Assembly: GCA_011176685.1 (NCBI GenBank) | Contig: DUED01000037.1 | Span: forward strand, 1 to 64,000 | Length of the DNA: 64,000 nt | Direction: 5' to 3' | Source of the DNA: Anaerolineae bacterium | GTDB lineage: Bacteria; Chloroflexota; Anaerolineae; Anaerolineales; Anaerolineaceae | Shown here: one piece after another, positions 1 through 64,000 of the stretch | Numbering within the stretch: position 1 is the stretch's first letter | Layout of the letters: each line of letters opens with the position of its first letter | Position numbers and translations under genes: made by a program | Notes under the pieces: generated by a model | Databases searched by the model: none | What the model saw: the letters and a program-made list of their open reading frames with translations, nothing else | Told to the model about the DNA's origin: nothing

Positions 1-147
1 ATTGACTATACTGAATACATGAATTTTACGGATGCATTTGGGCAAATCGAGTACTGGATGGAGGTTGACTATATGACCGAAAGGATTCATTCTTCGCTGG
101 CATACTTGACTCCATCTGAATTCGAGGTTGTCCAGGTTGCTTGTTGA
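1..147 (+). pseudogene. IS3-family transposase (OrfB) C-terminal remnant
   Basis: The open frame entering from the left edge ends with TGA at 145-147. Its last residues contain the typical end of an IS3/IS150-type integrase core: a YW motif, then ERIHSSLAYLTPSEFE, which matches the family hallmark (R-x-HSSLxYxTPxEF). The rest of the gene lies outside the window, so it is unknown whether the element is intact. It abuts the truncated GH3 gene that follows, and the insertion or a deletion at this IS is the likely cause of that gene's missing N-terminus. Confidence 0.75.
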
Positions 148-178
148 GCGCTTGCATCCTCTCTTATTCACCCCTTAA

Positions 179-1543
179 TTCTGTCTGGAAAAACAACCGC
201 AGTACAATGCATTGCCTAAAGACAAATATATGTGGGCACGCACTTCTGGCAGGTCAGGGAAGTACAAATGCAAATGGATTCCCTATACCCAACGGATATA
301 CGATCGGCTGGGAGAAGTGGTTGTCAGTGCAATGATACTCTCATCTTGCTCCCATAAAGGTGAGGTTTTGCTCGAACCCGGTGATGTTGTGTTGCTGGCG
401 ACTGCACCCCGACCTTATACGTCTGGATACATCAGCTATGCCACCTATGATGAGATGGATGTAACCTTTGTGCCTCCACTGGAAAAGGGCGAGAAGATGG
501 GATTTGGCGAGCGTGTTCAAGAGGGTTTCAGCCAGGCGATGGAAAAGGGATTGGACTTCTTCTTCGGCTTAGCCATTATCCTTGGCAAGATCGGTGAGCA
601 GTTCGAGCAAGGTGCCAGCAGTTTCAAGTTTTCACCTAAGATGCTTCACCCCAGTACGCTGGCACGATTGCTAAAAGGTTTCATCAGCGCGAAGATCAAT
701 AAGCGCAACCTCATTCCCAGTGATGTCTGGAACCTTAAAGGTGTGATGACTGGTGGCATGGATACTGACATTTACCGCGACCGTGTTGCGCACTACTGGG
801 GCAAGCAGCCGCTGGAAGGTTATGCCTGTACAGAGGGCGGCATGGTTGCCATGCAATCCTGGAATTTTAAGGGCATGACTCTCTTCCCGGATTGCAACTT
901 CTACGAATTAATCCCGTTTGAAGAGTATCTGAAAAATAAACAGGATCCAGACTACCAGCCCAAGACATTATTGCTGGATGAGGTTTAACCAGGTATATAT
1001 GAAATGGTGTTTACTAACTTATTGGGTGGTATGCTGATGCGTTATCGTGTGGGTGACCTGATAGAGATAGTTGCTAAACAGGATGATGAGATTGGTGTAA
1101 ATATTCCCAAAATGAGTTTTTATTCACGCGCAGATGACCTGATTGATATTGGAACATTAGCACGCTTCACAGAGACGACCATCTGGCAAGCAATTGATGG
1201 ATCAAAGGTTAAGTATGTTGAATGGACGGCAAGAAAAGAGGCAGATAATGGAGAGGTCATCCTGCATCTTTATCTGGAATTGAAAGAATCTGAAAAACAG
1301 CCACTAAATAAAATAACCTCCAAAATTCGTAAAAAGCTGCATAAAGTCTGCCCGGAATTTTCGGATATGGAAGCACTGCTCGGAAATAATAAATTGGAAG
1401 TGACCATTTTGCCATCCAACGCCTTCAATAATTATATTGAAGCTCAGCGTCAGGCAGGTGCAGATCTGGCGCATATTAAACCGCCGCACATGCAGCCTAA
1501 TGACAATGTGATCAAGCGCCTCTTGGAGAAAAACAAGGTTTAA
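179..1543 (+). pseudogene. GH3-type acyl-adenylating enzyme, 5'-truncated with in-frame stop
   Basis: The reading frame resembles GH3 auxin-responsive-promoter-family proteins, bacterial members of the adenylate-forming ANL superfamily. The phosphate-binding loop ARTSGRSGKYK is visible near 233-265. A late ACTEGG-type motif follows (YACTEGGMVAMQSW, about 822-864). The GG-x-x-x-RYRVGD motif lies near 1023-1056, with a C-terminal domain after it. The frame is broken by TAA at 986-988: the same frame reads LLDEV-stop-PGIYEMVFTN, where the family has a continuous LxEVxxGxYExV stretch. The first 80-100 residues of the family are absent and the homologous frame opens only after a stop at 176-178, next to the IS3 remnant. 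Two partial products (from about 212 and from 1004) could be made, but neither is a complete enzyme. The 3' end is 7 nt from the following signalling gene. Confidence 0.75.
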
Positions 1544-1550
1544 TAAAGAT

Positions 1551-4062
1551 ATGCTCTGGGGAATCAATACACTAATCCCGCTTCTGGCACTCACCAGTTA
1601 CAGCGCACTCACGCTGGCTGTATCACTGTCCAAACCGCATACGCAAGATAAGTACGCTTTTCGCTGGTATCTGCTGGCAATGGCAGTCTGGTCATTAAGC
1701 GCTTTGATGGTGAGATGGCGTGAGCGGGAAGTGTATTTCTGGTTCAAAATGATGACCGTTTCTGCAATTGCATCAATGCCAGGGATTTTCTACTTTGTAC
1801 AGGTACTTTTACCAAATAAGGCGCGTTGGGATAAATGGGTATATATGTATAGCGTGGTTGTTGTAATCTTTACGCTATTTACAAATTTAGTGATAACGGA
1901 TGCGTATATTAGAGATGGAGAGCTGTGTTACAGCTTCTCACCCGTAATTGCTCTTGTGGCTGTGCCTGGCTATCTGATGACCATATTCAGCATCTTTTCT
2001 CTACGGCAGGGTTATCTTGAAGCCAGAGATGCTCGCCAGCGCAATCGCTATCGTTATTTGATACTGGGATTGGTGCTGATAGTCCTGGGCTTAGCATTTA
2101 ATTTCACAGAATTGGGACAGTATCCGATAGATGTTGCCGCTAACCTGCTGACTGCGCTTGTAATTACCTATGCAATCTTACGCCATCAACTGCTGGATAT
2201 CAATGTGGTCATCCGCAGGAGTATGCTGTATGCATTCCCCACGATTGTTTTAGGTACTGCTTACTTTCTGATCATCTCCCTGGCGCTTAACTTTTTTCAT
2301 GCCACCACCGGAGTGCAGTTGTTGTCAGTCTCACTGATTGTAGCAGTGGTGGCAGGTTTGGTTGTGCGCCCATTTCATGATTGGGCGCAGGCATGGATTG
2401 ATAAGATATTTTTCCGAGAACGTTATGACTCGCAGCAGATGCTGCAGCGGTTGAGCCAGACAACGTCCTCAGAGATCGATCTGAACAAATTAACACACAT
2501 GATTATGGATGAGGTCACAAGAACATTACACATTGAGCGCGCGGCATTCTTCATGAAGCAGGACAAAAAGGGTGAATATGCATTAGTGGCTAAGCAAGGA
2601 ATTGATATACCGAAAAAGATGGCGTTTAGAAGTGATCACCCATTAGTCAATAGGGTTATGAATGAACAAGGGGTACTGACTTGGAGTGAGATTGAGACCA
2701 TGCGCTGGTTAAAATCTCTGTGGAAGAAGGAGATAGCAGAGTTGGAAGCGATAGGAGCGGAGCTGTTCTTACCGCTTAGAGCCAAAGGGGACCTAGTGGG
2801 AATATTCATATTAGGCCCCAAGCTCTCTGACCAGCCATATACGCAGCCAGAACAAATGATATTAATGACCCTTTCCAATCAGGCTGCCGTTGCGATCCAA
2901 AATGCACAGCTATTTTCAATAGCACAAAAGGAGCTGGAAGAAAGACGAGGAGCTGAAAGAAGCCTAAAGATGCAATTAAAACGTCTATCGGCTTTACAGA
3001 GTATCAATATTGCTATCACCACGAATATTGACATGCAAATACCACTGCTGATGCTTCTAGAGCAGGTTATTGATGAATTGAAGGCTGATGCTGCTGATGT
3101 GCTTTTACTGGATGAAGAAACGCAGGTGCTGGCATACGTGGCGGGACGAGGGTTCTATACAGATGCGCTCAAATTCACCCGGCTCAAGCCAGGTAAAGGG
3201 CTTGCCGGGCAAGCGGCTAAGAAAATGTCCGTCTTGTATATCAAACAAAGACCTGGCAAAAGAAGCGACATCGCTGAGAGAATCCCCACTGCTGCGGGAG
3301 GAACAGTTTGTTGTATATTATGGTGTTCCGCTGGTTGCGAGAGACCAGGTAAAGGGAGTGCTGGAAATATTTCACCGTTCTCCTTTGCAGCCCGATCAGG
3401 AATGGATGGATTACCTTAATACGTTAGCCTCTGAAACGGCTATTGCGGTGGATAATGCACAATTATTTAAAGACCTGGAGAAAACCAACATCGATCTAGC
3501 TACAGCGTATGAGTCAACCCTGGAGGGCTGGGCGAGAACACTGGAAATGCGTGATAGGGAAACGGAAGGACACAGCCAAAGGGTCTTAAAATTGACTCTT
3601 GAATTAGCCAATAGGATGGGAATTACTGGAGATGAGATTATTCACTTAAGACGAGGTACACTCTTGCATGATATTGGAAAAATCGGTATTCCAGATGATA
3701 TCCTGTTGAAACCAGGTCCACTGACAAAAAAGGAATGGCGGACCATGCGTCAGCATCCAGTCTATGCGTATGAAATGCTTTCTTTCATTCCTTTACTTGC
3801 CCCTGCCTTAGATATCCCATACTGTCATAATGAGAAGTGGGACGGGAGTGGATACCCGCAGGGTTTGAAAGGTGAAGAGATTCCGCTTTCAGCTAGAATT
3901 TTTGCAATTGTGGATGTATGGGATGCATTACGTTCTGACCGGCCATACCGTGAAGCGTGGACAGATAAAGATGCGCTTAGTTATATCAAAGAGCAGTCGG
4001 GAAAGTATTTTGACCCCAGGGTTGTAAAAAAATTTTTAGCAATGATATGGATGGATGAATGA
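1551..4062 (+). pseudogene. 7TM-GAF-GAF-HD-GYP signalling protein, frameshifted
   Basis: The composite product is about 837 residues. Residues 1-230 are strongly hydrophobic and form about seven membrane helices like the histidine-kinase N-terminal 7TM sensor. Two GAF domains follow (about 300-460 and 490-650), then a C-terminal HD-GYP domain. HD is seen at about residue 706 (LLHDIGKIGIPD) and the GYP signature at about 764 (DGSGYPQGL). The family hydrolyses cyclic di-GMP, so a membrane-sensed c-di-GMP phosphodiesterase is expected. The frame shifts by +1 between the second GAF and its continuation. Removing one A from the AAA at 3243-3245 restores ...VLYINKDLAKEATSL... and continues into the HD-GYP frame. 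This is either a homopolymer sequencing error or a real slippage mutation. The start at 1551 lies 7 nt after the GH3 remnant. Confidence 0.8.
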
Positions 4063-4377
4063 GATCATGTTCCCCTGCTAAATAAATTTTGAAAAATCGA
4101 ATTATTTTGAGGGTCATGTCATGCTGGCGCAGCCTGGATACACCTTTTATATCCAAAGTGTATAGTATCTCCTGGACACTGCATAGTAACATATTGACTT
4201 AAATAGCTACAGGAACTAGGGAATGTGTTAATTTATAGATATCGTATATTGTGCTTGAAAAGATATTGTATATACTTTCATGTTATTTACAAATATGGGA
4301 TCAAAACACCGAAAAGTTGGAACAACTTTTCTTATTGGCTTGCGTATACTGTGTAGAAATACTTAAGGAGAAAAACC
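4063..4377 (+). other. Intergenic region with probable promoter of the PspC-like gene
   Basis: This 315-base AT-rich spacer has no coding similarity that I can see. A TATACT -10-like hexamer lies at 4345-4350, and an AAGGAG ribosome-binding site at 4365-4370 precedes the GTG start at 4378. No convincing -35 box is at the matching distance. A TTGACT at 4194-4199 has no good -10 partner. Confidence 0.4.
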
Positions 4378-4569
4378 GTGTCTGATGATATCAAGCGCTT
4401 ATACCGCTCGCGCGATGACCGCATGGTTGCTGGCGTGTGCGCTGGTTTAGCTGATTATATTGGTGTTGACCCAACTATTGTACGTTTGTTGTTTGTGCTG
4501 GGACTGTTTGTTGGCGGCGCTACTTTTTGGGCTTACCTGATCATGATGCTAATCGTACCTGAAAAGTAA
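4378..4569 (+). CDS. PspC domain protein
   Basis: This 63-residue protein consists almost entirely of a PspC domain. LYRSRDDRMVAGVCAGLADY and the following GVDPTIVRLLFVL match the family closely, and a membrane helix makes up most of the C-terminal half, ending in a basic/acidic tail. Family members are small inner-membrane proteins linked to envelope stress. Whether this one regulates a phage-shock response is unknown, because no pspA or pspB is nearby. The start is GTG, supported by AAGGAG 7 nt upstream. The gene stands alone, followed by a hairpin terminator. Confidence 0.85.
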   Translation: MSDDIKRLYRSRDDRMVAGVCAGLADYIGVDPTIVRLLFVLGLFVGGATFWAYLIMMLIVPEK

Positions 4570-4605
4570 CAAGGTTAAATAAAAAATTATATGTGTACTT
4601 AATTG

Positions 4606-4629
4606 AGCCAGCGTAACCGAACGCTGGCT
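4606..4629 (+). terminator. Rho-independent terminator after the PspC-like gene
   Basis: AGCCAGCGT (4606-4614) pairs perfectly with ACGCTGGCT (4621-4629) around a 6-nt loop and is followed by a T-rich stretch. It lies between convergent genes and may also act on the opposite strand. Confidence 0.75.
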
Positions 4630-5487
4630 TTAATCTTTCTTTGGCATAGCGACAATATAAGCTTTCTCTCCCAGTTGTGCTGTGTCTGTAGTGCACGGAT
4701 TACCTGTTTCCATATTGAAAAACTTGTAATTAACCTTGATAAGGTATTCACAAATTATCCGAACAGCTTCTTGTCCATGCAGCTCAATAAAAAATGTAGG
4801 CCGCTTTTCTATCAGGACACGCTGCATACCTTCTATTGCCAATACTTCGCCACCCTCGATATCCATTTTTACTAAGTTAGGGGCGCTATGTTCTTGCTTG
4901 AAGATGAAATCATCCAATGAAACACACGGGACGCTGATAGTTTGTTTATATACCTCTGCCCTACCAGCAGATGCCTGCGCCTTACCCATCGCGCCAGAGG
5001 CGTGTACCAGGAAGGATGTCTCTCCGGACCTATCTACTACTGCGGCAGGAATAATTATCACTCTTTTTTCCATGTGGTTCAGTGCAATGTTTTTCTTTAA
5101 GCGCCCAACATTTTTTGGCAGGGATTCAAAGGCGAACACCTGGCCACTTTCCCCAACCAGACGGGCAAAGATTAAGCTGATATAGCCAATATTAGCACCC
5201 ACGTCATAAACCACCATACCGGGCTGGCAGTATTTGTGTGCAGCCGCCTGCAGATCAAGCTCATAAGTCCCTAGCCAATAGTCTTTTTCTTTTTGCAGGT
5301 CCAGTAGCAAGATTGTTCCCTGCAGTTCACCAGCTACAATAGGAACTTCCATCAAACCTTGGGGCGCGACGGCGTTGAGTGTATTACGGATGATTTTCGC
5401 CAGCGGAGGAATATGGTAGAGAAGCTTCTTTAACTCCTGAGGTAGGATTCGTGCTCCCAAGGCAGCAATTTTAAGTAGCAGGTTCAT
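4630..5487 (-). CDS. FkbM family methyltransferase
   Basis: About 285 residues. The SAM-binding motif reads VVYDVGANIGYISLIFA, and the FkbM signature LVKMDIEGGEVLAIEGM is followed by PTFFIELHG. The family comprises O-methyltransferases of secondary metabolites and glycans; the substrate here is unknown. I chose ATG at 5487 rather than 5553. The upstream start would overlap the preceding acetyltransferase by 50 nt, and the extra residues are not family-like. There is no strong ribosome-binding site, so coupling to the upstream gene 17 nt away is likely. The two genes form a small leftward operon. Confidence 0.85.
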   Translation of the reverse strand: MNLLLKIAALGARILPQELKKLLYHIPPLAKIIRNTLNAVAPQGLMEVPIVAGELQGTILLLDLQKEKDYWLGTYELDLQAAAHKYCQPGMVVYDVGANIGYISLIFARLVGESGQVFAFESLPKNVGRLKKNIALNHMEKRVIIIPAAVVDRSGETSFLVHASGAMGKAQASAGRAEVYKQTISVPCVSLDDFIFKQEHSAPNLVKMDIEGGEVLAIEGMQRVLIEKRPTFFIELHGQEAVRIICEYLIKVNYKFFNMETGNPCTTDTAQLGEKAYIVAMPKKD

Positions 5488-5503
5488 TGATAGACACTTA
5501 GCC

Positions 5504-6004
5504 TCATTCTTGCATAACCTCTTTATGTATAAACTCAAGTTCAATCTCGTCACGGATGGGGATACCGTGTTCCCCGATCATGGGGATTTGCGGTTTAAGC
5601 TCGCGGTCTCCTTTTACAGCATTACGATGAACCGCCATCAACTCGAAACCAAATTTATGATAAAAATGCAGAGCGCTAAGATTGTCATTAGTGGTAATCA
5701 GCCACAAGCGCTTACAATCAGCAGATTTAGCGCTGTCTTTGACTTTATTAAGAAGATAAGCACCGATACCCAATCCGGGCTTAAGACTGTCCATACTAAT
5801 AATCTCACATTCTTCACCTTGGATAGAGTAGGTGATCAAGCCTACTCGCTCGTTTTCGTGTAAAGCGATAAATCCGGGCAGATTGGATGGTTTGAATACT
5901 TGCCTGTGTATGGCAACAAATTCAGCACAACAGCGTTCAGAAATCAATGAGTTTGTCCATTCCAGATCGCTGGCGTCTTTTTTATGGATAGTAATCTTTA
6001 ACAT
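5504..6004 (-). CDS. GNAT family N-acetyltransferase
   Basis: This 166-residue protein has the GNAT fold order. A substrate arm comes first, then strand beta-4 (GEECEIISMDSL), the acetyl-CoA pyrophosphate loop (KPGLGIGAYLLNKVKDSAK, a variant of R/Q-x-x-G-x-G/A), and the late ALHFYHKFGFELMAVHRNAV segment typical of motif B. The acceptor substrate cannot be predicted. It is the first gene of a two-gene leftward unit with the FkbM methyltransferase. Confidence 0.85.
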   Translation of the reverse strand: MLKITIHKKDASDLEWTNSLISERCCAEFVAIHRQVFKPSNLPGFIALHENERVGLITYSIQGEECEIISMDSLKPGLGIGAYLLNKVKDSAKSADCKRLWLITTNDNLSALHFYHKFGFELMAVHRNAVKGDRELKPQIPMIGEHGIPIRDEIELEFIHKEVMQE

Positions 6005-6038
6005 AACTTTGGGAAAAAAGGGATGAACAGATAGATTA

Positions 6039-6521
6039 TTATTTTGGCCAGCTCTCTTTCAGGCGTTGGCATGTTTCGCACAGGTCCTCAGGCAGCACGC
6101 GCACATGTCCTACAGAGGTCATGAAGTTGGTGTCACCCGACCAACGGGGCACTACATGAAAGTGAACGTGACCCTTTACGCCTGCCCCGGCAATTGCCCC
6201 CATGTTAGCGCCAATATTGAATCCTTCTGGTTTGTATTCCTTGGTGATGACCTGTATTGACTGGGTGATAAGCTCCATAATTTCTGCTTTAGTTTCCCCA
6301 TCCAACGCTTCTAATGAACTCTCATGGGCATAAGGTACCACCATCACATGCCCGTTAGTATAGGGGTAACGGTTGAGAATGACGTAAACTTTTTTCCCAC
6401 GCTTAATTATTAGATTCTTAATGTCATCTTCTTCTTCAATTGCGTCACAGAAGATACAACCTTTCGGATTGATTCCTCTTTGGATATACTCCATACGCCA
6501 GGGTGACCAGATGTGATCCAT
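6039..6521 (-). CDS. HIT family nucleotide hydrolase
   Basis: This 160-residue protein carries the histidine triad HVHFHVVPRW near its C-terminus, along with the family's GHVMVVPYAHESSLEAL core. Cysteine pairs near the N-terminus (CIFCDAI) and C-terminus (CETCQRL) resemble the zinc ribbon of some HIT proteins. HIT proteins of this type hydrolyse dinucleoside polyphosphates or nucleoside phosphoramidates; the true substrate is not evident. The ATG at 6521 is preceded by GGAG. It is divergent from xseA. Confidence 0.9.
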   Translation of the reverse strand: MDHIWSPWRMEYIQRGINPKGCIFCDAIEEEDDIKNLIIKRGKKVYVILNRYPYTNGHVMVVPYAHESSLEALDGETKAEIMELITQSIQVITKEYKPEGFNIGANMGAIAGAGVKGHVHFHVVPRWSGDTNFMTSVGHVRVLPEDLCETCQRLKESWPK

Positions 6522-6621
6522 TTTTTCTCCAATGCTGTGTTTTTACCAAATGTGGCAATCTGTGTAGAATGTATTATAAATGTTTTTGATATTGAAAAAC
6601 AGATTATACTGATATTCTCAT

Positions 6622-7854
6622 ATGCTGCCAAATTCATTCTTTGCCTCGAAAATCTATTCTATTACTGATATCACTCGCTATCTACGCGAGTTGATTGAAG
6701 AAGATCAAACGCTGGCTGATGTATGGGTGCAGGGGGAGATTTCTAACCTCTCACAGCCCAGTTCTGGGCATATTTACTTTACATTGAAAGATAAAAGTGC
6801 TTCCCTTCGCTGCGTGATTTGGAAATCAGCTGCCTGGCGTTGGCAGGGAACACTGCTTGACGGGTTGGCAGTTGAAGCACATGGTTATTTCAGTGTATAT
6901 GAACGTGGCGGACACTATCAGTTCTACATAGATTCAGTCAGGCGGGTTGGAGAGGGACTGCTGTATCAACAATTTCTGCAACTGAAAGCCAGATTGGAAG
7001 CCGAGGGTTTATTTACAGAGGAACGCAAGCATCCCTTGCCACCTTTGCCGTGTGTGATTGGGGTGGTGACCTCACCAACCGGAGCTGCACTGCAGGATAT
7101 CCTTAACACACTAAAAGAACGCTACCCGCTGGCGGAGGTGGTGCTTTCGCCCACTCTAGTGCAGGGGATGCTAGCGCCGCCGATGATTGTGGCTGCTATT
7201 GAACGCATTAACCAAATGGTCAAGCCAGATGTGATTATAGTGGCACGCGGAGGCGGGTCGCTGGAGGACCTGTGGGCTTTTAACGATGAAAGTGTGGTGT
7301 ACGCCGTGGCAAACTCACAGGCACCGATAGTCAGCGGTGTGGGGCATGAAACCGATTTCACCCTGGTAGATTTTGCTGCGGACTGGCGTGCGCCTACACC
7401 AACTGGGGCTGCAGTAGCGGCTACTCCACACCAACAGGATTTATGGGAGGAATTGCAAGCAATCGGTGAACACTTTAAGCAAATAACAGCCACCTCTATA
7501 CAAGAGAAAGTGTATGATCTGAAGAATTTATATTTGAGGTTGGAAAAGTCCTCTCCCCATTGGCAAATTCAGCAGGGTTTTTTACAGATAGATGAGTTGG
7601 ATCAGCGACTGTGTACACTTATTGCATATAGATTGGATATGGCGCTGGCTGATGTGGGTAATTTACAGGGGCGTCTGCGCGCGTTGGATCCTTTTGCAGT
7701 GTTGGGGCGCGGTTATGCATTGGTAAATGATCAGCGTGGTAGGCGCGTGGATTCTATTAGCAAGGTAAAATTGGGCGCACAGGTGGATGTGCGCTTGATT
7801 GATGGCCGTTTCAAAGCGAGTGTACAGCAGATTGAAGTGGATAATAAGGAATAG
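6622..7854 (+). CDS. xseA: Exodeoxyribonuclease VII large subunit
   Basis: This 410-residue protein is the catalytic large subunit of exonuclease VII, which degrades single-stranded DNA to oligonucleotides. It has an N-terminal OB-fold (residues about 5-105, including DVWVQGEISN and SGHIYFTLKDKSASLRCVIWK). The nuclease core has VIGVVTSPTGAALQDI and the very conserved RGGGSLEDLWAFNDE. The C-terminal helical part binds the small subunit and ends with the expected VLGRGYALV. A TATACT at 6605-6610 lies 11 nt before the ATG, so the mRNA leader may be very short. It is followed immediately by xseB. Confidence 0.95.
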   Translation: MLPNSFFASKIYSITDITRYLRELIEEDQTLADVWVQGEISNLSQPSSGHIYFTLKDKSASLRCVIWKSAAWRWQGTLLDGLAVEAHGYFSVYERGGHYQFYIDSVRRVGEGLLYQQFLQLKARLEAEGLFTEERKHPLPPLPCVIGVVTSPTGAALQDILNTLKERYPLAEVVLSPTLVQGMLAPPMIVAAIERINQMVKPDVIIVARGGGSLEDLWAFNDESVVYAVANSQAPIVSGVGHETDFTLVDFAADWRAPTPTGAAVAATPHQQDLWEELQAIGEHFKQITATSIQEKVYDLKNLYLRLEKSSPHWQIQQGFLQIDELDQRLCTLIAYRLDMALADVGNLQGRLRALDPFAVLGRGYALVNDQRGRRVDSISKVKLGAQVDVRLIDGRFKASVQQIEVDNKE

Positions 7855-7871
7855 TGAATGGAATTTTTGAT

Positions 7872-8102
7872 ATGGCAAAGAAGACGGATGCAGTGAAAAA
7901 GTTGACCTATGAGCAGGCACTGTTAGAGCTGGAGCAGATTGTTGATGCGTTGGAGAACGATTCCAAGGATCTGAGAGAAACTCTGGAGCAATTTGAGCGA
8001 GGTAAGACATTATTGCAGCATTGTCAAAAATTGCTGCAAGGTGCTGATCTAAAAGTACGCCAGTTGACAGAGAAAGGTTTGCAGGATTTTGTTGGGAAAT
8101 AA
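7872..8102 (+). CDS. xseB: Exodeoxyribonuclease VII small subunit
   Basis: About 76 residues of helical-hairpin protein. LTYEQALLELEQIVDALEND and the following LETSLEQFERG-type heptads (here LRETLEQFERGKTLLQHCQKLL) are characteristic of XseB, which coats the coiled coil of XseA. The frame is also open from a GTG at 7854 that overlaps the xseA stop codon. The ATG at 7872 begins at the usual family start MAKK. Translation is probably coupled to xseA. Confidence 0.93.
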   Translation: MAKKTDAVKKLTYEQALLELEQIVDALENDSKDLRETLEQFERGKTLLQHCQKLLQGADLKVRQLTEKGLQDFVGK

Positions 8103-8108
8103 GTAAAT

Positions 8109-8564
8109 ATGAATGTGGTTAAGCAACTGCTTTCCAATCAAGTGCTGATCGCTGCTCTGCTGGCTTGGACTGCCGCACAGCTCCTTAAGCTACCTATGGA
8201 TTACATCATTAACCACGATTGGGATTGGCAGGTACTTTTCAGTCCGGGAGGTATGCCCAGCTCCCATTCTGCCATTTCCACTGCTGCTACACTGGCGATT
8301 GGCTTATTTCATGGTTTTGATACTCCCCTGTTTGCTCTTTCGGTGACGCTGACCATGATCGTGATTTACGATGCCATCAGCGTGCGCCATGAAGCGGGCA
8401 TTCATGCTAAGTGGCTTAATCTGATCCTGGATGAGGTCTTCACATCATCGAAAATCCCTAAGAAAAAATTGCGCGAGATGCTGGGGCATACGCCATTTGA
8501 AGCTATTGCCGGAATAACGCTGGGTATAATTACTACTTTCTTGGTCGGGCTTTTCTGCCGTTAA
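8109..8564 (+). CDS. Divergent PAP2 family (DUF212) membrane protein
   Basis: This 151-residue membrane protein matches the acid-phosphatase/vanadium-haloperoxidase-related DUF212 family. It has an N-terminal hydrophobic segment, then GGMPSSHSAISTAATLAIGL and IVIYDAISVRHEAGIHAKWLN. The C-terminal LGHTPFEAIAGITLGIITTF contains the conserved HTP. About four membrane helices are apparent. Family members are thought to be lipid- or polyprenyl-phosphate phosphatases, but this is not established. It starts 6 nt after xseB, so probably belongs to the same transcript. Confidence 0.9.
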   Translation: MNVVKQLLSNQVLIAALLAWTAAQLLKLPMDYIINHDWDWQVLFSPGGMPSSHSAISTAATLAIGLFHGFDTPLFALSVTLTMIVIYDAISVRHEAGIHAKWLNLILDEVFTSSKIPKKKLREMLGHTPFEAIAGITLGIITTFLVGLFCR

Positions 8565-8639
8565 AAACAAGTGCCCGTTAATCAATAAACCAGCTTTTTT
8601 AAAGTTCCTGCTTTACAAGGCCTTTACTATTAAAAGGCG

Positions 8640-8668
8640 AAAAGGAGGCTTTGCCACTGCCTCCTTTT
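8640..8668. terminator. Hairpin terminator between convergent genes
   Basis: AAAAGGAGGC (8640-8649) and GCCTCCTTTT (8659-8668) form a perfect 10-bp stem with a 9-nt loop. The stem has A-rich and T-rich flanks, so it could stop transcripts from both directions. Confidence 0.75.
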
Positions 8669-8696
8669 CAATTCCTTTCCTTCAACCGTGGAGGGA

Positions 8697-9446
8697 TTAA
8701 TCTGGTTTGAGAGTTTCAATCCAGTTGAAGGTAACATCAAGCTCTTTGCCGTAGCCCAGAAAGCCGAAGCCTACGGCGCCATCAGCGTAAAAATCGTCCT
8801 CGATGATCAATGGGCGTTTATCTTTATAGGGTTGCTCGCCATTGATAAAAACCGTGATTTCATTGCCAATACATGAGAGTGAGAATACGTTTGTGTCCAA
8901 ACCGGCTTTTATTAGTGTGCTGCCCATGCGCTTCTCAACAAAATTTGTATAGGCATTCTTGCCTTCTTTTTGAAGGTACTGGTCAAAACGCAGGACCTCA
9001 TAATATCCCTGGCTGCTGATACGGAATTCATACCAGCCCAATTCGGATGCACGACAGATGAGCGGAAAGGCATTATTCGTTATGCCGAAGTTTTCCACTT
9101 CCGTCTGCACAATTACGTCATCGTAATTTGTGTCCTGGCGCATGAAGATATAGTTTGTATCATTGGGTGGTAGCACCTGCAGGCGGAATTTACAGTTGCT
9201 CTGGGACCATATTAATTGCTCTTCCAGTCCGGAGATGATCTTCATACCCCAATTCTTATTGATATCTTCGTCGAATTCGTCCCGGAAATAAGCGCCTTTT
9301 TCGGGCAGGGTGGATTCAGTTGGCTCAGGTTTTAATTCCTGAACTTCTGGCGTAGGCACCTTTTCTTGTCCCAGACCCGGGATAATATCGCAAGCAGCAA
9401 GCACCATTGATACCAGAACGATCATTTATACAACTTTTTTCTTCAT
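8697..9446 (-). pseudogene. Lipoprotein with concanavalin-like fold, stop codon in signal peptide
   Basis: The frame encodes a secreted lipoprotein. A hydrophobic stretch MIVLVSMVLAACD contains the lipobox cysteine, followed by a Pro/Glu-rich linker and a beta-rich domain of about 190 residues. The pattern of that domain (AYFRDEFDE..., YYEVLRFDQYL, GNEITVFINGE, DGAVGFGFLG) resembles LamG/3-keto-disaccharide-hydrolase-like jelly rolls. The natural start appears to be the ATG at 9444-9446, with a strong GGAGAG site upstream and the usual basic MKKKVV leader. That frame meets TAA at 9426-9428, directly before the ATG at 9425. Initiation at 9425 would give a signal peptide without positive N-region and no good ribosome-binding site. 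The protein is therefore probably not made, or poorly exported. Its function is unknown. Confidence 0.65.
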
Positions 9447-9571
9447 TTTTCTCTCCTTTTCATAAGTAAATACGCTTTAATGGTATAATGGTCATACCAC
9501 TGAACCATAGTTTACAAAATTATTGCCATTTTGTCAATACCTAAAATACGAGGGATTTGGGTTTTTACGGA

Positions 9572-10285
9572 TTATTTTTGAAGTTTTATAAGAAAAACTG
9601 ATTTGTAGTAGGGGCAAATATTTTTCAAAATACAAGTGTCGCACTCTGGCTGCCTTGAGTGGCAGATTTCCCTGCCTAACAAGATAAGATTGAGGTGTGC
9701 GGCTGGATACTGTTTGGGGTCAAAGATATTTTCTAAGTGTTTGTGAGCCTGTGACGCACTCATCTTGTCCGGGCGTAATCCTAGTCGACCGGTAACGCGG
9801 TAGATGTGGGTGTCTACCGGGAAGGCAGGAATGCCTAGCGAGAATTGCATCACAATGGCGGCTGTTTTTGGTCCCACACCTTTGAAACGCAATAACCATT
9901 TGCGTGCTTCCTCTTTGGAATAATCCCTCAGAAAGTCGAGTTCCAGCGAGCCATGTTCCTGGGTAATCTTCTGCAGGATGTCCTGCATGCGTGGCCCTTT
10001 TTGGTTTGCCAAGCCGGCAGGGCGGATGGCTGCAATGACTTCATCGGCAGGCGCATCGCGCATCTGGTCCCAGGATGGATAGCGCGCACGCAGGCGCTGG
10101 AAAGCCAGGTCACGGTTGAAGTCATTGGTGTTTTGCGAGAGGATGGTCGAAATCAGCTCATCCAGCGGCGGCATGACTGAATGCCAGTGTGGTTCGCCGT
10201 ACTTTCTTATCAGGAGCTGGAAAATTTTCTGTGCCTTTTTCTTGAGATGGGATTTTGGTTTTTTTCTTAGATATGGTTGCTTCAT
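9572..10285 (-). CDS. nth: Endonuclease III-like DNA glycosylase
   Basis: This 237-residue protein belongs to the HhH-GPD superfamily. The helix-hairpin-helix has the catalytic lysine (FKGVGPKTAAIVMQF) and the catalytic aspartate lies in FPVDTHIYRVTGRLGL. The C-terminal Fe-S loop has the exact C-x6-C-x2-C-x5-C spacing (CHSRQPECDTCILKNIC). It should remove oxidised pyrimidines and cut the abasic site. The N-terminus is basic and somewhat longer than E. coli Nth. It lies 5 nt downstream of the asparaginase remnant, as the last gene of a leftward run that begins at miaB. Confidence 0.9.
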   Translation of the reverse strand: MKQPYLRKKPKSHLKKKAQKIFQLLIRKYGEPHWHSVMPPLDELISTILSQNTNDFNRDLAFQRLRARYPSWDQMRDAPADEVIAAIRPAGLANQKGPRMQDILQKITQEHGSLELDFLRDYSKEEARKWLLRFKGVGPKTAAIVMQFSLGIPAFPVDTHIYRVTGRLGLRPDKMSASQAHKHLENIFDPKQYPAAHLNLILLGREICHSRQPECDTCILKNICPYYKSVFLIKLQK

Positions 10286-10290
10286 AAAAT

Positions 10291-10795
10291 TTATAAGCGC
10301 TCCAGCACCTGAATGAATGCATCAGACGCTCGAATCTCTCCGATATTGAGTTGACGCCAATTATTTATCGGGCGGGCGTTAAACCCTGATATCTTTTTAA
10401 TTTCCCCCGCAGTCAGCAATCCCAAGTGCCTAAGGATAGCCATTGCTGCCACTGGGTGGGCGCGTGCCATACTGTAGGTCGCTTTCTTTAATACAGATCT
10501 TCGTAAGCAGTTTATGCGGGACCTTTTCGTGTCGGTCTGTACCGGGGTGGGAAGCGTAAAGTATAGCGATATCCTCTGGAACTAACCCGTATTGCTCTAT
10601 GCCATTATGCTCCAATGATGCCAATGCCTGCAGGGCTTTAGCGGAAGAGCGTAAATACACCACTCTATGTGGGTCATCGTAATGGAAGATGATATTGCCC
10701 ACAGGATCGGAAATGATCACAGTGCCATAATAAACGGATACAAGCAATTCACCACGGGTACGCTCTACTAGTGGGATATCTATTTGATCGTTCAT
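10291..10795 (-). pseudogene. L-asparaginase II family (PF06089-type), internally deleted
   Basis: The first about 115 residues match the start of the asparaginase II family: PLVERTRGELLVSVYYG, then YLRSSAKALQALASLEHNGIE (usually RSsaKPxQ) and YASHPGTDRHE. The frame then shifts near the glycine of LQYG and stops at 10430. The next frame instead encodes the family C-terminus: ARAHPVAAMAILRHLGLL, then NNWRQLNIGEIRAS, ending at TAA 10291-10293. About 150-170 residues of the middle of the enzyme are missing, so this is an internal deletion rather than a simple frameshift. The ancestral gene would have ended 5 nt before nth. No active asparaginase is expected. Confidence 0.75.
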
Positions 10796-10820
10796 TGTAT
10801 GTTATTCATTAGAAGGAAAT

Positions 10821-11669
10821 CTATCTTTTAGCCACATCGTAATGGCTGTTGTAATACTGGTTGATTCCCCAGCGCAGCCGCGTTTCATATAGCTCCCGCA
10901 ATTTATTACTCTTGGGTTTAAAACTCGCAGCGAGTTCAAGGGCAATTTTTTCTACTGCATCCTGATTGGCATTTATACTTGCCAGTTTTTCAAGCTTCTT
11001 TTTCACTATTTTTAGGAACTCGATGTGTACTTTAACATCTTCTTTTGTGACCAGTCCACCACGGCCGCCGATGACTAGGTATTCACGGAATTTTGTGGTT
11101 TTGAGGTACTTCAGTGTCTCGAGCCAGTCATCGATATCCGCTGAAGCCAAGAAGGGTGGCTGGTTGGGAGTGACTGCGTCACCTACAAAAGCAACCTTAC
11201 GTCCAGAAAGAATTACCCAGATAGCACCATTGGTAGGTCCAGGGTGAAATTCCAGTTCGACTGGATCGTCGCTCCACTCAACTCTCATTTTTAAAGAGAA
11301 GGTAATTTCTGGACGAATCCAGTGCAAGGGACCGAGGCTGCCAAGCTTTTCCCAATCGCAGCCAGTTAGGGAAATGGGCATTCTGACATTAGATGGTCGG
11401 CTGGCAATAGATTGGGCTGTGTTTTTATGAGTAATTACCGGGCAGCGCACTAACCGGGTACTAATCGTGCGATCGTAGTGTTCATCTAGGATGATCAGTA
11501 AGCGCTCCAATCCAATTCTGGATTTTGAAACAGTGGTGCGCCATGATTGGAAGTCCTTCGCATAGAGGGGAGTGTCAATCATGATCACCCCCTGAGGTGT
11601 CCGCACAGCGCCAAGGGTAACCCCTGAAAAGCCGGTTTCCATTATTACACCATCCGCAATTTCCTTCAT
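10821..11669 (-). CDS. Metallo-beta-lactamase-fold hydrolase with degenerate metal motif
   Basis: This 282-residue protein follows the MBL fold: GVTLGAVRTPQGVIMIDTP at the start, a central HPGPTNGAIWVILSGRKVAFVGDAV (the usual third and fourth metal-ligand strands) and a helical C-terminal tail. The canonical HxHxDH motif is replaced by ILDEHYDRTI, so at most one or two of its ligands remain. Either it binds metal differently or it has lost hydrolase activity. It lies between the AAC(3)-like gene and the asparaginase remnant in a leftward operon. The substrate is unknown. Confidence 0.75.
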   Translation of the reverse strand: MKEIADGVIMETGFSGVTLGAVRTPQGVIMIDTPLYAKDFQSWRTTVSKSRIGLERLLIILDEHYDRTISTRLVRCPVITHKNTAQSIASRPSNVRMPISLTGCDWEKLGSLGPLHWIRPEITFSLKMRVEWSDDPVELEFHPGPTNGAIWVILSGRKVAFVGDAVTPNQPPFLASADIDDWLETLKYLKTTKFREYLVIGGRGGLVTKEDVKVHIEFLKIVKKKLEKLASINANQDAVEKIALELAASFKPKSNKLRELYETRLRWGINQYYNSHYDVAKR

Positions 11670-11730
11670 GCGTTCATCTCCCGTGAATAATCTTTACCAT
11701 TTGCAACTTAAAACGTGAGATTATTATATA

Positions 11731-12564
11731 TTAACTATCTTTTAAACTTTGAGAGGAAGATTCCTTACGTATCGCCCTTCTAACTGCATTACAGCGCTTA
11801 CAGGAGAGCTCGTTGCAAAGTAGTGTGTAGGGATCTTCTTTGATCAGATTGGACGCAACTGAAATGAGGTTATCGAGGGACATGTAATACCAGGTGGTGT
11901 CACCTACCTGTGTTCTATAAAGTTCGCCTTCCAGATGATAAAGTACTTTATGAAATCCTTCTGGACAGCCCGGAAAGTGGGGGCATTCCACTATGCCTGT
12001 AGGGGTGAGAGCCCAGCGGGTGAATTGCTTGCGCCCTGCCAGTTGCTCAGCATAATGCAGGCTGAAGTTCTGGGAAGGTTTAGTTCCCATTAACAAAACC
12101 CAGGCATTCTGGCTCATCATGGCAGCAATATGGCCGTAGGGCTTTTCTAAGGTCTGGCTTTCTAGGGCGGTGTCTAAACCCAGTCCTGTGAAGGAAAGAA
12201 TGGGATGTTGAGAGCGGGAGATGTCTGGATAGTAACGCAGAGCTTCCACAACTTGGCTGTCAGGCAGGTCGGTAGACATACTGGATGTAAATATCTCTGC
12301 ATTGAGGTTCTGGTAACGTGCACTGCCATAAGTGACAGCGTTGTCCTCAGGGCCGAATTCGGGGATTACCATAGTGCGGTAAGTGAAACTGGGCATCATA
12401 ACATTATCTGCTGTAGCCAGTAAGGCACCCAGCACGGTTTCTGCTCCGCCTTTTACATCTCCCAGTGATTTGAGCGAAATGTGGGCGATGATAGGTGTAT
12501 CCCGTTTTAAACCCAAAGATTTAAAGCTTTGGATGATTTTGTGATAAGTAAGTGTTCCATTCAT
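11731..12564 (-). CDS. AAC(3)-family N-acetyltransferase-like protein
   Basis: This 277-residue protein matches the aminoglycoside 3-N-acetyltransferase/YokD fold: PIIAHISLKSLGDVKGGAETVLGALLA, NVMMPSFTY, and the late SFTGLG...EKPYGHIAAMMSQNAWVLLMGT and FSLHYAEQLAGR, with the conserved histidine. The C-terminal tail adds a CNELSCKRCNAVRRAI cysteine cluster. Chromosomal copies in environmental bacteria often have unknown acceptors, so aminoglycoside resistance should not be assumed. It lies in the miaB-nth leftward run. Confidence 0.85.
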   Translation of the reverse strand: MNGTLTYHKIIQSFKSLGLKRDTPIIAHISLKSLGDVKGGAETVLGALLATADNVMMPSFTYRTMVIPEFGPEDNAVTYGSARYQNLNAEIFTSSMSTDLPDSQVVEALRYYPDISRSQHPILSFTGLGLDTALESQTLEKPYGHIAAMMSQNAWVLLMGTKPSQNFSLHYAEQLAGRKQFTRWALTPTGIVECPHFPGCPEGFHKVLYHLEGELYRTQVGDTTWYYMSLDNLISVASNLIKEDPYTLLCNELSCKRCNAVRRAIRKESSSQSLKDS

Positions 12565-12624
12565 GGGCGTTTAAAGTATTATACGCGAGATGAAATTCAG
12601 AAAGAAAAAGTTAGCATTCTATAT

Positions 12625-13332
12625 TCAGTCTGGAGATTGACAAAGTGGGATTTGGTTCTTGTTGTCTTTTGCGTTCAGTTCCAACTTGAAATAAGGGGAA
12701 GGATCCAGCGTGTTCTTAATTTCTAGTTCATTGAGAAAATGTCCCTCGCCATCATCTAGAACGATCGAGAAATGCAGATGTACTCCGACTGGATGATTAG
12801 AGGTTCCGGAATAGTTACCCTGATAACCGAGAAAAGTACCGGAAGTGACGAAAACCTCGCTGGTTCCCGGTGGGAATTCTGCTGAGATAACGGAACCACC
12901 GGCTTCATCTGCCAGGTGGGTGTAATAGGTCCAGATTTGGCTGCCAGGATTTAGTGGGTCGCTGGGAATGCGGATAATGACCGTGGATTTCCAATGCGGT
13001 AGGCGAGTTAAAAATCCATCATAAGCTGCGAAAACTGGCGTTAAACCCGGTTTTTCTCCACCGAAGATATCAATGCCCTGATGGTGGTGGCCAGGGCGGA
13101 AGGAATCGCCCCATAAAAAGCCAATATAGCCATCTGTAGGCATCATGAATGGAGCATCACTGCAGCGTTGCTTGGCTCTAATAGCCCAATCAGAATGCGC
13201 CTCAGGATGGCGGATCCACTCTTGTACCCGCAGCAGGCGTAGCGGGTTGAGCAAATATCGGATGAAATAGTAGCAGATTAATAAAAGCAGTGCGACTAGT
13301 ATGGCCGCTAATATCTTGGAGACTATTTTCAT
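12625..13332 (-). CDS. Membrane-anchored M23-type metallopeptidase
   Basis: About 235 residues. There is one N-terminal membrane helix (residues about 5-28). The peptidase domain has GHHHQGIDIFGG for the first zinc ligands (H-x3-D type) and GVHLHFSI for the HxH motif, with YYTHLAD and FLGYQGNYSGTSNHPVGVHLH between. M23 enzymes cleave peptidoglycan cross-bridges, so an extracytoplasmic cell-wall role is likely. I chose the second methionine (13332); the open frame reaches 13338. It is 22 nt downstream of miaB. Confidence 0.8.
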   Translation of the reverse strand: MKIVSKILAAILVALLLLICYYFIRYLLNPLRLLRVQEWIRHPEAHSDWAIRAKQRCSDAPFMMPTDGYIGFLWGDSFRPGHHHQGIDIFGGEKPGLTPVFAAYDGFLTRLPHWKSTVIIRIPSDPLNPGSQIWTYYTHLADEAGGSVISAEFPPGTSEVFVTSGTFLGYQGNYSGTSNHPVGVHLHFSIVLDDGEGHFLNELEIKNTLDPSPYFKLELNAKDNKNQIPLCQSPD

Positions 13333-13353
13333 AATCAAGAACTTTAAATGATG

Positions 13354-14673
13354 TTATCTGGCTAATGATCCGATCATAGACCAGGGACCTGTCCAGGTGA
13401 TCTCTACAGGCAGAACCTTTCCACGCAGGTTCCTTTCATTTTCCAAGAAAACCAATTTATTAGTGGGTGTTCGTCCTCTCCAGCGCATTTTGTGTTTATC
13501 CTCAAACAGTACTGATACTTGCTGACCCAAGTAACGCTGGTTGATCTTGGTTGAAATTCTTTTCTGTATTTTCTCTATCTCCCGGAAGCGGCGCATTTTC
13601 TCCTCAGGAGTAACGCTATCTGTTAGATTCTCCGCTGCATATGTTCCAGGGCGGGGGGAGTATCTAGCGACATGAGTCATATCTGGCTGCAATTCATCAA
13701 GTAGCTTGAGCGTATTTTTAAATTGTGCATTGCTCTCACCAGGGAAACCAACAATCAGGTCGGTGATGATGGAAGCATCTTTGAAAATGCTGCGAATCCG
13801 TAATACGAGTTCCATAAATTTTTCTACTGTGTAACCTCTACGCATGTGGTTGAGCACTACATTATCCCCGGCTTGTACTGGCAGTTCAAAATGTGGCATA
13901 ACTTTCGGCAGGCTGGCGACTATTTCGAGTAATCCATCGTCGATCCAGTTGGGGTGTGATGTCAGAAAGCGGATGCGTTCCAGACCCTCGATAGGATGAA
14001 TAAGTTTGATTAACTCTGTTAGTGATGGTAATCCAGGCTGATCCATACCATAACGGTTGACAATCTGTCCCAACAGGGTCACTTCTTTCACTCCTTGATC
14101 AACCAGGGACTGGACCTCCTCAAGTATCACATCTGGTGGACGGCTGCGTTCTCGACCGCGACGCAGTGGTATGATGCAGTAACTGCAAGCATATGAACAG
14201 CCATACACAATAGGCACAAAAGCAGGAACGAGCTTTCCTTGCTGTTCAGATGGAAGGCGGTAGCGGTTCATTTCCAATAGGATCTTTTGTGCGCTTTTCC
14301 TGTGTTTTGATGTCATATCCCTGGCATTATCTGCAAGGTAGTGAACTATTGGAGCGGGGTCGGAAGGGGATGAAAACACATCCACATAGGGAAATCGTTG
14401 TTTCAAGTGGGAATAGTCGCCAGTGCCTACCAGACAGCCCATTAGGTTGATGACAACGTCCGGATTATTGTTTTTAACCTTTTTGAGTGAAGAAAGGCGA
14501 CCGATAGCTTTGTCCTCTGCGCTCTGACGTACAACGCACGTGTTGAGTACAATCACATCTGCCTCATCAGCAGATCGCGTGTGAGTATAGCCCAACTGCT
14601 CCAGAGCGGATGCAACTCGTAGGGAATCGGATACATTCATCTGGCATCCTTCAGTCCAGATGTGATATTTCAT
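13354..14673 (-). CDS. miaB: tRNA-2-methylthio-N6-dimethylallyladenosine synthase
   Basis: This 439-residue methylthiotransferase has the N-terminal UPF0004 domain with cysteines 10, 46 and 80 for the auxiliary Fe-S cluster. The radical-SAM motif YGCSYACSYC has cysteines at 159, 163 and 166. The HPNWIDDGLLEIVASLPKVMPHFELPVQ and IVGFPGES blocks follow, with a C-terminal TRAM-like domain. It thiomethylates i6A37 of tRNAs. MiaB is favoured over the paralogues RimO and MtaB by WTEGCQMNVSDS and the C-terminal pattern. No ribosome-binding site is visible: a perfect TATAAT lies 7 nt upstream of the ATG. Confidence 0.9.
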   Translation of the reverse strand: MKYHIWTEGCQMNVSDSLRVASALEQLGYTHTRSADEADVIVLNTCVVRQSAEDKAIGRLSSLKKVKNNNPDVVINLMGCLVGTGDYSHLKQRFPYVDVFSSPSDPAPIVHYLADNARDMTSKHRKSAQKILLEMNRYRLPSEQQGKLVPAFVPIVYGCSYACSYCIIPLRRGRERSRPPDVILEEVQSLVDQGVKEVTLLGQIVNRYGMDQPGLPSLTELIKLIHPIEGLERIRFLTSHPNWIDDGLLEIVASLPKVMPHFELPVQAGDNVVLNHMRRGYTVEKFMELVLRIRSIFKDASIITDLIVGFPGESNAQFKNTLKLLDELQPDMTHVARYSPRPGTYAAENLTDSVTPEEKMRRFREIEKIQKRISTKINQRYLGQQVSVLFEDKHKMRWRGRTPTNKLVFLENERNLRGKVLPVEITWTGPWSMIGSLAR

Positions 14674-14680
14674 GTGCGCG

Positions 14681-14686
14681 ATTATA
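14681..14686 (-). promoter_or_regulatory. -10 element of a leaderless miaB promoter
   Basis: TATAAT on the minus strand lies 7 nt from the miaB ATG at 14673, which places the expected transcription start on or next to the A of the start codon. No Shine-Dalgarno fits between them. No strong -35 is seen. Confidence 0.6.
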
Positions 14687-14738
14687 ACAGTAATTCAGAT
14701 CGAATAAGTCCACATTATGATTTACAGGGCTTGTTTGG

Positions 14739-14744
14739 TAAAAT
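14739..14744 (+). promoter_or_regulatory. -10 element of a leaderless C39-TPR promoter
   Basis: TAAAAT lies 6 nt upstream of the ATG at 14751, again leaving no room for a leader or ribosome-binding site. The -35 region is weak. Confidence 0.5.
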
Positions 14745-14750
14745 TGCGCC

Positions 14751-16034
14751 ATGCAAAATCCTGAATATCTGCCATATCAAAAAAAACGTAGCAAAGTGTG
14801 GATGTGCTTGCTGCTAGTTGTATTGTTGCTTGCTGGCGGTTTATTGCTTTATCAGATTCCGCGAATCAAACGGGCACTAGGCTGGCGCCTGGATATTATA
14901 CTGACCTACCTGCGCGGAGTGGTTAACCCAGCGCAAGGTTTGCCAACGCCTGCTGTAAGCACACAGTCGGCATTTATGTTACCAACTGGGACACCGCTAC
15001 CACTCACTGCAACATTAACACCGACTCCAATGATTTCCCCAACTCCAACCCTCACGTCTACACCAATTCCGGATAGGGTGTTCCTGGATCCGCCGGCATA
15101 CGATGAAAAAAAGGACCGCCAGGACTGGAATAACTGCGGTCCGGCGACGCTGGCGCTTTATCTGCGTTATTTTGGCTGGGATGGAGACCAGTTTGATGTC
15201 TCGCGCATTATCAAACCGACCCGCGATGATCGTAATGTCAATGTGGAGGAGCTTGTGTTTTATGTGCGTACACATGCTGGCTGGTTGAACGCGGAATATC
15301 GTGTGGGCGGTGATATCGACACCGTTCGTAAATTCATCGCAGCCGGTATTCCCGTAATGATAGAAGAAACTTTTAAGACTGACCGCCAGTATTGGCCTGA
15401 GGACGACCAATGGGCCGGACATTATTTGTTGATCACCGCTTACGATGATGAATCCCAACAATTCACCGCACAGGACTCGGAGATTGGTCCCAACCAAAAA
15501 ATTCCTTATTCAAATCTAGATAAGAACTGGCAGTCCTTCAACCGAGTCTACATTTTAGTGTTCTTCCCAGAGGAGGAACAATTGATACAAGAGCTGTTAG
15601 GCGAGGACTGGGATATAGACGTGAATCGCCAGCATGCGCTGGAGACTGCTGAACTGGAAACGCAGTTATATCCAGATAATGCTTTTACCTGGTTCAATTT
15701 AGGGACTAACCTGACATATTTTGAACGCTATCACGAGGCTGCGCTGGCTTACGATAATGCCCGTAATATCGGCTTACCACAACGCATGTTGCGTTATCAG
15801 TTTGCACCCTTTATTGCATATTTTCACTCAGGCCGCACAGAAGAACTGATGACACTGACCAAATTTGCCTTGGAAATAACGCGTGTCTCAGAAGAAGCAA
15901 GGTTGTGGCGGGGGTGGGGTTTCTACCGGATGGGCGATAAGAGCGCTTCCTTAACCCAATTCCGGGACGCACTCAAGGTCCGCCCGGATTATGAAGATGC
16001 CCTGTATGCTATAGAATACATTACTAACAATTAA
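14751..16034 (+). CDS. Membrane-anchored C39-like peptidase with TPR repeats
   Basis: This 427-residue protein has a basic N-terminus, a single membrane helix (about residues 15-38) and a Thr/Pro-rich linker (about 65-105, with many TPTP repeats). A papain-like C39 domain follows, with the catalytic cysteine in DWNNCGPATLALYLRYFG (C about 129) and histidine in WAGHYLLITAYDD (about 224). The C-terminal third is TPR-like (AFTWFNLGTNLTYFERYHEAALAYDNA and two more units). The C39_2 type is predicted to act outside the cell; no substrate is evident. The mRNA is probably leaderless. It is followed 8 nt later by a HAD hydrolase. Confidence 0.8.
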   Translation: MQNPEYLPYQKKRSKVWMCLLLVVLLLAGGLLLYQIPRIKRALGWRLDIILTYLRGVVNPAQGLPTPAVSTQSAFMLPTGTPLPLTATLTPTPMISPTPTLTSTPIPDRVFLDPPAYDEKKDRQDWNNCGPATLALYLRYFGWDGDQFDVSRIIKPTRDDRNVNVEELVFYVRTHAGWLNAEYRVGGDIDTVRKFIAAGIPVMIEETFKTDRQYWPEDDQWAGHYLLITAYDDESQQFTAQDSEIGPNQKIPYSNLDKNWQSFNRVYILVFFPEEEQLIQELLGEDWDIDVNRQHALETAELETQLYPDNAFTWFNLGTNLTYFERYHEAALAYDNARNIGLPQRMLRYQFAPFIAYFHSGRTEELMTLTKFALEITRVSEEARLWRGWGFYRMGDKSASLTQFRDALKVRPDYEDALYAIEYITNN

Positions 16035-16042
16035 GTTGCAAT

Positions 16043-16726
16043 ATGGCATTAAATCTGGAGAGTATCCGCGCGATTTGTTTTGATGTGGATGGCACCTTGA
16101 GTGACACAGATGATCAACTGATAGCGAAACTGGAAAAGTGGCTGTCCCCCTTATGCCTATTATGCCCAGCAGAAAAGTTACACAATCTTGCGCGTCGGCT
16201 GGTTATAGTGCTGGAAAATCCGGTAAATGTTATATATCAGCTTGCCGATAAAGTTGGGCTGGATAATTACTTCGCGCACATCTACAGTAAATTTTCAAGA
16301 AGAGCAAAGAGAAGAAGTGTCAGGCATACATTCTTGCTTATCTCTGGCGTGCGCGAGATGCTTGTAAAGTTGATAGGTAAATATAAAATCGCAATTGTCA
16401 GTGCGCGTGGGGAGAAAAGCACCAGAGAGTTTCTTAAAGATTTTAACTTGGAAGAATTTTTCAATGTAGTGGTCACTGCGCGTACTTGCTACTATACTAA
16501 ACCCTTTCCGGATCCGATCTTGTATGCAGCCGGTATAATGGGCGTGGAACCGAGTGAATGCCTGATGGTAGGGGATACGGTTCTGGATATTAAAGCTGGA
16601 AAACGAGCAGGTACGCAAACGGTGGGAGTGCTGTGTGGGTTTGGTGTAGAACGAGAGTTTCTAAGGGCAGGTGCAGATCTTATCTTGAACAGTACGCCAG
16701 AAATTGTCAAAGTGATCTTGCCGTAA
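16043..16726 (+). CDS. HAD-superfamily hydrolase
   Basis: This 227-residue protein has all four HAD motifs: FDVDGTLSDTD (motif I, nucleophile aspartate), IAIVSARG (motif II), KPFPDPILYAAGIMGV with its lysine (motif III), and MVGDTVLDIKAGKRAGTQTVGV (motif IV). The cap between motifs I and II is helical, as in subfamily IA (phosphoglycolate phosphatase-like). The substrate is unknown. It is probably co-transcribed with the C39-TPR gene. Confidence 0.85.
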   Translation: MALNLESIRAICFDVDGTLSDTDDQLIAKLEKWLSPLCLLCPAEKLHNLARRLVIVLENPVNVIYQLADKVGLDNYFAHIYSKFSRRAKRRSVRHTFLLISGVREMLVKLIGKYKIAIVSARGEKSTREFLKDFNLEEFFNVVVTARTCYYTKPFPDPILYAAGIMGVEPSECLMVGDTVLDIKAGKRAGTQTVGVLCGFGVEREFLRAGADLILNSTPEIVKVILP

Positions 16727-16738
16727 GGAAATTGATAA

Positions 16739-17509
16739 TTACAGTTCCGGAAGTATTATCAGGGGATTTTCTGATTTATTGGCGATGACTTTCAATGGAT
16801 ATTGATAAACCCTGCTGAGAACATGAGCGGTTAATACTTCTAGTGGTGCACCAATTGCGTGAATCCTGCCAGAAGAAAGCAGTATGATTTGTTCACAAAA
16901 GCATGCTACCTGATTGAGATCGTGCAGGGCAATCAGCACAGCAATGCTCTTTTCTTGAACAGTACTTTTAATCAGCCTGAGAAATTCCACCTGATAGCGA
17001 AAATCAAGATGTGTGGTGGGTTCATCCAGAAGTAGAAGCCGGGTGGATTGTGCCAGCGCTCTTGCCAGGATAACGCGCTGCTGCTCGCCAGCGGATAACT
17101 CTTGGGCAAAAATGTCAGCCAACGGCAGGGTATTAGTCTGCTGCATGGCTTCCTGGGCTATCGCCTCATCCTGTTTGCTCACGCTGCCCAGCCAGTTCAA
17201 ATGCGGTGTGCGTCCCATCAGCACGATTTGCCGCGTGGTAAATCCCGGCGGGATTATGCGGACTTGCGGTACCACTGCAATGAATTTAGCGCGCTTGGAA
17301 GGCGAAAGGTGCTTGATGGATTTATTTTTGTAATAGATCTCACCAACTTGGGTTGGGAGTACTCCACTGATAGAGCGAATTAAAGTGGTTTTTCCTGAAC
17401 CATTGGGGCCGATTAAGCCGATGATCTTTCCTGTTTGTAACTGGAAAGATATATTCTCAAGGACTGGCTTGCCGTTGTAGCTGACAGTAAGATTTTTCAC
17501 ATCAAGCAT
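16739..17509 (-). CDS. btuD: B12/iron-siderophore type ABC transporter ATPase
   Basis: This 256-residue ATP-binding subunit has Walker A (IGLIGPNGSGKTTLIRSISG), the Q-loop (VVPQVR), the signature LSAGEQQRVILARALAQ, Walker B (LLLLDEPTTHLDF) and the H-loop (LIALHDLNQV). It is the BtuD/FecE/FhuC type. It ends the btuF-btuC-btuD operon, 3 nt after the permease. The upstream cobalamin riboswitch indicates a corrinoid substrate. Confidence 0.9.
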   Translation of the reverse strand: MLDVKNLTVSYNGKPVLENISFQLQTGKIIGLIGPNGSGKTTLIRSISGVLPTQVGEIYYKNKSIKHLSPSKRAKFIAVVPQVRIIPPGFTTRQIVLMGRTPHLNWLGSVSKQDEAIAQEAMQQTNTLPLADIFAQELSAGEQQRVILARALAQSTRLLLLDEPTTHLDFRYQVEFLRLIKSTVQEKSIAVLIALHDLNQVACFCEQIILLSSGRIHAIGAPLEVLTAHVLSRVYQYPLKVIANKSENPLIILPEL

Positions 17510-17512
17510 AGT

Positions 17513-18541
17513 TCACCAGTACTGCTTTCTTGATTTTCGTAAAATGAACAGGAAGAAGGGCGCACCGAATATTGCCGTGATAATGCCCACAGGTAGTTCT
17601 TGTGGCGCCATCAGAATACGCGCCAGAATGTCTGAAATAAGCAGGAAGAAAGCACCTGCCAGCGTGGATAAGGGTAGAAGGCGCCGGTAATCATTCCCCC
17701 ACAGATTGCGGATGACGTGCGGTACGATCAAACCGACGAACCCGATGATACCGGAAAATGCGACCGCTGCAGCTGTTGTCAGTGTGGCAGCCAGAATAAT
17801 GGTATTTTTGGTCTTTTTGACATGCACACCTAACTGCTGCGCCTGTTCCTCACCAAACTGCAGGACGTTTAATTGATAGCCCATCAGGAATAAAACGCTG
17901 ATACCAATAAGGATATAGGGCGCGGCAGCGGTAACCGGTTGCCAACCAACTAGCGTACTTCCTCCCATCAGCCACACGATTGCGCGGCGGAGTTCGCCGC
18001 TGGAGTTAATGAGCAGGAAGGAGGTGACTGCGGACACAAAAGCGCTCACCGCGACACCAGCCAGAATCAGATTGGTGACTGTTGTCGAGTGGCCGGCACG
18101 GGCAAGCTGATAAACTATGACAACAGCCAGTAGAGCACCCAGAAATGCAGATGCTGGTACAGCCAGGTAGCTAAAAAAGGAACTTGGCCATTGCAGTGTA
18201 ATTGCCAGCATAGCGCCCAGACCTGCACCTGAAGCGACCCCTATAAGATAAGGGTCAGCTAGCGGATTACGGAATAATCCTTGGTAAGCTCCACCGCTGG
18301 TTGCCAGTGCAGCGCCTGTTAATGCGACCAGAATTGTGCGTGGCAGGCGCAAGTCAAAGATGATGTTCGAGGAGGTTTGAAGCTGTTTAGAGAGGTTTGG
18401 ATTGGGGCTGAACCTCTCTAAAATTACAGCAATGAGGTCCTTAAGGGGGATGAAAACACTGCCTACTGCTACACTAAGCAGCAACGCGAAAAGCAGCAGC
18501 ATGGCATGCAGGATGAATGGTGAGGCAGATGTTTTCTTCAT
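17513..18541 (-). CDS. btuC: B12/iron-siderophore type ABC transporter permease
   Basis: About 342 residues with roughly ten membrane helices, matching the FecCD/BtuC family: FDLRLPRTILVALTGAALATSGGAYQGLFRNPLADPYLIGVASGAGLGA, and the late GIIGFVGLIVPHVIRNLWG coupling region. ATG 18541 lies 4 nt after the btuF stop codon. A TTG in the same frame at 18553 is a less likely start. Corrinoid import is inferred from the riboswitch. Confidence 0.9.
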   Translation of the reverse strand: MKKTSASPFILHAMLLLFALLLSVAVGSVFIPLKDLIAVILERFSPNPNLSKQLQTSSNIIFDLRLPRTILVALTGAALATSGGAYQGLFRNPLADPYLIGVASGAGLGAMLAITLQWPSSFFSYLAVPASAFLGALLAVVIVYQLARAGHSTTVTNLILAGVAVSAFVSAVTSFLLINSSGELRRAIVWLMGGSTLVGWQPVTAAAPYILIGISVLFLMGYQLNVLQFGEEQAQQLGVHVKKTKNTIILAATLTTAAAVAFSGIIGFVGLIVPHVIRNLWGNDYRRLLPLSTLAGAFFLLISDILARILMAPQELPVGIITAIFGAPFFLFILRKSRKQYW

Positions 18542-18545
18542 TAAA

Positions 18546-19484
18546 TTAATCAAATAAGTTGGGGTGCAAAATCTTTGCTAGTTCTTCCAAGCCATTCACG
18601 AGGCGTGGACCAGGGCGGCTAAGCAGGTTGTCGTCGAAGGGCAGCACACGATCTTCATTCACTGCGGTGAGCGCACTCCAGCCCTCACGTTCTGCAACCG
18701 TTTCAGGAGTGGTGCCCCACATTGCGTCACCCAACAAGATGTATTCAGGGTCTTGCACCAGCAGTTCTTCTAAGCTGATCTGTGCCCAGGCGGAATCGAG
18801 CACTGCCCCGATATTTGTACCCCCAGCCATTTCGATGATGGTGGTGTGGAAAGTCCCTGGACCGGGCGTGTAGGGTTTAGCAGGGTCGCTAGCGTCCAAC
18901 TCGTAAAAAACGGTGGGCTTTTCAGCCACGCCTGCAATTTTTTCTTCGACGTCAGCCACACGCGCTTTGAGCGCATCGATTAGCTCTTCAGTTTCTTCCT
19001 TATGACCGGTTAGCAGCGCAACATCCTGCAGGGTCACATACAAGTCAGTGAAATCTACTGGATTCTTGATGTAGAAGACCGTTATTCCAAGGTCCTCAAT
19101 GGACTGAACCAGTTCCGATGTGTTGATTTCTGCCACCAGCACCAGATCAGGATCAAGGGAGACGATTGTTTCGAGGTCATATCTGCTGAAGTCACCGCCA
19201 ATGTCAGTTAGTTCCAGGGCTTCAGTAGGGTAATCAGAGAAGGAATCGCGTCCCACGGCTTGCTCTCCGGCACCAACTGCGTACAGGATTTCCGTGTTAG
19301 AGGTTGCTAGCGAGATCACCGTATCAGCAGGTTTTTCAAGTATTACCTCACGACCCAAGCCGTCAATTAGAGCGATTTGCGAGGTTGTTTCTTCAACCGT
19401 AGTAACCTCGGCTGTCTCGGGTGTGCAGGCTGTAAAAACCATTATCATGGTCAGTAGTAAGATCATCATATTTCTTTTTTTCAT
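18546..19484 (-). CDS. btuF: Corrinoid-type ABC transporter substrate-binding lipoprotein
   Basis: This 312-residue lipoprotein has signal peptide MKKRNMMILLLTMIMVFTAC with the lipobox cysteine at position 20. A BtuF-like class III binding protein follows, with DGLGREVILEKPADTVISLATSNTEILYAVGA and the long interdomain helix. A GGTGA ribosome-binding site precedes the ATG. It is the first gene of the operon, directly downstream of the riboswitch and a hairpin terminator. Confidence 0.9.
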   Translation of the reverse strand: MKKRNMMILLLTMIMVFTACTPETAEVTTVEETTSQIALIDGLGREVILEKPADTVISLATSNTEILYAVGAGEQAVGRDSFSDYPTEALELTDIGGDFSRYDLETIVSLDPDLVLVAEINTSELVQSIEDLGITVFYIKNPVDFTDLYVTLQDVALLTGHKEETEELIDALKARVADVEEKIAGVAEKPTVFYELDASDPAKPYTPGPGTFHTTIIEMAGGTNIGAVLDSAWAQISLEELLVQDPEYILLGDAMWGTTPETVAEREGWSALTAVNEDRVLPFDDNLLSRPGPRLVNGLEELAKILHPNLFD

Positions 19485-19517
19485 TTTTCACCTTGTTTTT
19501 TTGTATTAATAAAAGAA

Positions 19518-19534
19518 CCTGTCCGTTGGACAGG
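19518..19534 (-). terminator. Hairpin between riboswitch and btuF
   Basis: CCTGTCC-N3-GGACAGG is a perfect 7-bp stem. On the minus strand it is followed by TTCTTTTATT, a short U-rich tract. Its position just after the B12 aptamer and before btuF fits the expression platform of a transcription-terminating riboswitch. The alternative antiterminator pairing was not worked out. Confidence 0.65.
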
Positions 19535-19554
19535 CAAGAGGTTTATCTCGGTTT

Positions 19555-19727
19555 GCTTATATTTGCACCTCCTATCCGCGAGAACGTGACAAACGCCACT
19601 TTGGCGGGCGTCCTGGCTTGGAGGTATGCTCCTTACAGTTGCGGGACAGCACCGGACTTCCCTGACGGGTCACCGGTTTCGCCTTTCAGCCCTCCCCTCC
19701 GGAGGGAAGGGCACCAGCATGGCTTAT
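19555..19727 (-). promoter_or_regulatory. Cobalamin riboswitch
   Basis: The minus strand carries the conserved cobalamin aptamer landmarks in order: GCTGGTGCC (about 19709-19720), GAAACCGGTGA, GGGAAGTCCGGTG, TCCCGCAACTGT, and the B12 box AGCCAGGACGCCCGCC (about 19603-19619). This order and wording match the RF00174-type element. It lies in the leader of btuF-btuC-btuD, so adenosylcobalamin (or a related corrinoid) should repress the uptake operon. The exact 3' boundary of P1 is uncertain. Confidence 0.9.
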
Positions 19728-19743
19728 TTAGTTGTTAATAATC

Positions 19744-19772
19744 ATTTTATCGGTAATCCTGGTTGCGGTCAA
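19744..19772 (-). promoter_or_regulatory. Sigma70-type promoter of the btu operon
   Basis: On the minus strand TTGACC (19767-19772), a 17-bp spacer and TAAAAT (19744-19749) give a near-consensus housekeeping promoter. The expected start is near 19737, about 15-20 nt before the riboswitch aptamer. Confidence 0.75.
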
Positions 19773-19878
19773 GCAAATTACTGTGATGGTGCGTTTCAAT
19801 CTCTCTCAATTACGTATAAAAATGCAACTCTTTCTACTATTTACAATTTCAGTTACCTTGTTAATACCTATGGAGATA

Positions 19879-20877
19879 TTATTCTTCTTCTGCGGGCGGT
19901 AATTTGGCTATGGTACTGATCTCATTGGTTGAGAGCAATTTTTCCTCAAAGCGATCGAGCAAGCGGTCAGTATCCTCATATTTTTTTCTTGCGTTGGTAA
20001 GGTGTGTCCCCAGCTTGCTGAACTCTTCACGCACACGTTTTTGGTCCCCAACCAAGCGGTCAAGGTGATGGATGATCTCCATGGCTTTTTCTTCGATACG
20101 CATGCCCTTCAATCCGTAAATGATGACCTGCAAGTAGGCATATAAAGAATTTGGGCTCACGGGGATGACCTTTTTCTTTAATGCATAGGTATACAAGCCG
20201 TCTTCATTTTCCTCCTTGATGATCGTTTCGTAATACACATTTTCAGCAGGTATGTACATCAGGGCGAAATCATAGGTTCCTTCATCAGGCAGGATGTATT
20301 TACTGGCAATATCGTCAATATGTTTCTTGACGTCACGAACAAAAATTCTTCTGTGGGTTTTGGTTTCTTTTTCATCCGTACACTGGATAAGTTTACGGAA
20401 TTGTTCTAATGGAAATTTGGCGTCAACGGGAACCATACTGTTACCCAGAAGGATAACAGCATCTACCCTCTCACTGCTCTGGAAAGTGTGCTGAAATTTA
20501 TAATACCCGCGCGGCAGAATCTGGATGAGGAGCTCCTCCAGCAGCGTTTCGCCCATTCCCCCCCTGATTTTCGGTGGTTTGAGCAGGTCCTCCAGGCTGG
20601 AAATAGTTTTACCCACATCCAGCATTTGGTCGGTAGCTCTGGACAGCTTTCCAAGGTCTTCTTTCAATCTTTCGAATGACTTGTGGCTGCTCTGGTCCAT
20701 TTCGCTGATACGTTGGGATAAGATGGTCGTCAAATCCGTTTTTTGTTGATGCCCCAGGGTTTCAATCCTCTGGATGCTTCTATCCAGTGCATTTTTGAAA
20801 ATGAAAAAGAGCAGCGGAAAACCGATGGCGATAATTGAAGAAATTGCGATTATGAAATATAAAGTTGTTGTATCCAT
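19879..20877 (-). CDS. rmuC: RmuC family DNA recombination protein
   Basis: About 332 residues. One N-terminal membrane helix (about 5-27) is followed by a coiled coil (ALDRSIQRIETLGHQQ... to about residue 95). The RmuC nuclease-like core has IRGGMGETLLEELLIQILP, VDAVILLGNSMVPVDAKFPLEQFRKL, and the late PVSPNSLYAYLQVI. RmuC limits rearrangements at inverted repeats in E. coli. The coding frame is open to 20898 through a non-standard start; ATG 20877 gives the normal MDTTTLYF beginning. It is divergent from metG. Confidence 0.85.
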   Translation of the reverse strand: MDTTTLYFIIAISSIIAIGFPLLFFIFKNALDRSIQRIETLGHQQKTDLTTILSQRISEMDQSSHKSFERLKEDLGKLSRATDQMLDVGKTISSLEDLLKPPKIRGGMGETLLEELLIQILPRGYYKFQHTFQSSERVDAVILLGNSMVPVDAKFPLEQFRKLIQCTDEKETKTHRRIFVRDVKKHIDDIASKYILPDEGTYDFALMYIPAENVYYETIIKEENEDGLYTYALKKKVIPVSPNSLYAYLQVIIYGLKGMRIEEKAMEIIHHLDRLVGDQKRVREEFSKLGTHLTNARKKYEDTDRLLDRFEEKLLSTNEISTIAKLPPAEEE

Positions 20878-20967
20878 TTTTACTCTATCTGAAATCAAGT
20901 ACCTTTATTATAAATTCATTTGCCTGTGATAGAATGAATTTTCAATATTAAATATTCGAGAATAATC

Positions 20968-22752
20968 ATGACCGAAACAATACTTGTCGCTGTTGCCTGG
21001 CCATATGCAAATGCGGAAATCCATGTCGGCAATCTGGCGGGTTCCTACTTACCTGCAGATATCTTTGCACGCTACCATCGACTGAAGGGTAACCAGGTGC
21101 TGATGGTTTCAGGTAGTGACTCACATGGCACACCCATCACAGTGCGCGCGGATGCAGAGCATGATTCTCCTTTGGAAGTCTACCAGCGTTTCCATGCTGG
21201 CTTCCTGGAGCTTTTCCAGCAGATGGGCTTAACCTATGACCTTTTCACCACCACTCACAGCAGCAATCATTTTCACGTTTCACAACTGGTTTTTAAGGCG
21301 CTGCTGGCGAATGGGTTTATGTATAAAAAAAGTCAGCCACAATGGTATTCGCCCAAGCAGAAGCGGTTCCTGCCTGACCGCTATGTGGAGGGCACCTGCT
21401 ATATTTGCGGCTATCAGGGCGCGCGTAGTGACCAGTGTGACCAGTGCGGTACACTGCTGGAAGCTACCAAGCTGATAGACCCGCGCAGCAAAATTGACGG
21501 CTCCAAGCCGGAACTGCGCGTGACTGAGCACTTCTTCCTTGACCTCTCCAAACTGCAGGAAGAGGTGCTGGAGTTCCTTAAAGAGCGCGAATCTTATTGG
21601 CGTCCCAACGTGGTGCGTCAGTCGCTGGGGCAGATTCTGGCAGAAGGACTGCGCGGGCGGCCCATCACCCGTGACCTCGACTGGGGTATTCCAGTGCCAG
21701 CGGAAGGATGGGAAAGAAAATGCATATATGTATGGTTCGAAGCGGTCATTGGCTACCTCTCTGCTGCAATTGAGTGGAGCCAGATCACAGGTGAAAAAGA
21801 TGCTTGGCGGCAGTGGTGGCAGGACCCCTCCTCGAAAACTTATTACTTCATCGGCAAGGATAATATTCCCTTTCATGCCATCATCTGGCCAGCAGAGCTG
21901 ATCGGCTGCAGTAAGTCTTTTGATGCCCTGTATGGATCAAAGAAACCGGCATCTTTTGTGCTGCCCTATGATGTACCTGCCAATGAATTCCTCAACCTGG
22001 AAGGTGAGAAGATCTCAGGTAGCCGCAATTGGGCAGTATGGGGGCGCGATTTTCTCAGCCGTTACGATCCGGATACACTTCGTTACTATCTGACCAATAT
22101 CATGCCCGAAACGCGTGACACCGATTGGGATTGGGAGGATTTCTACCAGCGCAATAACAACGAATTAGTTGCCACCTGGGGCAATTTGGCTAACCGTGTG
22201 CTTTCTTTTGCCTACAATCATTGGCAGGGCGTGGTGCCTGACCCTGGTCAACTGACCTCGCAGGATAAAGACCTATTGCAAGAGATTGAGGGAGGTTTTG
22301 AGACCGTCGCTAAAGAGATTGAAGCCGTGCACTTGCGTGCTGGATTGATAGAAGCCATGCGCTTGGCAGGTAAGGTTAACAAATATCTTGACCAGACCGC
22401 GCCCTGGCATGCCATTAAGCATGACAAAGCGGAAGCCGCGCGTTCCATTTATGTTGCCTTGCGTGCCATCGATTCACTCAAAATACTCTTTGCACCCTAT
22501 CTGCCTTTCTCCAGTCAGCAGCTGCACGCATACTTGGGATATAAAGATCAGTTGTTCGGTGAGCAGGAAACACAGACTATCAAGGACAACCTCGGTGAAC
22601 ACAATGTTTTACGCTACAATCCAAAGAAAGCCAAAGGTGGGTGGAAACCCAGCCAGTTAGCAGCCGGGCGGAAGTTATGCGAACCAACTCCGTTATTCAA
22701 AAAGCTGGATGTAAAGATTGTGGAGGAAGAGCGGGCGCGGCTGGGGGGATGA
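20968..22752 (+). CDS. metG: Methionyl-tRNA synthetase
   Basis: This 594-residue class I synthetase charges tRNA-Met. The HIGH-type motif is HVGN (residues 19-22), in NAEIHVGNLAGSYLPADIF. The zinc knuckle has four cysteines (CYICGYQ...CDQCG, about 144-161). The KMSKS-type loop is EKISGSRNW (about 348-353). The anticodon-binding helical domain follows (FAYNHWQG...YLDQTAPWHAIKHDK). The C-terminal tRNA-binding OB domain found in some MetG is absent. Its last 16 codons recur, diverged, at 29872-29919, which marks the boundary of an accessory block that begins right after this gene. Confidence 0.95.
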   Translation: MTETILVAVAWPYANAEIHVGNLAGSYLPADIFARYHRLKGNQVLMVSGSDSHGTPITVRADAEHDSPLEVYQRFHAGFLELFQQMGLTYDLFTTTHSSNHFHVSQLVFKALLANGFMYKKSQPQWYSPKQKRFLPDRYVEGTCYICGYQGARSDQCDQCGTLLEATKLIDPRSKIDGSKPELRVTEHFFLDLSKLQEEVLEFLKERESYWRPNVVRQSLGQILAEGLRGRPITRDLDWGIPVPAEGWERKCIYVWFEAVIGYLSAAIEWSQITGEKDAWRQWWQDPSSKTYYFIGKDNIPFHAIIWPAELIGCSKSFDALYGSKKPASFVLPYDVPANEFLNLEGEKISGSRNWAVWGRDFLSRYDPDTLRYYLTNIMPETRDTDWDWEDFYQRNNNELVATWGNLANRVLSFAYNHWQGVVPDPGQLTSQDKDLLQEIEGGFETVAKEIEAVHLRAGLIEAMRLAGKVNKYLDQTAPWHAIKHDKAEAARSIYVALRAIDSLKILFAPYLPFSSQQLHAYLGYKDQLFGEQETQTIKDNLGEHNVLRYNPKKAKGGWKPSQLAAGRKLCEPTPLFKKLDVKIVEEERARLGG

Positions 22753-23084
22753 TTAAATTTTTAGGATTTATATATTCCAGTAGGCATAAAAAAGGCATCT
22801 AATAATGATAGAATGTATATAACATTATTCGGGCCTATCTATATGTGTAATAGTTGATTCCTACGTTCTAAATCAGGGAGGGATTACTGACAACGAATAT
22901 AAAAAATCATCGTCCCCGTAGGCTAATGCAAAATCGAGGTTAAGGACTGACTGAACGCTTAATAATTTTTTATATGTTAATCAGTTCAAATGAACAATTT
23001 AAAGGATGTATTAGTGGGATTTGTTATTACTTGAAAATGGGTTAGATTTAAAAAGGAAATAAGGTTGGGGTTAGATCATTAAAG
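22753..23084. other. AT-rich spacer at the left edge of the metG-cinA accessory block
   Basis: These 332 bases show no coding similarity. No integrase, attachment repeat or tRNA was found. The stretch separates metG from the TIR-WD40 gene and probably contains its promoter, but no clear hexamer pair could be picked. Confidence 0.4.
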
Positions 23085-25590
23085 ATGGCTCGCAAGATAA
23101 TGCTTAATTACCGCAGAGCAGATACGAAGGGGTTTGCAATCGCTATCTACAATAGTTTGGTTTCCAATTTTGGCGAAGATAAAATCTTTATGGATATTGA
23201 TACCATTGAACCGGGCACAGATTTTGTAAAAGTCCTTGAAAAAGCGGTTCAGCAATGTGATGTGCTGATCGTAATGATCGGACCGCAGTGGTTGGGAATA
23301 AAAGACTCCAGCGGGGAGAGAAGATTAGACAATGAGGGCGACTTTGTGCGCATAGAAATAAAGGCTGCTTTAGAGCGTGAAGTAACAGTACTGCCAGTCC
23401 TTGTCCAGGGAGCAAAAATGCCCACTGCCACAAAATTACCTGATGATATCCGTTCACTTGCTCGGGCGGCAGGCATTCGTCATTAGCGACCGATTCAGCA
23501 CCGATGTAGATCAGCTCGTCGAGGTGTTGAACAGAATATTAGAAAGAGCTAGACTAGAACGCCTTGAAAAGGAAAAGGCAGAAAAGAAAAAGAAAAAAAC
23601 CACCAAACCACCGCTGATAAGAATACCTTCCCTTGTTCGAAAACGGCCTGAAAAGGTGTTGAAAAGCACATCTGTGAAAGCAGAGGTGAAACCGAAAGCT
23701 GCAGAAAAGGCACGCAAGAGAGCACCTGTTAAACCCATGCCAAAAACAACCAGGCGGATTTCCTATGCACTTACTGCAGCAGCCGTATTAGTGATTTCTT
23801 ATGTCCTGGTCAAGAATACGGATATTTTCACAAAGGATTCAAAGCCCACTGAAAATGCGGCTATCTCTTCATCAATATCCACAAAAGAACCGACCTCAAC
23901 CGGAATGCCTGCTGCAACTGAAATACCTGCTGTGAAATACCCTATTAGGGGCGGGCTATCCTCTGTAGCTGATGAGATTGAAGCCATTAATGCATCAAAT
24001 GTTGACCAGATCATTGAGTTGGTGCGCTGGGATGATGGGGTTATTCATGAACTGGCATATTCTCCAGTAGAGGATGTGATCGCTCTTGCGACCTCAAATG
24101 ATATTCATATTATGCAAGTTGATCAAACTGATGGAAATTATGAACTTAATGAAATACGAATTATTCATTTTGACGTTGCATTAAGTTTTGAAATGAACCG
24201 AACGAACCTCTCCATTTCCCCGGATGGGAGCGTCCTGGCTACCGGCCATGAGGATGGCAAAGTGCGGTTATGGCAAGTCTCAGATGGCGAACTGCTGCAT
24301 ACCCTAGGGTATTCCAGAGGCGTTGCAGGGGCTATTGCATTTTCCCCTGATGGAAGTATGCTGGCTTTCCATTCATATGTTTACTCTTATTTCTCTGTGA
24401 AGTTGTACCGGGTATCAGACGGGAAACTTGTTGGCAACCTATTTTACCCCGGGGGTTTATCATTAGCGGACTGTACAGCCTTTTCTCCAGATGGAACAAT
24501 GCTGGCTTCTGTCCATAATGATGGCGAGGTGCGGTTATGGCAGGTTTCTGATGGAGAACTGCTTGGTATTTTTAGAATAGCGGATGATTTTGATGATAAA
24601 TATGTAAATGCTGTTGCATTCTCCCCGGATGGGAGCACCCTGGCTTCCGGTCACGCGGATGGAACAGTGCGGCTTTGGCAGATACCAGGTGGGAATTTGC
24701 TTGAAATATTACCAGCCGACTTAAACCGGGAGCTTGGTTGGATAAGCAGCGTTACTTTTTCCCCTGACGGAAGCATGCTGGCTGCCGGATTTGCACATAA
24801 CACTGCGCGCATATGGCGTACTTCAGATTGAAAGGTGCTCGAAGACCTGGAAGATATTTATGTATCTTCAGTATTAAGCGTTTCTTTTTCTCCGGACGGG
24901 AATTTGTTTGCATACAGTTCTATGGGGGGAGCTTTACGCTTGTATCGTGTTTCGGATTGGGAAGAAGTTGCCAGCAGCGGTTGGGACTCCGCCGCAATAT
25001 CCAGTATTGCTTTATCCCCCGATAAAAGCCTGATTGCTTCCGCTTGTGCAGATGGAAAAGTGCGGGTGTGGCGAGTTTCGGATGGTTCACTGCTCAACAG
25101 ACTAGAATCAGGCTCTGAAGGGGTGACCAGCGTTGCCTTCTCTTCAGATGGGAACATGCTCGCTTCTGGACACGAAGATGCAGTGCGGTTGTGGCGGGTT
25201 ACGGACGGAGCATTGCTCAACACCCTAGAAGGACATACTAGTGAGGTACTCAGCTTGGCTTTCTCACCAGACGGGAGTATGCTGGCTACCAGTGATCAGG
25301 AAGGTATAGTACGTCTGTGGCGAGTTTCAGACGGGGTCTTGATTCACGATGTAGAACAATCCTCTGAAGACCAAAATTGGGTCAACAGCTTGTCCTTCAC
25401 CCCAGACGGCGAGGTGCTTTCCGGTTGTGGAAAATTTATATTTCTGTGGGGAGTATCAGAAGGGAATTTTCTTAAAGAGTTAGGATGGTCTGAATCTTCC
25501 ATAAGCTGTATGGCTTTATCCTCCGATGGGACCTTACTGGTCACGGGTTCATTTGATAGTACGATCCAGATTTGGGGAGTTCTTGATTGA
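23085..25590 (+). pseudogene. TIR-TM-WD40 protein, interrupted by a frameshift and one in-frame stop
   Basis: The restored product is about 835 residues. The TIR domain (about 1-145) has IMLNYRRADTKGFAIAIYNSL, DKIFMDIDTIEPGTDF, VLIVMIGPQWLG and DFVRIEIKAAL, whose glutamate is the likely NADase catalytic residue. A long Lys/Ala/Pro-rich linker and one membrane helix (SYALTAAAVLVISYVLV) follow. About twelve WD40 blades then recur as FSPDGSxLASGxxDGxVRLWxVSDGxLL. Two lesions interrupt it. A G run at 23464-23466 has one extra G; removing it gives SLARRQAFVISDRFS. TGA at 24829-24831 falls at the glycine position of the repeated SDG motif (RTSD-stop-KVLE). Neither lesion removes the TIR domain. TIR-WD40 proteins are sensors/effectors of bacterial immunity. 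It heads a same-strand cassette with SLATT, AAA-RyR and SLOG genes. Confidence 0.8.
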
Positions 25591-25733
25591 TTAGACTCAA
25601 CAAACCCCATCATTTTTTATTGCTGAATAGAAGTGAGATTGCAAAAAGACGTTTTTCTTTTCTTCCCTCATTATGATTTTCATAAAGGTTTGTGCAGCGT
25701 TTAATAAATACTGTTAGGAAAGGTGGATAAATT

Positions 25734-26165
25734 ATGAATGAGACAGATTATCTAGATAATCGATTAAATAACCAAATCAAATGGTATTCAGATAAAAGTA
25801 GTGAAAATAAGAAATACTACTACACATTAAAAATATTACAAATTATTTCGGCGGCGTGTGTTCCTTTTTTAGTTAGCCAGATTTCGACCGAAGACAATCA
25901 ATTGAAAATTCTTGTAGAAATAATTGGAATAATAGTAGTAATCACATCAGGAATAATGACGGCTTTCCGTTTCAACGAGCTGTGGACCAACTATAGAACA
26001 ACTGCAGAAACCCTAAAACATGAGAAGTATTTATTTTTATCAAATGCAGAACCAGACCAAAATGAAGGTAATTTTCCAATTCTAGTTAAAAGAGTTGAAA
26101 GTCTAATTTCAAAAGAACATTCAATATGGGACGAGAGTTCAAGAAAAGATGAAGAAAAGAAATGA
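25734..26165 (+). CDS. SLATT-type (DUF4231) two-helix membrane protein
   Basis: This 143-residue protein matches the DUF4231/SLATT group. A charged N-terminal segment with YLDNRLNNQIKWYSDKSSENK is followed by two closely spaced membrane helices (ILQIISAACVPFLV and VEIIGIIVVITSGIMTAF). The C-terminal coiled helix has the family's WTNYRTTAETLKHEKYLF pattern. SLATT proteins have been predicted, by comparative genomics, to be pore-forming effectors in nucleotide-dependent conflict systems. A GGAAAGGTGG ribosome-binding region precedes the ATG. It lies 143 nt after the TIR-WD40 gene, on the same strand. Confidence 0.8.
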   Translation: MNETDYLDNRLNNQIKWYSDKSSENKKYYYTLKILQIISAACVPFLVSQISTEDNQLKILVEIIGIIVVITSGIMTAFRFNELWTNYRTTAETLKHEKYLFLSNAEPDQNEGNFPILVKRVESLISKEHSIWDESSRKDEEKK

Positions 26166-26172
26166 TTAAGCA

Positions 26173-26535
26173 ATGAGGTTACTCGTTCCTGTGCAACGAA
26201 CCCACATTAAACCGCATAAAGAACATACAGCCTTAGGGTGTGTCTTCCAAGTGGTTTATTGAAAATGCTAGCAATCAGTTTAGGAAAGAGAAATGGAGCG
26301 ATGAAAATTCACAAATATAGTATAAGTGAAGCAATCGAAATTGTAGTAAAAACACTTCTTGAAAAGGTGTCAATTATTGCAGGTTTAGTTATTATTGAAA
26401 ATCATTTCCGCGATATAGTTTTCGCAATCAGGCTGTTGCGTCAACCAGAGTGATGCCGATGCGCCTTACAGGATTAGATATTGACTTAAATTAGACGTTG
26501 TGGTTGATGGAAAAGAAATACGCTAATCAGTGTAT
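26173..26535 (+). pseudogene. Decayed DUF2088/lactate-racemase-like fragment
   Basis: Two adjacent frames resemble this family in order. RTHIKPHKEHTALG (about 26203-26240; the family has NRIKPHTDFRG) is followed after a frameshift by PSGLLKMLAISLGKRNGAMKIH and SIIAGLVIIENHFRDI (the family has SGLxKMxxIGLGxHxGAxxxH and GxAIVENAxxE). The later LDVVVDGKEIR and MDG words could be the next conserved block. The longest single frame is 71 codons (26238-26453). I infer a dead remnant caught between the SLATT and ATPase genes. The family match is from recalled motifs and should be treated as moderate. Confidence 0.45.
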
Positions 26536-26570
26536 GGATGGGTAATGGTTGGATAGAAGAGAGGGTAACA

Positions 26571-29216
26571 ATGGAAAAAAAAGAAAAGACTTCTGGAATA
26601 GTGGTAGTTAGCGGTGATGTGACTATTGATTGGAACATAGCTACAACAAGCGGATTCATGGGTGGTAAATCTACCTGGGATGAGCAATTACATTCCAGCG
26701 CGTATGATCAACCCGGCGGAGCCGTTTTATTGGCTGATTTGGTCAAGGAAATCGTTCAACTGGAGAATAGGGAAGAGCGCTTTGAAGTACGAAATAATAG
26801 ACTTATCAATAAAAGGATATTACCAGGTGACAAACGCTTTCATCATTCCTACGCCCTCTGGGCTCCTTTCCCTTTTTCAAGCAGCCCATCTCCCAACAAA
26901 GAAAAACCAGCCTGGCGTGTTTCAACATTTCTGGGATACAAAAGCGCCAGTACGGACACTAAGTTTTCTGTGAATGGCGGGACAAAGGTGGTTGATGATG
27001 ACCCGTCAGCAGAGTTGGTGGTGTTGAGTGAAGGCAATCTGGGCTTCCGTGATAATCCAGATATCTGGCCGCAAGCAGTCAATTCCAGGGATCATGAACC
27101 CTGGATTATCCTCAAGATGTCACCTCCCGTTGCGCAGGGACAACTATGGCATAAGCTGATAAAAGAACATCCCACACGATTGGTTGTCATCACTACCATT
27201 AATGACCTGCGCCGCTCCGCTGTGCAGATCAGCCGCGGTCTCTCCTGGGAATCCACCGCCCAGGATGTCCTTTGGGAATTGACGCATAATCCCCAGATCA
27301 ACGGTTTGACTCAGTCCGCATGTGTCATCATTTCTTTGGATGCTGCCGGATCAATCATATTAACTAAAGATAATGGAAACGCGAGTGTTATCCTCCTGTT
27401 TGATCCATTCAACATGGAATGGGAGTGGGAGCGGCAATACCCCAGACTAATGGTTGGATACACTACTTGTATGACCGCTACCCAAGCTTACCAGATAATG
27501 ACTGCCAAACAAGAAAAACCTGACTGGGTCAGCGGAGCGCAGCGGGGTTTGGCTGCCATAAGAACCTTGCACAGTGAGGGCTATGGTTTGCGAGGCGCGC
27601 ATCCCTCAGAAGCGGATTTATTTTTTCCAATACAAAAATTCGCTGAAGGGATATTACAAGATTCCAAGGTCGTCTCACAAGTATCCATTCAAGATCCCAC
27701 CCGCTTTTTATTAGAACCTCGCATATCACAAGCATCATCCTTGCAGAAGCCCAATTACTGGACCATTCTGGAAGAAAATTATTCTGAATCTCTGGAAAAT
27801 ATAGCGTTTCAAATCGGTAAACTCGGCATTCAGTCCGTTGTAAATAATGTACCCATCGGGCAGTTTGGTGCCCTTTGTACCATGGATCGCCTTGAAATTG
27901 AAGCATTTCACGGCATCCAGCGTTTGATATCCGAATATTGCCAGTGCGCACAAAAACAACCGCTTTCAATCGCTGTATTTGGACCTCCAGGCGCCGGGAA
28001 ATCATTTGGAGTGCGGCAAGTAGCGAAAACCATCATGAGTGATATCGCGACACTGACATTCAATCTTTCCCAATTGGTGGGGTTAGATGACCTCCTAGAT
28101 GCTTTTCACCAGGTTCGTGACGCCACTATCTCCGGCAAGATCCCGCTTGTATTCTGGGATGAATTTGATACTACGCGGGACGGCCAACCGCTTGGCTGGC
28201 TGCGTTATTTCCTGGTGCCAATGCAGGACGGTGTATTCCAGCAAGGACAGATTATACACCCGATTGGGCGTTGTATCTTCGTCTTTGCGGGTGGTACTAG
28301 TCACAGCATAGATAAATTTGGCATGGATCTCAGCGAAAATGAAAAACATATGTCCAAGCTCCCCGACTTTGTCAGCAGACTAAAGGGTTATCTGAATGTA
28401 GTGGGACCAAATCCGCAAGGAGATATTAACCTTGACCCTTATTACATTCTGCGCAGGGCCATCCTGCTGCGATCACTTATCAAGCATAATGTGCCTGGAA
28501 TTCTCCAAAAACAGGATGCGCGAATTGATCCTGGCATCTTGCGCGCGTTTCTAAAGACGCGCATGTATAAACACGGCGTACGGTCCATGGAATCGATCCT
28601 GGCTATGAGCTCGTTGGCAAATACGACCGCATATGAACGGTCGAGCCTTCCACCGGAAAGACAGTTGGAATTGCATGTGGACGCCGCAGATTTTCTATCT
28701 ATCGTCCAGGAAATCGAATTGAAAGGAGAGTTGTTGGAAAATCTGGCTAAGGCCACCCACGAAATTTATTGTGAAGAACTGAAAACCAATGGCTATTCTT
28801 ATGGTCCGCATACTGATGAAGAAAAGAAACTGCACAGCTCCCTGTTGCCGTATGACCAACTACCTGATGAAGAAAAGGAACAAAACCGCAATTATGTGCG
28901 CCATATTTCCACCAAATTGAACCAGGCGGGGTATGTTATGCGTCCTGCTCGTAGTAATGAACGGCCTTATAAATTTCCTGGTGATGATTTTGAAAAACTT
29001 GCGCAGATTGAACATCAACGCTGGATGAATCAGAAGCTGTCTGATGGATGGAAACATGCCGATAAGACTGAAAAAAAGTATAAAACGCATACAGATATCA
29101 AAGAATGGGAGAGATTATCTGAAATAGCTAAAAATCGGGATTACACGCTGATAAGGGCAATTCCGCTTATACTGGCAAAAGCAGGATATGCACTGGAAAA
29201 AATGAAGGCGTCGTAG
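26571..29216 (+). CDS. Ribokinase-like/AAA ATPase with tandem RyR domains
   Basis: About 881 residues. The N-terminal part (1-400) resembles a ribokinase/PfkB-type fold: IVVVSGDVTIDWN at the start, PGGAVLLADLV, ACVIISLDAAGSIILT and FDPFNMEWEWE later. This call is tentative. An AAA-type ATPase follows: Walker A FGPPGAGKSFG at about 469-479, Walker B IPLVFWDEFDT at about 525-533, and sensor-1-like IFVFAGGTSHS. Two tandem RyR domains close the protein. The first is about 734-790 (GYSYGPHTDEEKKLHSSLLPYDQL). The second is about 807-878 (LAQIEHQRWMNQKLSDGWKH). RyR domains are proposed to sense nucleotide-derived ligands. I chose ATG 26571 (behind AGAGGG) over 26538, whose extra residues read into the upstream remnant. 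The SLOG gene starts 13 nt downstream. Confidence 0.75.
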   Translation: MEKKEKTSGIVVVSGDVTIDWNIATTSGFMGGKSTWDEQLHSSAYDQPGGAVLLADLVKEIVQLENREERFEVRNNRLINKRILPGDKRFHHSYALWAPFPFSSSPSPNKEKPAWRVSTFLGYKSASTDTKFSVNGGTKVVDDDPSAELVVLSEGNLGFRDNPDIWPQAVNSRDHEPWIILKMSPPVAQGQLWHKLIKEHPTRLVVITTINDLRRSAVQISRGLSWESTAQDVLWELTHNPQINGLTQSACVIISLDAAGSIILTKDNGNASVILLFDPFNMEWEWERQYPRLMVGYTTCMTATQAYQIMTAKQEKPDWVSGAQRGLAAIRTLHSEGYGLRGAHPSEADLFFPIQKFAEGILQDSKVVSQVSIQDPTRFLLEPRISQASSLQKPNYWTILEENYSESLENIAFQIGKLGIQSVVNNVPIGQFGALCTMDRLEIEAFHGIQRLISEYCQCAQKQPLSIAVFGPPGAGKSFGVRQVAKTIMSDIATLTFNLSQLVGLDDLLDAFHQVRDATISGKIPLVFWDEFDTTRDGQPLGWLRYFLVPMQDGVFQQGQIIHPIGRCIFVFAGGTSHSIDKFGMDLSENEKHMSKLPDFVSRLKGYLNVVGPNPQGDINLDPYYILRRAILLRSLIKHNVPGILQKQDARIDPGILRAFLKTRMYKHGVRSMESILAMSSLANTTAYERSSLPPERQLELHVDAADFLSIVQEIELKGELLENLAKATHEIYCEELKTNGYSYGPHTDEEKKLHSSLLPYDQLPDEEKEQNRNYVRHISTKLNQAGYVMRPARSNERPYKFPGDDFEKLAQIEHQRWMNQKLSDGWKHADKTEKKYKTHTDIKEWERLSEIAKNRDYTLIRAIPLILAKAGYALEKMKAS

Positions 29217-29229
29217 CTGAAGAATTTCA

Positions 29230-29814
29230 ATGGTACATAAAAAAATTGTCATCGGGGCAACTGGTCATCGACTGATTATAAATAACCAAAGCGTGATGAT
29301 GGGAATTGACAAAGCTTTAAACCGGATTTGCCACGAATATCCCGGTCATGAGCTTGTGTGTTATTCCAGTATAGCTGAAGGGGCTGACCGGTTGATAGCA
29401 CAAAAAGTACTCGCAACACCTGGAGGACAGTTATTTGCTGTCCTTCCTTTTGATACGGAGAAATATGCGAAAGACTTTCTAAGTGATGAGTCTAAACAGG
29501 AATTCGAAATCTTTATGGAAAAAGCCGTTGATGTTGCTGTCATGCCGGCAGCCAACTCCCGGGAAGATTCTTATCTTGCCGCTGGAAAGTATGTACTGAA
29601 TAAATGTGATGTGCTAATAGCCGTGTGGGATGGAAATCCGCCTGGGGGCGTGGGGGGCACAGGGCAAATTGTAAATTTTGCGCGAGAAAAAAAACCATTG
29701 GCTTGGGTTCATGCAGACAAGAGAAAGAAAGAGCCCAAATATTCAAAAAATAAAATCAACAAACAATGTATTGTCATTTTTGAAAATTTCCCTGAATTAA
29801 CCAAATTCCAGTAG
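29230..29814 (+). CDS. SLOG-type Rossmann nucleotide-binding protein
   Basis: This 194-residue protein has the SLOG/LOG-like plan: IVIGATGHRL with the GHR motif, VCYSSIAEGADRLIAQKVL, then LFAVLPFDTEKYAKDF, and KCDVLIAVWDGNPPGGVGGTGQIVNFAREKKPLAWVHAD. SLOG domains bind or process nucleotides/NAD-like ligands and occur with SLATT, RyR and TIR proteins in predicted immunity operons. It follows the AAA-RyR gene by 13 nt. Its last 6 codons (ELTKFQ) overlap the antisense of a cinA 3' end, so its natural C-terminus may have been altered when this cassette was inserted. Confidence 0.8.
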   Translation: MVHKKIVIGATGHRLIINNQSVMMGIDKALNRICHEYPGHELVCYSSIAEGADRLIAQKVLATPGGQLFAVLPFDTEKYAKDFLSDESKQEFEIFMEKAVDVAVMPAANSREDSYLAAGKYVLNKCDVLIAVWDGNPPGGVGGTGQIVNFAREKKPLAWVHADKRKKEPKYSKNKINKQCIVIFENFPELTKFQ

Positions 29815-29876
29815 TTTCACAAGCGCTGCATCCGCAGATTGTGATTTGATTTCACCCCTATGTCCCTGAAACTGGA
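29797..29876 (-). pseudogene. Second, diverged cinA 3' end (scar)
   Basis: On the minus strand this stretch reads QFQGHRGEIKSQSADAALVKLLEFG-stop in one frame. The intact cinA at 37011 ends QFQGQRDEIKAQSADAALVRLMEYLKP. The nucleotide differences are mostly synonymous, so this is a homologue from a related genome, not a fresh copy. Homology ends at CTGGA (29872-29876), where it changes to metG sequence. Confidence 0.85.
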
Positions 29877-29919
29877 TGCCAAGATTGTAGAGGAAGAGCG
29901 CGCGCGCCTGGGGGGATGA
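29872..29919 (+). pseudogene. Second, diverged metG 3' end (scar)
   Basis: This reads KLDAKIVEEERARLGG-stop, versus KLDVKIVEEERARLGG-stop at the end of metG (22704-22752). About five of 49 bases differ, and the changes are mostly synonymous. It joins the cinA' scar at the shared CTGGA and has no start codon or upstream metG sequence. Confidence 0.88.
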
Positions 29920-30052
29920 TAAAAATATGGACAAGTGTTTGCTTTAGTATTTACATAATTAATAATATTTCTGTAATCTCATATTATGAGTTAAATAAAT
30001 AACTATCACACATAGTATGCTGGTTGGTTTGTGTTTTCACGAAAATCATAAT

Positions 30053-31582
30053 CTAGCTAGATTTATTCTTTCTTTCACCTTGTATAGCGCGTAAGAGCAT
30101 CTCTTCTGTTACTTTCTTTTCAGGCATATTATCAATTTCTTGAATAATTTTACCTCTACGTAGAACCAAAATGCGATCGCACAATTCAGCCAATTCAGCC
30201 ATTTCGGAAGAAACAATAATCACGCCATTCCCCTTGCCAGCAATTCTTCGGATGATCTGGGCAATTTCTTTTTTCGTGGCAATATCAACTCCAACAGTGG
30301 GGTCATCCAATAATAAAATATTCGGTTCCGAGGACAAACTTTTAGCAAAAACCACTTTCTGCTGATTTCCGCCAGATAATCGCTCAACAAGTTGGTCAAT
30401 GTTGGGGGTCTTGATATCTAATTCGTGAATAAGTTTCTCCACAATTACTTTCCCCCTATTTTCTTGAATAATGAATTTTTTCGATAACTTCTTCCAAATT
30501 GGAAGTAACACGTTCATCCGTAAAGATTGTCCATAAATCACACCATTCTTACGCCGATCCTCTGGTACATGAATAATGCTCATCTCAATAGCTTGAGCGG
30601 GATGGGTGATATTTACACGATTACCCTTAATTAGAATCTTGCCTTTATCTAAACGTAGAATTCCGTAAATCGATTTCAGTAGCTCAGTTCGGCCGCTTCC
30701 CATAACACCTGCAATTCCTAAAATTTCACCTGGGTAAAGTTTAATAGTGACATTACTGAAGCGACTTTTTGAGCTTATAGAGTTCGCTTCTAGTAAAGGA
30801 TGAGTGCGTTTGATTTTTTGTTTTGATTGTAATTTATATTTTGTAATTTTCTTTGCAACCATTGCTGAAACGATTTTCTCTAAGTTCAACATCGAGGTTT
30901 TATCTGATAAAGCAATTTTTCCATCCCTGATCACTGTAACGCGGTCACAAATATCCATCACCTCATTAAGATGATGTGATACAAAAATGATAGAAATGTC
31001 TTCCTCTTTTAATCTGCGTATCAACGTAAATAAAGATTGAATCTCTACGCTTGATAAAGATGAAGTAGGCTCATCCATGATAAGAATGGAGGCATTTTGG
31101 CTTATTGCTTTTGCGATTTCAACTATTTGTCTTTTACCCACGGATAATTGGGACAATTCGATGTTTGGATCGATGATAATTTTAAGTTCTTGAAATATGC
31201 CAACAGCCCCACTATATGATTGGTCCTCATCGATAAACATTCCTTTCATAGGTTCCCGAGTTAGAAACATGTTTTGTGCCACTGTCATAGTCGGAATAAG
31301 GCTGAACTCTTGGAAAACCATCGCAATTCCATTTGCCATAGCACCAACAGGTGTATCGTAATCCACTTCTTTACCTTTTATCAGAATTCTTCCCTCATCA
31401 CGTGTGTATACACCACTGACAATTTTCATTAGAGTTGATTTTCCAGCACCATTTTTTCCTACTAAACCATGTATTTCCCCTTTACGTAAATTAAATTCAA
31501 CGCCGTGCAGAACCTCCACGCTGTTAAAGGACTTATGAATACCTAAAGTCGATAGAATAGGATTTGATTTGTTATTCATCAT
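30053..31582 (-). CDS. Ribose/simple-sugar type ABC transporter ATPase
   Basis: This 509-residue fused double ATPase is of the RbsA/MglA type. The first domain has GKNGAGKSTLMKIVSG, LSVGKRQIVEIAKA and ILIMDEPTSSLS. The second has the atypical Walker A GVMGSGRTELLKSIYG, plus LSGGNQQKVVFAKSL and ILLLDDPTVGVD. Such fused ATPases power uptake of monosaccharides or nucleosides. It is the last gene of the leftward cluster with a permease and binding protein, and sits 15 nt from the YhfX-like gene. The sugar is unknown. Confidence 0.9.
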   Translation of the reverse strand: MMNNKSNPILSTLGIHKSFNSVEVLHGVEFNLRKGEIHGLVGKNGAGKSTLMKIVSGVYTRDEGRILIKGKEVDYDTPVGAMANGIAMVFQEFSLIPTMTVAQNMFLTREPMKGMFIDEDQSYSGAVGIFQELKIIIDPNIELSQLSVGKRQIVEIAKAISQNASILIMDEPTSSLSSVEIQSLFTLIRRLKEEDISIIFVSHHLNEVMDICDRVTVIRDGKIALSDKTSMLNLEKIVSAMVAKKITKYKLQSKQKIKRTHPLLEANSISSKSRFSNVTIKLYPGEILGIAGVMGSGRTELLKSIYGILRLDKGKILIKGNRVNITHPAQAIEMSIIHVPEDRRKNGVIYGQSLRMNVLLPIWKKLSKKFIIQENRGKVIVEKLIHELDIKTPNIDQLVERLSGGNQQKVVFAKSLSSEPNILLLDDPTVGVDIATKKEIAQIIRRIAGKGNGVIIVSSEMAELAELCDRILVLRRGKIIQEIDNMPEKKVTEEMLLRAIQGERKNKSS

Positions 31583-31596
31583 ACTTTATGTAATTT

Positions 31597-32796
31597 CTAC
31601 CACTGGGGCCAATTTGTTTTTCTGCCGCCGCTTGTATAAACGCCTTTCACAATTGGCTCTTCCTTAGAAATACCGGATACTGGCACTATATAAGTGCGTG
31701 TGACAAAAGCTTGCGGGCGGAAACCGAATATTACTGTGTCATTAACATGAACCTTCTCACTGCCCTCATCTGTGACTATTCCATAATAATCAATTGCACT
31801 AGTAGGGGGGAGATTGACAGATAGCTGATTCTTTATAGCATCGTCAGGTTCTGTGCCTATTAAAGCTTTCACGTCATAATCTGGAAAAACCGGATCGATA
31901 TATAAACCACCCCCAAAACAATAAGGGTGTCCATTGTAGACGTGCGAGATTTCAGTTAAATAAAGTATAGCTGGGAATTCTGGTAAATCTTTAACCGCGT
32001 GCAAAGGAGTGGTTCCAGTTAGGCCATGTCCCGGTTCGACTTGAGTAGCTCCTGCTGATGCGAGAATTTCCATTACCACAGAAGATGTTGTTCCAGGAGC
32101 ATTAATCTCGATATTCTTACGATCAACGTTCGACAATTCATTGGCTGATTTCTCAAGTGTTCTTAGGTTGGGAGTGGGTTCTACTTCACCTGAATCTATG
32201 TTAAATAAAAGTGCCGGGAAAGTTGTGATTCCAGCAAAAAATGCATGTGAGAGGCTATCTAATTCATCTGCTACTTTGACAATCGCCTCAGCTCTGAAAC
32301 CTCCTTCATGGCCCATATAGAATGTATCTCCAGGTGCATAGATTCTTGCAAGCAATGCTTGTTCCCTACTTAGCTTACTCGAAGAATCTGAAGCAGACTT
32401 TGCATTTTCATAATTGAAAACAGTCCAGTAGTAAGGTTCGAGAGAGGCGGCCACATCGGTTTCGGCTTTAGGGATTTGGACCAGATGTCCAAGATGTCCA
32501 ATCATATAACCGGCTGCCTTTATTGGTAATGCGCCAGTCATGTCTACGGCAACATAAGCATCTAGCCCATTCTTTGCCAAAATGTCCATTGCTTTAGGAT
32601 TACGACCGATTTGCTTGGTCATTGGGAAAACTTTTAATCCCAAACGCTTCCCCTCCGCCGCTATGATGGCAGCATTTTTATTGATCATGTCTAAGTCGAG
32701 AACAACACTATTGGCAGGAATTTTCCTACTCTGATGCAGTGCAATAGCACTCTTTATAAAATTCGGGTTGCGCTCAATCAATTTTTTCAGAAACAT
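31597..32796 (-). CDS. YhfX-like PLP-dependent (alanine-racemase fold) enzyme
   Basis: About 399 residues. The alanine-racemase-type barrel shows SVVLDLDMINKNAAIIAAEGKRLGLKVFPMTKQIGRNPKAMDIL; the lysine of MTKQIGRNP is the likely PLP lysine. The late VEPGHGLTGTTPLHAV and YCFGGGLYIDPVF match YhfX-type proteins. The function of the family is poorly defined; amino-acid racemase activity is a guess. ATG 32796 follows a GAGGATGAGG sequence. The frame is open to 32862, but that would overlap the permease. Its place between transporter genes suggests it handles the imported compound. Confidence 0.8.
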   Translation of the reverse strand: MFLKKLIERNPNFIKSAIALHQSRKIPANSVVLDLDMINKNAAIIAAEGKRLGLKVFPMTKQIGRNPKAMDILAKNGLDAYVAVDMTGALPIKAAGYMIGHLGHLVQIPKAETDVAASLEPYYWTVFNYENAKSASDSSSKLSREQALLARIYAPGDTFYMGHEGGFRAEAIVKVADELDSLSHAFFAGITTFPALLFNIDSGEVEPTPNLRTLEKSANELSNVDRKNIEINAPGTTSSVVMEILASAGATQVEPGHGLTGTTPLHAVKDLPEFPAILYLTEISHVYNGHPYCFGGGLYIDPVFPDYDVKALIGTEPDDAIKNQLSVNLPPTSAIDYYGIVTDEGSEKVHVNDTVIFGFRPQAFVTRTYIVPVSGISKEEPIVKGVYTSGGRKTNWPQW

Positions 32797-32821
32797 TTCC
32801 TCATCCTCCGCTTTTTTAAAA

Positions 32822-33781
32822 TTACCTTTCAATAGATTCACGAAGACTAAGGGATACTGCAATTACAATGATAAACCCTCTTGCTATCATTTGTTCAGAA
32901 ACTGTTAATCCCATGAGCAATAGCCCATTATTCAACATACCCATAATGATGGAACCAATAATTGAGCCGATAATTGATCCTTTTCCACCTGAGAAAGCAG
33001 TTCCACCAATAACTACAGCTGCAATTACAGTAAGTAAATCTGCTCCGCCTAATGTATATCTTGCACCATGTAAACGACCAGTGAATAAAATTCCTGCAAA
33101 TGCGGCCGTAATCGCGCTTAAGACAAGCACGGCTATTCGTATGTTATCAGTTCGTACACCAGAATACCTGGCAGCAGATCGATTTCCACCTGTTGCTAAA
33201 ACCGCTCTTCCAAATGGCGTTTTCTTCAGAAGAATATGGCCAAGAATCGTTATGATTATCGTCCATATAAAAAGTGTCGAAAGATAACCAACATTTCCTG
33301 AACCAAATATAAAGTTGAAAGTCTCATTTGTTACTGGTACGGCTTGCAAATTAGTTATTGATCGCGCTAAGCCGCTTATTATGCTGTTTGTACCTAATGT
33401 AACCAGGAAAGCCGGGATACGAATTTTTGTCGTGATAAAACCATTTATAAGTCCAGTGATTAATCCAACAGACAATCCAGAAGCAACAGCTACGACTATG
33501 CTGTATTTTCGTAGAAGTAAAGCTGTGACTAGAGCCGATAGTGCCACTGTGGATCCAATTGACAAATCGATTTCGCCAGCAGTTATAGTAAATGTCATAC
33601 CTATTGCCATAACTGATACCATGGCAGTCTGACGAAGAATATTCATAATGTTATCGCTGGAAAGAAATCCCCGGTCGCGCAAGGTAATGGAAAAGAATAA
33701 AGAAATTACAATGAAGCCAATATAAATAATGTAATTGCGTAATTGAAGAGAGTTGATCTTTTTATATATTCGCTTAAGCAA
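32822..33781 (-). CDS. Ribose/simple-sugar type ABC transporter permease
   Basis: This 319-residue RbsC-type permease has about 8-10 helices with ITAGEIDLSIGSTVALSALV, PAFLVTLGTNSIISGLA and ATGGNRSAARYSGV. The late AVVIGGTAFSGGKGSIIGSIIGSIIMG is also typical. The start is TTG with AGGAGG 9 nt upstream. It lies after the binding-protein gene, separated by a strong hairpin. Confidence 0.9.
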   Translation of the reverse strand: MLKRIYKKINSLQLRNYIIYIGFIVISLFFSITLRDRGFLSSDNIMNILRQTAMVSVMAIGMTFTITAGEIDLSIGSTVALSALVTALLLRKYSIVVAVASGLSVGLITGLINGFITTKIRIPAFLVTLGTNSIISGLARSITNLQAVPVTNETFNFIFGSGNVGYLSTLFIWTIIITILGHILLKKTPFGRAVLATGGNRSAARYSGVRTDNIRIAVLVLSAITAAFAGILFTGRLHGARYTLGGADLLTVIAAVVIGGTAFSGGKGSIIGSIIGSIIMGMLNNGLLLMGLTVSEQMIARGFIIVIAVSLSLRESIER

Positions 33782-33802
33782 TGTAAAATCCTCCTAAAAG
33801 GG

Positions 33803-33837
33803 TCTCGGGTGGTTCTAATAATTAGAGCCACCCGAGA
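33803..33837 (-). terminator. Intercistronic hairpin between binding protein and permease
   Basis: TCTCGGGTGG (33803-33812) pairs with CCACCCGAGA (33828-33837), and the stem extends inward through TCTAAT/ATTAGA, giving about 16 bp. On the minus strand only a short U tract follows. A partial terminator or RNA-stabilising stem that keeps the binding protein more abundant than the permease is likely. Confidence 0.65.
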
Positions 33838-33850
33838 TTATTCATATATA

Positions 33851-35032
33851 TTATTGTTCTAAAGCCGTGAGAATATCCTCTGGTGGTTGCATATTTAAAG
33901 CACGTTGCCAAGACTCTGCAAGGTTATCCTTTTTTACCTTTATAAGGTCAACCACTACGAATGGCGGGGCTTCATTTCCAAGTAATTGATAAGCCGCCAT
34001 CTTTGCCATAATGGCGCCGATATCATATGGTAGATCGATAGTCTTACCATACATATTCCCCCCTAAGGCCATATCAAGGTCATTATTTGCGCCCAAGTCC
34101 TCAGTGGTTACCATAACATCACTTCTGTCAGCGGCACGTAGTGCTGCGATCACGCCCTCAGCAGCCACATCCCAAGCCACATAGATGCCATCAATTTCAG
34201 GATGCTGCACTAGCATAGCGGAAGCAACTTCTTCGGTCTTTGGTTCCTCAGTGAAGCCGCCAGTAGCCACGATTTTTATATCCGGATACTGTTCTTTTAT
34301 CGTACAGTAGAATGTGCGGTCACGGTTGTTTGTAACAAAGTAATCAGCATCGTGATAGATGAAACCAATCTCGCCTTCTCCGTTTAAAGCCTCAGCCATT
34401 AAATCAGCAGCACCACGGCCCATACCATAATGGTTTCCAGTTACAATACCAACGTACTGGTTTCCAGCCACATAGCCATCTGCGCCATTATCTGCGAAAA
34501 CCAGAATTACACCTTTGTCCACGGCTGGTTGAAAAGCGCGTGCACCGGACACCGGGTCTACAACCAATGTCAGGATAATATCTGGATTTAATGCTAGGGA
34601 TGTTTCAACATCAGTTGCCTGCTTTGCGGGGTCAAATTCTGCATCTGCAGTTGCTACTATCTCAATTCCAAGCTCCTCGAAGATTGCAGTTGCCCCATCG
34701 GCTAAACCATTATACCATTCACCCGCACCAGCCCATAATAAAGCTGCTGTGTAGTTACCTTCTTTAATCTTTGCGGATTCTTCCGATGTTAACTCTACCT
34801 CACTAGCAGGAGTAGCGTCCTCGCCATTTGGTCCTTTTGCATACTCAGCGCTATATTGTGAGCAGTCTATGTCTAAAGTAACTTCTTCTACTTCAGCTTC
34901 CTCAGCAACAGGTGCTTCCTCGGCAACAGGTGCTTCCTCGGCAACAGACACTTCCTCTACACCACCGCAGGAACTAATTAGAAGAGCGGCTACCATTAGG
35001 ATCAATAAACCAACATACTTTCTAGATTTCAT
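33851..35032 (-). CDS. Sugar-type periplasmic binding protein (lipoprotein)
   Basis: This 393-residue protein has signal peptide MKSRKYVGLLILMVAALLISSCGG with a lipobox. A Glu/Ala/Pro/Val linker comprises near-perfect 18-bp repeats (EEAPVA units, about 34893-34946). The rest is a class B (RbsB-like) binding protein: YTAALLWAGAGEWYNGLADGATAIFEELGIEIV, PDIILTLVVDPVSGARAFQPAVDKG, IDGIYVAWD. GGAGGAAG precedes the ATG. The ligand is unknown. Confidence 0.9.
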   Translation of the reverse strand: MKSRKYVGLLILMVAALLISSCGGVEEVSVAEEAPVAEEAPVAEEAEVEEVTLDIDCSQYSAEYAKGPNGEDATPASEVELTSEESAKIKEGNYTAALLWAGAGEWYNGLADGATAIFEELGIEIVATADAEFDPAKQATDVETSLALNPDIILTLVVDPVSGARAFQPAVDKGVILVFADNGADGYVAGNQYVGIVTGNHYGMGRGAADLMAEALNGEGEIGFIYHDADYFVTNNRDRTFYCTIKEQYPDIKIVATGGFTEEPKTEEVASAMLVQHPEIDGIYVAWDVAAEGVIAALRAADRSDVMVTTEDLGANNDLDMALGGNMYGKTIDLPYDIGAIMAKMAAYQLLGNEAPPFVVVDLIKVKKDNLAESWQRALNMQPPEDILTALEQ

Positions 35033-35143
35033 TTTCTTCCTCCAATTTATTTGTTTTTTAAAAAACCGATAAGAATTTTTTAGAATTGTTTACTCCACCT
35101 CCTTCCTTTGTAAATAAAATATGCAGATTTGGATTTACCAACA

Positions 35144-36337
35144 CTATGTTAATTTACGCACAACATAAAAATCAGAGACATTATGAAGCAGGTTGATCAT
35201 TGCCCCAAGAACTGCCGCACGATGACCGAGAGAAGATGCAACAACTGGTGGAACATACGGGATCTTCCCAGAAATGAGATTTACAATAGGACCAATGAGC
35301 AGATCGGCTGACTGGATCACACCACCACCTAGTATTATCAATTCCGGGTCAAAAAAGGTGGCAACAGCTGCAATTGCGATAGTAAGATAATCAATAACCT
35401 CTTCAATTATTTCTGTTGCCCATGCTTCGCCGCGTCGATGAGCCAGGAATACATACTCAGCAGTTATTAGGTTATTTTTAACTTTAATTTTCTTTGCCTT
35501 AAGTGTTTTCTTAGCAAGAGTAGCAATTCCAGTGCCTGCCGCAAGTAATTCCAGTGCGCCAAAGCTATGATATTCTTTCTTTAAATATTCTCTTCCAGGC
35601 AGTAAATAACCAATTTCCCCTGCCATTTGATGTGCGCCTCTGTATAAAGCTCCATCAATTACTACACCAGCTCCGATTCCTGTTCCAATATATATACATA
35701 CTAAATTGTCCACATCTTTTCCAGCGCCGAACCATATTTCGCCTAATGCAGAAAGGTTCACATCATTATCTATGATTACAGGGAGACTGAAATGTTCTTT
35801 GATCCGGCTTCCTAAAGGAAAATCACGCCATTCAAGACTTGGTGCCCACTCAACTATGCCTTTTTCGTGGAAAGTCACTCCTGGGGTTCCGATGCCGATA
35901 CCCAAAATATTTTTCCCAGTTGTTTTTGCCTGATCTAAAAGGCGGGAGATTAAATCGATTACTAAAGTGTAACTTTCTTCACCCTTCGTTCTGTGCTTTG
36001 GCACAGTTTCCTCGAAAAGAACATTTCCGCCCAAATCAGTTACGGCCCCGTAGAACTTAGTCCCTCCCAAGTCAAGACCTATGGTTATATGTCCTTCTTT
36101 ATCAAATTCAATTAATGAGCGCCTTCTTCCACCGCTCCATTCCTTTTTATTAAAATCACGAACAAATCCCTCTTCAATTAATTTACCAACTATTCGCATG
36201 ACGGTTGGTAAACTTATATGTAAAGTTTTTGCGATATGCGTACGTGATGTTGGTCCCTCCCGTCGTATAAGTTCTATTATTGCTGTACGGTTTATACCCA
36301 CCATCTCGGTTGCTGTGATTGTTTTGATTTGTTTCAT
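35144..36337 (-). CDS. ROK family transcriptional regulator
   Basis: This 397-residue protein has an N-terminal winged helix (NRTAIIELIRREGPTSRTHIAKTLHISLPTVMRIVGKLIEEG) followed by a ROK domain (ITIGLDLGGTKFYGAVTDLGG, IGIGTPGV, DNDVNLSALGEIWFGAG, YIGTGIGAGVVIDGALYRGA). The zinc-binding CxCGxxGCxE of sugar-kinase ROK proteins is absent (here GEIGYLLPGREYLKKEYHSFGALE). That favours a repressor that binds, but may not phosphorylate, its sugar. It probably controls the adjacent ABC-YhfX operon, with which it shares direction. Confidence 0.88.
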   Translation of the reverse strand: MKQIKTITATEMVGINRTAIIELIRREGPTSRTHIAKTLHISLPTVMRIVGKLIEEGFVRDFNKKEWSGGRRRSLIEFDKEGHITIGLDLGGTKFYGAVTDLGGNVLFEETVPKHRTKGEESYTLVIDLISRLLDQAKTTGKNILGIGIGTPGVTFHEKGIVEWAPSLEWRDFPLGSRIKEHFSLPVIIDNDVNLSALGEIWFGAGKDVDNLVCIYIGTGIGAGVVIDGALYRGAHQMAGEIGYLLPGREYLKKEYHSFGALELLAAGTGIATLAKKTLKAKKIKVKNNLITAEYVFLAHRRGEAWATEIIEEVIDYLTIAIAAVATFFDPELIILGGGVIQSADLLIGPIVNLISGKIPYVPPVVASSLGHRAAVLGAMINLLHNVSDFYVVRKLT

Positions 36338-37010
36338 GTTTGTCTCATGGTTTTGGAGATACTTAATAACAATTAATAATACTTATTAAGTATTAGTAAG
36401 TACTATTATATAACAGTTTTTTATTTATTTTAAATAATTAAAGAAATTTTTAAGATTCTGTTTATTAAAAGTATTTCCCTAAGTTTTACCAAAAGTTCAA
36501 AGCGAGTTTCATAAACCAAAACTGATACACTCCTGTTTATTGAATTTAATGGGATTATTCATATAATATGGATAATAAAAAAGTAAAAAAATCTTACCCC
36601 ATTTCTTTACTAAACTGCTATGCAGCTCTCGCGATTAACAGAAAAATTGGACACGCGGTATGAACCTAGTGATAATTTTTGGGGATTGATGATTATAAAA
36701 GGAAGAAAGCCAGGTACTGTTGGATAACGCGAAGCACAAAATGTCACGTCAGGAAGGATTAAACGTGGAAAGGTTTTCACTTATTTGAGACAATGCTATG
36801 CTTTACGCAAGGTAACAACAGTTATATGATTGGATGGGGTGGCTTATTAAGAATAATTATCCATTGCATTTGCATAGTCTATGTGATGTTATTTTATATG
36901 TGGTGTTCAGATAACACTCCCCTATTTTAACTGTAACTTCACCGAACCATGATTCTTGGATTTCGGTATTTATTCCTGAATATCCTTATTTAAATAAGTC
37001 GGTTTGAGGA
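36338..37010. other. Long AT-rich spacer with candidate ROK operator
   Basis: Upstream of the ROK gene lie AATACTT-N3-AAGTATT (36378-36394) and, right after it, TAGTA-AG-TACTA (36394-36405). These two adjacent inverted repeats are 40-70 nt before the ROK start and could be an autoregulatory operator. The remaining 600 bases up to cinA show no gene, repeat or RNA that I can recognise. Confidence 0.4.
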
Positions 37011-37511
37011 TCACGGTTTCAAGTATTCCATTAATCTCACAAGCGCTGCATCCGCAGATTGCGCTTTGATTTCATCCCTTTGCCCTTGGAACTGGAACTT
37101 CCAGGCGAAGTCCTCCTCTTTGGCGCTCAAGCCAATCCACGCCAGACCGACTGGCTTGTTTTGTGTTCCACCGCTTGGCCCGGCAATGCCAGACACCGCC
37201 AGCCCGATGATCATATCCACGTCAACCAGGTTCCTGAAAGCATGGCGGATGCCGCGTGCCATCTCCAGCACAGTTTCGCGACTGACCACGCCGTGTTTCG
37301 CCAGTGTCTCGGCTCTAACCCCCAGCCATTCCTGCTTAGCTTCATAAGCATATGTCACCATCCCACCCAGGAAATAATCCGAAGAGCCAGGCACGTTAGT
37401 GATGCGATGGGCGATCAGCCCACCGGTGCAGGATTCTGCCACAGCCAGTTTTAACCCCTTTTGGCGCATCAGCTCTCCAACCTTCTCTTCCAGCCCTGTT
37501 TTTATATCCAT
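37011..37511 (-). CDS. pncC: CinA C-terminal domain, nicotinamide-nucleotide amidohydrolase
   Basis: About 166 residues. The standalone CinA amidohydrolase domain has KLAVAESCTGGLIAHRITNVPGSSDYFLGGMVTYAYEAKQEWLGV, ALAVSGIAGPSGG-like (GLAVSGIAGPSGGTQNKPVGLAWIG) and the terminal QSADAALVRLM. It deamidates NMN to NaMN in pyridine-nucleotide recycling. The N-terminal COG1058 domain of full CinA is missing. I chose ATG 37511, where a TATAAT lies 6 nt upstream, over 37547. Its 3' end marks the right edge of the accessory block that starts after metG. Confidence 0.88.
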   Translation of the reverse strand: MDIKTGLEEKVGELMRQKGLKLAVAESCTGGLIAHRITNVPGSSDYFLGGMVTYAYEAKQEWLGVRAETLAKHGVVSRETVLEMARGIRHAFRNLVDVDMIIGLAVSGIAGPSGGTQNKPVGLAWIGLSAKEEDFAWKFQFQGQRDEIKAQSADAALVRLMEYLKP

Positions 37512-37517
37512 GGACTG

Positions 37518-37523
37518 ATTATA
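37518..37523 (-). promoter_or_regulatory. -10 element of a leaderless pncC promoter
   Basis: TATAAT on the minus strand lies 6 nt before the ATG at 37511, with no Shine-Dalgarno. This is the same arrangement as at miaB and sigA and supports the shorter pncC start. Confidence 0.55.
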
Positions 37524-37633
37524 CCCGTGTGAAAATGTAATATTCATGGTTGCAGGTTATTGGAACGTTTTTGCTAAAATTGCCACGCTTGACCACCTCC
37601 TTGCGCCATGTTATGATTTTTTTTGAGAAATGT

Positions 37634-38845
37634 ATGGACGAGAACATAACATCGCATGATGTTGCTCAACACGAGTTGCAGGATACCACTCCTACACCTA
37701 TCCAACCTGAAGAACACAATTTATTAAAGGCATGGGACAGTTTCTGGGAGCGTATCACACAGATCGGTCTGGAGGACTTGGCTCTGCGTGTGGGTACTGG
37801 TTTGTTATCCCTGGTGATGATCGTTATGGTCATTTGGGTAATGAGCAATTTCTTCCTCAAGGGTGAAAGAATATCCGCAGAGACTGAACAAACCCCGCTG
37901 GCGGAAGGGGCTGAGGATCTCTCCTCCCTGGAGCTACCTTCCTACGAGGGAGTAGCGCCGGTGGAGGGAATTAGCCGCCAGTTGGATATGCACACATATA
38001 AACCCACCACCTCCCGTTTTGAAATCCAGGATTACGAGGTACAGGCAGGCGATACGGTATTTGGTATCGCCGAGAAGTTCAATCTAAAGCCGGAAACGAT
38101 TTTATGGGGCAATTATGAGATCCTGTTGGATAACCCTGCTAAACTTACAACTGGACAGGTCCTTGATATTCTACCGGTGGATGGCTTGGTCTATAAGTGG
38201 AATGAAGGTGATGGGCTGAACGGCGTCTCCGACTTTTTTGGCGTGGCGGCTGAAGATATCATGGAGTGGCCCGGCAACCAGCTCAATCCCGAGACCATTG
38301 GCGATTATGCTGACCCTAACATTGAGCCTGGAACCTGGATATTTATTCCGGGCGGAACACGTGAGTTTGTCAACTGGAGCGCGCCGCGCATCAGGCGAGA
38401 CAATCCAGCGGTTGCTAGAGTTTTAGGTCCCGGACACTGCGAGCCAGTCACATCCGGACCAATTGGCACCGGGGTATTTGTGTGGCCAACTTCGGAAACG
38501 TATATCTCGGGTTGGGATTTTTCACCGGCTATTAACCACTGGGCAATTGATATTGGTGGAAAATCGGGCAACCCTATCTTTGCTGCCGATAACGGCGTAG
38601 TAGTGTATGCCGGCGAGAATCACTGGGGCTACGGTATCATGGTCGTGATTGACCATGGCAACGGCTGGCAGACTCTGTATGCACACCTTCTTAGCGAGCT
38701 GAATGTTGAATGTGGCTCTTCTGTCCATAGTCAAGGCGTTATCGGCTGGATGGGCAGCACTGGCAATTCAAGCGGTCCGCACCTGCACTTTGAAATGATG
38801 TTGAATGGGCAGAGGGTTAATCCGCATAAATACCTGCCATATTGA
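37634..38845 (+). CDS. Membrane-anchored LysM-M23 endopeptidase
   Basis: About 403 residues. One membrane helix (about 50-72) is followed by a low-complexity region and a LysM domain (DYEVQAGDTVFGIAEKFNLKPETILWGNYEIL). A second degenerate LysM-like unit follows (GDGLNGVSDFFGVAAEDIMEWPGNQ). The M23 domain has NHWAIDIGGKSGNPIFAADNGVVVYAG and the HLHFEM motif. It should cut peptidoglycan peptides outside the cell. ATG 37634 avoids a long non-family leader from 37550. It shares this architecture with the protein at 42394-43500. Confidence 0.87.
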   Translation: MDENITSHDVAQHELQDTTPTPIQPEEHNLLKAWDSFWERITQIGLEDLALRVGTGLLSLVMIVMVIWVMSNFFLKGERISAETEQTPLAEGAEDLSSLELPSYEGVAPVEGISRQLDMHTYKPTTSRFEIQDYEVQAGDTVFGIAEKFNLKPETILWGNYEILLDNPAKLTTGQVLDILPVDGLVYKWNEGDGLNGVSDFFGVAAEDIMEWPGNQLNPETIGDYADPNIEPGTWIFIPGGTREFVNWSAPRIRRDNPAVARVLGPGHCEPVTSGPIGTGVFVWPTSETYISGWDFSPAINHWAIDIGGKSGNPIFAADNGVVVYAGENHWGYGIMVVIDHGNGWQTLYAHLLSELNVECGSSVHSQGVIGWMGSTGNSSGPHLHFEMMLNGQRVNPHKYLPY

Positions 38846-38869
38846 TGATATGCTTATGATTGGTCGCGA

Positions 38870-38894
38870 AAAGGGTGATGAGCTATCACCCTTT
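38870..38894 (+). terminator. Rho-independent terminator after the LysM-M23 gene
   Basis: AAAGGGTGAT (38870-38879) and ATCACCCTTT (38885-38894) form a 10-bp stem with a 5-nt loop, running into TTTTTT. Confidence 0.85.
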
Positions 38895-38935
38895 TTTAAT
38901 TTGTATCGATATAATAAGAGCAGGAGGTTGAAAAG

Positions 38936-39781
38936 ATGGCTGCAGTTACTAATGTAAGACCTTCCCCAATCGCAGGTACCTGGTACAGCGGTGATCAGGA
39001 AATTCTGGGAAAGCAAATCGATTCTTTTATCGCGGAAGCGTCATTACCGGAAATTAAAGGAAGGGTAATTGGATTAATCACGCCGCATGCTGGCTATCGC
39101 TACTCAGGCAAGACAGCCGGCTATTCCTACAGGTCGGTACAGGGAAAAGATTATGGTCTGGTCGCGATCCTCTCGCCCTTTCACTCTTTTTTTCCAGCAC
39201 AGTTGCTTACTTCCGCACATGATGCTTACCGCACACCCTTGGGAGATGTTTGCATTGATAAGAATGCACAGGATGTTGTGGTGAAAACGCTTCGGAAAGA
39301 CGGCTTGGAAATGGAGACAATTGCTAATGATCAAGAGCACTCCTTAGAGATCCAGTTGCCCTTCCTGCAGCGAGTGCTGATCTCGGATTTTGAATTGCTG
39401 CCTATCATGCTGCGTACTCATGACTATGGGGATACCCAGAAAGTGGCAAATGCGCTGGTAAAAGCTGTTAAGGACAAAGATACTCTACTGGTAGCCAGCA
39501 CCGACCTTTCGCATTTCTACCCCAAGCAGGTTGCCGAGTCGCTGGATGCGGAAATGCTGCACTGCGTGGAGAGCTTTTCGCCTGAAAAAGTGCTTCAAGC
39601 GGAAGTAGAAGGTAAAGCATTTGCATGCGGGGCATCTGCTGTTGCGGTTGTGCTGGGAGCTGCTAAACAATTAGGTGCTGACCATATTCAAGTCCTTCAT
39701 TACTCAACTTCTGCAGATTCCACCGGAGACGAATCATCGGTCGTGGGTTATGGCGCGGTGGTGATTACCAAAGCGGAATAA
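38936..39781 (+). CDS. MEMO1-like protein (AmmeMemoRadiSam system protein B type)
   Basis: This 281-residue protein matches the MEMO family: NVRPSPIAGTWYSGDQEILGKQID, then GLITPHAGYRYSGKTAGYSYR, QEHSLEIQLPFLQRVL and LVASTDLSHFYP. The histidines of PHAGY, EHS and LSHF form the dioxygenase-like metal site. The function in bacteria is unsettled; AMMECR1 and radical-SAM partners are not adjacent here. AGGAGG precedes the ATG. It is followed by priA on the same strand. Confidence 0.88.
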   Translation: MAAVTNVRPSPIAGTWYSGDQEILGKQIDSFIAEASLPEIKGRVIGLITPHAGYRYSGKTAGYSYRSVQGKDYGLVAILSPFHSFFPAQLLTSAHDAYRTPLGDVCIDKNAQDVVVKTLRKDGLEMETIANDQEHSLEIQLPFLQRVLISDFELLPIMLRTHDYGDTQKVANALVKAVKDKDTLLVASTDLSHFYPKQVAESLDAEMLHCVESFSPEKVLQAEVEGKAFACGASAVAVVLGAAKQLGADHIQVLHYSTSADSTGDESSVVGYGAVVITKAE

Positions 39782-39815
39782 ATGCTTAATATAAACTGAC
39801 AATTTTTCCAACCTG

Positions 39816-42341
39816 ATGCCTAGCTATGCCAGAATTTCGGTCAATATACCCGAGGTTTATAAATTATTTGATTATCAAATACCCGATGGTTTGATTGGCA
39901 AAATTTCGGTTGGCAACCTGGTGATCATTCCTTTTGGGCGACAAAAAGTCCAGGGTATTGTCATTGAGGTAACATCGGAAACGCAAATAGCAGAAACAAA
40001 GCAAATACTGCAAATTATTGACCCCTTGCCGGTTGTGAACCAGAGCCAGATAGAGCTTGCGCGCTGGATCGCAGACAATACTTTCTCCCCCCTATCTGCA
40101 TGTTTACGTATCATGCTGCCGCCGGGCCTTCAGCAGATGGCAGATACATTGTATTCCTTGAAAACTAACCTCACAGAACCGCAGGAAAAACTTAGTTCAT
40201 TACAGCGGCGGATTTTGTCAACGCTTGACAAGCGCGGAGATTTGCGTGGCAGACAGTTGGATGCTGCTTTTCCACATAAGCGCTGGAAATTAGCTGTAAA
40301 TGCCTTGGGGCGTAGGGGCTGGGTCTCAACCCGGGCAGTATTACCGGAACCTAAATTAAGCAGGAAGACCATCCGCACAGCGCAAATTGCTCAGCTTCCG
40401 CAAGCCATAATTGAAAAGATGGAAATGGTGGCAAGGAGAGGAACGCAGGCATTAGAGCGCAGAAAAGCGGTTTTGCAGTTTCTGCTGGAGGAACCGCTGC
40501 CGGTGAATGTTTCCTGGGTCTATGCCACCACAGGCGCCAACGCTAATGACCTTAGAGAGCTGGAAAAGCGTGAGTTGATAAAATTGAGTGAGACGGAAAT
40601 ATGGCGTGATCCCCTGGCTCACATTGAAGTCACTCCTGCTGAAATACCTGAATTGACTCAACAGCAAAGAGACGCATGGCAGGAAATCCTAAAGGTCCTG
40701 AGTGAGGGTTCAGCCACAAATATCCAAAACCCCATTCTTCTCCATGGAGTGACTGGTTCAGGTAAAACCGAAATCTATCTACGCGCTGTAACGGAGATTC
40801 TCAAGTGGGGTAAGCAGGCAGTTGTTTTGGTGCCGGAAATATCGCTCACCCCTCAGACTGTTATGCGTTTCCTGGCACGCTTCCCAGGGCAAGTGGGGCT
40901 GGTTCATTCGCGGCTATCGCTAGGGGAGAGGTACGATACTTGGCGACGGGCACGCATGGGTAAGCTGGGAGTAGTGATAGGGCCGCGCAGCGCATTGTTC
41001 ACACCTTTACTGAACCTTGGCTTGATTGTAGTGGATGAGTTCCATGATGGTTCCTTTTATCAGGCAGAAACGCGTCCTTATTATCATGCTGTGAAAGCCG
41101 CCATTGCCTATGGGAAGATCACCGGTAGTACGGTAATCATGGGATCAGCAACACCGGATATTTCTTTGTATCATCGGGCTCAGCAGGAGAGCTGGAAGAT
41201 CATTAAGATGCCTGACCGCATTTTGGCTCACCGTGAATACCTGCGCCAGAAAGGGGAATTGCTGGTCAAACCGAGTATAAAAATCCACAAAGAGGGCAGA
41301 ACAGCAGCTTCTCTGCCTTTACCGCTGGTACAGATTGTAGATATGCGTTTTGAATTACGTCGGGGTAACCGTTCAATATTTTCCCTTGCTCTGCAGGAGG
41401 GATTGAAGCAGGTTCTTGCCAGACACCAGCAGGCGATCCTTTTTCTCAACCGCAGGGGGAGTGCCACCTATGTTTTTTGCCGTGCGTGTGGTTATACTTT
41501 AGAGTGCCCACATTGTGAAATGATGCTTACATCCCATGCAGATTCTTCCAAACTGATTTGCCACACCTGTGGATATCAGCGGAATATACCGCGTCTATGC
41601 CCTAACTGTGGCAGCGATCAAATCCGGCAGTATGGAACCGGCACGCAACGAGTGGAAAAACTTGTGCAGGAAATGTTCCCGAATGCACGTACATTGCGCT
41701 GGGATGCAGATACAGTGCGCAGGAAAGGCGCGCAAGAGGTGCTCTTATCGCACTTCATCAATCACCGTGCGGATTTATTGATTGGCACGCAGATGCTGGC
41801 AAAAGGTCTGGACTTGCCATTGGTAACACTGGTGGGTGTGGTGCTGGCGGATGTGGGACTTAATTTTCCGGATTTCCGTGCAGCAGAACGCGCTTTTCAA
41901 CTTCTGATGCAGGTTGCTGGACGTGCTGGCAGGAGCCCTCTGGGTGGCAGGGTGATCTTGCAGACTTATCAGCCACAGCATTACGCTATTCAGAGAGCAG
42001 CTCGCCACGATTTTGCGGGTTTCTACCAACAGGAGTTGGAGTTTCGACAGGCTTTGAACTACCCGCCTTACTCTCGCTTGGTGCGACTGGAATTTCGTCA
42101 TCATAATTATGCAAAGGCACAGCAGGCAGCCGAAGAACTAGCGCAGACGATTAGGAATTTATGGGAAGAAAAGGGGTTGAGAGGTTTAAATCTAATTGGA
42201 CCAGCGCCGGCTTTCTTTGCAAAAGCAAGAGGATATTACCGCTGGCAGGTAATATTAAAAGGTAAAGACCCAATTAAGTACCTAGAAAGAATACGCTTGG
42301 AAAATTGGCGCATCGAAGTTGACCCGCCTAATCTATTATAA
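39816..42341 (+). CDS. priA: Primosomal protein N' (helicase PriA)
   Basis: This 841-residue restart helicase has an N-terminal 3'-DNA-binding domain (YARISVNIPEVYKLFDYQIPDGL), Walker A in LLHGVTGSGKTEIYLRAV and a DEAH-box variant in VVDEFHDGSFYQ (usually DEEHD). The zinc domain has eight cysteines (CRACGYTLECPHC, CHTCGYQRNIPRLCPNCG). Motifs V-VI are in GTQMLAKGLDLPLV and FQLLMQVAGRAGR. It reloads the replisome at stalled forks. The third motif residue is Phe rather than Glu, which is unusual but need not abolish ATP hydrolysis. Confidence 0.94.
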   Translation: MPSYARISVNIPEVYKLFDYQIPDGLIGKISVGNLVIIPFGRQKVQGIVIEVTSETQIAETKQILQIIDPLPVVNQSQIELARWIADNTFSPLSACLRIMLPPGLQQMADTLYSLKTNLTEPQEKLSSLQRRILSTLDKRGDLRGRQLDAAFPHKRWKLAVNALGRRGWVSTRAVLPEPKLSRKTIRTAQIAQLPQAIIEKMEMVARRGTQALERRKAVLQFLLEEPLPVNVSWVYATTGANANDLRELEKRELIKLSETEIWRDPLAHIEVTPAEIPELTQQQRDAWQEILKVLSEGSATNIQNPILLHGVTGSGKTEIYLRAVTEILKWGKQAVVLVPEISLTPQTVMRFLARFPGQVGLVHSRLSLGERYDTWRRARMGKLGVVIGPRSALFTPLLNLGLIVVDEFHDGSFYQAETRPYYHAVKAAIAYGKITGSTVIMGSATPDISLYHRAQQESWKIIKMPDRILAHREYLRQKGELLVKPSIKIHKEGRTAASLPLPLVQIVDMRFELRRGNRSIFSLALQEGLKQVLARHQQAILFLNRRGSATYVFCRACGYTLECPHCEMMLTSHADSSKLICHTCGYQRNIPRLCPNCGSDQIRQYGTGTQRVEKLVQEMFPNARTLRWDADTVRRKGAQEVLLSHFINHRADLLIGTQMLAKGLDLPLVTLVGVVLADVGLNFPDFRAAERAFQLLMQVAGRAGRSPLGGRVILQTYQPQHYAIQRAARHDFAGFYQQELEFRQALNYPPYSRLVRLEFRHHNYAKAQQAAEELAQTIRNLWEEKGLRGLNLIGPAPAFFAKARGYYRWQVILKGKDPIKYLERIRLENWRIEVDPPNLL

Positions 42342-42393
42342 GTTCTGGTAATTGAAATCGAGTTTGCTTTGCTGTAAAGTCTCTACGCAGCGT

Positions 42394-43500
42394 TTATTGC
42401 AAAACGTGCCAGGGATTCACAAACCCACCGTTCAAGCGTACTTCAAAATGGAGATGGGGACCGGTGGAGTTGCCAGAGCTTCCAGCAAAGCCAATCACCG
42501 TGCCTCTATTAACCCCCTGACCACATTGCACATTTAAAGAACTTAAGTGTGCGTAAAGCGTAACATATCCGTTCATGTGGTCAATCGCGATCATGTAGCC
42601 ATAGCCGCCATCTATCCAACCGCTGTAGATCACCACCCCAGAATCGGAAGCATAGATTGAATCACCCATATATGCGGTCATATCAAGTGCCTGGTGCCCT
42701 GACCAGTAATCATTTCCTGAAATGGATCGGTGCGGCGTGGGCCAAATGAAAGAAAGGCTGCCAACTGGACCAGTAACAATTGGCACGCAAGCTCCAGGTC
42801 CATTGATTTTGACCGTGACCCCAGCTTGTCCGCTGGGAATTACAGGAACAACCCAGCTTTGCTGAAATGCCCGATAACCATCTGGAACCATGATATAGGT
42901 TCCATCCTCTATTACTGGATTGGTCATATCCAGGTTGTTGCCCGGGAAAAGTATTATATCTTCGCTATCGACATGGTATGTGCCAGCGATTTTCTCAAGT
43001 GTGTCCACCTCTGTCCATTGGTATAACACACCATCGACAGGAGGAATTCTCAGCTTGGTGCCAGCCGATATTAAATGAGGATCGTCTTTAAGGACGTCGT
43101 AATTTGACCATAGCACGGATTCGGGTTCCACATCGAAATTTTCAGCTATACCAAAGATTGAATCGCCTTTTTCTACGGTATATTCGAAAATGTTCTTGCG
43201 TGAACCAGCAGGCAGGATTGTATCCAGATTAGCGTCACGTTTTACGGATTGGAAATTACTCGCTCCAGTGAACTCTGGCAGATTGGCTGCAGATTGGCTG
43301 TTAGCGCTGGCTAGTGTGCCTGCCTGGAACAGTTTTAAAATAGAATTCCCGGAAATGTATTGATAGATAGTGAAAACCATTAATAACGTCATGAGAATTG
43401 CTGCAGCCCAGGCGATACGTGCCAGCCATTTGGATTGGGCTGGCTCAGTGGGTTCTTTGCTATCAGCAGGTGTTTTGCGATCGGGAAAACGAATTCTCAC
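42394..43500 (-). CDS. Membrane-anchored LysM-M23 endopeptidase
   Basis: This 368-residue protein has a membrane helix at about 27-50, a LysM domain (YTVEKGDSIFGIAENFDVEPESVLWSNYDVL), a second LysM-like unit (EVDTLEKIAGTYHVDSEDIILFPGN) and an M23 domain (GHQALDMTAYMGDSIYASDSGVVIYSG, GPHLHFEVRLNG). It is the same architecture as the protein at 37634-38845, with moderate sequence similarity, so the two are paralogues placed on either side of memo-priA. Its ATG overlaps the rho stop codon by 4 nt, so it is translationally coupled to rho. Confidence 0.87.
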   Translation of the reverse strand: MRIRFPDRKTPADSKEPTEPAQSKWLARIAWAAAILMTLLMVFTIYQYISGNSILKLFQAGTLASANSQSAANLPEFTGASNFQSVKRDANLDTILPAGSRKNIFEYTVEKGDSIFGIAENFDVEPESVLWSNYDVLKDDPHLISAGTKLRIPPVDGVLYQWTEVDTLEKIAGTYHVDSEDIILFPGNNLDMTNPVIEDGTYIMVPDGYRAFQQSWVVPVIPSGQAGVTVKINGPGACVPIVTGPVGSLSFIWPTPHRSISGNDYWSGHQALDMTAYMGDSIYASDSGVVIYSGWIDGGYGYMIAIDHMNGYVTLYAHLSSLNVQCGQGVNRGTVIGFAGSSGNSTGPHLHFEVRLNGGFVNPWHVLQ

Positions 43501-44774
43501 AATGCCTCTGACAGTGTTTCCAGAAATTCGAGATTATTCTTGGTCTTGCTCAACCGCTTTAGGATGGCTTCGGTGGCTACAGAGGGTTCCATACCTGCAC
43601 CATGGGGAGGTGAGCCGATCATTTGTAAATACATTCTGCGCATTAACCATATTTTTTTCAAGATTTCTGGCTTAATCAAGAGTTCTTCACGTCTTGTAGA
43701 TGAACGTTCGATATCAATTGCCGGGAAAATTCTGCGCTCCTGTAATCGGCGCGAAAGGTGCAGTTCCATATTGCCTGTGCCCTTAAATTCCTCGTAAACA
43801 ACGTCGTCTAGGCGCGAACCCGTGTCTACCAGTGATGTGGCAATTATTGTCAATGACCCACCATCTTCGATGTTGCGCGCGGCACCGTAAAACCGTTTGG
43901 GTGGGTAGAGTGCAGAGGGATCCAAACCTCCGGAAAGTGTTCGCCCGGAGGGGTTGACCACCAGGTTATAGGCGCGCGCTAGGCGGGTAAGAGAATCCAT
44001 CAGAATAGTAACATCAAGACCGATCTCTACCAATCGTTTAGCGCGGTTGAGTGTGACTTCTGCAGTACGCACATGAGCGGTGGCAGGTTCATCGAAAGTT
44101 GATGCAATCACCTCTCCTTCAACAGAGCGGTCCATATCAGTAACTTCCTCAGGCCTTTCGCCGATCAAACTGATCATTACATGTATGTCAGGATGATTGG
44201 AAGAAATTGCATTAGCGATTTCTTTAAGGATGATAGTTTTCCCGGCTTTTGGTGGTGAAACGATCAGTCCACGTTGACCCTTACCAATCGGGGTGATCAT
44301 ATTGATCAGACGATTTGAGAGTATGTTATGGTTAGTCTCCAGGTTGAAGGGCTCATCGGGGAAGATAGGGGTTAGGCTTTCGAATTTGATGCGTTTTTTT
44401 ACTTCTTCTGCGGGGATGCAATTAATACTTTCAACTTTGATTAGTCCATAATGTTTTTCGGATTCGCGTGGAGGGCGAATGTCGCCAAATATCATATCCC
44501 CAGTGCGTAATTTGGACCTGCGTAGTTGAGCCTGAGATACATAAATGTCTTGCTTGCTCATTTGGTAATTCTGACGCAAGAAACCAATTCCTTCTGGCAA
44601 GATTTCCAAAATACCACCGCCCATTTCTTTGCCTTCTTTTTCAGCTTCTAATTTTAAGATGGACAGAATCAGATATTCTTTTTTTCTTCGCTTTGCTTCT
44701 TCTACACCCATTTCATCGCCGATTTTTCGCAGTTCGGTTAGGGATTTCTTTGAAAGTTCAACTATATTCATCAT
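43497..44774 (-). CDS. rho: Transcription termination factor Rho
   Basis: This 425-residue hexameric RNA helicase has an N-terminal helix bundle (VELSKKSLTELRKIGDEMGVEEAKRRKKEYLILSIL) and an RNA-binding cold-shock-like domain (EGIGFLRQNYQMSKQDIYVSQAQLRRSKLRTGDMI). The ATPase core has GQRGLIVSPPKAGKTIILKEIA, VLIGERPEEVTDM-type (ISLIGERPEEVTDMDRSV) and VTILMDSLTRLARAYN. It lacks the acidic insertion of some actinobacterial Rho. A consensus promoter lies upstream at 44953-44981. Confidence 0.95.
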   Translation of the reverse strand: MMNIVELSKKSLTELRKIGDEMGVEEAKRRKKEYLILSILKLEAEKEGKEMGGGILEILPEGIGFLRQNYQMSKQDIYVSQAQLRRSKLRTGDMIFGDIRPPRESEKHYGLIKVESINCIPAEEVKKRIKFESLTPIFPDEPFNLETNHNILSNRLINMITPIGKGQRGLIVSPPKAGKTIILKEIANAISSNHPDIHVMISLIGERPEEVTDMDRSVEGEVIASTFDEPATAHVRTAEVTLNRAKRLVEIGLDVTILMDSLTRLARAYNLVVNPSGRTLSGGLDPSALYPPKRFYGAARNIEDGGSLTIIATSLVDTGSRLDDVVYEEFKGTGNMELHLSRRLQERRIFPAIDIERSSTRREELLIKPEILKKIWLMRRMYLQMIGSPPHGAGMEPSVATEAILKRLSKTKNNLEFLETLSEAL

Positions 44775-44952
44775 GATTTTCCTAATTAATTATGTATTGA
44801 ATTTAAATTAAGCCACCCAAATTGTAAGTTCTGAGAAGAAAATAATTAGATTTGATAAGTGCTCATGGGATCAGTTTGTCTTGTTCTCACCGCCGTAATG
44901 CAGGGAAAAGACAGTATACAAAAGTAAAAGACACCTCTTAATTTGTAGCGAG

Positions 44953-44981
44953 ATTATATCATGTCTAAATAAAAGCCGCAA
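44953..44981 (-). promoter_or_regulatory. Sigma70-type promoter of rho
   Basis: On the minus strand TTGCGG (44976-44981), exactly 17 bp and a perfect TATAAT (44953-44958) give a good housekeeping promoter. The start is near 44946, leaving a 5' leader of about 170 nt before the rho ATG. That long leader could carry autoregulation. Confidence 0.7.
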
Positions 44982-45010
44982 GCAAAATTTTGAATCCATG
45001 GAGTGATTAT

Positions 45011-46681
45011 TCAGGAGAGATACTCTCGAAGCTGTCCACTTCTGTTTGGGTGGCGTAGTTTCCGAAGTGCTCTTGCCTCAATTTGTCGAATCCGTTCGCG
45101 GGTCACCTTAAAATAGTTGCTAACTTCTTCAAGAGTATGGTCTTTTCCATCTATTAACCCAAAGCGCAATTCAAGCACCTGGCGTTCACGTTCAGTTAGA
45201 ACTCCTAGGACACTGCGCACTTGACTGCGGAGCATTTTTTTTACTGTAACATCGATTGGCTCTATTACCTCGCTATCTTCGAGAAAGTCACCCAGTTGAC
45301 TGTCATGGTCATCCCCCACAGGGCGCTCTAGGGAGATTGGCTCTTCAGCAGACCTTAAGATCAGCTGCACTTTTTGCGCAGTTGCTTCCCATTTTGATTC
45401 AAGATCGTCATCCAGGTGTAAATTATGTTTGAGAGATTTTTTAATAGCAGCAGAATCTTCACTTGAAAGAATATCTGATTCAAGCGCCAGATCTTTATAG
45501 GTTGGGTTACGCCCTAGCTTTTGCACCAATGAACGTTGAATGCGCAGGAGTTTGGAAATTGACTCGAAAAGGTGTACGGGGATGCGGATTGTGCGTGCCT
45601 GTTCAGCAATGTAGCGGCTGATAGACTGCCGTATCCACCAGGTTGCATATGTGCTGAATTTGTATCCCCGGGTAGGATCAAATTTTGTAACTGCGCGTAA
45701 TAACCCCAGATTTCCTTCTTGAATTAGGTCTAGAAATGATATTCCCCTACCAATATACCGCTTTGCTACGCTAACAACTAAACGCAGATTGGCATTGATG
45801 AACATCTGGGTTGCTTCATCTGAGAGTAGATGAATTTCTTCAATTATCTTTGCAAGATCGCTCTCAACGGTTAAATGGTTCTTGAAAAATGAAATACGCG
45901 GAATTCTATCTTTCTTGCTGTAATATGCGAACAGGGCAGATGCGGTTTCACCTGGAAGTAGATAGCTTGCTATGAATAGAGAATATACTTCTTGGATTAG
46001 ACCTGTTAGGAACTCCTTTTTAACCAAATTTGTTGTGGCTTCCTTTTTTTGCCAGAATAGACTTAAGTAGCTGCGAGTATAAGATGGCTCGTTCATTTTC
46101 CATTGGCTGTGCAGCATCTGTGCTTCAGAGAGTATTAAGCTGAAATCAGGAAAACCAATTTCGGGGTTTGAATCGGCTACATTTTGAAGGTTTTTATAAG
46201 AAGTATTTAGATCGCGCGCAATGAGAATGAATAAATCGGTGAATTCATCTTTTCCTATTTCTTTGGGTTCTTTATAGCATTGAGCTTGAAGACTGTTGAT
46301 GCGCCTTTCCGCCTCATTGCGAGTGGATAGCCTGAATTCGCTCTCTGCATCCAGTAAATCGATTAGACCGATTTCCTTTAAATAGAGTTTAACTGGGTCT
46401 TGCGATAATTCAGCGGAAATATCTGCACGTTCAAGGATTTCCGTGGAATTTTCAGCATCGATTAGCTCAAGACCATTCTCATCTTGAATAATTTCTTTAA
46501 GTGTGATATCCTCACTGGATTCATTGTCTCCCGAATGTATATCTTCTGTATTTTGAAAAAGTTCCCCATCAGTGTTAAAATCCTTTGAAAGCGTTTGAAT
46601 ATCTGCATGTTTCTTTTTATCAGCGGTTTTAGATATTCTGTTATCCGGTTTTTGGGGAGTTTTTCGTTTTTTAGCGGGCAT
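45011..46681 (-). CDS. rpoD: Primary sigma factor RpoD/SigA
   Basis: This 556-residue factor has a Lys-rich and acidic N-terminus, region 1.2 ([27 protein letters not shown]), region 2 ([43 protein letters not shown]), region 3 and region 4.2 ([31 protein letters not shown]). These are the hallmarks of group 1 sigma. It follows dnaG closely, the classic macromolecular-synthesis order. TATAAT lies 7 nt before the ATG, so it also has its own, probably leaderless, promoter. Confidence 0.94.
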
Positions 46682-46688
46682 ACAATAA

Positions 46689-46694
46689 ATTATA
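46689..46694 (-). promoter_or_regulatory. -10 element of a leaderless sigA promoter
   Basis: A perfect minus-strand TATAAT lies 7 nt from the ATG at 46681, in the 25-nt gap after dnaG. No ribosome-binding site fits between. Confidence 0.6.
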
Positions 46695-46706
46695 CAATAG
46701 GTATGA

Positions 46707-48620
46707 CTAATCTATTTGGATAGGCTGAGAGAGAGCTTTATCAAGCAGAGCTCTGATTTTGATGAACTTAAGCAGTTCTTGTTGAAATGAACTTAAATCG
46801 GGATTATCGGTTTGCGCTTGGATATCTTGCTGCAGGAAGCGGATTTGATTAATATTCTCTTTTATTCTTAATTGACGTAGGGACAACAATGATCGTACCA
46901 GGTCATCGAAGACCTGCTTATCTTCAGCTTTCAATGGTGTAAATAGACTTTCTGCTAAGTCAGAAAAACTTTTCTCGATATTTTGCCTGATAAATTGATT
47001 TGGTTCATACTGGTCCTGTTGAAGGGATTCTTCAATTATGGAAGCTATGTGCTGATGGTCGCCTGACTCAAAATCATGGGTTGAAAAGCGCCATAACCCA
47101 TATTTCAATAAGACCCGGTCTAATTGGAACAGCATTTCAGGATGGTTGCCGAGCAGGTTGAGGCAGTGGTTTTCCAGTGCTTGTGCTTTATTGTGTTCTG
47201 ATACAGGCATAGTGATTTGGCTCTGGGTTTCCTCCGAGTTTGCTAGTTTGGTGCTTTTTCGTTTTTTGGGAAGGTATCTTTTGCCCGATATTGCCAGCAA
47301 AGCCCTTTCATCCACTTTCAGCATGCGGGCAAGTTGCTGGCGGTATGCGTCCCTCTCAACTGCATTAGGAACATCCTCAATAAGAGGCGTTATTTTTTGG
47401 GCAATTTCGCTCTTAATTTTCGGGTCATTGAGATTACGGCCTGAAGCAAGAGTGTCCATGACGTGGGTAATGATCGGTTTGGCATCCGAAATGATCTGGC
47501 CCCATTTATCAGGATTGCTCAAAACGATTTCGTCAGGGTCTTTACCTTCAGGCAGGGTGCTTACCCGCAGGTCTGCTCGCAAGCGCGCTTCGTGGCGAAT
47601 AAGGCCCCTCACATCGAAAACAATGTCCGGACTGCGGTCAAGTGCTTCACGCGCAACCTCCAGCCCCCGTAAAGTTGCTTTTTCTCCGGCTGCATCCGGG
47701 TCAAGCGCGAGCACAATTTTCCTGGTAAAACGCTTCAATTGACGCAGTTGCGCCTCGGTTAGAGCAGTGCCCATCGGGGAAACACTGTTTTTATAATCTG
47801 CCTGATGTAAGGCGATTACATCCAAATATCCTTCAACAATGACAACCTGATTTCTTTTACGGATGGCTTTACGGGCTTTATCTAAGCCATATAGAAGAGC
47901 GCTTTTATCAAAGAGGATCGTTTGTGGGGAATTGATGAATTTTGGGACGTCGTTTGGATCTAATATTCTGGCACCTAACCCGCTCATGTTCCCGCTAGTG
48001 TCGCGTATTGGAAATACAATCCGGTGACGAAAACGGTCATAATATCCGCTGTCCCCTTGTCTTTCAGTGATCAGCCCTGCCTGCAGCAGATTATTATCCG
48101 AATATCCCTTGCCCTTTAGATGATTAAGCGCCGCATCCCAGGAATGGGGTGCGTACCCTAATTCAAAATTTTCAATAGTTTGCTTTGTTAAGCCGCGTTT
48201 GGATTGCAAATAAGTGAGTGCTTTTTTACCAGCATCTGTTTGCAATAATTGATGGCGGTAAAAAGTGACAGATTCTTCCAGCGAACGCTGCAGTTTGACG
48301 ATTAGCTTGTTTTCTTCCTTTTTTTGAGGTGTCAGCGGTTCCAGTTTGACCCCGGCGCGCTTGGCTAAATATTTAAGGGTTTCGGGAAAATCCCAGCCCT
48401 CTTTTTTCATGACGAATTTGAAAATATCACCGCCCTCATTGCATTCGCCAAAGCAGCGCCAGGTATTGGTGTCTGGAAAGACTACAAAAGCGGGCGTGCG
48501 TGTGTTGGGATGAAATGGACAGAAACCAAGATAGTTCTTGCCGGAGCGGCGCAATTTCACCGTCTCGGATATGAGGTCAGCAATGTCGATTCGGGCTTTT
48601 ATATCATCAGTAACAGTCAT
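46707..48620 (-). CDS. dnaG: DNA primase
   Basis: This 637-residue primase has the CHC2 zinc finger ([10 protein letters not shown]...[17 protein letters not shown], about 32-65). The catalytic core has [30 protein letters not shown], and the TOPRIM acidic motif [15 protein letters not shown] follows. The C-terminal helical domain contacts the helicase. It synthesises RNA primers for replication. The downstream sigA gene is 25 nt away. Confidence 0.94.
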
Positions 48621-49159
48621 TGGTACTCATCTAGATTGAATCCGTATGCCAGCACTCATAATTTAATGGATAATGTCAATAGTGGCAAGTCTTTTAAAGT
48701 GGAAAATCAGTATACAGATTATAAAACCTATTTGTTTTCTAAAGAAAACAATAAATAATATTACAGTTGACGCATCAATCTGGTCGGTCTTCACTGCCGC
48801 GTTGGTAATGGCACGCACCTCTTTGGCGTGCGCCAAGTCTACCTGCTCTACATGCGCATTCAGAAGATCGTAAATTAACGGAGCCAGTTGCGGGTCGCTG
48901 CCAGTACCGCACAGGTCTACCTTGGTACTCGCTCTTTCAGATTATAGCCCGATTTCTGGTAAGAAACGATTTATCGATTATGTGAATATCTGATAATAGG
49001 ATATTAATATATCCTACCCAAGTGGCGAAGTTTTGTAAATGAATTCTACAGAGTATTAAGTTTGGATTTTTCCTTTTTGATTTAAGGTGTAAGGTGTTTT
49101 CTATATTCCTCAGTAAGATGACATTTGGTTATTAGGATTTTGAAAATCAACAAATTCAA
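48621..49159. other. Spacer holding an IS110 fragment, left edge of the catabolic region
   Basis: This is the boundary between core dnaG and the accessory catabolic region. Apart from the IS110 fragment at about 48766-48933 I see no gene. The bases 48934-49159 are AT-rich and lie downstream of the DeoR-type regulator. Confidence 0.5.
48766..48933 (-). pseudogene. IS110-family transposase internal fragment
   Basis: The minus strand reads VDLCGTGSDPQLAPLIYDLL, then VEQVDLAHAKEVRAITNAAVKTDQIDAS. This resembles the RNase-H-like DEDD domain of IS110/IS116/IS902 transposases (V-x-x-E-x-TG-x-Y, then AHPxKVRAIAxAxxKTDxIDA). It has neither start nor C-terminal part. It could be the continuation of the N-terminal IS110 piece at 52606-52713. 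Confidence 0.55.
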
Positions 49160-49993
49160 TCAAGAAGAATCAGTTTCGGCGATCTCTACATTTATATTTA
49201 GAGTTTTAAATTGTTCAATGAAATCTGTTCGAACCTTATTATCTGTTACTAAAAAATCCATCTCATTAACTGGTGCCACGGGCATTAAACAAGTCCTCCC
49301 TATCTTTGAGGAATCACATAAAATATAAAGCATATCGCTCGACTTGATCATTTTCTTTTTTGTGGAAACTACTGTAGATGCAGAAGGATTTGCAACTGTC
49401 AAACCCCCATCAATTGATATCCCATCCATCCCCAAAAAAGCTTTCATAACATGAATTTTATCAAGTGAGTCAATTGCAAAGTCTCCAGATAATACGAGGT
49501 TGTCATTGTATATTAAACCGCCTAACAGATAAATTTCAGAGTCTTTAATTCTCATTAGATCAGAGATTTGTGGTATTGAATTTGTGATAACCGTTAAACC
49601 TTTTTTATTAACAAGGTGTTTCACGAGGTACTGTGTCGTACTTCCTCCATCAATAATTAGTGTGTCTCCATCGCTTATTAAACTCGCAGCAAGTTTTCCA
49701 ATCGCCTCTTTTTCTTTTAGATTCTTTTTAGATCGTATCTCCAATTTGGGATGACTAATTTCAATTTTTGGCTTTGAATTTACTTGTTCTTTTATTGAAT
49801 CTTCTGGTAATACTGCCCCACCATATATTCTCGAAATAAGACCTAATTTATCCAACTCTGCTAGATCTAATCTAATGCTTGATGTACTAACATTATAGAT
49901 AGATGCTAGTTCCTCAACATATACTTTTCTTTCTCTTTTTATCTGTTCAAGAATGTTCTTTAATCTTATTTTTCGAAATAATCTCTTTGGCAT
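49160..49993 (-). CDS. DeoR/GlpR-type transcriptional regulator
   Basis: About 277 residues. The N-terminal DeoR helix-turn-helix is RKIRLKNILEQIKRERKVYVEELASIYNVSTSSIRLDLAELDKLGLISRIYGGAV. The effector domain is EKEAIGKLAASLISDGDTLIIDGGSTTQYLVKHL, VITNSIPQI and the late KIGRTCLMPVAPVNEMDFLVTDN. DeoR proteins usually repress sugar-phosphate catabolism and respond to a phosphorylated intermediate. It lies at the downstream end of the catabolic cluster and is its likely regulator. ATG 49993 is favoured over 50002. Confidence 0.87.
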   Translation of the reverse strand: MPKRLFRKIRLKNILEQIKRERKVYVEELASIYNVSTSSIRLDLAELDKLGLISRIYGGAVLPEDSIKEQVNSKPKIEISHPKLEIRSKKNLKEKEAIGKLAASLISDGDTLIIDGGSTTQYLVKHLVNKKGLTVITNSIPQISDLMRIKDSEIYLLGGLIYNDNLVLSGDFAIDSLDKIHVMKAFLGMDGISIDGGLTVANPSASTVVSTKKKMIKSSDMLYILCDSSKIGRTCLMPVAPVNEMDFLVTDNKVRTDFIEQFKTLNINVEIAETDSS

Positions 49994-50089
49994 AATCGAC
50001 ACAATTTTCTGCTTATGTTTTTTAATAACCGCTAATCGTTTTTTATATATTAGACATAGTTAAAGGATTTAATCATATAAAAGTTTATA

Positions 50090-50890
50090 CTAAATTTCTG
50101 ATATGAAATTTGTTATTATTTTTTTTATTTGATTAATATGCATATTTAAATTTTCGCTTTTTGATATTACCTTATAAAGAGTTGCGTTTGGGATTTGATC
50201 TGCCAATTCTTTGGCTATTGTAAATGGATGAATTGGATCTTGTTCGGTACCTATTATTAAAGTTCTTGTTTTTAATTGATTCAATTCATATGGATCATTA
50301 TATGGCACAGAAGATGGCATTGCCACTAATCTATAATAATATTCCCTCGCTTTTTCTGAAAAGATTTGTCTAGTTAATGATTCTGCAGCGGCTGGATACT
50401 CTCCCTTTAAATTTTTGAATTCTGGATTTCTTGATAAATGGTCAACCGCTTCATGAGGTGAATAATTCTTTATCAAGTCGCTAACCAGTTTGAAAAAATG
50501 CAGATTTCCCGGGTTTTTTTTGTTTAACCAAGCAGGACGAATTAAAATCAAATTTTTAACCAGTTTAGGGAATCTTAAGGCAAATCTAATTGACACTGCA
50601 CTGCCCATTGAAATCCCACCCATTATGATTTTTTTAATATTCAAATGGTTGATTAAATTATGTGCGTCTTCAGAAAATTGTTTGAAGTTTAAATGTTCTT
50701 TTGGTCCAAGAGGATATGTCCTGCCATGACCACGCATATCCATATAAATTTTCTGTACATCTTTTAATTTTTCAATAATATATTTATTCGCTTCAATGCT
50801 CCCACCTAAACCATGAATAAATAAGAATGGAAAACCTTCACCTTCAATCTCATAAAAAAAATTAATATCTTGGTTTTCAAAAAAAGGCAT
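50090..50890 (-). CDS. Alpha/beta hydrolase
   Basis: This 266-residue protein has the alpha/beta-hydrolase order: oxyanion-hole FLFIHGLGGS, then MDMRGHGRTYP, nucleophile elbow GGISMGSAVSIRFALRFP, the acid region TLIIGTEQDPIHPF, and a C-terminal KSENLNMHI where the catalytic histidine is expected. It is similar to lactonase/esterase types. A lactonase step in the neighbouring sugar pathway is possible but unproven. It is AT-rich compared with the core genes. Confidence 0.82.
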   Translation of the reverse strand: MPFFENQDINFFYEIEGEGFPFLFIHGLGGSIEANKYIIEKLKDVQKIYMDMRGHGRTYPLGPKEHLNFKQFSEDAHNLINHLNIKKIIMGGISMGSAVSIRFALRFPKLVKNLILIRPAWLNKKNPGNLHFFKLVSDLIKNYSPHEAVDHLSRNPEFKNLKGEYPAAAESLTRQIFSEKAREYYYRLVAMPSSVPYNDPYELNQLKTRTLIIGTEQDPIHPFTIAKELADQIPNATLYKVISKSENLNMHINQIKKIITNFISEI

Positions 50891-50894
50891 TTTT

Positions 50895-51422
50895 TCAGAT
50901 AATTGATTCTAAGAATAATTTTGAGCTTTGGATTTCATCTTCATCTAAAGAATGTAGGATTAATGGTCCATGATAGTTTGATTTTTTTAATAAATGAATA
51001 TATAGAGGGTAATTGAGAACTCCTTTTCCCGCCGCACAATATCCAATAGGATTTTTGTTTTTTAAATCCTTAGCGTGTGCAAGGATTATATAAGGGCTCA
51101 ACAATTCAAATGCTCGCTTAAGAATATCATCCATTTGAAGAATTTCATTATAGTGAAATAAATTAGCGCCATCCATGATTATTCCTAATCTTGGATTCTT
51201 AAATTCTAGAATTGCTTTTAGTGCTTTTGTGGGTGAATCAATTACATTATTTATTTCAGGTTCCATACCTAATTTCAAGTCATATTTTTCTGCAATCTCC
51301 AATAATCTAGACATCGATATCATGAAATCTTCCCAAGCACGTATGGTATCGTTATCTGGATGATATTTCCATTTGTCAACTGGGTCTTTGGTTCCTGTGC
51401 ATAAGGTCAATATTTTTGTATC
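50895..51422 (-). pseudogene. Sugar phosphate isomerase/epimerase, N-terminus lost to IS30
   Basis: About 175 residues of a xylose-isomerase-like TIM barrel: LTLCTGTKDPVDKWKYHPDN, WEDFMISMSRLLEIAEKYDLKLGMEPEINNV, LGIIMDGANLFHY and ILAHAKDLK, with the metal-binding glutamate and histidine present. The first about 90 residues of the family are missing. The frame runs uninterrupted out of the IS30 transposase, so the IS insertion (with a deletion) created a chimeric open frame from 52073 to 50895. No active isomerase is expected. Confidence 0.75.
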
Positions 51423-52474
51423 CTGAATTCGAGTAATAAGTGCAACTTTCATTTCCTGAAAGAATACCATATCTGGTGACGAGAATCCCAGGCATTTTCG
51501 AGGACGATGGTTCAATCTCAATATAACTCGTTCAATATCATTATCGGTTAGGTCTGCAAAATCCGTACCCTTGGGGAAGTATTGTCTGATCAAGCCATTG
51601 GCATTTTCATTGGTTACACGCTCCCAGGCGGCTTGCGGATGAGCAAAATATACGTTGGCATTCAAAGCCTGTGCGATTGCGATATGCTCAGTAAATTCTT
51701 TGCCATTGTCACAGGTAATAGTTGTTGTTTGATCTATAAATGGGTAGAGCAAATCGATGATGGCTTGTTTTACTGTTTCAGCTTTACGGTCATCCACTTT
51801 TTTCAGCAGGGTCATCCTGGTTCTTCTCTCAGTCAAGGTCACGATCGCTTTGTGCTTGCCTTTACTGATGATCGTATCTGCTTCCCAATTCCCAAGCCTG
51901 TCGCGTTGTTCTACTACCATCGGCCGCTCATCAATCCATACCCGGTTGGGGATCTGTCCCCGTTTTTCATAGCTGCCATAGCGTTTTCTTCTCTTTTTTC
52001 GGCATCTGAGATGCCTCCATAATGACCTACCAATGTGTTTATCCTGATAGATCCATTCATGGCTGATTCGCAATATCTGTTCTTTCCAAAGATGATCGCT
52101 AATTTATTGCGGACTCCAATCCAATTTTAGTAGCTAATTGATCATCCTCCATGCCGCTGTGCTGATTCTCTTTTTCGCTTTATCCCGACTCTCGATTGCG
52201 AACTGATGGGCTTGTTTAGGGCGGTAACCTCTCTTTCCCCTATTGCGCGCAATCTCTCTGCCTATGGTTGATTTGTGTACTCCAATGGTTTGAGCTATCA
52301 CGGTTTTTAAATGACCTATTTTCAATAATGCATATATCTGGTATCTTTGTATATGGGTAAGCTGTGTGTATTTTTGCATGAGTGCTCCTTTGATTTAGTC
52401 GTTGGAGAGGTATTCATCTTACCGCAGCTTACCTCTCTTTGACTTTCAAAGTTGCACTTGCTAGTTGAATTCAG
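51423..52474 (-). mobile_element. IS30-family insertion sequence, decayed
   Basis: The terminal inverted repeats share CTGAATTC-N7-AAGTGCAACTTT (51423-51449) with its inverted match at 52448-52474, giving an element of about 1.05 kb. It contains one leftward transposase gene disabled by two stop codons. It sits inside the sugar isomerase gene. A target duplication could not be identified, consistent with a deletion at one end. Confidence 0.8.
51430..52379 (-). pseudogene. IS30 transposase with two in-frame stops
   Basis: The N-terminal HTH (YTQLTHIQRYQIYALLKIGHLKTVIAQTIGVHKSTIGREIARNRGKRGYRP) is followed in the same frame by TAG at 52134-52136 and TAA at 52104-52106, both where the family has glutamine or glutamate (MIN-stop-LLKLDWSPQ-stop-ISD). 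The DDE core is otherwise whole: RLGNWEADTIISKGKHKAIVTLTERRTRM, TITCDNGKEFTEH, then NENANGLIRQYFPKGTDF and HRPRKCLGFSSP. Both stops could arise from C-to-T changes at CAG and CAA. Confidence 0.85.
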
Positions 52475-52605
52475 CTTTCATTAATATGTTAAATCAGAAT
52501 AAAAATTGAAAGAATATCATTATCAATAAAGACAAAAAACCTGTTTAACTTTTGTATTAAATCGAAGCATTGATCTGAGTATCAACGTAATGTCATCTGC
52601 CTGGC

Positions 52606-52713
52606 TTAGCTCGACACGTGGCATTGCTTTTCAATCACTTCCCCTGCAGCATCCATCAGCACCATGTAACTGCGCTTGATATTCAGGTCAACTCCAAGGT
52701 AGAATGGGTACAT
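52606..52713 (-). pseudogene. IS110-family transposase N-terminal fragment
   Basis: From ATG 52713 the minus strand encodes MYPFYLGVDLNIKRSYMVLM then DAAGEVIEKQ, which matches the start of IS110 transposases (the first catalytic aspartate in GVDxxKxxxxVxxxD). It stops after 35 codons. The rest of the gene is absent here; an internal piece of the same family lies at 48766-48933. Confidence 0.65.
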
Positions 52714-53185
52714 AAACGTTCTTCCTTCTCTAAACTTGTTTATGAATTAATTCAAGTTTAGCAAATGGGCAGGGACGCTTTCATAGTATTTACCCGAAAT
52801 GGGAAAGTCGGTTCATTAACAATGACAATGAAATTACCGATTAAGAGCCAGTAGAGTAAGATGTCCATTATGCCTACGACCGTATGAAGTCTCGCAGAGG
52901 CGACCAGAGGGAGTCTCGTAGAGACACTCCGTTAGGGGTGAACCAACGAACATTGACCCCCCCAAGTGTGCTGCGCGAGGTTAAGAGCCCTCTTCTTATT
53001 TCGCTGATTTTTAACCTTAAAGCCCCGATATATTGCTTAGTATTGTGTTAACCAATTCCTCAGAGCCTGGCTGAGTAAAACACCATCTTTGATTAATTAT
53101 ACATTGAAGGTTTAATAATCATGTCTTCGAGTATAAGAATCAATAGCAAATTTATTTATCTAATCTTCAACAGGTCTCTAGATTC
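52714..53185. other. Spacer with short palindromes, no gene seen
   Basis: These 472 bases lie between the IS110 piece and the HAD gene. A small hairpin-forming GAGTCTCGTAGAGACACTC lies near 52911-52929, near a similar GTCTCGCAGAGGCGAC. I see no coding similarity. It probably represents IS or plasmid-type debris. Confidence 0.35.
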
Positions 53186-53950
53186 TTATGAATAAAAATA
53201 TTTATTGATTTGTTCTAAATCTAGAATTCCATCGTATTCAAATTGTTTCTGGGATTTAATTAGCTTTCCTCTTTCACCATCTGGATCCCCCAGGCATGTG
53301 ACGATCAAGTCCGCTTCTGATAAATCTTCCTTCTCGGTATAGTAGTTCGTGGTGACCACTACTCGTAAACCAGCGGCTTTAGCCGCCAATAAACCGTTAC
53401 GTGAATCCTCGATTACAACGCAATCATCGCAGTTAATCCCGCTAGTCTGAATTGCTAAATTATATATCTCAGGATCTGGTTTCTTTTTATTGACCATGTC
53501 ACCAGCAAGTACAAAATTAAAATTTATATCCTTCAGAATTTTATAAGCAATCGCGTTAGCAGCCCTTTCATTTGAAGTAGTACAAATTCCAATTAGCACA
53601 CCAGTTTTATTTGCGTCTTTCATTAAACGCTTTATTCCAGGGCGTAATGGTAAAGCACCGATTTCTATTAATTCGATGAATCTTTCGGTTTTATATTTAT
53701 GTAGTTTCTTAATTAGCTCATCCTCTTCCTCGGGCTTGACGACCTTTCCAAAGCCCTTGGTGTGCAGATAGTGCCTCATACGCTCTTTCCCACCGGCAAC
53801 CTGAAGAAGCTTATGATACTCACCCACATCCCATTGAAAGGAATAACCAAAAGATTTAAAAGTTTGATTGAATGCAACTCGATGACCATCCTTTTCCGTG
53901 TCAATAATTACCCCATCCTGGTCAAAGAATATACCTTTTAAACCACTCAT
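53186..53950 (-). CDS. HAD-superfamily phosphatase/phosphoglucomutase-like protein
   Basis: This 254-residue protein has motif I FFDQDGVIIDTEKDGH, motif II IGICTTSNERA, a lysine in NKKKPDPEIYNLAI (motif III) and motif IV VIEDSRNGLLAAKAAGLRVVVTT. It has a helical cap like beta-phosphoglucomutase and CbbY. It lies 18 nt downstream of the aldolase, in the same leftward unit, and probably acts on a phosphorylated sugar of the pathway. Confidence 0.87.
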   Translation of the reverse strand: MSGLKGIFFDQDGVIIDTEKDGHRVAFNQTFKSFGYSFQWDVGEYHKLLQVAGGKERMRHYLHTKGFGKVVKPEEEDELIKKLHKYKTERFIELIEIGALPLRPGIKRLMKDANKTGVLIGICTTSNERAANAIAYKILKDINFNFVLAGDMVNKKKPDPEIYNLAIQTSGINCDDCVVIEDSRNGLLAAKAAGLRVVVTTNYYTEKEDLSEADLIVTCLGDPDGERGKLIKSQKQFEYDGILDLEQINKYFYS

Positions 53951-53968
53951 TTCTCCTCCAAAATATTA

Positions 53969-54844
53969 TTAGACTTTTCCTGCGCTACCGATGATATCGA
54001 TCCACTTATATACAACTTCCTTGATAGCATTTTTCACTGCCACATCAATCTTGCCAGGATTATATTCATCCCTGTGTTCGTTGATGTACTTGAACCCCGT
54101 ATCAATTAAGGTGTGTTTTAACTCAGTGGAAACGTTAACCTTCGCCCCCCCCAAGGCAACTAATCGCTGTACGGTCTCGCGCGGTAAACCAGTACCACCA
54201 TGAATGACTAGTGGAACTCTAACCGCTTGTCCATTGATTAAATTAAAGATATTCTCCAACCGCTCGAAATCCACTTTTGGGTTTTTTGTTTTATAGATAC
54301 CATGCGCTGTGCCGATAGCAGGTGCTAATAGGTCCACACCTGAACGCTCTACAAACTCCAGTGCTTCATGTGGATTGCAAAGTTTGGATTCATCTTCGAT
54401 AACTTTAATCTGGTCCTCTACCCCTGAGACGGTTCCTAGCTCACCTTCCACGAAAACTCCCTGCAAGGAGTGGCAGAAGTCCACTACTTCCTTGGTCTGG
54501 TGTATATTTTCATCGAATTTCTGCTTTGAAGCATCAATCATAATGTTGGTATAGCCAGCCTTGGCGCACTGTTTGCATAAATCAACATCCCGACAGTGAT
54601 CGAGGTGCAGCACCACAGGAACTGGTGCTTTCTTCGCCAGAGTGCGGTAAACCGCCACCAATACATCTTTGTCAAGGAATTTCACTGGTGTGACCGAAGT
54701 TTGGATAATTACCGGTGCTTTTCTATCCACTGCTGCTTCAATTATTGCCTCCATCTGGACAAGACTGGTGATATTGAAAGCACCGACGGCGTAATTTTCT
54801 TTTGAGGCTTTTATTAGCAACTCTTTTATATTAGCAATAGACAT
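53969..54844 (-). CDS. Class II ketose-bisphosphate aldolase
   Basis: This 291-residue zinc aldolase has NYAVGAFNITSLVQMEAIIEAA, the catalytic aspartate and first zinc histidine in VVLHLDHCRD, then VEGELGTVSGVED. The zinc histidines appear in APAIGTAHGIY and LVIHGGTGLP, and the phosphate-binding KVNVSTEL follows. It may act on fructose-, tagatose- or another ketose-bisphosphate. Its place beside a HAD phosphatase and a pyruvate-dehydrogenase-like complex indicates a catabolic role rather than core glycolysis. Confidence 0.9.
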   Translation of the reverse strand: MSIANIKELLIKASKENYAVGAFNITSLVQMEAIIEAAVDRKAPVIIQTSVTPVKFLDKDVLVAVYRTLAKKAPVPVVLHLDHCRDVDLCKQCAKAGYTNIMIDASKQKFDENIHQTKEVVDFCHSLQGVFVEGELGTVSGVEDQIKVIEDESKLCNPHEALEFVERSGVDLLAPAIGTAHGIYKTKNPKVDFERLENIFNLINGQAVRVPLVIHGGTGLPRETVQRLVALGGAKVNVSTELKHTLIDTGFKYINEHRDEYNPGKIDVAVKNAIKEVVYKWIDIIGSAGKV

Positions 54845-54856
54845 TATTACCTCCGA

Positions 54857-56071
54857 TCAATTCAATAGATTTTTTGGTGTTTCCAATAAGTCTTTAATCC
54901 GGTTGATGAATTTACAAGCCAGTACACCATCACATACACGATGGTCGATGGATAAAGTTAAATTCATCATATCCCGTATAGCATATGAATTGTCCTCCAT
55001 AACCCCGATTGTTTTTCGAATGGTAGAAACAGCCAGTATGCCGGTTTCAGGAGGATTGATGATGGCACTGAAATTATCAACATTATGCATACCCAGATTT
55101 GATATTGTAAATCTTCCAGGCACAATGCTGATCTGCTTACCTTCTCGCGCCGCGTTTACTAATTGGCGGATCTGCTTTGACAAGGCAAGCAATGGTAGCT
55201 GATGTGGATGTTTGATAACTGGAACAATCACCCCATCTTTATGAGATACTGCAATACCGATATTAATATCTTCCCAAAGAATGATATGCTCTTTGTCAGA
55301 AAATGATGCGTTAATTTCCTTGAATTCATTTAATGCAAGAGCACAGGCTTTAATAATAAAATCATTGATAGCAACTGCTTCCTCTTTTGAAAGATTACTC
55401 TCTTGGTTAATTTCTTCACGTACTTTGAGCGCCCGGGTCATATCCACAGCTAAGGTAACATAGAAATGTGGCACTGTCTGCTTACTTAAGCTCATACGCT
55501 GAGCAGTAACCTGCTTGATTTTTCCCATTAATAACATCTGACCACCTGGAGTTTTCTTAACACTCGCGTATTTATCTTTAGCGCCCCTCTTATCCAGGTA
55601 GGCAAGCACATCCTCAACAACGATGCGTCCTAATGAGCCTGTGCCTTTAAGTTTATTTATAGGTACTTGGTTCTCCTTAGCGATCCTTTTAGCTTTGGGA
55701 GAGATAATAATTTTTTTCCCAGGCGAGATTATGGTAGCTTTATCTAACCGATTGCCCTGCCCCGCATTTTGTGCATCTTTATCCTGTTCAGAAGAGGCTT
55801 CATCTCCTTCAGTAAAACCTTCAATAGAATCTGATGGATCTCCCACTAAACCAATAACTGAGAATATAGCAGCCTCCATACCTGTCTGGACTACAATTTT
55901 ACGCAAATAGCCATCTGCGGGGGCTTCCACTTCGAAAACCGCTTTTTCGGTTTCCACCTCGCAGATGATTTCACCTTTCTTGACCGGCTCGTCCTCCTGT
56001 TTAAGCCACCTCACTACTGTACCTTTTTCCAAGTCTTGTCCACCTTGGGGCATGATGACTTTTGTGATCAT
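54857..56071 (-). CDS. 2-oxo-acid dehydrogenase E2 (dihydrolipoamide acyltransferase)
   Basis: This 404-residue protein has one lipoyl domain with the lipoylated lysine in ICEVETEKAVFEVEAPADGYL (about residue 45). A Glu/Ser/Asp-rich linker and a peripheral-subunit-binding domain (ISPKAKRIAKENQVPINKLKGTGSLGRIVVEDVLAYL, about 118-155) follow. The catalytic domain ends in TLSIDHRVCDGVLACKFINRI, with HxxxDG intact. With E1 alpha and beta it forms a pyruvate/acetoin/branched-chain type complex. No E3 (lipoamide dehydrogenase) gene is in the window, so it must be shared. Confidence 0.92.
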   Translation of the reverse strand: MITKVIMPQGGQDLEKGTVVRWLKQEDEPVKKGEIICEVETEKAVFEVEAPADGYLRKIVVQTGMEAAIFSVIGLVGDPSDSIEGFTEGDEASSEQDKDAQNAGQGNRLDKATIISPGKKIIISPKAKRIAKENQVPINKLKGTGSLGRIVVEDVLAYLDKRGAKDKYASVKKTPGGQMLLMGKIKQVTAQRMSLSKQTVPHFYVTLAVDMTRALKVREEINQESNLSKEEAVAINDFIIKACALALNEFKEINASFSDKEHIILWEDINIGIAVSHKDGVIVPVIKHPHQLPLLALSKQIRQLVNAAREGKQISIVPGRFTISNLGMHNVDNFSAIINPPETGILAVSTIRKTIGVMEDNSYAIRDMMNLTLSIDHRVCDGVLACKFINRIKDLLETPKNLLN

Positions 56072-56099
56072 ATTTCTCTCTTCAGCATTTAATAGTCTC

Positions 56100-57077
56100 T
56101 TATTTATTCAATAGTGATTTCACACCCGCAACAATCTCTCCGATCGTAGGGATGCACACTTTCTCAAGGTTTATATTAAATGGGATGGTAGTGTTCTTTC
56201 CAGCTATACGTATTACAGGAGCATCCAAATCATCAAATGCTTCTTCCATAACCATTGCAGCGATATCTCCCCCAACCCCTCCCCGCTTGCAAGCTTCATG
56301 TACTATTATCAAGCGGCTGGTTTTTTTCACTGAATTTAAAATCAGTTCTTTATCTAATGGAACAAGAGTGCGCAAATCGAGCACTTCAGTACTAATGCCT
56401 TCTTCAGCCAGTTCTTCAGCTGCTTTCAAGCACTTCAAGATCATATAGGAGTAGGACAACAAGGTAATATCTTTACCCTTTCGTTTGATATCTGCTTTTC
56501 CAAGAGGGATTAAGTATTCCTTATCGGGTACCTCACCTTCAGTCCGATAGAGTAATTTGTGCTCGATAAATATTACTGGATCATCGTCGCGGATAGCTGA
56601 TTTAAGTAATCCTTTGGCATCATATGGAGAGGAGGGCATTACCATTTTTAGACCAGGAATATGATAAAACAATGCCTCTAAGCTTTGTGAATGTTGACCA
56701 GCTAACCCATTCCCTACCCCACCTTGTGTACGAATGACCAGAGGTACATGACCCTGCCCGCCGCTCATGAAATTATATTTTGCAGCCTGGTTAACTACTT
56801 GTTCCATGATGAGGAGCGCAAAATCGATAAACATTATCTCAACCACTGGCCTGGTGCCTAAAATAGCCGCACCCACACCCATACCGGTAAAGGATGCTTC
56901 AGAAATTGGAGTATCTATCACACGATTTAAACCAAATTCTTCATATAACTGATCAGTCACTTTATTAGACCCACCGCGTTCACCAATCCCCTCTCCCATC
57001 AGAAACACCAGTGGGTCATGCAACATTTCCTCGCGTAACGCCAATCGTAGAGCCTCACGGTATTGTATTTTTGCCAT
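56100..57077 (-). CDS. 2-oxo-acid dehydrogenase E1 beta subunit
   Basis: This 325-residue transketolase-type beta subunit has YREALRLALREEMLHDPLVFLMGEGIG, RVIDTPISEASFTGMGVGAAILGTRPVVEIMFIDF, QGGVGNGLAGQHSQSLEALFYHIPGLKMVMPSSPYDAKGLLKSAI and EVLDLRTLVPLDKE. The GEGIG position (usually GEDVG) is slightly unusual. It starts 28 nt after E1 alpha. Confidence 0.92.
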   Translation of the reverse strand: MAKIQYREALRLALREEMLHDPLVFLMGEGIGERGGSNKVTDQLYEEFGLNRVIDTPISEASFTGMGVGAAILGTRPVVEIMFIDFALLIMEQVVNQAAKYNFMSGGQGHVPLVIRTQGGVGNGLAGQHSQSLEALFYHIPGLKMVMPSSPYDAKGLLKSAIRDDDPVIFIEHKLLYRTEGEVPDKEYLIPLGKADIKRKGKDITLLSYSYMILKCLKAAEELAEEGISTEVLDLRTLVPLDKELILNSVKKTSRLIIVHEACKRGGVGGDIAAMVMEEAFDDLDAPVIRIAGKNTTIPFNINLEKVCIPTIGEIVAGVKSLLNK

Positions 57078-57105
57078 ATTTCAACACCTCGGACAATAAT
57101 ATTTC

Positions 57106-58065
57106 TTATAAGGGTTTTATTTCTTGCAAGAATTCTTCTAATGATGGATCCGGACTCTCCAACGCAAACTTCACAGCTTCATCAATGCTTTTTTCCACTT
57201 GCGCGTTTATTGCCTGTATATCCTTATCTGTTAAGGATTGTTCCTGTAAATACTTTCGCATAATGATCAGCGGATCTTTTGATTTCCAATACTCCAGCTT
57301 TTCTTTGGGCATGTATAATCCCGGGTCATTGACATGATGTCCACTAAAACGATATGTCTTGCACTCTATCAAGGTGGGGCCTTCTCCTTTGCGCGCCCGT
57401 GAGATGGGTACTTGCATGGTCTCATAGACCTTCACAGCATCATTGCCATCAATCGTAATCCCTGGAATCCCATATCCAGTTGCGCGAACAGACAAGTCCT
57501 TTATAAGCGTCATCGCTTCCACTGGTGATGTGACAGCATAATGATTATTCTCTATGATATATATTACGGGTAGATGATAAATAGCAGCCATGTTCAACGA
57601 CTCGTGAAAAACGCCATTATTTATTGCACCATCACTGAAGAAGCATAGTACAACCTCCCGACCTTTTTTTTGCTTGATAGCCATACCGGCTCCAGTAGCT
57701 ATTGGAATTCCAGCACCTACGATTCCGTTAGCACCCAAATTCCTCTGTTCCAAGCAAGCAACATGCATTGAGCCCCCGCGCCCCTTGCAATACCCAGTGG
57801 CTTTTCCGAATAATTCAGCAAGCATAGTTGTAAGGCAATGCTCTTTTGCAATAGCATGGCCATGTCCCCGATGTGTACTGGTGATGTAGTCGGTAGGTTC
57901 CAGGGCTGTGATGGCGCCAACTGCAATGGCTTCTTCGCCAATATAGGGATGGAGGTAGCCCCGAATATTTCCTAGGCGGTACTGCTCTGTGGCTCTTTCC
58001 TCAAATCTACGGATAGATAATATCAGTCGGTACATCTTTTTCAAGATATCAATTTGAATATTCAA
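57106..58065 (-). CDS. 2-oxo-acid dehydrogenase E1 alpha subunit
   Basis: This 319-residue thiamine-diphosphate subunit has GNIRGYLHPYIGEEAIAVGAI, STHRGHGHAIAKEHCL, GRGGSMHVACLEQRNLGANGIVGAGIPIATGAGMA and the cofactor motif FFSDGAINNGVFHESLNMAA. The length and wording fit the acetoin/pyruvate E1 alpha group. It is the first gene of the E1 alpha-E1 beta-E2 set, downstream of the NACHT-FGE gene. Confidence 0.92.
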   Translation of the reverse strand: MNIQIDILKKMYRLILSIRRFEERATEQYRLGNIRGYLHPYIGEEAIAVGAITALEPTDYITSTHRGHGHAIAKEHCLTTMLAELFGKATGYCKGRGGSMHVACLEQRNLGANGIVGAGIPIATGAGMAIKQKKGREVVLCFFSDGAINNGVFHESLNMAAIYHLPVIYIIENNHYAVTSPVEAMTLIKDLSVRATGYGIPGITIDGNDAVKVYETMQVPISRARKGEGPTLIECKTYRFSGHHVNDPGLYMPKEKLEYWKSKDPLIIMRKYLQEQSLTDKDIQAINAQVEKSIDEAVKFALESPDPSLEEFLQEIKPL

Positions 58066-58115
58066 TGAGTTTCTCCAATATATCTGGTAATTCTAGTTTA
58101 TTTTATCTTTTATAT

Positions 58116-60831
58116 CTATAAGCCAAAGCGTGATAATGCAATGCGAAAGCCACAGATGCTCGTACGTAATACTGGGAGCGGTGAACGCCTTGTAGTGCAG
58201 CGAGCGTAACGGCGATAATTATTATATGAGGCACCACGCAAAACACGCAATAGATTCAATTCTCCCGGCATCAAGTTTTCCCTGCCATCATAAGGATCGT
58301 AAGGGTATTTATAGCGTACAATATATTCATCCTCTCCCCACAAACTGCGTGTCCATTCCCATACATTCCCATACATTCCCAGCCATATCTAAAACGCCAT
58401 AAGGGCTGATACCTCCAGGGAAACAACCCACTATACTAGTATCACTTAAACCTGTTTCTTTCAAGTTTCCGAAGTTAGGATCGAATTCATCCCCCCAAGG
58501 AAATATACGTGCCTCTCCTGCGCTACCGAACGGTCCGCGTGCAGCTTTTTCCCACTCGGCCTCACTGGGCAGCGTCACCTTCCATCCATCCGCCAAGAGC
58601 GACTTAAGAAGTTGTGGAGTTCCTGTCCAAGTTAGTAATGAACGAGTGAGCCACTGACAATAACGCAAGGAATCAGACCAGGTGACGTGAGATAATGGAT
58701 GATTGGAAAATCCGTTTAAACCTTCCGGTATCTCAGGTTGAAAACCGCTGTTTTCTATAAAGGCACGAAACTGAGCTGTGGTCACTGGGTAGCGGGCAAT
58801 ATAAAATGTAGGCAGCCAAAGCTCATGTTGGGGAATCTCGCGCTTATACCACTGGTGCATTAATATTGAAGAATCTTGGTTTTCCCAACCGGCTCCTAGG
58901 TCCATTTCGTGTAGTAATTGATCAATGTTAGGTTCTTTAGATAACATTGCCCCTAACGTTAGTCCATCCCAATCTGAGCCAATGCCTAAATCCTCAATTA
59001 AGTGTGGGATATCTTCTTCACGAGTGCCCATAACAAACTTACCTTCGGATATTTCGATGAAACCTAAAAAGGGATCATCTGGCAAAAACCAGGCATCTGA
59101 CCGAAAGCGAGGATCACCAAGCTTATCCAATATAACTCCTGCACAAGCGCGCTCCTTTGCTGGCAAGCTGTTGTTTTCTAGTACCCGAACCAGCGATCTT
59201 TGCACTTGAGGTAAGACCTTCAAGCCATCCTCTTTATGGGAATAATCAACTTTTATTAGGATCTTACTAGCTACATATCCAGCCCAGGATCCAGCTTTAG
59301 TATTTGAACCTTTCATATACAGCATTTCAATTAATTCCCAAACCCGCTTGGGCTCTTTTCTTATTATCCTCTCGGCGGCTAGTAACAATACATCCTGCCA
59401 GCGCTGTGGGTCGGAGAGAAATAGTGCAACTAAATTAGCAGGATAATCATTTTCCAATAGGTGGTATGCCAGTAAAAAATTCTGGATCAATTGATGCGGA
59501 AATGTATATACTCCTGGTTTTTCACTATTCAAGATCCCACTCTCTACCCTGAGCTTCTTGTCCAATAAATCATCAATGAGATTGGGATAACGATTGAGGT
59601 TATATAAATCCGAAACAATATTTATAAAAGTAAATTTATAAAGTCCAGTATGGGAATGAGAATCATTTGTTTTTTTATATACTAATTGCCCTAACCTCCT
59701 GAGTAACTCACTTTGGTCAACCCTTAATGATTCACTTTCTCTCCCTCTATGTGCCAATGATTTTTTTATTGCAATACTCAAATCAGTGTAGTCCCATTGA
59801 TGAATGAGTACTTCCACAGCTTTCTCTAACAACTCTTCGCGAGTCTCAGGGAGGAATTCTCCTTCCGAGATATTTATATAAACCATAAGAGTTAGCATCA
59901 AGGGATTCTGTATTAATTGGAAATGTTCAATATTAGCGTCTATCCAATTATGGAAATTTTTACGTTGGATCGAAGAAACATTCTCATCAACAACCTTATG
60001 CCTTATAAAATATTCAAACCAACGTTGAATAAAACGATTGATTTGCATATTATTAAAAGGCGAGATCTCGGCAACTGTGAAGCCTGACAAATACTTATTT
60101 TGTTCCCAATTAGTTTTATCCCCATTTGCAGCGATAATAACACGGCTCTTAGGGTATATATGGATAAATTCAGGTAGTTCGTTAAGAACTCGATAATACG
60201 AGTTATTATTATGGATAGCGACATCATCCAATCCATCTAAAAGAAATTGGATACCCATCTCCTGTAATTCTTCATGAAACTCTGAAATAAATCCTTCCAG
60301 ACCAATTTCTTTTAAATAAGCATCACAATAATTTAGAAGGGAAAATGGACCACGCCAATTTGTTTTAGCGGCGAGATCGGTGATATCTTGTAAATCAATC
60401 TTCAGCGGCAGCATTGGCTGACTATCTAATGGATTCGCATTTATCTCTTCACTCGATTGTTCCTCTTTATAAAGTCGGTCAAGGTCCAAACCCGGAATTT
60501 TTAGGCATCCACCAGCCAGAGATAGATTGATAGCATGCAGAAACGTACTTTTACCTGCCCCCCCACATCCACAAAGAATGAGATAAGGTTCCTGAAGATA
60601 TGTTTGCAAGGCCGAGATATGAGGATTCTCGCGAATAGGCTGCAAATCTTTAGAGCTTACTTGCTTCTTGTCCGGAGTGGGGGTTAATAGGGGAACATAT
60701 AAGTCCAACCAATCCTTGTTGCCATTGAAATTTTCTAAACCCCTCGCCAGATTTAAAAAAAATGGTGAGGCATGCATATTACATAATATGTGTTTAAGAT
60801 ATTCACCACGTGAATCTATATTGCCCACCAT
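58116..60831 (-). pseudogene. NACHT NTPase fused to FGE-sulfatase domain, frameshifted by a 10-bp duplication
   Basis: The composite is about 900 residues. A NACHT-type STAND NTPase comes first: Walker A YLILCGCGGAGKSTFLHAI (about 87-101), Walker B FLLDGLDDVAIH and the downstream helical NACHT region with PLMLTLMVYI. A formylglycine-generating-enzyme/SUMF1-like domain follows (EISEGKFVMGTREED, YPVTTAQFRAFIENSGF, PLSHVTWSDSLRYCQWLT, LPSEAEWEKAARG, GNVWEWTRS, RGASYNNYRRYARCTTR, GFRIAL). The frame breaks at GNVWE, where a 10-bp unit at 58361-58380 is duplicated, giving a +1 shift and an early stop (58327). One copy fewer restores the domain. Such STAND-FGE proteins are candidate immune sensors. 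It interrupts an otherwise metabolic cluster. Confidence 0.85.
58355..58380. repeat. 10-bp tandem repeat in the NACHT-FGE gene
   Basis: ATTCCC followed by two exact copies of ATACATTCCC gives 2.6 units. Without one copy the reading frame of the FGE domain is continuous, so unit number sets the frame. Confidence 0.9.
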
Positions 60832-60837
60832 TTTCCT

Positions 60838-61626
60838 CTATTCTTGTTGTCTGGGTTGACTATGAGATTTGTCAGGATATTTACCTTCGTGCACCTCTGA
60901 AATAAAAGATCTAATTGCTTCAGAGGTAAGCTTACCCAATTGAGCATACTGCTTTACATAATATGGGTGATTACGATAGGTCAATCCGAGCAGGTCTTCA
61001 AGTACTAGGATCTGCCCATCACAATCCGGACCAGAGCCTATACCAATAGTAGGGATATCAACAGAGCGCGTTATGGCAGCAGCGATAGAAGGGCGGATCT
61101 TTGATAACAACAGAGTACTTGCGCCCTTTATCTCAAACTCTTTCCCAAGAGCAAGCATGGCTTGGTAGACTGCTTCTTGGTTTGTCTGCTGCTTAGCATG
61201 TACACGATCATCCTTGATGTCCAGCATAGTGAAGTGACCAACAACCGGGATATCGGCATGCGCTATTGCTGCAACGATATCCAATGCGAGTTGTGAGCTG
61301 CCCTCCACTTTAATGCTGTGTGCTTTTCCTTCTTCAATAAGCCACCTGGATGCTTTCACAGTTGCTTCAATTCCCTCTTCCATAGTAGCTTGGGGTAGAT
61401 CTACCATTATTTTTACTCGCTTACATGCACGTGCCACAGCTTGGGTGTGATAAAAAATCTGCTCTAGGCTCATATTTCTGTGGTCAGGCAACCCTGAGAA
61501 TACTCGTGTTGCGGAATCCCCAACTAGGATCATATCCACTCCAGCTTCCTCAGCAAGATGCGCCATTGTGTAACTATAAGTGACTACCGCGCATAATTTA
61601 TTAGTATGTGCTTTCATAGCTTTCAT
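60838..61626 (-). CDS. PanB-like (ketopantoate hydroxymethyltransferase) paralogue
   Basis: This 262-residue TIM barrel resembles PanB: VDMILVGDSA (metal aspartate), KIMVDLPQATMEEG (metal aspartate), KAHSIKVEGS (metal glutamate), VVGHFTML, and IPTIGIGSGPDCDGQILVLEDLLGL. The metal site is kept, but the catalytic-base block VLExVP is replaced by LLLSKIRP, so the usual glutamate is missing. The usual GHxGLxPQ is also altered. It is therefore probably not a pantothenate enzyme but a related lyase or aldolase in this catabolic cluster. Confidence 0.75.
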   Translation of the reverse strand: MKAMKAHTNKLCAVVTYSYTMAHLAEEAGVDMILVGDSATRVFSGLPDHRNMSLEQIFYHTQAVARACKRVKIMVDLPQATMEEGIEATVKASRWLIEEGKAHSIKVEGSSQLALDIVAAIAHADIPVVGHFTMLDIKDDRVHAKQQTNQEAVYQAMLALGKEFEIKGASTLLLSKIRPSIAAAITRSVDIPTIGIGSGPDCDGQILVLEDLLGLTYRNHPYYVKQYAQLGKLTSEAIRSFISEVHEGKYPDKSHSQPRQQE

Positions 61627-61674
61627 ATCCTTGAGAGTGTTGATATTCGTATTTTGTCTAACCCTGTCTTACAA

Positions 61675-62445
61675 TTAAATGAATCTTTGCCTTACCAATT
61701 CAACCATGCGAGAAACAGCTTCGGGTTTAGTGAGCCCGGTGCTTTTGTCAATAAGAGAACTGAATACATGTGGCAGAATGAAAGCACACCCACATTTCAA
61801 GCCAGTGTTAATAACCTCATTGATATTTTCCTCAGTGATTCCTGAACTTGGTTCTACCAATTCTAAACCAGCTTCCTTTGCAGCCCTGGTTATATTAGCC
61901 AGCCAATTGAAATTAACACCCTTCTTGGTGAATTGAGCTTTTACAGACTTAATACCCCATCCAGAAATGAGCTCCATAGCATCTCTGATTTGGAGAGTAA
62001 TAATTCTTTCTGCATTTTTTTTACCAATTTTGATGATTACCTGATCCTCACGATTAGCTTCTTGTACCAGGGCATTAATGATTGTATGTTTAACCCCAGC
62101 TTGGTGTAGTCTGCCTTGTGCATAACCTGACAATTCAAAGGGTTGGTTGATGTGATCCGGCTTGGAAAGTAGGGCGGCTTTGATCACTTTTTCTGCCTGT
62201 GAAAAATCCGCTTCTCCAAGCGCTATTGAGATCACACCCAATTTATCTTGCATCTGTTTTGCTTCCTGAGCCAATGATTCAGCACTTGAATATTTATTGG
62301 CACTTACTGCCACGAGCCCGGCCCCATTCAGAGCTTGATTCACCTTAATGGCATTATCAATATTCAGGGCGGGCACAAGGAAAAGAATACGGGAGTTAAT
62401 TGGTTTTAATCTGGAAAAAAGAATATTAAGGATACTTTCTTCCAT
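61675..62445 (-). CDS. DUF1341/KDGP aldolase-like lyase
   Basis: This 256-residue barrel protein has DAMELISGWGIKSVKAQFTKKGVNF, then LELVEPSSGITEENINEVINTGL and CAFILPHVFSSLIDKSTGLTKPEAV. This is the characteristic C-terminal pattern of the DgaF/KDGP-aldolase family (GGxSVKFFP, EPTGGI, PHVYSSIIDxxTGxT). Those enzymes split 2-keto-3-deoxy-6-phosphosugar acids to pyruvate and glyceraldehyde 3-phosphate. The first KFFP lysine region is divergent (KAQFTK). It overlaps the upstream creatininase gene by 20 nt. Confidence 0.7.
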   Translation of the reverse strand: MEESILNILFSRLKPINSRILFLVPALNIDNAIKVNQALNGAGLVAVSANKYSSAESLAQEAKQMQDKLGVISIALGEADFSQAEKVIKAALLSKPDHINQPFELSGYAQGRLHQAGVKHTIINALVQEANREDQVIIKIGKKNAERIITLQIRDAMELISGWGIKSVKAQFTKKGVNFNWLANITRAAKEAGLELVEPSSGITEENINEVINTGLKCGCAFILPHVFSSLIDKSTGLTKPEAVSRMVELVRQRFI

Positions 62446-63190
62446 CTTTAAGCCCTTTCTGATGTTGCTGAATTAAATTAACTGACTTGCCAACCATGAA
62501 TTCTAAGAGTGCCTTTCCTTTTTCTGCGGTTGCAACAGTTGCATCTCCTACAACTCCGCTCTTGCAGAAATCACTCCACGGGATCGAGATGGATCCGAAA
62601 AGTGGATCGACCTCAGGGTATTCACTTACAGCTTTGCTCATGTCTACCAGCTCAGGTCGCAGCGCTAAAACACAGGAGGTTTCAAATTCCTCTGCGTGAA
62701 CATATTTTGAATGCCAGCGTTTGGATTTACAATATTTTGCCATGGCTTCATATATCCCTGGGAGAACCAGATTAACAATGCGTGCCTGTGAGGAAAGCAG
62801 CAATTTTCGCTCTGCTTCTTTACAAGCTGCTGCAGCCCCCACATGACTTTGGAAAATATATATAGTATTAATCCCATGTATATACATTGACTCGCTGATG
62901 TCCACAAGCGTCTCAACAAATGTAGCATCAGACACACGCACGGTTCCAGGATATAGGCGTAATGAAAATGATGGAGTATAACGCAGAGTAGCCATTAAAA
63001 GCGCGCCAGTCTCCTCAGCAATTCGCTCACTTAGATAATCAGCAATAATCACATCACAGCAGAACGGCAGGTGTGGTCCATGCTGTTCAATGGCAGCCAC
63101 CGGCAGTATTGCGTAGTCCGTATGCTTTATGAACTCTTCAAATTCCGGTCTTTTCATTTCCGTATGACGAAAAATTGTGTTTTTATTCAT
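62426..63190 (-). CDS. Creatininase family amidohydrolase
   Basis: This 254-residue protein matches the creatininase family: YAILPVAAIEQHGPHLPFCCDVIIADYLSE (metal ligands in E-x-H-GPHLP-x-D). SLRLYPGTVRVSDATFVETLVDI and IFQSHVGAAAACKEAER (usually NGHGGN) follow, then VHAEEFETSCVLALRPELVD (usually HAGExETS). The altered NGHGGN is notable. Members hydrolyse C-N bonds of cyclic amides or formamides. It overlaps the DUF1341 gene. ATG 63190 gives the longest form; 63157 is an alternative. Confidence 0.82.
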   Translation of the reverse strand: MNKNTIFRHTEMKRPEFEEFIKHTDYAILPVAAIEQHGPHLPFCCDVIIADYLSERIAEETGALLMATLRYTPSFSLRLYPGTVRVSDATFVETLVDISESMYIHGINTIYIFQSHVGAAAACKEAERKLLLSSQARIVNLVLPGIYEAMAKYCKSKRWHSKYVHAEEFETSCVLALRPELVDMSKAVSEYPEVDPLFGSISIPWSDFCKSGVVGDATVATAEKGKALLEFMVGKSVNLIQQHQKGLKDGRKYP

Positions 63191-63317
63191 GGCATTTTTA
63201 TTTTAGTCAATTATTTATTGGGAATATAGATGATCAAGATCGGACATATAATCCGATCCTGATCACAAATCTTTCATTATCTAGACTTTTGAATTTTGTT
63301 ATTGAATTTACCACTCA

Positions 63318-64000
63318 TCAAGAAATTGTTGCCTGTTTGATACCACGGATGAGTTCTTCCAGAGCCTTGAAATCCCCCGCTTTAATTCTTTCCACCATGG
63401 CTGTGCCGACTAATATACCATCTGGTCCTATTTCTACTGCTTCTCTAGCGCTAGTTGGGTTTCTAATACCGTACGCAAAAGTAATTGCAGCTTTGGTTTT
63501 TGTATCGCGGATACTCTTCATTAATTTACGATTTTCCTCGGCTACATTCGGACGATTGCCGGATTGATCAGCGAAAGATTGCATAATCATAACCCCGGCA
63601 GCATTAGAGCCTATATCAGGAAGTAGTGTGTCATCAAAGGGATGCGGCATAAACCTAATCCGGTATATCCCCGTAGGAAGTAGTAATGGATCCATCTCTG
63701 AAACTACATCTGGTTGAATTACAGTTGCATTAGCCAGAAGGTGAGCATCGATATCTGCAGATTTCAATTCTTCGACGAAATTTTTTACACCATATTGTTT
63801 AACGAAGTCTGAATAAGCCATAACCTCGAAAGGCTCGTCTGGATGGTCCTTGCGGATAGCACGGATAAGACCAAAATACTTCTTAAGATCCGGTTCAGCC
63901 TTGAACGAACGCTGGTTTGATTCAGCAATCTGACGGCTATCGCAATAGGGATCATTACTGGGCAAACCCAATTCAACTAAATCAACACCCGCTTTCATAT
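63318..64000 (-). CDS. TrpA-like (tryptophan synthase alpha-type) barrel, 5' end outside window
   Basis: At least 227 residues. GVDLVELGLPSNDPYCDSRQIAESNQRSF corresponds to the TrpA active-site region: the catalytic glutamate in ELGxP and the aspartate after NDP (usually SDPxADGxxIQ) are kept. GIYRIRFMPHPFDDTLLPDIG, IMIQSFADQSGNRPN and TFAYGIRNPTSAREAVEIGPDGILVGTAMVERI are the usual loop 6 and glycerol-phosphate-binding end, with many changes. No trpB or other trp gene is visible. It probably cleaves an indole-glycerol-phosphate-like or other substrate in the catabolic cluster. The start lies beyond 64000. Confidence 0.75.
   Translation of the reverse strand, partial: MKAGVDLVELGLPSNDPYCDSRQIAESNQRSFKAEPDLKKYFGLIRAIRKDHPDEPFEVMAYSDFVKQYGVKNFVEELKSADIDAHLLANATVIQPDVVSEMDPLLLPTGIYRIRFMPHPFDDTLLPDIGSNAAGVMIMQSFADQSGNRPNVAEENRKLMKSIRDTKTKAAITFAYGIRNPTSAREAVEIGPDGILVGTAMVERIKAGDFKALEELIRGIKQATIS

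Follow-up and report, generated by a model that had tools for sequence, protein, structure and literature searches.

Genomic islands are known to accrete in tandem at a shared attachment site. Accessory genes also collect in hotspots that lack mobile elements, where exchange proceeds by recombination at the flanking core genes (Oliveira et al., 2017; PMC5635113). Homology-facilitated illegitimate recombination (HFIR), which uses segments of 3–10 bp, has been documented in transformable bacteria of other species (PMC6382021), and its occurrence during natural transformation has been summarised for Streptococcus pneumoniae, Acinetobacter baylyi and Pseudomonas stutzeri (PMC6382021).

The locus described here, in which two cassettes (X and Y) lie between metG and a cinA-type gene, with leftover ends of both genes between them, resembles each of these systems in part. 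As in HFIR, the foreign DNA would be anchored by homology, the joint is a microhomology of a few base pairs and no integrase is seen; the single joint, CTGGA, is 5 bp long and lies within the 3–10 bp range. The present case differs in that the event is deduced from a single joint, seen in a draft genome, and in that the same two core genes would hold both ends, with stacking of the cassettes as the outcome. As in core-gene hotspots, accessory genes are situated between two conserved neighbours, no integrase is seen and exchange would draw on flanking homology. In contrast to such hotspots, none of the relatives examined has X or Y at the site, and material has been added rather than swapped. 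Tandem island accretion likewise sets two unrelated cargoes side by side with duplicated ends of the host site between them, but here there is neither an integrase nor a tRNA site, and what is duplicated are short, diverged ends of genes in the order cinA′–metG′.

Organization of the metG–cinA block

The window, which is the whole 64-kb stretch of DNA that was analysed, lies at the beginning of a contig of 149,060 bp. The genome is a draft of 2.08 Mb in 66 contigs, with a completeness of 88% and a contamination of 5.75%; judging by its titled relatives, the host belongs to the family Anaerolineaceae. The block X–scar–Y occupies 14.3 kb between metG and cinA, and the overall order is metG-X-cinA′/metG′-Y-cinA (Table 1). 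Intact copies of both genes were located at the outer edges of the block, where the original prediction had placed them. Each is present as one copy only in the genome; matches were obtained in 115 of 121 family and order genomes for metG (tblastn-type comparison) and in 102 of the 121 for cinA.

Table 1. Positions of the genes, cassettes and scar pieces of the block within the window
Feature	Position	Strand	Remarks
metG, methionyl-tRNA synthetase, intact	20968–22752	+	Left block edge; 75% amino acid identity to nearest
Cassette X	22758–29804	+	Begins ~5 bp past metG stop, ends within cinA′ stop region
cinA′ piece	29797–29876	-	Last ~24 codons of diverged cinA; stop at left, reads leftward
metG′ piece	29869–29919	+	Last ~16 codons of diverged metG; stop 29917–29919
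CTGGA microhomology joint	29873–29877		Alignment partner changes from cinA to metG here; head-to-tail
Cassette Y	29925–37010	-	Pfam ABC_tran, YhfX-like_C, BPD_transp_2, Peripla_BP_4
cinA-type gene (CinA/PncC family, short form), intact	37011–37547	-	Right block edge

The scar and its joint

Between X and Y lie 123 bases made up of the leftover ends of both housekeeping genes. Positions 29805–29876 align with the 3′ end of the local cinA (37025–37096) at 86% identity over 72 bp (E 4e-18), and positions 29869–29924 align with the 3′ end of the local metG (22702–22757) at 88% identity over 56 bp (E 1.6e-13). The scar is real, each piece matching its local gene far beyond chance, and the alignments confirm the earlier reading that 24 codons of a diverged cinA 3′ end, on the minus strand, meet 16 codons of a diverged metG 3′ end, on the plus strand, at CTGGA. 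A flush match of at least 5 bp between the two local gene ends would be expected by chance with P = 0.0044 (0.44%, over all junction placements).

On self-comparison of the 149-kb contig, the scar pieces were the sole diverged gene-end remnants, and the remaining matches were repeats, some of which were inspected. No direct repeats were detected at the outer boundaries of the block, the sole gene-end repeats being those of cinA and metG that meet at the internal joint. Pfam scans of ten of the eleven block genes revealed no integrase, transposase or other recombinase, and no tRNA is present at the block.

Simple site-specific insertion between metG and cinA was also considered. It was rejected, since it cannot yield the order cinA′–metG′ and so would not give the scar.

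An artefact of assembly or of chimeric reads would have joined contigs from a metG-X-cinA strain and a metG-Y-cinA strain, or written the branches of a strain bubble serially. The 66 contigs and the contamination level of the draft are compatible with such an error, and a linearised bubble would give the same topology. Several observations argue against it, however: the whole contig contains no N, a 5-bp overlap is far below the word of an assembler, the alleles differ up to within 3–7 bases of the joint, the bin has a single metG and a single cinA, and both flanks are collinear with those of a sister genus at similar identity. An assembly chimera is therefore disfavoured and regarded here as improbable.

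The metG–cinA site in relatives

Comparison of metG–cinA neighbourhoods in related genomes, which had been proposed with the original prediction, shows that the two genes adjoin as convergent neighbours in about 40 family and order genomes. The same two core genes thus flank content that, to judge from gap sizes of a few bp up to 4.8 kb, is variable in these relatives. The gap is only 2–8 bp in g33, a genus that ranks with the nearest when metG is compared. In UBA4781, a sister genus, metG and cinA abut, and collinearity with the window extends over nine genes leftward from metG and six rightward from cinA. This arrangement gives good support to the view that the whole block was inserted in this lineage, and it places both flanks in one chromosomal neighbourhood.

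The expectation that metG and cinA would flank a single one of these cassettes in relatives was not borne out: neither X nor Y lies between the two genes in any relative examined, and X-like and Y-like modules were encountered elsewhere only. Beside those modules no convincing pieces of metG or cinA were found. A search for a donor by metG, in GTDB contigs and within the genus, returned no congener.

Other gene-end remnants were sought in the metG–cinA gaps of about 30 relatives. The only one was a perfect tandem metG copy in G065, and weak matches were regarded as noise. The G065 copy (region G065:C1:442000–449500) is a direct tandem duplication of 1,221 bp, comprising the 3′ part of metG and about 75 bp downstream; it adjoins the intact metG and lies between metG and cinA. 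It is either very recent or an assembly duplicate.

Codon changes in the scar pieces

Comparison of metG′ with the local metG reveals five changed codons, four of them silent, and five of the six changed bases fall at third positions (P = 0.018). The sole residue change, A for V, introduces the common family residue, which is absent from the local copy. In the aligned part of cinA′ there are nine changed codons relative to the local cinA, four silent and five altering the residue, and the third-position excess in this piece alone is weak (P = 0.21). When both pieces are pooled, third codon positions account for 10 of the 16 changed bases (P = 0.016). The differences had been described beforehand as mostly synonymous, which holds for metG′ but not for cinA′. 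The third-position excess, together with the metG′ change toward the common family residue, makes the scar pieces look more like alleles of working genes than decayed copies, although the evidence is thin. The metG ending ...LGG stop and the cinA pattern FQFQG..EIK.QSADAALV are common to the scar pieces and the local genes and are rare or absent in relatives, which is what a congeneric donor would give. At 51–80 bp, the pieces are too short for a tree.

When the scar DNA was compared with 147 family genomes, no congener being among these, the local metG and cinA were closer than any relative. Greatest similarity to the local genes, once sequence errors are allowed for, had been put forward as a result that would speak against recombination with foreign DNA. 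Formally, a weak form of this result was obtained, although the pieces carry more differences than sequence errors would account for. The same similarity could also favour an origin within the genome, in which a metG′-Z-cinA′ segment was duplicated in tandem via CTGGA, the cassette was then replaced in one copy through recombination in the genes at its sides and the fragments drifted. Tandem duplication at metG itself is known from G065. This route would need two events instead of one, however, and it sits poorly with the lack of common sequence between X and Y and with metG′ changes that are nearly all silent and keep a family-typical residue missing from the local copy. We consider an in-genome duplication unlikely.

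Gene content of the cassettes

Cassette X (7,044 bp) encodes a TIR gene, WD40 genes, a SLATT (DUF4231) gene, a RyR-AAA ATPase of 892 residues and a SLOG-like gene, with Pfam matches to TIR_2, WD40, DUF4231/SLATT_1 and RyR. The SLOG-like gene has no Pfam match and was assigned from its sequence and context. The last gene of the cassette stops inside the end of cinA′. The RyR-AAA/SLOG gene pair, near a TIR or beta-propeller gene, is conserved in two relatives (G136 and G191); X is therefore a TIR/SLATT/RyR-AAA/SLOG conflict-type module. Within 23085–25590, the TIR and WD40 parts are in different frames, and an in-frame stop at 24829–24831 interrupts the WD40 part. The TIR-WD40 gene consequently looks broken, whereas the RyR-AAA gene is intact.

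Cassette Y (7,091 bp) is a complete sugar-ABC operon, comprising genes for a sugar ABC ATPase, a YhfX-like PLP protein, a permease, a binding protein and a ROK regulator. All five genes are found in the same order in a genome of the sister genus (G178), with 58–78% amino acid identity, at a locus away from metG and cinA. The ROK regulator was named from its sequence, outside the Pfam scan, and matches a conserved regulator at the G178 locus. At 32822–32862 the mechanically assigned start of the YhfX-like ORF overlaps with the permease gene end; the true start is probably further downstream.

The possibility that the two cassettes diverged from a single one was rejected, as they have no common sequence and their identity is near background at every offset. 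Their near-equal lengths are probably a coincidence.

Proposed origin of the block

Additive stacking of X and Y is well supported, and the order metG-X-cinA′/metG′-Y-cinA would follow from one illegitimate join between a metG-X-cinA and a metG-Y-cinA chromosome. With moderate confidence, we favour the interpretation that two metG–cinA alleles underwent an additive illegitimate recombination and that the scar marks its joint. The recipient chromosome would have carried metG-X-cinA and the incoming DNA, from a congener, metG-Y-cinA; the roles may also have been reversed. One incoming end would have been joined at the 5-bp CTGGA, lying 24 codons inside cinA and 16 inside metG. Exchange at the other end would have used ordinary homology in cinA (or in metG), and an intact copy of each gene would thereby have stayed outside. 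Both cassettes would thus be kept, with cinA′–metG′ left between them. Such a course follows the HFIR pattern, at a site of the core-gene hotspot type. The donor genome, the way in which its DNA entered and the earlier state of X and Y as alternatives at the locus are components that we infer. Against this interpretation, no metG-X-cinA or metG-Y-cinA genome was found among the relatives examined, and two different cassettes would have to have occupied the same few-bp gap in two congeners.

Homologues of comEC and dprA are present in the genome. Both genes also occur in species that are not known to be naturally competent, and the homologues permit competence but do not show it.

According to the original prediction, recombination of a circle or foreign segment bounded by CTGGA accounts for both halves of the block without an integrase. 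The topology and the microhomology are in keeping with recombination; X and Y may have been alternative cassettes, and a circle is not required. In the circular version, a molecule carrying one cassette, closed at CTGGA as cinA′–metG′, would have integrated through one of the short homologous pieces. Microhomology circles are possible in principle and, to judge from topology, the same final order would result. This version calls for an extra step of excision and closure, however, and homology for integration would be limited to about 50–80 bp at ~87% identity, with longest identical runs of 25 and 13 bases; nor is there a recombinase among the scanned block genes. No observation separates a circle from a linear donor, and the circle is judged improbable.

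The additive recombination favoured above is a mechanism that is rare but of a known kind, and X and Y are modules of known kinds; what is unusual is a clean footprint of two gene ends that keeps both cassettes. If the interpretation is right, the block provides a readable footprint, in an uncultured member of the Chloroflexota, of a second accessory cassette gained at an occupied site without a mobile element. Both core genes would have survived the event, and their leftover ends would record it together with a second, now unseen allele. Scars of two gene ends, if searched for, could indicate how frequently cassettes are stacked in nature.

A broader and doubtful extension is that the metG–cinA gap serves this lineage as an integrase-free cassette slot, in which cassettes are normally swapped via the flanking genes, are occasionally stacked through microhomology and can collapse, via the repeated gene ends, to either single cassette. 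If this were true, one population could alternate between, or keep together, a defence module and a sugar-uptake operon.

Other repeats

Three copies of a repeat of ~120–150 bp, 86–90% identical and non-coding in appearance, are located on contig C31 outside the window (134338–134487, 136592–136729 and 144726–144849; loci L183 and L184). Short dispersed repeats with 85–93% identity are present at 52877–52924 of the window and at 68942–69063 and 144936–144994 of contig C31.

What the first reader, a model, noticed from the sequence alone, without database searches (positions are those of the whole stretch)
60838..61626. PanB-like enzyme lacking the catalytic glutamate
The metal-binding D, D and E of PanB are kept (VGDS, VDLP, KVEG) but the VLExVP block with the general base reads LLLSKIRP. 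A kept metal centre with a changed base points to a different C-C bond reaction.
Basis: partly seen in the sequence, partly recalled or inferred. Interest (0 to 1): 0.5.

Follow-up and report, generated by a model that had tools for sequence, protein, structure and literature searches.

The report
Lone PanB relative with altered catalysis
In a sugar-uptake gene cluster of an uncultured bacterium sits a very divergent cousin of the vitamin-B5 enzyme PanB that keeps the metal site but has lost the catalytic glutamate seen in every relative examined, so it probably does a different reaction in sugar-acid breakdown.

Summary
It is a full-length PanB-family protein (PF02548, 233.7 bits) below both NCBIfam PanB cut-offs. 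Metal ligands D37, D76 and E108 are kept. The catalytic glutamate is Ser175; all 180 other fetched loci covering the site (177 distinct genes) have Glu. It is not one change: 19 of 57 near-invariant PanB positions are altered, including T23, D26, the GLTPQ loop and P184, while the presumed metal/substrate shell is intact. In the tree it is one very long branch (7.55 against a median of 0.22). The host assembly has no PanC. The gene follows PTS, phosphotriesterase-like, TrpA-like, creatininase and KDGP-aldolase genes. Parts of that cluster occur without a PanB-like gene in Listeria, Alicyclobacillus and a relative. Best reading: a metal-dependent 2-oxo-acid enzyme, probably a retro-aldol lyase, in sugar-acid-phosphate breakdown. 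'Not ketopantoate hydroxymethyltransferase' is well supported; the exact reaction is inferred. No second member was found among the loci read.

The parts
60838..61626 (-). PanB-like protein, 262 aa: metal-site D37/D76/E108 kept, catalytic Glu replaced by Ser175
61675..62445 (-). KDGP aldolase family protein (PF07071, former DUF1341), 256 aa, upstream neighbour
   Evidence: 131.8 bits; below the DgaF equivalog cut-off
62426..63190 (-). creatininase-family protein (PF02633), 254 aa, overlaps the KDGP aldolase gene by 20 bases
63318..64000 (-). TrpA-like protein (PF00290), 266 aa; runs past the window edge, its start lies at contig C31:64118
56100..58065 (-). 2-oxoacid (pyruvate-type) dehydrogenase E1 alpha (57106-58065) and E1 beta (56100-57077), downstream; membership in the same operon not shown
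53186..56071 (-). E2 acyltransferase (54857-56071), class II aldolase (53969-54844) and HAD hydrolase (53186-53950), downstream; membership not shown

Best explanation
A deeply diverged PanB-family TIM barrel, no longer a ketopantoate hydroxymethyltransferase, works as a divalent-metal 2-oxo-acid enzyme in a PTS-fed sugar-acid-phosphate pathway. Most likely it is a retro-aldol lyase. The kept metal site (D37, D76, E108 with K106, H131, S38, Y17) would hold the 2-oxo-carboxylate end. C-C cleavage itself would produce the metal-bound enolate, so no base is needed to take a proton from C3, which is the job of the lost Glu. Loss of two acids (D26, E181 in E. coli numbering) and a gained Arg (R178) would suit an anionic, phosphorylated far end of the substrate. 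Shown: predicted fold, residue pattern, orphan branch, gene context, lack of PanC in the held assembly. Inferred: metal binding, substrate class, cleavage chemistry, direction.
For: Full-length PanB-family match, below PanB cut-offs. Confident model (mean pLDDT 89.3) whose best structural matches are six PanB entries (1oy0_A Z 32.0, rmsd 1.5 over 240), then methylisocitrate lyases and phosphonopyruvate hydrolase (Z about 19-20, rmsd 3-5). 38 of 57 columns that are at least 95% conserved are kept, with the 7 residues I named as metal/carboxylate shell all among them; lost are T23, D26, G138, L139, P141, Q142, G148, E181, P184 and others. Charge changes. No PanC in G000, whereas all 28 PanC genomes of the 61 compared have a PanB-family gene. 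Context: PTS IIB and ascorbate-type IIC, phosphotriesterase/phosphofuranose-lactonase-like gene, TrpA-like, creatininase, KDGP aldolase directly upstream. TrpA-like paralogues in the same genome sit beside other 2-oxo-acid aldolases: KDPG-type plus DHDPS-type at C2, DHDPS-type at C6, so PanB-like stands where an aldolase stands elsewhere. An intact 262-codon frame on so long a branch argues for long selection (inference).
Against: No substrate or activity is known. A second member of the variant was not found, so conservation of S175 and R178 could not be tested. The enrichment of the 7 shell residues among kept columns is not significant by itself (Fisher p = 0.083). Two basic positions of PanB are also lost (W95, Y222), so the charge shift is not one-sided. 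The lactonase-like gene of the same cluster carries an in-frame stop, so the operon may be decaying or the assembly may hold an error. The genome is 88% complete, so a missing PanC is not proof. Related clusters exist elsewhere without a PanB-like gene, so the step may be accessory.
Confidence: 0.5

Rival explanations
1. It uses the metal-enolate site for another reaction of a 2-oxo acid: decarboxylation, hydrolysis of an oxaloacetate-like C-C bond, tautomerisation or epimerisation, rather than retro-aldol cleavage.
For: The next structural neighbours after PanB are a mixed set: methylisocitrate lyase, phosphonopyruvate hydrolase, oxaloacetate decarboxylase and acetylhydrolase, PEP mutase. A KDGP aldolase already sits next to it, so a second aldolase may be redundant.
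Against: Rmsd of about 3-5 Angstrom and 10-17% identity to those families; Pfam PEP_mutase only 20.5 bits against a cut-off of 31.5. The other two TrpA-like loci of this genome carry one or two aldolases.
Confidence: 0.2
2. Non-functional or decaying gene: a former PanB under relaxed selection, its invariant residues drifting.
For: Loss of 19 of 57 near-invariant positions, a single long branch, an in-frame stop in the phosphotriesterase-like gene of the same cluster, a creatininase fragment at a related locus in the same genome.
Against: The reading frame is intact, and a neutral gene would hardly stay alignable end to end with 38 of 57 near-invariant columns and a confident predicted fold on such a branch. 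It is not a recent offshoot of its relatives' PanB: in the tree the 57 rows from its own order fall on the other side of a branch (support 85; 14 rows from elsewhere lie among them; the program warns that the place of so long a row is unsure).
Confidence: 0.15
3. Still a ketopantoate (or similar) hydroxymethyltransferase with a relocated base, for example one of the new lid acids D136, D139 or D140.
For: Metal and carboxylate shell kept; three new acids in the lid, next to a poorly modelled stretch (residues 141-147 under pLDDT 50). It is the only PanB-family gene found in the genome.
Against: No PanC found, sugar-acid cluster instead of a pan operon, TAYD and GLTPQ motifs lost, both NCBIfam PanB cut-offs missed.
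Confidence: 0.1

Closest known systems
PanB, ketopantoate hydroxymethyltransferase (EC 2.1.2.11; PF02548; structures 1OY0, 1M3U, 1O66, 3EZ4, 3VAV)
   Same: Predicted fold, full-length alignment (27-34% identity to solved structures; up to 42% to genome loci), metal ligands D45/D84/E114, K112, H136, S46, Y25 (E. coli numbering).
   Different: E181 is Ser, P184 is Arg; T23/D26 (TAYD), G138-L139-P141-Q142 (GLTPQ) and G148 lost; below NCBIfam cut-offs; sits in a sugar-acid cluster in an assembly without PanC.
PEP mutase / isocitrate lyase superfamily (methylisocitrate lyase PrpB, phosphonopyruvate hydrolase, oxaloacetate decarboxylase PA4872)
   Same: TIM barrel with a metal-enolate site (mechanism recalled); Z about 17-20.
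   Different: Sequence identity 10-17%; Pfam PEP_mutase model misses its cut-off.
PTS - phosphotriesterase - creatininase - KDGP aldolase - sugar isomerase cluster (Listeria monocytogenes; Alicyclobacillus dauci has the middle three beside an ABC transporter)
   Same: The same gene families with phosphotriesterase, creatininase and KDGP aldolase in the same order.
   Different: The window cluster adds TrpA-like and PanB-like genes; neither has a tblastn match in the Listeria and Alicyclobacillus stretches read (E up to 0.001).

Membership tests
PanB / KPHMT (EC 2.1.2.11) | PF02548 family match over the full length | tested here: met
   233.7 bits, residues 2-252, cut-off 28.7
PanB / KPHMT (EC 2.1.2.11) | NCBIfam cut-offs for PanB (TIGR00222 equivalog, NF001452 subfamily) | tested here: not met
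   189.9 against 207.55 and 227.2 against 272
PanB / KPHMT (EC 2.1.2.11) | Metal ligands D45, D84, E114 | tested here: met
   D37, D76, E108
PanB / KPHMT (EC 2.1.2.11) | Catalytic glutamate E181 | tested here: not met
   S175; E in 180 of 180 other covering loci, 177 distinct genes
PanB / KPHMT (EC 2.1.2.11) | TAYD and GLTPQ active-site motifs, G148, P184 | tested here: not met
   VTYS and HFTMLDI in their places, R178 for P184; which lid residue faces which differs between the two alignments
PanB / KPHMT (EC 2.1.2.11) | Pantothenate pathway present (PanC) | tested here: not met
   No PF02569 match in G000, whose assembly is 88% complete; 28 of 61 genomes have one
PanB / KPHMT (EC 2.1.2.11) | Hydroxymethyl transfer from methylene-THF to 2-oxoisovalerate | not testable with these tools
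   needs protein
PEP mutase / isocitrate lyase superfamily proper | Pfam PEP_mutase gathering score | tested here: not met
   20.5 bits against 31.5, residues 2-91 only
PEP mutase / isocitrate lyase superfamily proper | Barrel fold | tested here: met
   PrpB 1ujq_C Z 20.0, rmsd 4.3 over 223; PanB entries Z 28-32
PTS-PTE-creatininase-KDGP sugar-acid cluster | PTS IIB/IIC, phosphotriesterase-like, creatininase and PF07071 genes together on one strand | tested here: met
   the PTE-like gene has an in-frame stop and no PTS IIA gene was seen in the ORF lists

The most novel reading that the evidence does not exclude
A new activity has arisen on the PanB scaffold: by losing the C3 base and the presumed folate-side residues and gaining an arginine, the enzyme became a metal-dependent lyase of phosphorylated 2-oxo sugar acids, a kind of PanB-family member that I did not find described (paper search only).
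Probability: 0.4. Interest if true: 0.6.

Novelty: new variant of a known kind. Interest (0 to 1): 0.45.

Why it matters
PanB genes are named by family match and taken as a sign of vitamin B5 synthesis. This one carries that name by Pfam in an assembly without PanC, so the label would mislead metabolic reconstruction. If it is a lyase, it shows how a folate-linked hydroxymethyltransferase can turn into a sugar-acid enzyme by rebuilding one face of the active site, and it gives an entry to an uncharacterised gene cluster (PTS, lactonase-like, creatininase, KDGP aldolase, TrpA-like) whose substrate I could not find in print (paper searches; open-licence library only).

Tried and rejected
Looked for a clade with the same substitution: genome-contig scan (best 80 of 540 kept), same-order genomes (29 loci besides the window's), ten chosen relatives, a sample of the phylum of a genome titled Bacillota (30 loci), plasmids (only H1 and H12 read), viral contigs (no relative). 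None of the loci read has anything but Glu at the site. The two plasmid hits read (E. faecium, Monoglobus) are ordinary panBCD clusters.

Looked for the cluster by its KDGP aldolase: 2 of 147 family genomes and 2 of 400 phylum genomes matched, in each case G000 itself plus one marginal short hit. In the Bacillota-side sample 12 of 398 matched, but none of the 12 neighbourhoods of 18-20 kb held a PTE, creatininase or PanB-like match at E up to 0.0001. The TrpA-like query was mis-framed, so those twelve were not tested for TrpA-like; one search used the right frame on seven other loci.

Sequencing error at the base codon: rejected (two or more base changes, and P184 and the TAYD/GLTPQ residues are changed too). 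Mis-binned contig: no taxonomic test was made; the TrpA-like, creatininase, SIS and GntR genes have 46-57% identical counterparts in a genome of the same family, which speaks against it. The host's taxon is not told by the tools; 'uncultured' is inferred from a draft of 66 contigs without a name. Fisher test on kept shell residues gave p = 0.083 and is not used as proof. Ribosome-binding site: AAGGAT lies directly before the first ATG (too close) and 9 bases before the ATG of Met4, so Met4 may be the real start; not used as evidence.

Structure-based distances from S175 to the new acids could not be measured: no coordinates are given. Papers: none of the passages seen speaks of the catalytic glutamate of PanB (searches; passages of PMC7770189, PMC10127515 and PMC4814558; section 10 of PMC7770189), so its role as base is recalled, not read. 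on PanB homologues and paralogues listed 2 papers, both about pantothenate (listing only for PMC3082293). One search, on the PEP mutase superfamily together with ketopantoate, listed 8 papers; none was opened.

Full report
WHAT IS THERE. The coordinates are right but the gene is on the minus strand: ATG at 61626, TAG ending at 60838, 262 codons. The protein matches Pfam Pantoate_transf from residue 2 to 252 with 233.7 bits, yet misses both NCBIfam PanB cut-offs. The 5 distinct PDB sequences that match it at E up to 0.001 are all PanB. The predicted model (mean pLDDT 89.3, alignment of 22 rows) lies on M. tuberculosis PanB 1oy0_A with Z 32.0, rmsd 1.5 over 240 residues; after six PanB entries the next rows are methylisocitrate lyases at Z about 20 with rmsd 3-5.

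THE SUBSTITUTION. D37, D76 and E108 align with the PanB metal ligands, S175 with the catalytic glutamate; no row of the 22-row alignment has a gap between residues 152 and 219. Of 183 fetched loci whose match covers the position, 180 (177 distinct genes) carry Glu and the other 3 are the window gene itself; three partial matches do not reach the site. That Glu acts as base, and that the three acids bind metal, is recalled knowledge of PanB (E. coli complex 1M3U); no passage seen in the paper library states it. [quoted passage not shown]

NOT ONE CHANGE BUT MANY. Kept include Y25, D45, S46, D84, K112, E114, H136, G203, G205, D209, G210, Q211, D217 (E. coli numbers). Changed include T23, D26, T57, G138, L139, P141, Q142, G148, E181, P184. 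Two of the 19 (columns of E. coli T102 and Y256) are positions where E. coli itself departs from the majority. The invariant acids D26 and E181 are gone; new basic residues include R41, H49, R50, H143 and R178, new acids include D136, D139, D140 in the lid, and two basic positions are lost (W95, Y222). In the lid the alignments differ by a three-residue shift, so which new residue faces P141, Q142 and G148 is unsure, though none of the three is kept. Residues 141-147 have pLDDT under 50, so a relocated acid cannot be excluded. The kept shell fits chelation of a 2-oxo-carboxylate; the changed side fits loss of ketopantoate/folate recognition. Both are inference: a Fisher test on the shell residues gives p = 0.083.

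ORPHAN BRANCH. In a 139-row tree the window is one end branch of 7.55 changes per column (median 0.22, next longest 2.48), and the 57 PanB rows from its own order lie on the other side of a branch (support 85), with 14 rows from elsewhere among them. The program warns that the place of so long a row is unsure. Highest identity is about 40-42%. A reading frame that stays open and alignable end to end on such a branch speaks for long selection, though recent decay is not excluded.

NOT PART OF PANTOTHENATE SYNTHESIS. In 61 genomes (own plus 60 relatives) PF02548 is found in 33 and PanC (PF02569) in 28; all 28 with PanC have a PanB-family gene. The five with the former but no PanC are G000, G016, G049, G054 and G055. 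G000 has one PanB-family gene and is 88% complete.

NEIGHBOURHOOD. In transcription order on contig C31: SIS-domain sugar isomerase, GntR regulator, PTS IIB, ascorbate-type PTS IIC, phosphotriesterase-like protein (related to phospho-furanose lactonase; in-frame stop), TrpA-like protein, creatininase-family protein, KDGP aldolase family protein, PanB-like protein (GntR named by eye from its sequence). Then come a NACHT-FGE protein whose start lies 6 bases beyond the PanB-like stop, pyruvate-type dehydrogenase E1 alpha, E1 beta, E2, a class II aldolase and a HAD hydrolase on the same strand; whether these belong to the same transcript is open. PTS, phosphotriesterase, creatininase, KDGP aldolase and SIS genes stand together in Listeria, and phosphotriesterase, creatininase and KDGP aldolase beside an ABC transporter in Alicyclobacillus; PanB-like and TrpA-like have no match in either stretch. 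A genome of the same family (G372) has GntR, TrpA-like, creatininase and SIS genes 46-57% identical and a PTS IIC 34% identical to the window's, with no PanB-like, KDGP or phosphotriesterase match in the 20 kb read; beside them lie genes whose sequences resemble the DHDPS-type, SMP-30 and epimerase genes typed at C6 (likeness judged by eye). The host genome has two further TrpA-like paralogues: at C2 with phosphotriesterase-like, PTS, KDPG-type and DHDPS-type aldolase genes, at C6 beside DHDPS-type, epimerase and SMP-30 genes on the other strand. So the module is a recurring sugar-acid device whose aldolase part varies, and PanB-like occupies an aldolase-like slot (inference).

MECHANISM. Most likely: the PTS brings in and phosphorylates a sugar acid or lactone; the phosphotriesterase-like protein opens a lactone; creatininase-, TrpA- and KDGP-type enzymes process it; PanB-like cleaves a phosphorylated 4-hydroxy-2-oxo acid by retro-aldol reaction at its metal, giving an enolate without need of the lost base; the 2-oxo acid product could feed the dehydrogenase genes. 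Only gene content and residues are shown; every catalytic step is inferred. Rivals: another metal-enolate reaction, decay, or a PanB with relocated base.

NOVELTY. I file it as a new variant of the PanB family: it is built on the PanB scaffold but fails four tested features of KPHMT membership (NCBIfam cut-offs, catalytic Glu, motif residues, PanC) and meets two (Pfam match, metal ligands). One paper search on PanB homologues or paralogues listed two papers, both on pantothenate. Interest is moderate: a clear, testable case of changed catalysis, but a single sequence in a draft genome with a broken neighbour.

Noticed in passing
L144:164-1084 (contig C31:64164-65084), minus strand: The phosphotriesterase-like gene of the cluster has an in-frame stop about 70 codons after its start; decay or assembly error.
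   Followed up: partly
L257:5219-7460, L258:5963-8143, L259:4479-6631, L260:5319-7453, L261:4791-6916: A second PanB class of related genomes (Glu181 kept; D209 is His in the two rows checked, L110 and L111) is followed in 5 of 5 loci read by a ~420-435-aa protein; the two of these tested have no Pfam match. G016, G049 and G055, three of the five genomes, lack PanC; the other two were not tested.
   Followed up: partly
L182:9907-10713, L183:9174-9980, window 63318-64000: Three TrpA-like paralogues in one genome, each in a sugar-acid cluster, with close kin in G372 and G314: a likely catabolic TrpA-like family.
   Followed up: partly
window 58327-60831, minus strand: NACHT-like NTPase (PF05729 just under its cut-off) fused to an FGE-sulfatase domain, starting 6 bases after the PanB-like stop; no PADLOC match.
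   Followed up: partly
window 50895-52073, minus strand: One open frame joins an integrase-core (rve, just under its cut-off; transposase-like) piece to the C-terminal part of a xylose-isomerase-like barrel: probably a gene cut by an insertion element.
   Followed up: no
L183:10071 onward, plus strand: A creatininase fragment (122 aligned residues, 50% identical to the window's) lies behind the TrpA-like gene at C6: possible remnant of a duplicated operon.
   Followed up: no
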